Assembly: GCA_008974855.1 (NCBI GenBank)
Contig: BFAR01000119.1
Span: 1-6,651, forward strand
Reading direction: 5' to 3'
DNA: 6,651 nucleotides
Source: an archaeon MnTg01
Lineage (GTDB): Archaea; Thermoproteota; Nitrososphaeria; Nitrososphaerales; Nitrosopumilaceae
The position numbers were made by a program, and so were the translations under genes. Below, in pieces: positions 1-6,651 of this stretch. Under the pieces are notes generated by a model that worked only from the letters and a program-made list of their open reading frames with translations, ran no database searches and was not told the origin of the DNA. Each line of letters begins with the position of its first letter. Position 1 is the first letter of the stretch.

Positions 1-63
1 GAAGATTCTCTTAGAGTAAAAGTAAATCTGGGCACCATTAATCGTAGTGAAAGTGAAATTTAA
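1..63 (+). CDS. C-terminal tail of an unidentified gene, cut by the window edge
   Basis: Frame 1 is open from the first base and ends in TAA at 61-63, encoding 20 residues that finish in ...TINRSESEI. The two other forward frames close within the first 20 bases. The fragment is too short to recognise a family. It is read as a gene tail because a TATA-like box and a new start codon follow within 45 nt on the same strand, as at a normal gene junction. It could also be non-coding sequence that happens to be open. Confidence 0.4.
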   Translation, partial: EDSLRVKVNLGTINRSESEI

Positions 64-69
64 TCTAGC

Positions 70-82
70 TAAAAATACTATA
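70..82 (+). promoter_or_regulatory. TATA-like box of the CCHC microprotein gene
   Basis: An A/T-only stretch (AAAAATACTATAT around 71-83) is centred about 30 nt before the ATG at 106. This spacing suits a leaderless or nearly leaderless archaeal transcript. No Shine-Dalgarno sequence is seen before the start. Confidence 0.4.
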
Positions 83-105
83 TTCTTGTGGGTAGAAAAT
101 AGACT

Positions 106-267
106 ATGATGACAGAGCCTCCAAAATCAGAAGGGTCAGAAGGCTCAGAAGAAAATTGTCCCATTTGTAATAAACCTAAAAGTAAACATACTCCAGAAAA
201 AGTGTTGGAATGCTCTAAAAAGATGAGAGAGTTTCAAGATGCTAAGGAAGATAAATCTGAAAAATAA
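106..267 (+). CDS. 53-residue CCHC zinc-binding microprotein
   Basis: The reading frame starts with two consecutive ATG codons (106 and 109) and ends in TAA at 265-267. The N-terminus (residues 3-16) is polar and rich in Ser, Glu and Gly. It is followed by C18-P-I-C21, H28 and C36, spaced C-x2-C-x6-H-x7-C, which could hold one zinc ion as a small zinc knuckle or ribbon. The C-terminus is a charged Lys/Glu stretch that looks helical. There is no signal peptide or membrane segment, so it should be cytoplasmic. Such tiny zinc proteins are common in archaea and often bind nucleic acid or protein, but the role here is unknown. The gene converges on the secreted-protein gene with only 3 nt between the stop codons. 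A TATA-like box at the right distance and the ordered Cys/His pattern support it being real. Confidence 0.65.
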   Translation: MMTEPPKSEGSEGSEENCPICNKPKSKHTPEKVLECSKKMREFQDAKEDKSEK

Positions 268-270
268 TTA

Positions 271-1233
271 TCAAGAAGGTGGAAGATACCAAGAAACTGT
301 TTGATTTTGAGATGAGTCTTCGCCCCAACGTAATTTTCCAACTTCATCGAAATAACTCTGGGTTGATTTATCTGCAAATCCATACTTTACGTTTAATTCT
401 GAGTTATGTTCAATTATTTCACTCCTACTAATAGCTGCTTTTCGTTGAAAAACTTTGGTGGCAGTTACACTATCTTCACCTTCTTCTAATGAATCTATTT
501 TAGCTGCATAGGCTTCATTATGTTTTTGTTCAGTCAGATTAAACTGTCCCCAAAAGATGAATTGAACTGTTTCATCAACAGTTTGAACAAATCTCCCAAA
601 AGCTATTCTGGGTTTATTTAATTCTAATCCTTTTTCAAAACTTTTTAGATCTTCATCAAGTAAATTTTGTACTATTTGTCTTTGATTTTCAATGAAGTTT
701 TTTTTATCATCAATTTCTTGCTGTTTTTTTTCTTCTTCTTCTTGTTGTTTTTTCACCTTTTCTATATGTTGAAGAATAATTTGAGAAAGTGGATTTTTTG
801 TTAATCCCTCTTGAATTAAAAATGGAATTTGACTAACTGCGTCTAAATCAATTTCTGGAATTATTTGAGGTATACCGTTTACAAAATATGTTGTACTTAC
901 AATACTCATTCCATACCCTTCTTTAGTAGATATCACACTTACAGTGTAATCTCCAGGTTGTGCAGAAGTTTTTAATTCAATATAGAAAGATCCTACATTA
1001 TTTGTAGTAGATGAAACAGTTTCTGTAGCAAAAGCAATTTTTACTTGAGCATCCGAAACAGGATTTCCAGCTTGGTCTTTAACATTACCTACTATTATTG
1101 GAAATTGGCCATCTTCAAGAGGATCATTTAGTGGCCAAGCGAAAGTAATCAAGTCTCCCATTGATGAATTGACATAAGATACTGTAGTGGAAAATATCAC
1201 TAATAGAATTATTGAGCATCCTATCTTTATCAT
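271..1233 (-). CDS. Secreted protein with Ig-like (carboxypeptidase-regulatory-like) domain and coiled coil
   Basis: This 320-residue protein begins with a signal peptide (K3, then a hydrophobic stretch at about 5-19, probable cleavage near residues 20-25), so it should act outside the membrane. Residues about 45-120 form a beta-rich domain with the pattern of carboxypeptidase-regulatory-like or Ig-like folds: GNVKDQAGNPVSDAQVKI, then GSFYIEL and GDYTVSV. Residues about 150-205 are a Lys/Glu/Gln-rich segment predicted to form a coiled coil. The C-terminal part (about 206-320) is mixed and ends in WYLPPS, with no C-terminal anchor. It resembles secreted thaumarchaeal proteins of unknown function that pair an extracellular beta domain with a helical stalk. 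The start is the ATG at 1231-1233, directly before the signal peptide. The gene stands alone, divergent from the 1488 gene and convergent with the microprotein gene. A cell-surface structural or binding role is inference only. Confidence 0.85.
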   Translation of the reverse strand: MIKIGCSIILLVIFSTTVSYVNSSMGDLITFAWPLNDPLEDGQFPIIVGNVKDQAGNPVSDAQVKIAFATETVSSTTNNVGSFYIELKTSAQPGDYTVSVISTKEGYGMSIVSTTYFVNGIPQIIPEIDLDAVSQIPFLIQEGLTKNPLSQIILQHIEKVKKQQEEEEKKQQEIDDKKNFIENQRQIVQNLLDEDLKSFEKGLELNKPRIAFGRFVQTVDETVQFIFWGQFNLTEQKHNEAYAAKIDSLEEGEDSVTATKVFQRKAAISRSEIIEHNSELNVKYGFADKSTQSYFDEVGKLRWGEDSSQNQTVSWYLPPS

Positions 1234-1251
1234 GAGGGATTGTTTTGAATT

Positions 1252-1262
1252 TGAAAATTAAG
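1252..1262 (-). promoter_or_regulatory. Weak TATA-like box of the secreted-protein gene
   Basis: Reading the - strand, an A/T-rich stretch (TTAATTTTCAA) is centred about 25 nt before the ATG at 1233, preceded by a G-rich CCTAGGGGC. The position fits a leaderless archaeal promoter but the match to a TATA box is poor. Confidence 0.3.
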
Positions 1263-1421
1263 CCCCTAGGTTTAGTGTTTTTATCAGCAGATGAAATTTT
1301 TTTGAGTGAGGGGTTTGCAGCATAGAAATGACTAGCAAAATTTATTAATTTCCTAAAATGTGTGATTGCTTTGAAATATGATTCTAGGACTTAAAGTTCT
1401 AAATATGGTTTTAATGGATTA

Positions 1422-1478
1422 AGTAATCTAGATTTAGTAATCTGTACGTAACAATCTATATCAGCAAGTCTAGATTAA
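1422..1478 (+). repeat. Repeated AGTAATCT / TCTAGATT elements in the promoter region of the membrane-protein gene
   Basis: AGTAATCT occurs at 1422-1429 and again at 1436-1443, a 14 bp direct repeat. The first copy is part of the perfect palindrome AATCTAGATT (1425-1434). TCTAGATT recurs at 1469-1476, 42 bp after its first copy at 1427-1434, which is about four helical turns. The two TCTAGATT sites flank the putative TATA box at 1453-1461. They may be binding sites of a transcription factor; AT-rich sequence gives such matches by chance more often than usual. Confidence 0.35.
1453..1461 (+). promoter_or_regulatory. TATA-like box of the single-pass membrane-protein gene
   Basis: AATCTATAT is centred about 31 nt before the TTG at 1488. 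This supports TTG as the true start, because the first in-frame ATG lies 120 nt further downstream. Confidence 0.4.
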
Positions 1479-1487
1479 CAATACCAG

Positions 1488-1877
1488 TTGAGTACAGAAG
1501 TTCTTTCGGTCAATAACACTACGTCAGAAAGATTTGGACATGTTTTGGAAGGAATTAAGGATGAATTTGGAAAAATAGCAACATATCTTGTTTCTAGTTC
1601 TAATCCTATGACAACTGCAGATAAAATAGGATTAATGATAACAATTATTGCTTTAGGAGTAATACTTACCCCGATTGCAATGAGTGATTCAGATCCATAT
1701 TATCTGAAAGGAATCTTAGAAGAGGTAAAAAATAGTGTTCCATTAATAGATAATTTAGATAAAAAACAAAATGAATATCAATATAGGATAATAGCTCACT
1801 TGAAACTTTCCCCTGATTTTCAAATAGATACACCAGAAAAAATTATACTAGGAAAATATAATCCAAAAACATACTAG
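1488..1877 (+). CDS. Single-pass membrane protein of unknown function
   Basis: The gene encodes 129 residues. The start chosen is TTG (1488-1490), supported by a TATA-like box about 31 nt upstream. The next in-frame start is ATG at residue 41, which would remove the N-terminal region but keep the membrane segment. Residues 1-45 are soluble, with a charged stretch EGIKDEFGKI. Residues about 47-65 (IGLMITIIALGVILTPIAM) form one hydrophobic helix. The remainder, about 66-129, is soluble, with a Lys/Glu-rich, probably helical part and the ending GKYNPKTY. K46 before the helix and an acidic cluster after it (D67, D69) suggest N-inside and C-outside topology. No family is recognised. It converges on arfC, and the two stop codons share CTAG at 1874-1877, so its link to riboflavin synthesis is probably only positional. 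Confidence 0.7.
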   Translation: MSTEVLSVNNTTSERFGHVLEGIKDEFGKIATYLVSSSNPMTTADKIGLMITIIALGVILTPIAMSDSDPYYLKGILEEVKNSVPLIDNLDKKQNEYQYRIIAHLKLSPDFQIDTPEKIILGKYNPKTY

Positions 1878-2524
1878 TGATAGTGTAATACAATTTCATT
1901 TCCTGATTTACAAATTTTTTTCAATTTTAATTTTGTAGCTTTTTTAATTATTGAAAATCCTTCCCCATCAACTAATGTAATTGAATTTTTTCCACCAATA
2001 ATATAAGGTGTTATTGTAATAATTATTTCATCTACAAGATCTTGTTTGATAAATTCCCAATTAACAGTCCCACCACCTTCAACAAGCAGAGTTTTGATTT
2101 TTTTCTTAGATAAAATTCGTAATAGATTTTTTATGTTTACTAATTTATTTCCTGTGATAATTATCTCAAGAGGATGTTTTTTTAGTTTATCGATATTTTT
2201 CTTTGAGGCTTTTTTTGAAACAGCTATTATTGTTGGGATTTTTTTACAAGTCTTAATAATTTGGGATTTTTTATCTATGTTTGCTTTAGAATCTAAAATT
2301 ATACGTAATGGATTTTTCCCTTTAGTATGTCTAACTGTTAAAAAAGGATTATCTCTTTTTACCGTATTTGAGCCAACTAAAATAGCATCAACCTTTGAAC
2401 GTAATTTATGAATTCTAATCTTATCTTGTTTTGAAGATAATTTAGAATCTCCTGTTTTTGTGGCTATTTTCCCATCTAGTGTCATTGCTGCACTAAGAAT
2501 TACTTTGGGTCTAGATTTTTCCAT
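1874..2524 (-). CDS. arfC: 2,5-diamino-6-(ribosylamino)-4(3H)-pyrimidinone 5'-phosphate reductase
   Basis: This NAD(P)H-dependent enzyme reduces the ribosyl chain of the diaminopyrimidinone phosphate to ribityl, an early step of archaeal riboflavin and F420 precursor synthesis. The 216 residues match the stand-alone archaeal/fungal reductase, homologous to the C-terminal domain of bacterial RibD, in length and motifs. These are SAAMTLDGKIA at 11-21, VGSNTVKRDNP at 50-60, the PLRIILDS strand at 72-79, the nucleotide-binding VEGGG at 148-152, and ITPYIIGG at 171-178. No deaminase domain is fused to it, so deamination must be done by another protein. It is the last gene of the operon and overlaps the amidohydrolase by 14 nt. 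A GGAGG on the - strand (2540-2536), 11 nt before the ATG, could serve as ribosome binding site. Its stop shares CTAG with the convergent gene. Confidence 0.93.
   Translation of the reverse strand: MEKSRPKVILSAAMTLDGKIATKTGDSKLSSKQDKIRIHKLRSKVDAILVGSNTVKRDNPFLTVRHTKGKNPLRIILDSKANIDKKSQIIKTCKKIPTIIAVSKKASKKNIDKLKKHPLEIIITGNKLVNIKNLLRILSKKKIKTLLVEGGGTVNWEFIKQDLVDEIIITITPYIIGGKNSITLVDGEGFSIIKKATKLKLKKICKSGNEIVLHYH
1915..1921 (+). terminator. Possible T-run terminator of the membrane-protein gene
   Basis: Seven T residues lie 38 nt after the stop of the 1488 gene, followed by further T-rich tracts. Archaeal termination can use T-runs without a hairpin. The run sits inside the antisense arfC coding region, where Lys codons also create T-runs, so the call is weak. 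Confidence 0.25.
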
Positions 2525-3701
2525 GAACTATTTTTCCTCCAATCATTACTGCTCGAATTGTGGATTCACTAGCCCTTTGAACAATTGAAGCATAAGGATT
2601 ATGCATTGGTTCTAAGTCAAGAGCATGTTTATCAATAAACACACAATCTGCATACTTGCTAGTTTCAATTACACCAATTTTTTTTTGTAAAAGTTTACCT
2701 GCATTTACAGTTGCCATCTTTAGAATTTGTTTGGGTTCAATTCGCTTACGATTCATACCCATTGTAACCTTCCATAAATAATCCATTTCACGAAACATGT
2801 CAGGAGAGTTTATCATGACGTTATCTGTTCCAATTGCAATATTACATCTAGCTTTCATCATTTTTTCAATATTCGGAATACCTTCTGCTAATGCCGCGTT
2901 AGCTCGTGGACAAATGACAATACCGTGAGTCTTTTTTGCAACTTGATGTAAATCTTTTTGAGAAGCATATGTCATATGAACAAGAAAATGAGGTTTCAAC
3001 AATAAAGCTCGTTGAGTTTCAGTTTTCTTGGTAATGTTCTTGGATAGATTCAAGCTCTGAAGAGTTTCTTCAGAATGAATTGCTCGTATTTTTGAAATTT
3101 TTGAATAATATTTCAGTAAAGCGTTACTGTTTTCATTTACACCGCTGATCCCTATTCCATCACATTTTTTTAAAAGAATTTCAAGCTCTATTTTTTTTGA
3201 AGGAGGAAAAGGAGTGTTTTTTCTGATCTGTTTTTGTTCCTGATAATATTCAAGTCTTCCAAGTATTATTGATCTTATTGGTAGATTAGATAGTACTTTT
3301 TTTAATAGAAGTATTCCATCTAAGCCACCTTCTCTAAAATCAACAAACGTAGTAATCCCTTTTCTTAACATAGAAAGACATGTATTTTTCATAAAATTTG
3401 AGAGATGAGATGGTTTGGATTCTCTTAGAATTTTTTGTTTAGCCCCTGTGATAGGATGAATTTTTGCGTTAACGCTACTGTTTATAGAAAAATCTTTTCC
3501 TATTGAATCACCTATATGAGAATGCGAATTAATCAAACCAGGAATTATTAATAATCCTTCACAATCAATTGAATCTTCATTTGAGCTAGGTCTCAAATTT
3601 GGTTTAATTTTTTTAAATATCTGTTCGGAAATTTTTAGATTTGTGGATGAAACAAAAATTAAATCTTTACCATAAAGAATACTTGCATTTTTTAAAAGCA
3701 T
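2511..3701 (-). CDS. Amidohydrolase of the ATZ/TRZ/guanine-deaminase class in the riboflavin operon; candidate missing deaminase
   Basis: This 396-residue metal-dependent hydrolase has the composite N- and C-terminal beta segment and central TIM barrel of the amidohydrolase superfamily. Visible active-site residues are H60-S-H62 (after PGLINSH), H209 and E212 (IHSEET, the HxxE motif of aminohydrolases), H242 (LVHMTY), CPRAN at 264-268, and D293 in GTDN. This full set is typical of enzymes that deaminate heterocyclic rings, such as guanine or cytosine deaminases and ATZ/TRZ hydrolases. The gene overlaps arfA by 10 nt and arfC by 14 nt, so all three are probably co-translated. Archaeal riboflavin synthesis needs a deaminase acting on the 2-amino group of the ArfC product, long without an assigned gene as far as I know. 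This protein is a good candidate. A less likely alternative is the ArfB formamide hydrolase step, or an unrelated purine/pterin deamination. The class is sure; the substrate is inference. Confidence 0.88.
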   Translation of the reverse strand: MLLKNASILYGKDLIFVSSTNLKISEQIFKKIKPNLRPSSNEDSIDCEGLLIIPGLINSHSHIGDSIGKDFSINSSVNAKIHPITGAKQKILRESKPSHLSNFMKNTCLSMLRKGITTFVDFREGGLDGILLLKKVLSNLPIRSIILGRLEYYQEQKQIRKNTPFPPSKKIELEILLKKCDGIGISGVNENSNALLKYYSKISKIRAIHSEETLQSLNLSKNITKKTETQRALLLKPHFLVHMTYASQKDLHQVAKKTHGIVICPRANAALAEGIPNIEKMMKARCNIAIGTDNVMINSPDMFREMDYLWKVTMGMNRKRIEPKQILKMATVNAGKLLQKKIGVIETSKYADCVFIDKHALDLEPMHNPYASIVQRASESTIRAVMIGGKIVHGKI

Positions 3702-4447
3702 GATGTTTCTAAAATTTCAGGTTTTTCTTTTCCTGAATCTCTAATCTCCCTTATTTTATCAAGTGATTTAGTTGCAAGCTTAGCAGCCTCACGTGATGTT
3801 TTTCCAATTCCGATTCCACAATTAAGTAATATATTTAGATCAGCCTTTGCATTTTGAATGAATTTTTGAGCAAATTCTTTTGCATTATCGTTTGAAACAA
3901 CCATAAAATTATCACCTCCCATAAAAAAGGCCATAGATTTTTTTTCTAGAAAAAATTCTAACATTGAAGAATATAATCTAAACATTGTAGATGATATTTC
4001 ATATGGAGATTTTATTTTCCTTGCAGATGATAAATCATCTACATCAAAATGTATAATAGTTACTTTCTGATCCGCTTTGCCATCTACAAATCCAAAGATG
4101 TTATGTTCTTTGTTTAATATGACTAGAGATTGTTTTCCTTCATGTGCTTTTAGATTTGCATCAAATGGAGTATGAGCAAATCCAATAGACATCGTTAATT
4201 TTAGTTCAAATAATTCTTCTAATTTTTTTTGTATAGCAATATGATCATTTAATGTTAATCCATTTGTTACAACAAAAAACTCATCAGATCTATTTAAAAA
4301 TGCTAGACAGTTTTTGTCAGAGAATAATTTTTGAACTTCTTTGTATAATGATGCTTGCAACATTTGTAATTCATGTTCTCTATCACTACCTAAAGTTAGA
4401 GTCCAAGGTCCATATTCATTTATTTTTATGATAGTTATTTGTATCAA
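3692..4447 (-). CDS. arfA: GTP cyclohydrolase III (FAPy-forming, archaeal riboflavin pathway)
   Basis: The enzyme opens GTP to 2-amino-5-formylamino-6-ribosylamino-4(3H)-pyrimidinone 5'-phosphate and releases pyrophosphate, the first step of riboflavin synthesis in archaea. The 251 residues begin with MIQITIIKINEYGPWTLT, closely like the N-terminus of the Methanocaldococcus enzyme. Two tandem nucleotidyl-cyclase-like (GGDEF-related) domains are visible. Domain 1 has NRSDEF at 52-57. Domain 2 has the metal-binding strand HFDVDD at 133-138 and MGGDNFMVV at 176-184, followed by GIGIGKT at 211-217. The start is TTG, fixed by the conserved N-terminus and lying 1 nt after the ribH stop, so translational coupling to ribH is likely. 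The end overlaps the amidohydrolase start by 10 nt. ArfA makes a formylated product, so a deformylase must exist elsewhere in the genome. Confidence 0.95.
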   Translation of the reverse strand: MIQITIIKINEYGPWTLTLGSDREHELQMLQASLYKEVQKLFSDKNCLAFLNRSDEFFVVTNGLTLNDHIAIQKKLEELFELKLTMSIGFAHTPFDANLKAHEGKQSLVILNKEHNIFGFVDGKADQKVTIIHFDVDDLSSARKIKSPYEISSTMFRLYSSMLEFFLEKKSMAFFMGGDNFMVVSNDNAKEFAQKFIQNAKADLNILLNCGIGIGKTSREAAKLATKSLDKIREIRDSGKEKPEILETSCF

Positions 4448-4448
4448 T

Positions 4449-4862
4449 TTATCTAATTTTTTCTAATTCCTGTGAAATTTTCAAAACTGCTTCAATTGCC
4501 CTCTCAGATACGGGTCTAATTCTAGCAAGAGCCTGTCTTTCTCCCATTCCAGGTCCTGTAATACCTAATGAAACTGGTTTTTTGTGTTTTAAAGAAAGTT
4601 TTGCAAGACGATTTACTGCGACATTTGCAATTAGCTCATCGTGTTTAGTTTTTCCTTTAATTACTGCACCAAGTGTTACAACCCCATCTACTGCTTTTTT
4701 TTCTAGTAATCTATCAACAATTAATGGCATGTCAAATACACCTGGAACTTTACATGTAAATTTAACATTTAATTTCAGAAATTTTGCTTTTTCTAATGCA
4801 ATATTGAGCATTCTAGATGTCACTTTGTCATTAAATTCCGAAACCACTATAGCAATATTCAA
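4449..4862 (-). CDS. ribH: 6,7-dimethyl-8-ribityllumazine synthase, archaeal type
   Basis: RibH condenses 5-amino-6-ribitylaminouracil with 3,4-dihydroxy-2-butanone 4-phosphate to lumazine; family members form pentamers or 60-mer shells. The 137 residues carry F10-N11 near the N-terminus (substrate stacking), VPGVFDMP at 39-46, GAVIKGKTKHDE at 65-76 with the catalytic His74, and the archaeal version of the C-terminal site, GITGPGMGERQA at 100-111, in place of the bacterial GVLTTxN. Length is normal for archaea. The start is TTG, fixed by the standard N-terminus MNIAIVVSEFN. It lies 2 nt after the ribB stop and 1 nt before arfA. Its substrates come from RibB and from the ArfA-ArfC branch, and its product goes to RibE. 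Confidence 0.95.
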   Translation of the reverse strand: MNIAIVVSEFNDKVTSRMLNIALEKAKFLKLNVKFTCKVPGVFDMPLIVDRLLEKKAVDGVVTLGAVIKGKTKHDELIANVAVNRLAKLSLKHKKPVSLGITGPGMGERQALARIRPVSERAIEAVLKISQELEKIR

Positions 4863-4864
4863 AA

Positions 4865-5539
4865 TTAATGCACCTTAGCGTATTCTAATAATTCTATACC
4901 ATCAATAAATGGAATAGCATTTTCCTTTGCGTATTTTTTTGCTTTTTCTACTGAAAGGGCGGAATATGTTTCTGCATCCATCATTTCACAAATAGCAGAT
5001 ATAGGATTTAATTTTGCAAGCTCTGTAAGATAGATGGACATTTCTGTATGTCCCCTTCTATTAGATAATAAACCATCTGCAGCGATTAAAATTGGAACGT
5101 GACCAGGAGTTTTAAATGAAGAGATGAATTTGTTATGAGGATTATCAGCTTTGTAAAGATTAGCTATTTCACGAATTGTAAGAGCTCGATCTCTATCAGT
5201 AATTCCTGTGTAGGTTTGATAATGGTTAATTGAAATTGAAAAAGTAGGGTGATCTCCATATGGAGCTAAACCCATTATCATTTCCTTAGATTTTGAATCA
5301 AAATGTTCAGAACTAGATAAAATTTCATGCATGTAATTTAGACCAAGCTCGTTACCTAGAGAGTTGTTTATTGCAAGACATATCAGACCTCCTGCATGTT
5401 GACGCATGCGTGCAATATGTTCTGGTGAAATAAACTCTGCAGCAACTACCATGTCGATTTCGTTTTCTCTTCCACTAGAATCATGGAGTAAAACAAATTC
5501 TCCTCTTTTAAGAGATAATATAGCATCATTAAGTGACAT
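4865..5539 (-). CDS. ribB: 3,4-dihydroxy-2-butanone 4-phosphate synthase
   Basis: RibB converts ribulose 5-phosphate to 3,4-dihydroxy-2-butanone 4-phosphate and formate, giving the four-carbon unit for lumazine. The 224 residues match the stand-alone enzyme, with no fused GTP cyclohydrolase II domain. Motifs seen are the acidic loop GRENEIDM at 23-30, RQHAGGLICLA at 46-56, TGITDRDRALT at 111-121, TPGHVPIL at 144-151 with His147, RRGHTEMSIYL at 161-171, and E185. In the acidic loop, family members often read D/E-x-RENEGDM; here Ser-Ser-Gly precede Arg and Ile replaces the Gly, a mild deviation. It is the first gene of a five-gene operon, with a TATA box 26 nt before its ATG and a pair of palindromes upstream of that, making it the likely control point of the pathway. 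Confidence 0.95.
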   Translation of the reverse strand: MSLNDAILSLKRGEFVLLHDSSGRENEIDMVVAAEFISPEHIARMRQHAGGLICLAINNSLGNELGLNYMHEILSSSEHFDSKSKEMIMGLAPYGDHPTFSISINHYQTYTGITDRDRALTIREIANLYKADNPHNKFISSFKTPGHVPILIAADGLLSNRRGHTEMSIYLTELAKLNPISAICEMMDAETYSALSVEKAKKYAKENAIPFIDGIELLEYAKVH

Positions 5540-5560
5540 AACGAGAATTAATTTTCTTTG

Positions 5561-5570
5561 ATTATATAGT
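5561..5570 (-). promoter_or_regulatory. TATA box of the ribB-ribH-arfA-amidohydrolase-arfC operon
   Basis: On the - strand ACTATATAAT is the best TATA box of the window, centred 26 nt before the ribB ATG, so the mRNA should start at or next to the start codon. The TFB recognition element would lie just upstream, inside the proximal palindrome at 5571-5588. Confidence 0.7.
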
Positions 5571-5607
5571 TTACTAAAAAACTAGTAATTACCAATAAAG
5601 TGGTAAT
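5571..5607. promoter_or_regulatory. Two abutting palindromic operators upstream of the ribB TATA box
   Basis: Palindrome 1 is TTACTA-N6-TAGTAA (5571-5588). Palindrome 2 is TTACCA-N6-TGGTAA (5589-5606), extendable by one pair to 5588/5607. Both have perfect 6 bp arms and a 6 bp spacer, the half-sites differ at one position (TTACYA), and the two 18 bp units touch without a gap. Palindrome 1 directly adjoins the TATA box, so a bound protein would block TBP/TFB. Many archaea control riboflavin genes with RbkR, a riboflavin kinase fused to a DNA-binding domain; a regulator of that kind is a natural candidate, but its binding motif cannot be confirmed here. As RNA, palindrome 2 could also form a 7 bp hairpin just after the ribE stop, with a T-run downstream. 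Confidence 0.65.
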
Positions 5608-5610
5608 AAA

Positions 5611-6201
5611 TTAGGTTTGTTTTAGAATGTATTTTCCTAAAATATCGGTTTCAATATTAATCGTGTCGCCAACTTTTTTCGAATGAAAATTTGTCACTTT
5701 CATTGTATGAGGGATTAAACATACTGAAGCTTTATTTTTTGTGACATCAACTACTGTCAAACTGATGCCATCAATTGCAATGGAACCTTTCTTTACAATA
5801 AATTTTGCTAATTTTTTTGGAACTTCAAACCAGACTTTGATCTCTTTTGGTTTTTTTTCAATTTTTTTTATTATTGCTACACCATCCACATGACCTAACA
5901 CGAAATGTCCTTCCATTCTATCACCAACCTTTAAGCTTCGTTCAATGTTAACTTTTGAACCTTTTACTAAGTTTCCAAGATCAGTTTTTTTTATAGTTTC
6001 ATCAATCATTTGAAAATCACATTTATTTTTTGAAATTTTTGTAGCAGAAAGACATACACCGTTTAATGCAACACTTTGCCCTACTTTGAGTCCTTTTGCA
6101 TTCTTGCCCAAATCAACTGTCATTTGAAAAGCACTACGATTTTTTGTATTTTGAGTAATTTTTTCAACTTTACCTACTCCTTCTATTACTCCAGTAAACA
6201 T
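5611..6201 (-). CDS. ribE: Riboflavin synthase, bacterial/eukaryotic (alpha-subunit) type
   Basis: The enzyme dismutates two 6,7-dimethyl-8-ribityllumazine molecules to riboflavin and 5-amino-6-ribitylaminouracil. The 196 residues show the two tandem lumazine-binding beta barrels of the trimeric bacterial enzyme. Barrel 1 has MFTGVIEGVGKV at 1-12 and LNGVCLS at 46-52. Barrel 2 has EGHFVLGHVDG at 97-107, IDGISLTVV at 143-151, IPHTMK at 163-168, and NIETDILGKY at 182-191. Many archaea use instead an unrelated pentameric synthase (RibC) that resembles lumazine synthase, so this form suggests an ancient gain from bacteria. Lys-rich composition and AT-rich codons match the neighbours, so the gene is well adapted to its genome. 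It has its own TATA box and is separated from ribB by 71 nt. Confidence 0.95.
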   Translation of the reverse strand: MFTGVIEGVGKVEKITQNTKNRSAFQMTVDLGKNAKGLKVGQSVALNGVCLSATKISKNKCDFQMIDETIKKTDLGNLVKGSKVNIERSLKVGDRMEGHFVLGHVDGVAIIKKIEKKPKEIKVWFEVPKKLAKFIVKKGSIAIDGISLTVVDVTKNKASVCLIPHTMKVTNFHSKKVGDTINIETDILGKYILKQT

Positions 6202-6223
6202 AGTATTTGATCAATTATTTCTG

Positions 6224-6233
6224 TATAAATATT
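6224..6233 (-). promoter_or_regulatory. TATA box of ribE
   Basis: On the - strand AATATTTATAC is centred about 26 nt before the ribE ATG (6201), implying a leaderless mRNA. The TTACYA-N6-TRGTAA palindrome found before ribB is not present here, so ribE may be controlled differently. An 8 bp palindrome TTGATCAA (6207-6214) lies between this box and the start. Confidence 0.55.
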
Positions 6234-6303
6234 CATGGATATACGTTATGTTGAAAAAATTGTTGATGAAATTATGTCATGACACAAAAACTAGTGACCT
6301 CTA

Positions 6304-6313
6304 CATTATAAGG
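6304..6313 (+). promoter_or_regulatory. TATA box of the Arg/Lys-rich protein gene
   Basis: CATTATAAGG is centred about 27 nt before the ATG at 6336, again fitting a leaderless or nearly leaderless transcript. It is divergent from the ribE promoter within a 134 bp intergenic region. Confidence 0.55.
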
Positions 6314-6335
6314 CACAGCAAAATTAATTCTGGTC

Positions 6336-6557
6336 ATGGGTCTATCCCGAGCAGCACGTAGTGCTGCAGCAAAAAAAGCTGCCCGAACTAGAAAAAGGAA
6401 TGCGAGATTGAAGGTAGGAGCTAGAAAGAAAGTCGCACAAAGAAGAAAACGTGTGGCTGGAAGAAAAGCTACTCGTAGAGGTACTTCACGAAGGAGAAGT
6501 ACTTCTAGTAGAGGTACTTCAAGAAAAAGAAGTACCACTCGTCGTAGTCCATTATAA
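6336..6557 (+). CDS. Small Arg/Lys-rich protein, probably nucleic-acid binding (histone H1-tail-like)
   Basis: The 73-residue protein has 21 Arg and 9 Lys, no Asp or Glu, and no aromatic residues, His or Cys, so it is extremely basic and probably disordered except for an Ala-rich helix at about 4-18 (SRAARSAAAKKAART). Residues 48-58 and 59-69 are two near-identical 11-residue repeats (RGTSRRRSTSS and RGTSRKRSTTR), resembling Ser/Thr-Arg tails of eukaryotic H1, protamines or SR proteins. Binding to DNA or RNA in the nucleoid or ribosome is the obvious guess; it is not a histone-fold protein and lacks the Alba fold. A TATA box 27 nt upstream and a hairpin/T-run terminator directly after the stop support a real monocistronic gene. 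The long open antisense frame (6272-6538) is a by-product of its Arg/Ala codons. Confidence 0.8.
   Translation: MGLSRAARSAAAKKAARTRKRNARLKVGARKKVAQRRKRVAGRKATRRGTSRRRSTSSRGTSRKRSTTRRSPL
6477..6542 (+). repeat. Two 33 bp in-frame tandem repeats in the Arg/Lys-rich gene
   Basis: Unit 1 (6477-6509) and unit 2 (6510-6542) both begin AGAGGTACTTCA and encode R-G-T-S-R-(R/K)-R-S-T-x-x. AGTACTTC/AGTACC sequences recur inside each unit. The near identity at DNA level, including synonymous positions, points to a recent duplication within the gene. Confidence 0.75.
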
Positions 6558-6559
6558 AT

Positions 6560-6590
6560 AAGAAGGAAATAAACTTCTTCTACTTTTTTT
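6560..6590 (+). terminator. Hairpin plus T-run terminator after the Arg/Lys-rich gene
   Basis: AAGAAG (6560-6565) and CTTCTT (6574-6579) form a perfect 6 bp stem with an 8 nt loop, followed by seven T residues (6584-6590) and more T-rich sequence. It begins 3 nt after the stop codon. The T-run alone may be enough for archaeal termination. Confidence 0.55.
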
Positions 6591-6600
6591 ATTTTAACTT

Positions 6601-6651
6601 CTATGTACTTGATGATATTACTTCTGAAATTATTCTTGATGCAAGATGTGA
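6601..6651 (-). CDS. Possible C-terminal tail of a gene entering from the right edge
   Basis: On the - strand one frame is open from the window edge and ends in TAG at 6603-6601, giving 16 residues ending ASRIISEVISSST, plausibly a helical C-terminus. It would converge on the Arg/Lys-rich gene. The fragment is too short to identify, other frames are partly open too, and it may be non-coding. Confidence 0.25.
   Translation of the reverse strand, partial: SHLASRIISEVISSST

Follow-up and report, generated by a model that had tools for sequence, protein, structure and literature searches.

An amidohydrolase encoded between arfA and arfC is a likely riboflavin-pathway deaminase of Nitrosopumilaceae and other Thermoproteota

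In the present study, we analyzed a stretch of 6,651 nucleotides (the window), which is contig C119 of the 1.07 Mb genome of archaeon MnTg01 (G000, 69% complete), and found in its riboflavin gene run an amidohydrolase that very probably deaminates the ArfC product, the step missing between ArfC and lumazine synthase. What we observed directly is the operon, the linkage, the co-occurrence, the residue conservation, and the pocket signature. The deaminated intermediate feeds FMN and FAD and, in many archaea, coenzyme F420; the deamination step is therefore central.

The open reading frame list and the Pfam and NCBIfam profiles gave the order ribE-ribB-ribH-arfA-amidohydrolase-arfC, all on the minus strand. 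The run comprises ribE, a riboflavin synthase of the Lum_binding type (5611..6201; NF006767, 222 bits, cut-off 155); ribB, DHBP synthase (4865..5539; TIGR00506, 215 bits, above cut-off; Pfam DHBP_synthase); ribH, lumazine synthase (4449..4862; TIGR00114, 125 bits, cut-off 84.6; Pfam DMRL_synthase); arfA, GTP cyclohydrolase III with a TTG start as listed (3692..4447; PF05165, GCH_III, 165 bits); the amidohydrolase, the likely deaminase, of 396 aa with an ATG start (2511..3701); and arfC, a pyrimidine reductase without a deaminase domain (1874..2524; TIGR01508, 211.7 bits, cut-off 186.45), which TIGR00326 matches in the reductase part only. RibD_C was among the Pfam domains of the amidohydrolase's neighbors, beside GCH_III, DMRL_synthase, DHBP_synthase, and Lum_binding. 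The amidohydrolase gene shares 10 nt with arfA (3692-3701) and 14 nt with arfC (2511-2524), and the open reading frame list reproduced the coordinates and overlaps given in the preliminary description of this DNA. In the single-contig genome G006, the order arfA, amidohydrolase, arfC is as in the window, and the sizes of the upstream open reading frames match. The window also contains a very basic, Arg/Lys/Ser/Thr-rich 73-aa frame beside ribE (6336-6557, plus strand), for which no Pfam match was found, and a 320-aa frame with a hydrophobic N-terminus (271-1233, minus strand) and weak, sub-cut-off Ig-like and carboxypeptidase-regulatory matches.

In the Pfam scan, the amidohydrolase matched PF01979 (Amidohydro_1, 125 bits) and PF07969 only; no match to PF00383 or the RibD N-terminal part, nor to PF02633 (ArfB/creatininase-like), was found in it. 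It passed the cut-off of NF005552/PRK07213 (325.2 versus 294 bits). The closest named match was from a Thaumarchaeota MAG (96% identity), and a single-sequence search of genome contigs yielded 13 close thaumarchaeal loci. We aligned the window protein with 77 relatives chosen among the matches listed (best 120 per protein search, 360 proteins), some of them as little as 21% identical to the window protein. The complete metal and catalytic set that had been claimed from the single sequence (H60, H62, H209, E212, H242, and D293; HxH, H, E, H, D) proved invariant in all 78 rows, as were P54, D65, K88, G115, F122, E124, G182, C264, R266, N268, P276, G291, and N294; D121, R123, R149, and R376 were conserved in at least 90%. 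The protein is predicted to be a metal-dependent hydrolase. The overall fold of its model (pLDDT 95.1) fits the ring-deaminase branch of the amidohydrolase superfamily, and ring deaminases were the nearest structures; adenosine-type deaminases scored equally high in the structure comparison, and the fold does not pick the substrate.

An arfC reductase match was present in 46 of the 61 nearest genomes, MnTg01 included, and all 46 carry the amidohydrolase (contig-end fragments in G026 and G031). As read from the coordinates, 44 of the 46 have it no more than 300 nt from arfC (all but G048 and G057), which is not a chance arrangement. Of the 15 nearest genomes in which arfC gave no match, G010 alone carries the gene, a contig-end fragment adjoining arfA; the other 14 gave matches of at most 97 bits or none. 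In a sample of 300 Thermoproteota genomes, a family member of at least 140 bits was found in 78, and 77 of these have arfC, the exception (G066) being 76% complete. The member lies on the same strand within 300 nt of arfA or arfC in 72 of the 78, according to hand-compiled linkage tables in which split ArfA matches were entered as one piece in some genomes and G145 was counted as unlinked, though its arfA is about 30 nt from the amidohydrolase. The check that had been proposed, co-occurrence and clustering with arfA/arfC in genomes that have neither a RibD deaminase nor TadA-like candidates, came out in favor of the function; 21 arfC genomes carry the amidohydrolase but no CDA-fold deaminase. 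A prevalence of orthologs outside riboflavin loci was looked for and was not found in Thermoproteota.

The linkage also takes other forms. Sulfolobus-type genomes have the order ribB, two ribH-like genes, arfA, amidohydrolase (L046 and L047), and locus L065 holds within 8 kb ribB, two DMRL-synthase-like genes, arfA, amidohydrolase, arfC, and arfB, together with a CofH-type gene on the opposite strand. In L065 (4131-4601) and the Sulfolobus-type clusters, a second DMRL-synthase-like gene takes the slot that the Lum_binding-type ribE occupies in the window (5611-6201). Divergent members (L054 and L055; f32 and f19) are still among riboflavin genes. Counting against the function, members that look genuine are in some cases unlinked (f38, G184, and G319), and plasmid-borne haloarchaeal relatives have no riboflavin genes nearby.

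A residue-signature test is independent of gene order. Six residues (D65, K88, E124, R266, N294, and R376) separate the family from catalytically complete paralogs in arfC-less genomes. We read the signature on selected members, 27 rows in one reading and 40 loci in another (no match in L084, L092, L096, and L107), leaving out G300 (no arfC), G337, G253, G078, and G099. Nine members unlinked to arfA/arfC in arfC genomes (f28, f38, and f48) keep five to seven of the seven residues D65, K88, R123, E124, R266, N294, and R376, with exceptions that include W or S at 266 and I at 376. The catalytically complete paralogs of seven arfC-less genomes keep none or one of the seven; the same holds for the copy in G317 and the second one in G057, two genomes that do have arfC. 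In a tree built without 18 loci (no match or a non-homologous best match), the rows without the signature lie together on the same side of a branch supported at 100/100. The signature is missing from all five solved relatives with printed alignments; in the hand-counted TM0936 alignment, K88 corresponds to E84, R149 to R148, R266 to A252, and N294 to G280, and E84 and R148 of TM0936 are presumably in contact with its substrate.

The absence of the signature from these five structures bears on the possibility that the protein is a salvage deaminase, acting on MTA/SAH, 5'-deoxyadenosine, guanine, or a pterin, which merely sits in the operon. The window protein stays far below the cut-offs for guanine deaminase (TIGR02967, 70.3 versus 375.4 bits), MTA/SAH deaminase (NF012037, 52.7 versus 779), and 5'-deoxyadenosine deaminase (95.7 versus 522), and the arfA/arfC linkage spans lineages; we thus regard a salvage role as very unlikely. 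About equally improbable is that a CDA-fold (PF00383) protein encoded elsewhere performs the deamination and that the amidohydrolase has another pathway-linked job, such as clearance of a side product. Bacterial RibD uses the CDA fold, and PF00383 matches were found in every one of the 37 f1 genomes (Nitrosopumilaceae, the family of the window) and in 29 of 40 arfC genomes without the amidohydrolase. However, PF00383 is no commoner there than in arfC genomes with the amidohydrolase (27 of 40), so that the enrichment expected where the amidohydrolase is missing was not seen; this comparison covered 80 of 83 intended genomes, the Sulfolobus-type G299, G309, and G332 being left out. Furthermore, PF00383 is absent from 21 arfC genomes carrying the amidohydrolase, namely 8 near relatives (G037, G038, G040, G041, G046, G048, G053, and G056) and 13 further genomes, and, among the named controls, from M. 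jannaschii and S. acidocaldarius only, both of which match NF005552 at 1e-30 and ArfA. The sole PF00383 match in the MnTg01 genome (L111, contig C63, 2301-2837, minus strand) is dCMP-deaminase-like, is nearest to dCMP deaminases in the PDB matches, scores 110.9 bits for ComEB (below the cut-off of 219.45), and lies outside the riboflavin cluster. No different deaminase shown to do the riboflavin step was found, the Nitrosopumilaceae carrying one dCMP-deaminase-like protein elsewhere. As a separate observation, PF00383 matches lying in long open frames number 13 in the 3.2 Mb genome G025 of f1, versus one in nearly all other f1 genomes.

A further alternative assigns the amidohydrolase to the ArfB step as a deformylase and places deamination elsewhere. 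Some enzymes of the amidohydrolase superfamily hydrolyze amides, and no PF02633 match was found in the MnTg01 genome, which is 69% complete. However, a separate PF02633 (arfB) gene is present in 43 of the 46 arfC relatives, and completeness is 69, 77, and 84% in the three that lack it. In three genomes, arfB even follows arfC in the same cluster (arfA-amidohydrolase-arfC-arfB: G040, G046, where the contig end truncates it, and G048); therefore, the amidohydrolase does not replace ArfB, and we rejected it in that role. With ring deaminases as the nearest structures, we consider a deformylase extremely unlikely. In a Nitrosopumilaceae relative, locus L108 (G035:C1:945500-954500) has a stand-alone PF02633 (ArfB-like) gene about 2 kb from an allantoinase/dihydropyrimidinase-like gene below those cut-offs (2381-3103 and 5213-6595).

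As for ArfC, it had been claimed that the archaeal protein has no fused RibD deaminase domain, and this held: in a profile search, no TIGR00326 match above the cut-off was found in the 61 nearest genomes or in a set of 40 genomes, and the arfC matches to this profile start at position 97 or later, covering the reductase only. The earliest-starting one (position 97, in G020) runs across seven stops. Weak matches to the N-terminal deaminase part of TIGR00326 occur at separate loci in 6 of the 61 genomes (with arfC in two of them, G034 and G043) and in 7 of the 40, none fused to arfC. Part of one report (PMC9478397) assigns the bifunctional RibD to bacteria and Archaea alike, and a portion of another (PMC13028884) places reduction before deamination in the archaeal pathway. 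A pathway of the latter order needs one deaminase.

As that deaminase, the amidohydrolase, modeled as a ring deaminase of the TIM-barrel type, would convert the ArfC product, 2,5-diamino-6-ribitylamino-4(3H)-pyrimidinone 5'-phosphate, to 5-amino-6-ribitylamino-2,4-pyrimidinedione 5'-phosphate. A divalent metal held by H60, H62, H209, and D293 may activate water, with E212 and H242 as a putative proton shuttle; the water would attack C2 of the ring, a substituted isocytosine, and ammonia would leave, as in the guanine and isocytosine deaminases that share this fold. The family-specific K88, R149, R266, and R376 possibly bind the ribityl phosphate or the remainder of the ring.

The preliminary description called the enzyme a candidate for the missing archaeal riboflavin deaminase. 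Linkage and co-occurrence support this in Thermoproteota, but the enzyme is not universal in archaea: no family member was found at 1e-30 in 40 of 131 arfC genomes. Fifteen of these 40 belong to f26, eight of them without a PF01979 match at 1e-10, and 11 of the 40 also lack PF00383. In the Thermoproteaceae-like locus L058 (G076:C1:1048000-1063000, f26), arfA, arfC, ribB, and a PF02633 gene stand together without the family amidohydrolase, and no obvious deaminase was found among ten open reading frames near arfC in four genomes without the family (L058-L061). Thus, another deaminase must exist if the pathway of these organisms runs, and the amidohydrolase family is not the sole archaeal solution unless the pathway is incomplete in the genomes without it. 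We think it probable that most arfC-bearing Archaea remove the 2-amino group, for riboflavin and F420/FO, by the amidohydrolase with the D65/K88/E124/R266/N294/R376 signature, which is unrelated to bacterial RibD, and that lineages lacking it, the Thermoproteaceae-like and several more, depend on at least one further, unrecognized deaminase. If so, the misleading label 'chlorohydrolase' on Sulfolobus entries and NF005552 would be replaced, and the lineages in which yet another enzyme must act would be exposed. With operon-linked, signature-bearing orthologs at hand, the question of function is answerable with one purified protein.

The gene for this deamination had been described as long unassigned. 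In the portion of PMC8305020 consulted, which dates from 2021, three riboflavin gaps remain in Haloferax, with candidates for two; HVO_2483, 34% identical to MJ0699, is given there as predicted in a 2017 paper, with the remark 'also predicted for MJ0699'. Because the remaining rows concern an arfB candidate and a phosphatase gap, the deaminase appears to be the gap meant for these two genes. The step was thus still marked as a prediction in 2021, but candidates were already in print, and no assay of a predicted riboflavin-gap candidate was found in the literature searched. At E <= 1e-30, NF005552 matched all four archaeal control genomes and none of ten bacterial ones; M. jannaschii and H. volcanii match at the genome level, and proteins of M. 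jannaschii or Haloferax, MJ0699 included, were not among the matches listed (best 120 per protein search). MJ0699 and HVO_2483 likely belong to the family of the window amidohydrolase and act at the same step.

The thaumarchaeal and Sulfolobus genes differ from these two, as listed here, in being operon-linked to arfA/arfC, and the window gene, as a well-linked member, supports the published prediction. The window protein scores above the NF005552/PRK07213 'chlorohydrolase' cut-off, whereas Sulfolobus-type members with the same signature score below it, and the name reflects no tested function. Guanine deaminase and the isocytosine-specific deaminase Vcz, of the same superfamily, are about 16-20% identical to the window protein, which is far below the guanine-deaminase cut-off. 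The deaminase domain of bacterial RibD shares the proposed task of removing the 2-amino group on the way to riboflavin but belongs to another fold family (the window protein has no PF00383 match) and is fused to the reductase in bacteria, where, according to the part of PMC13028884 consulted, deamination precedes reduction.
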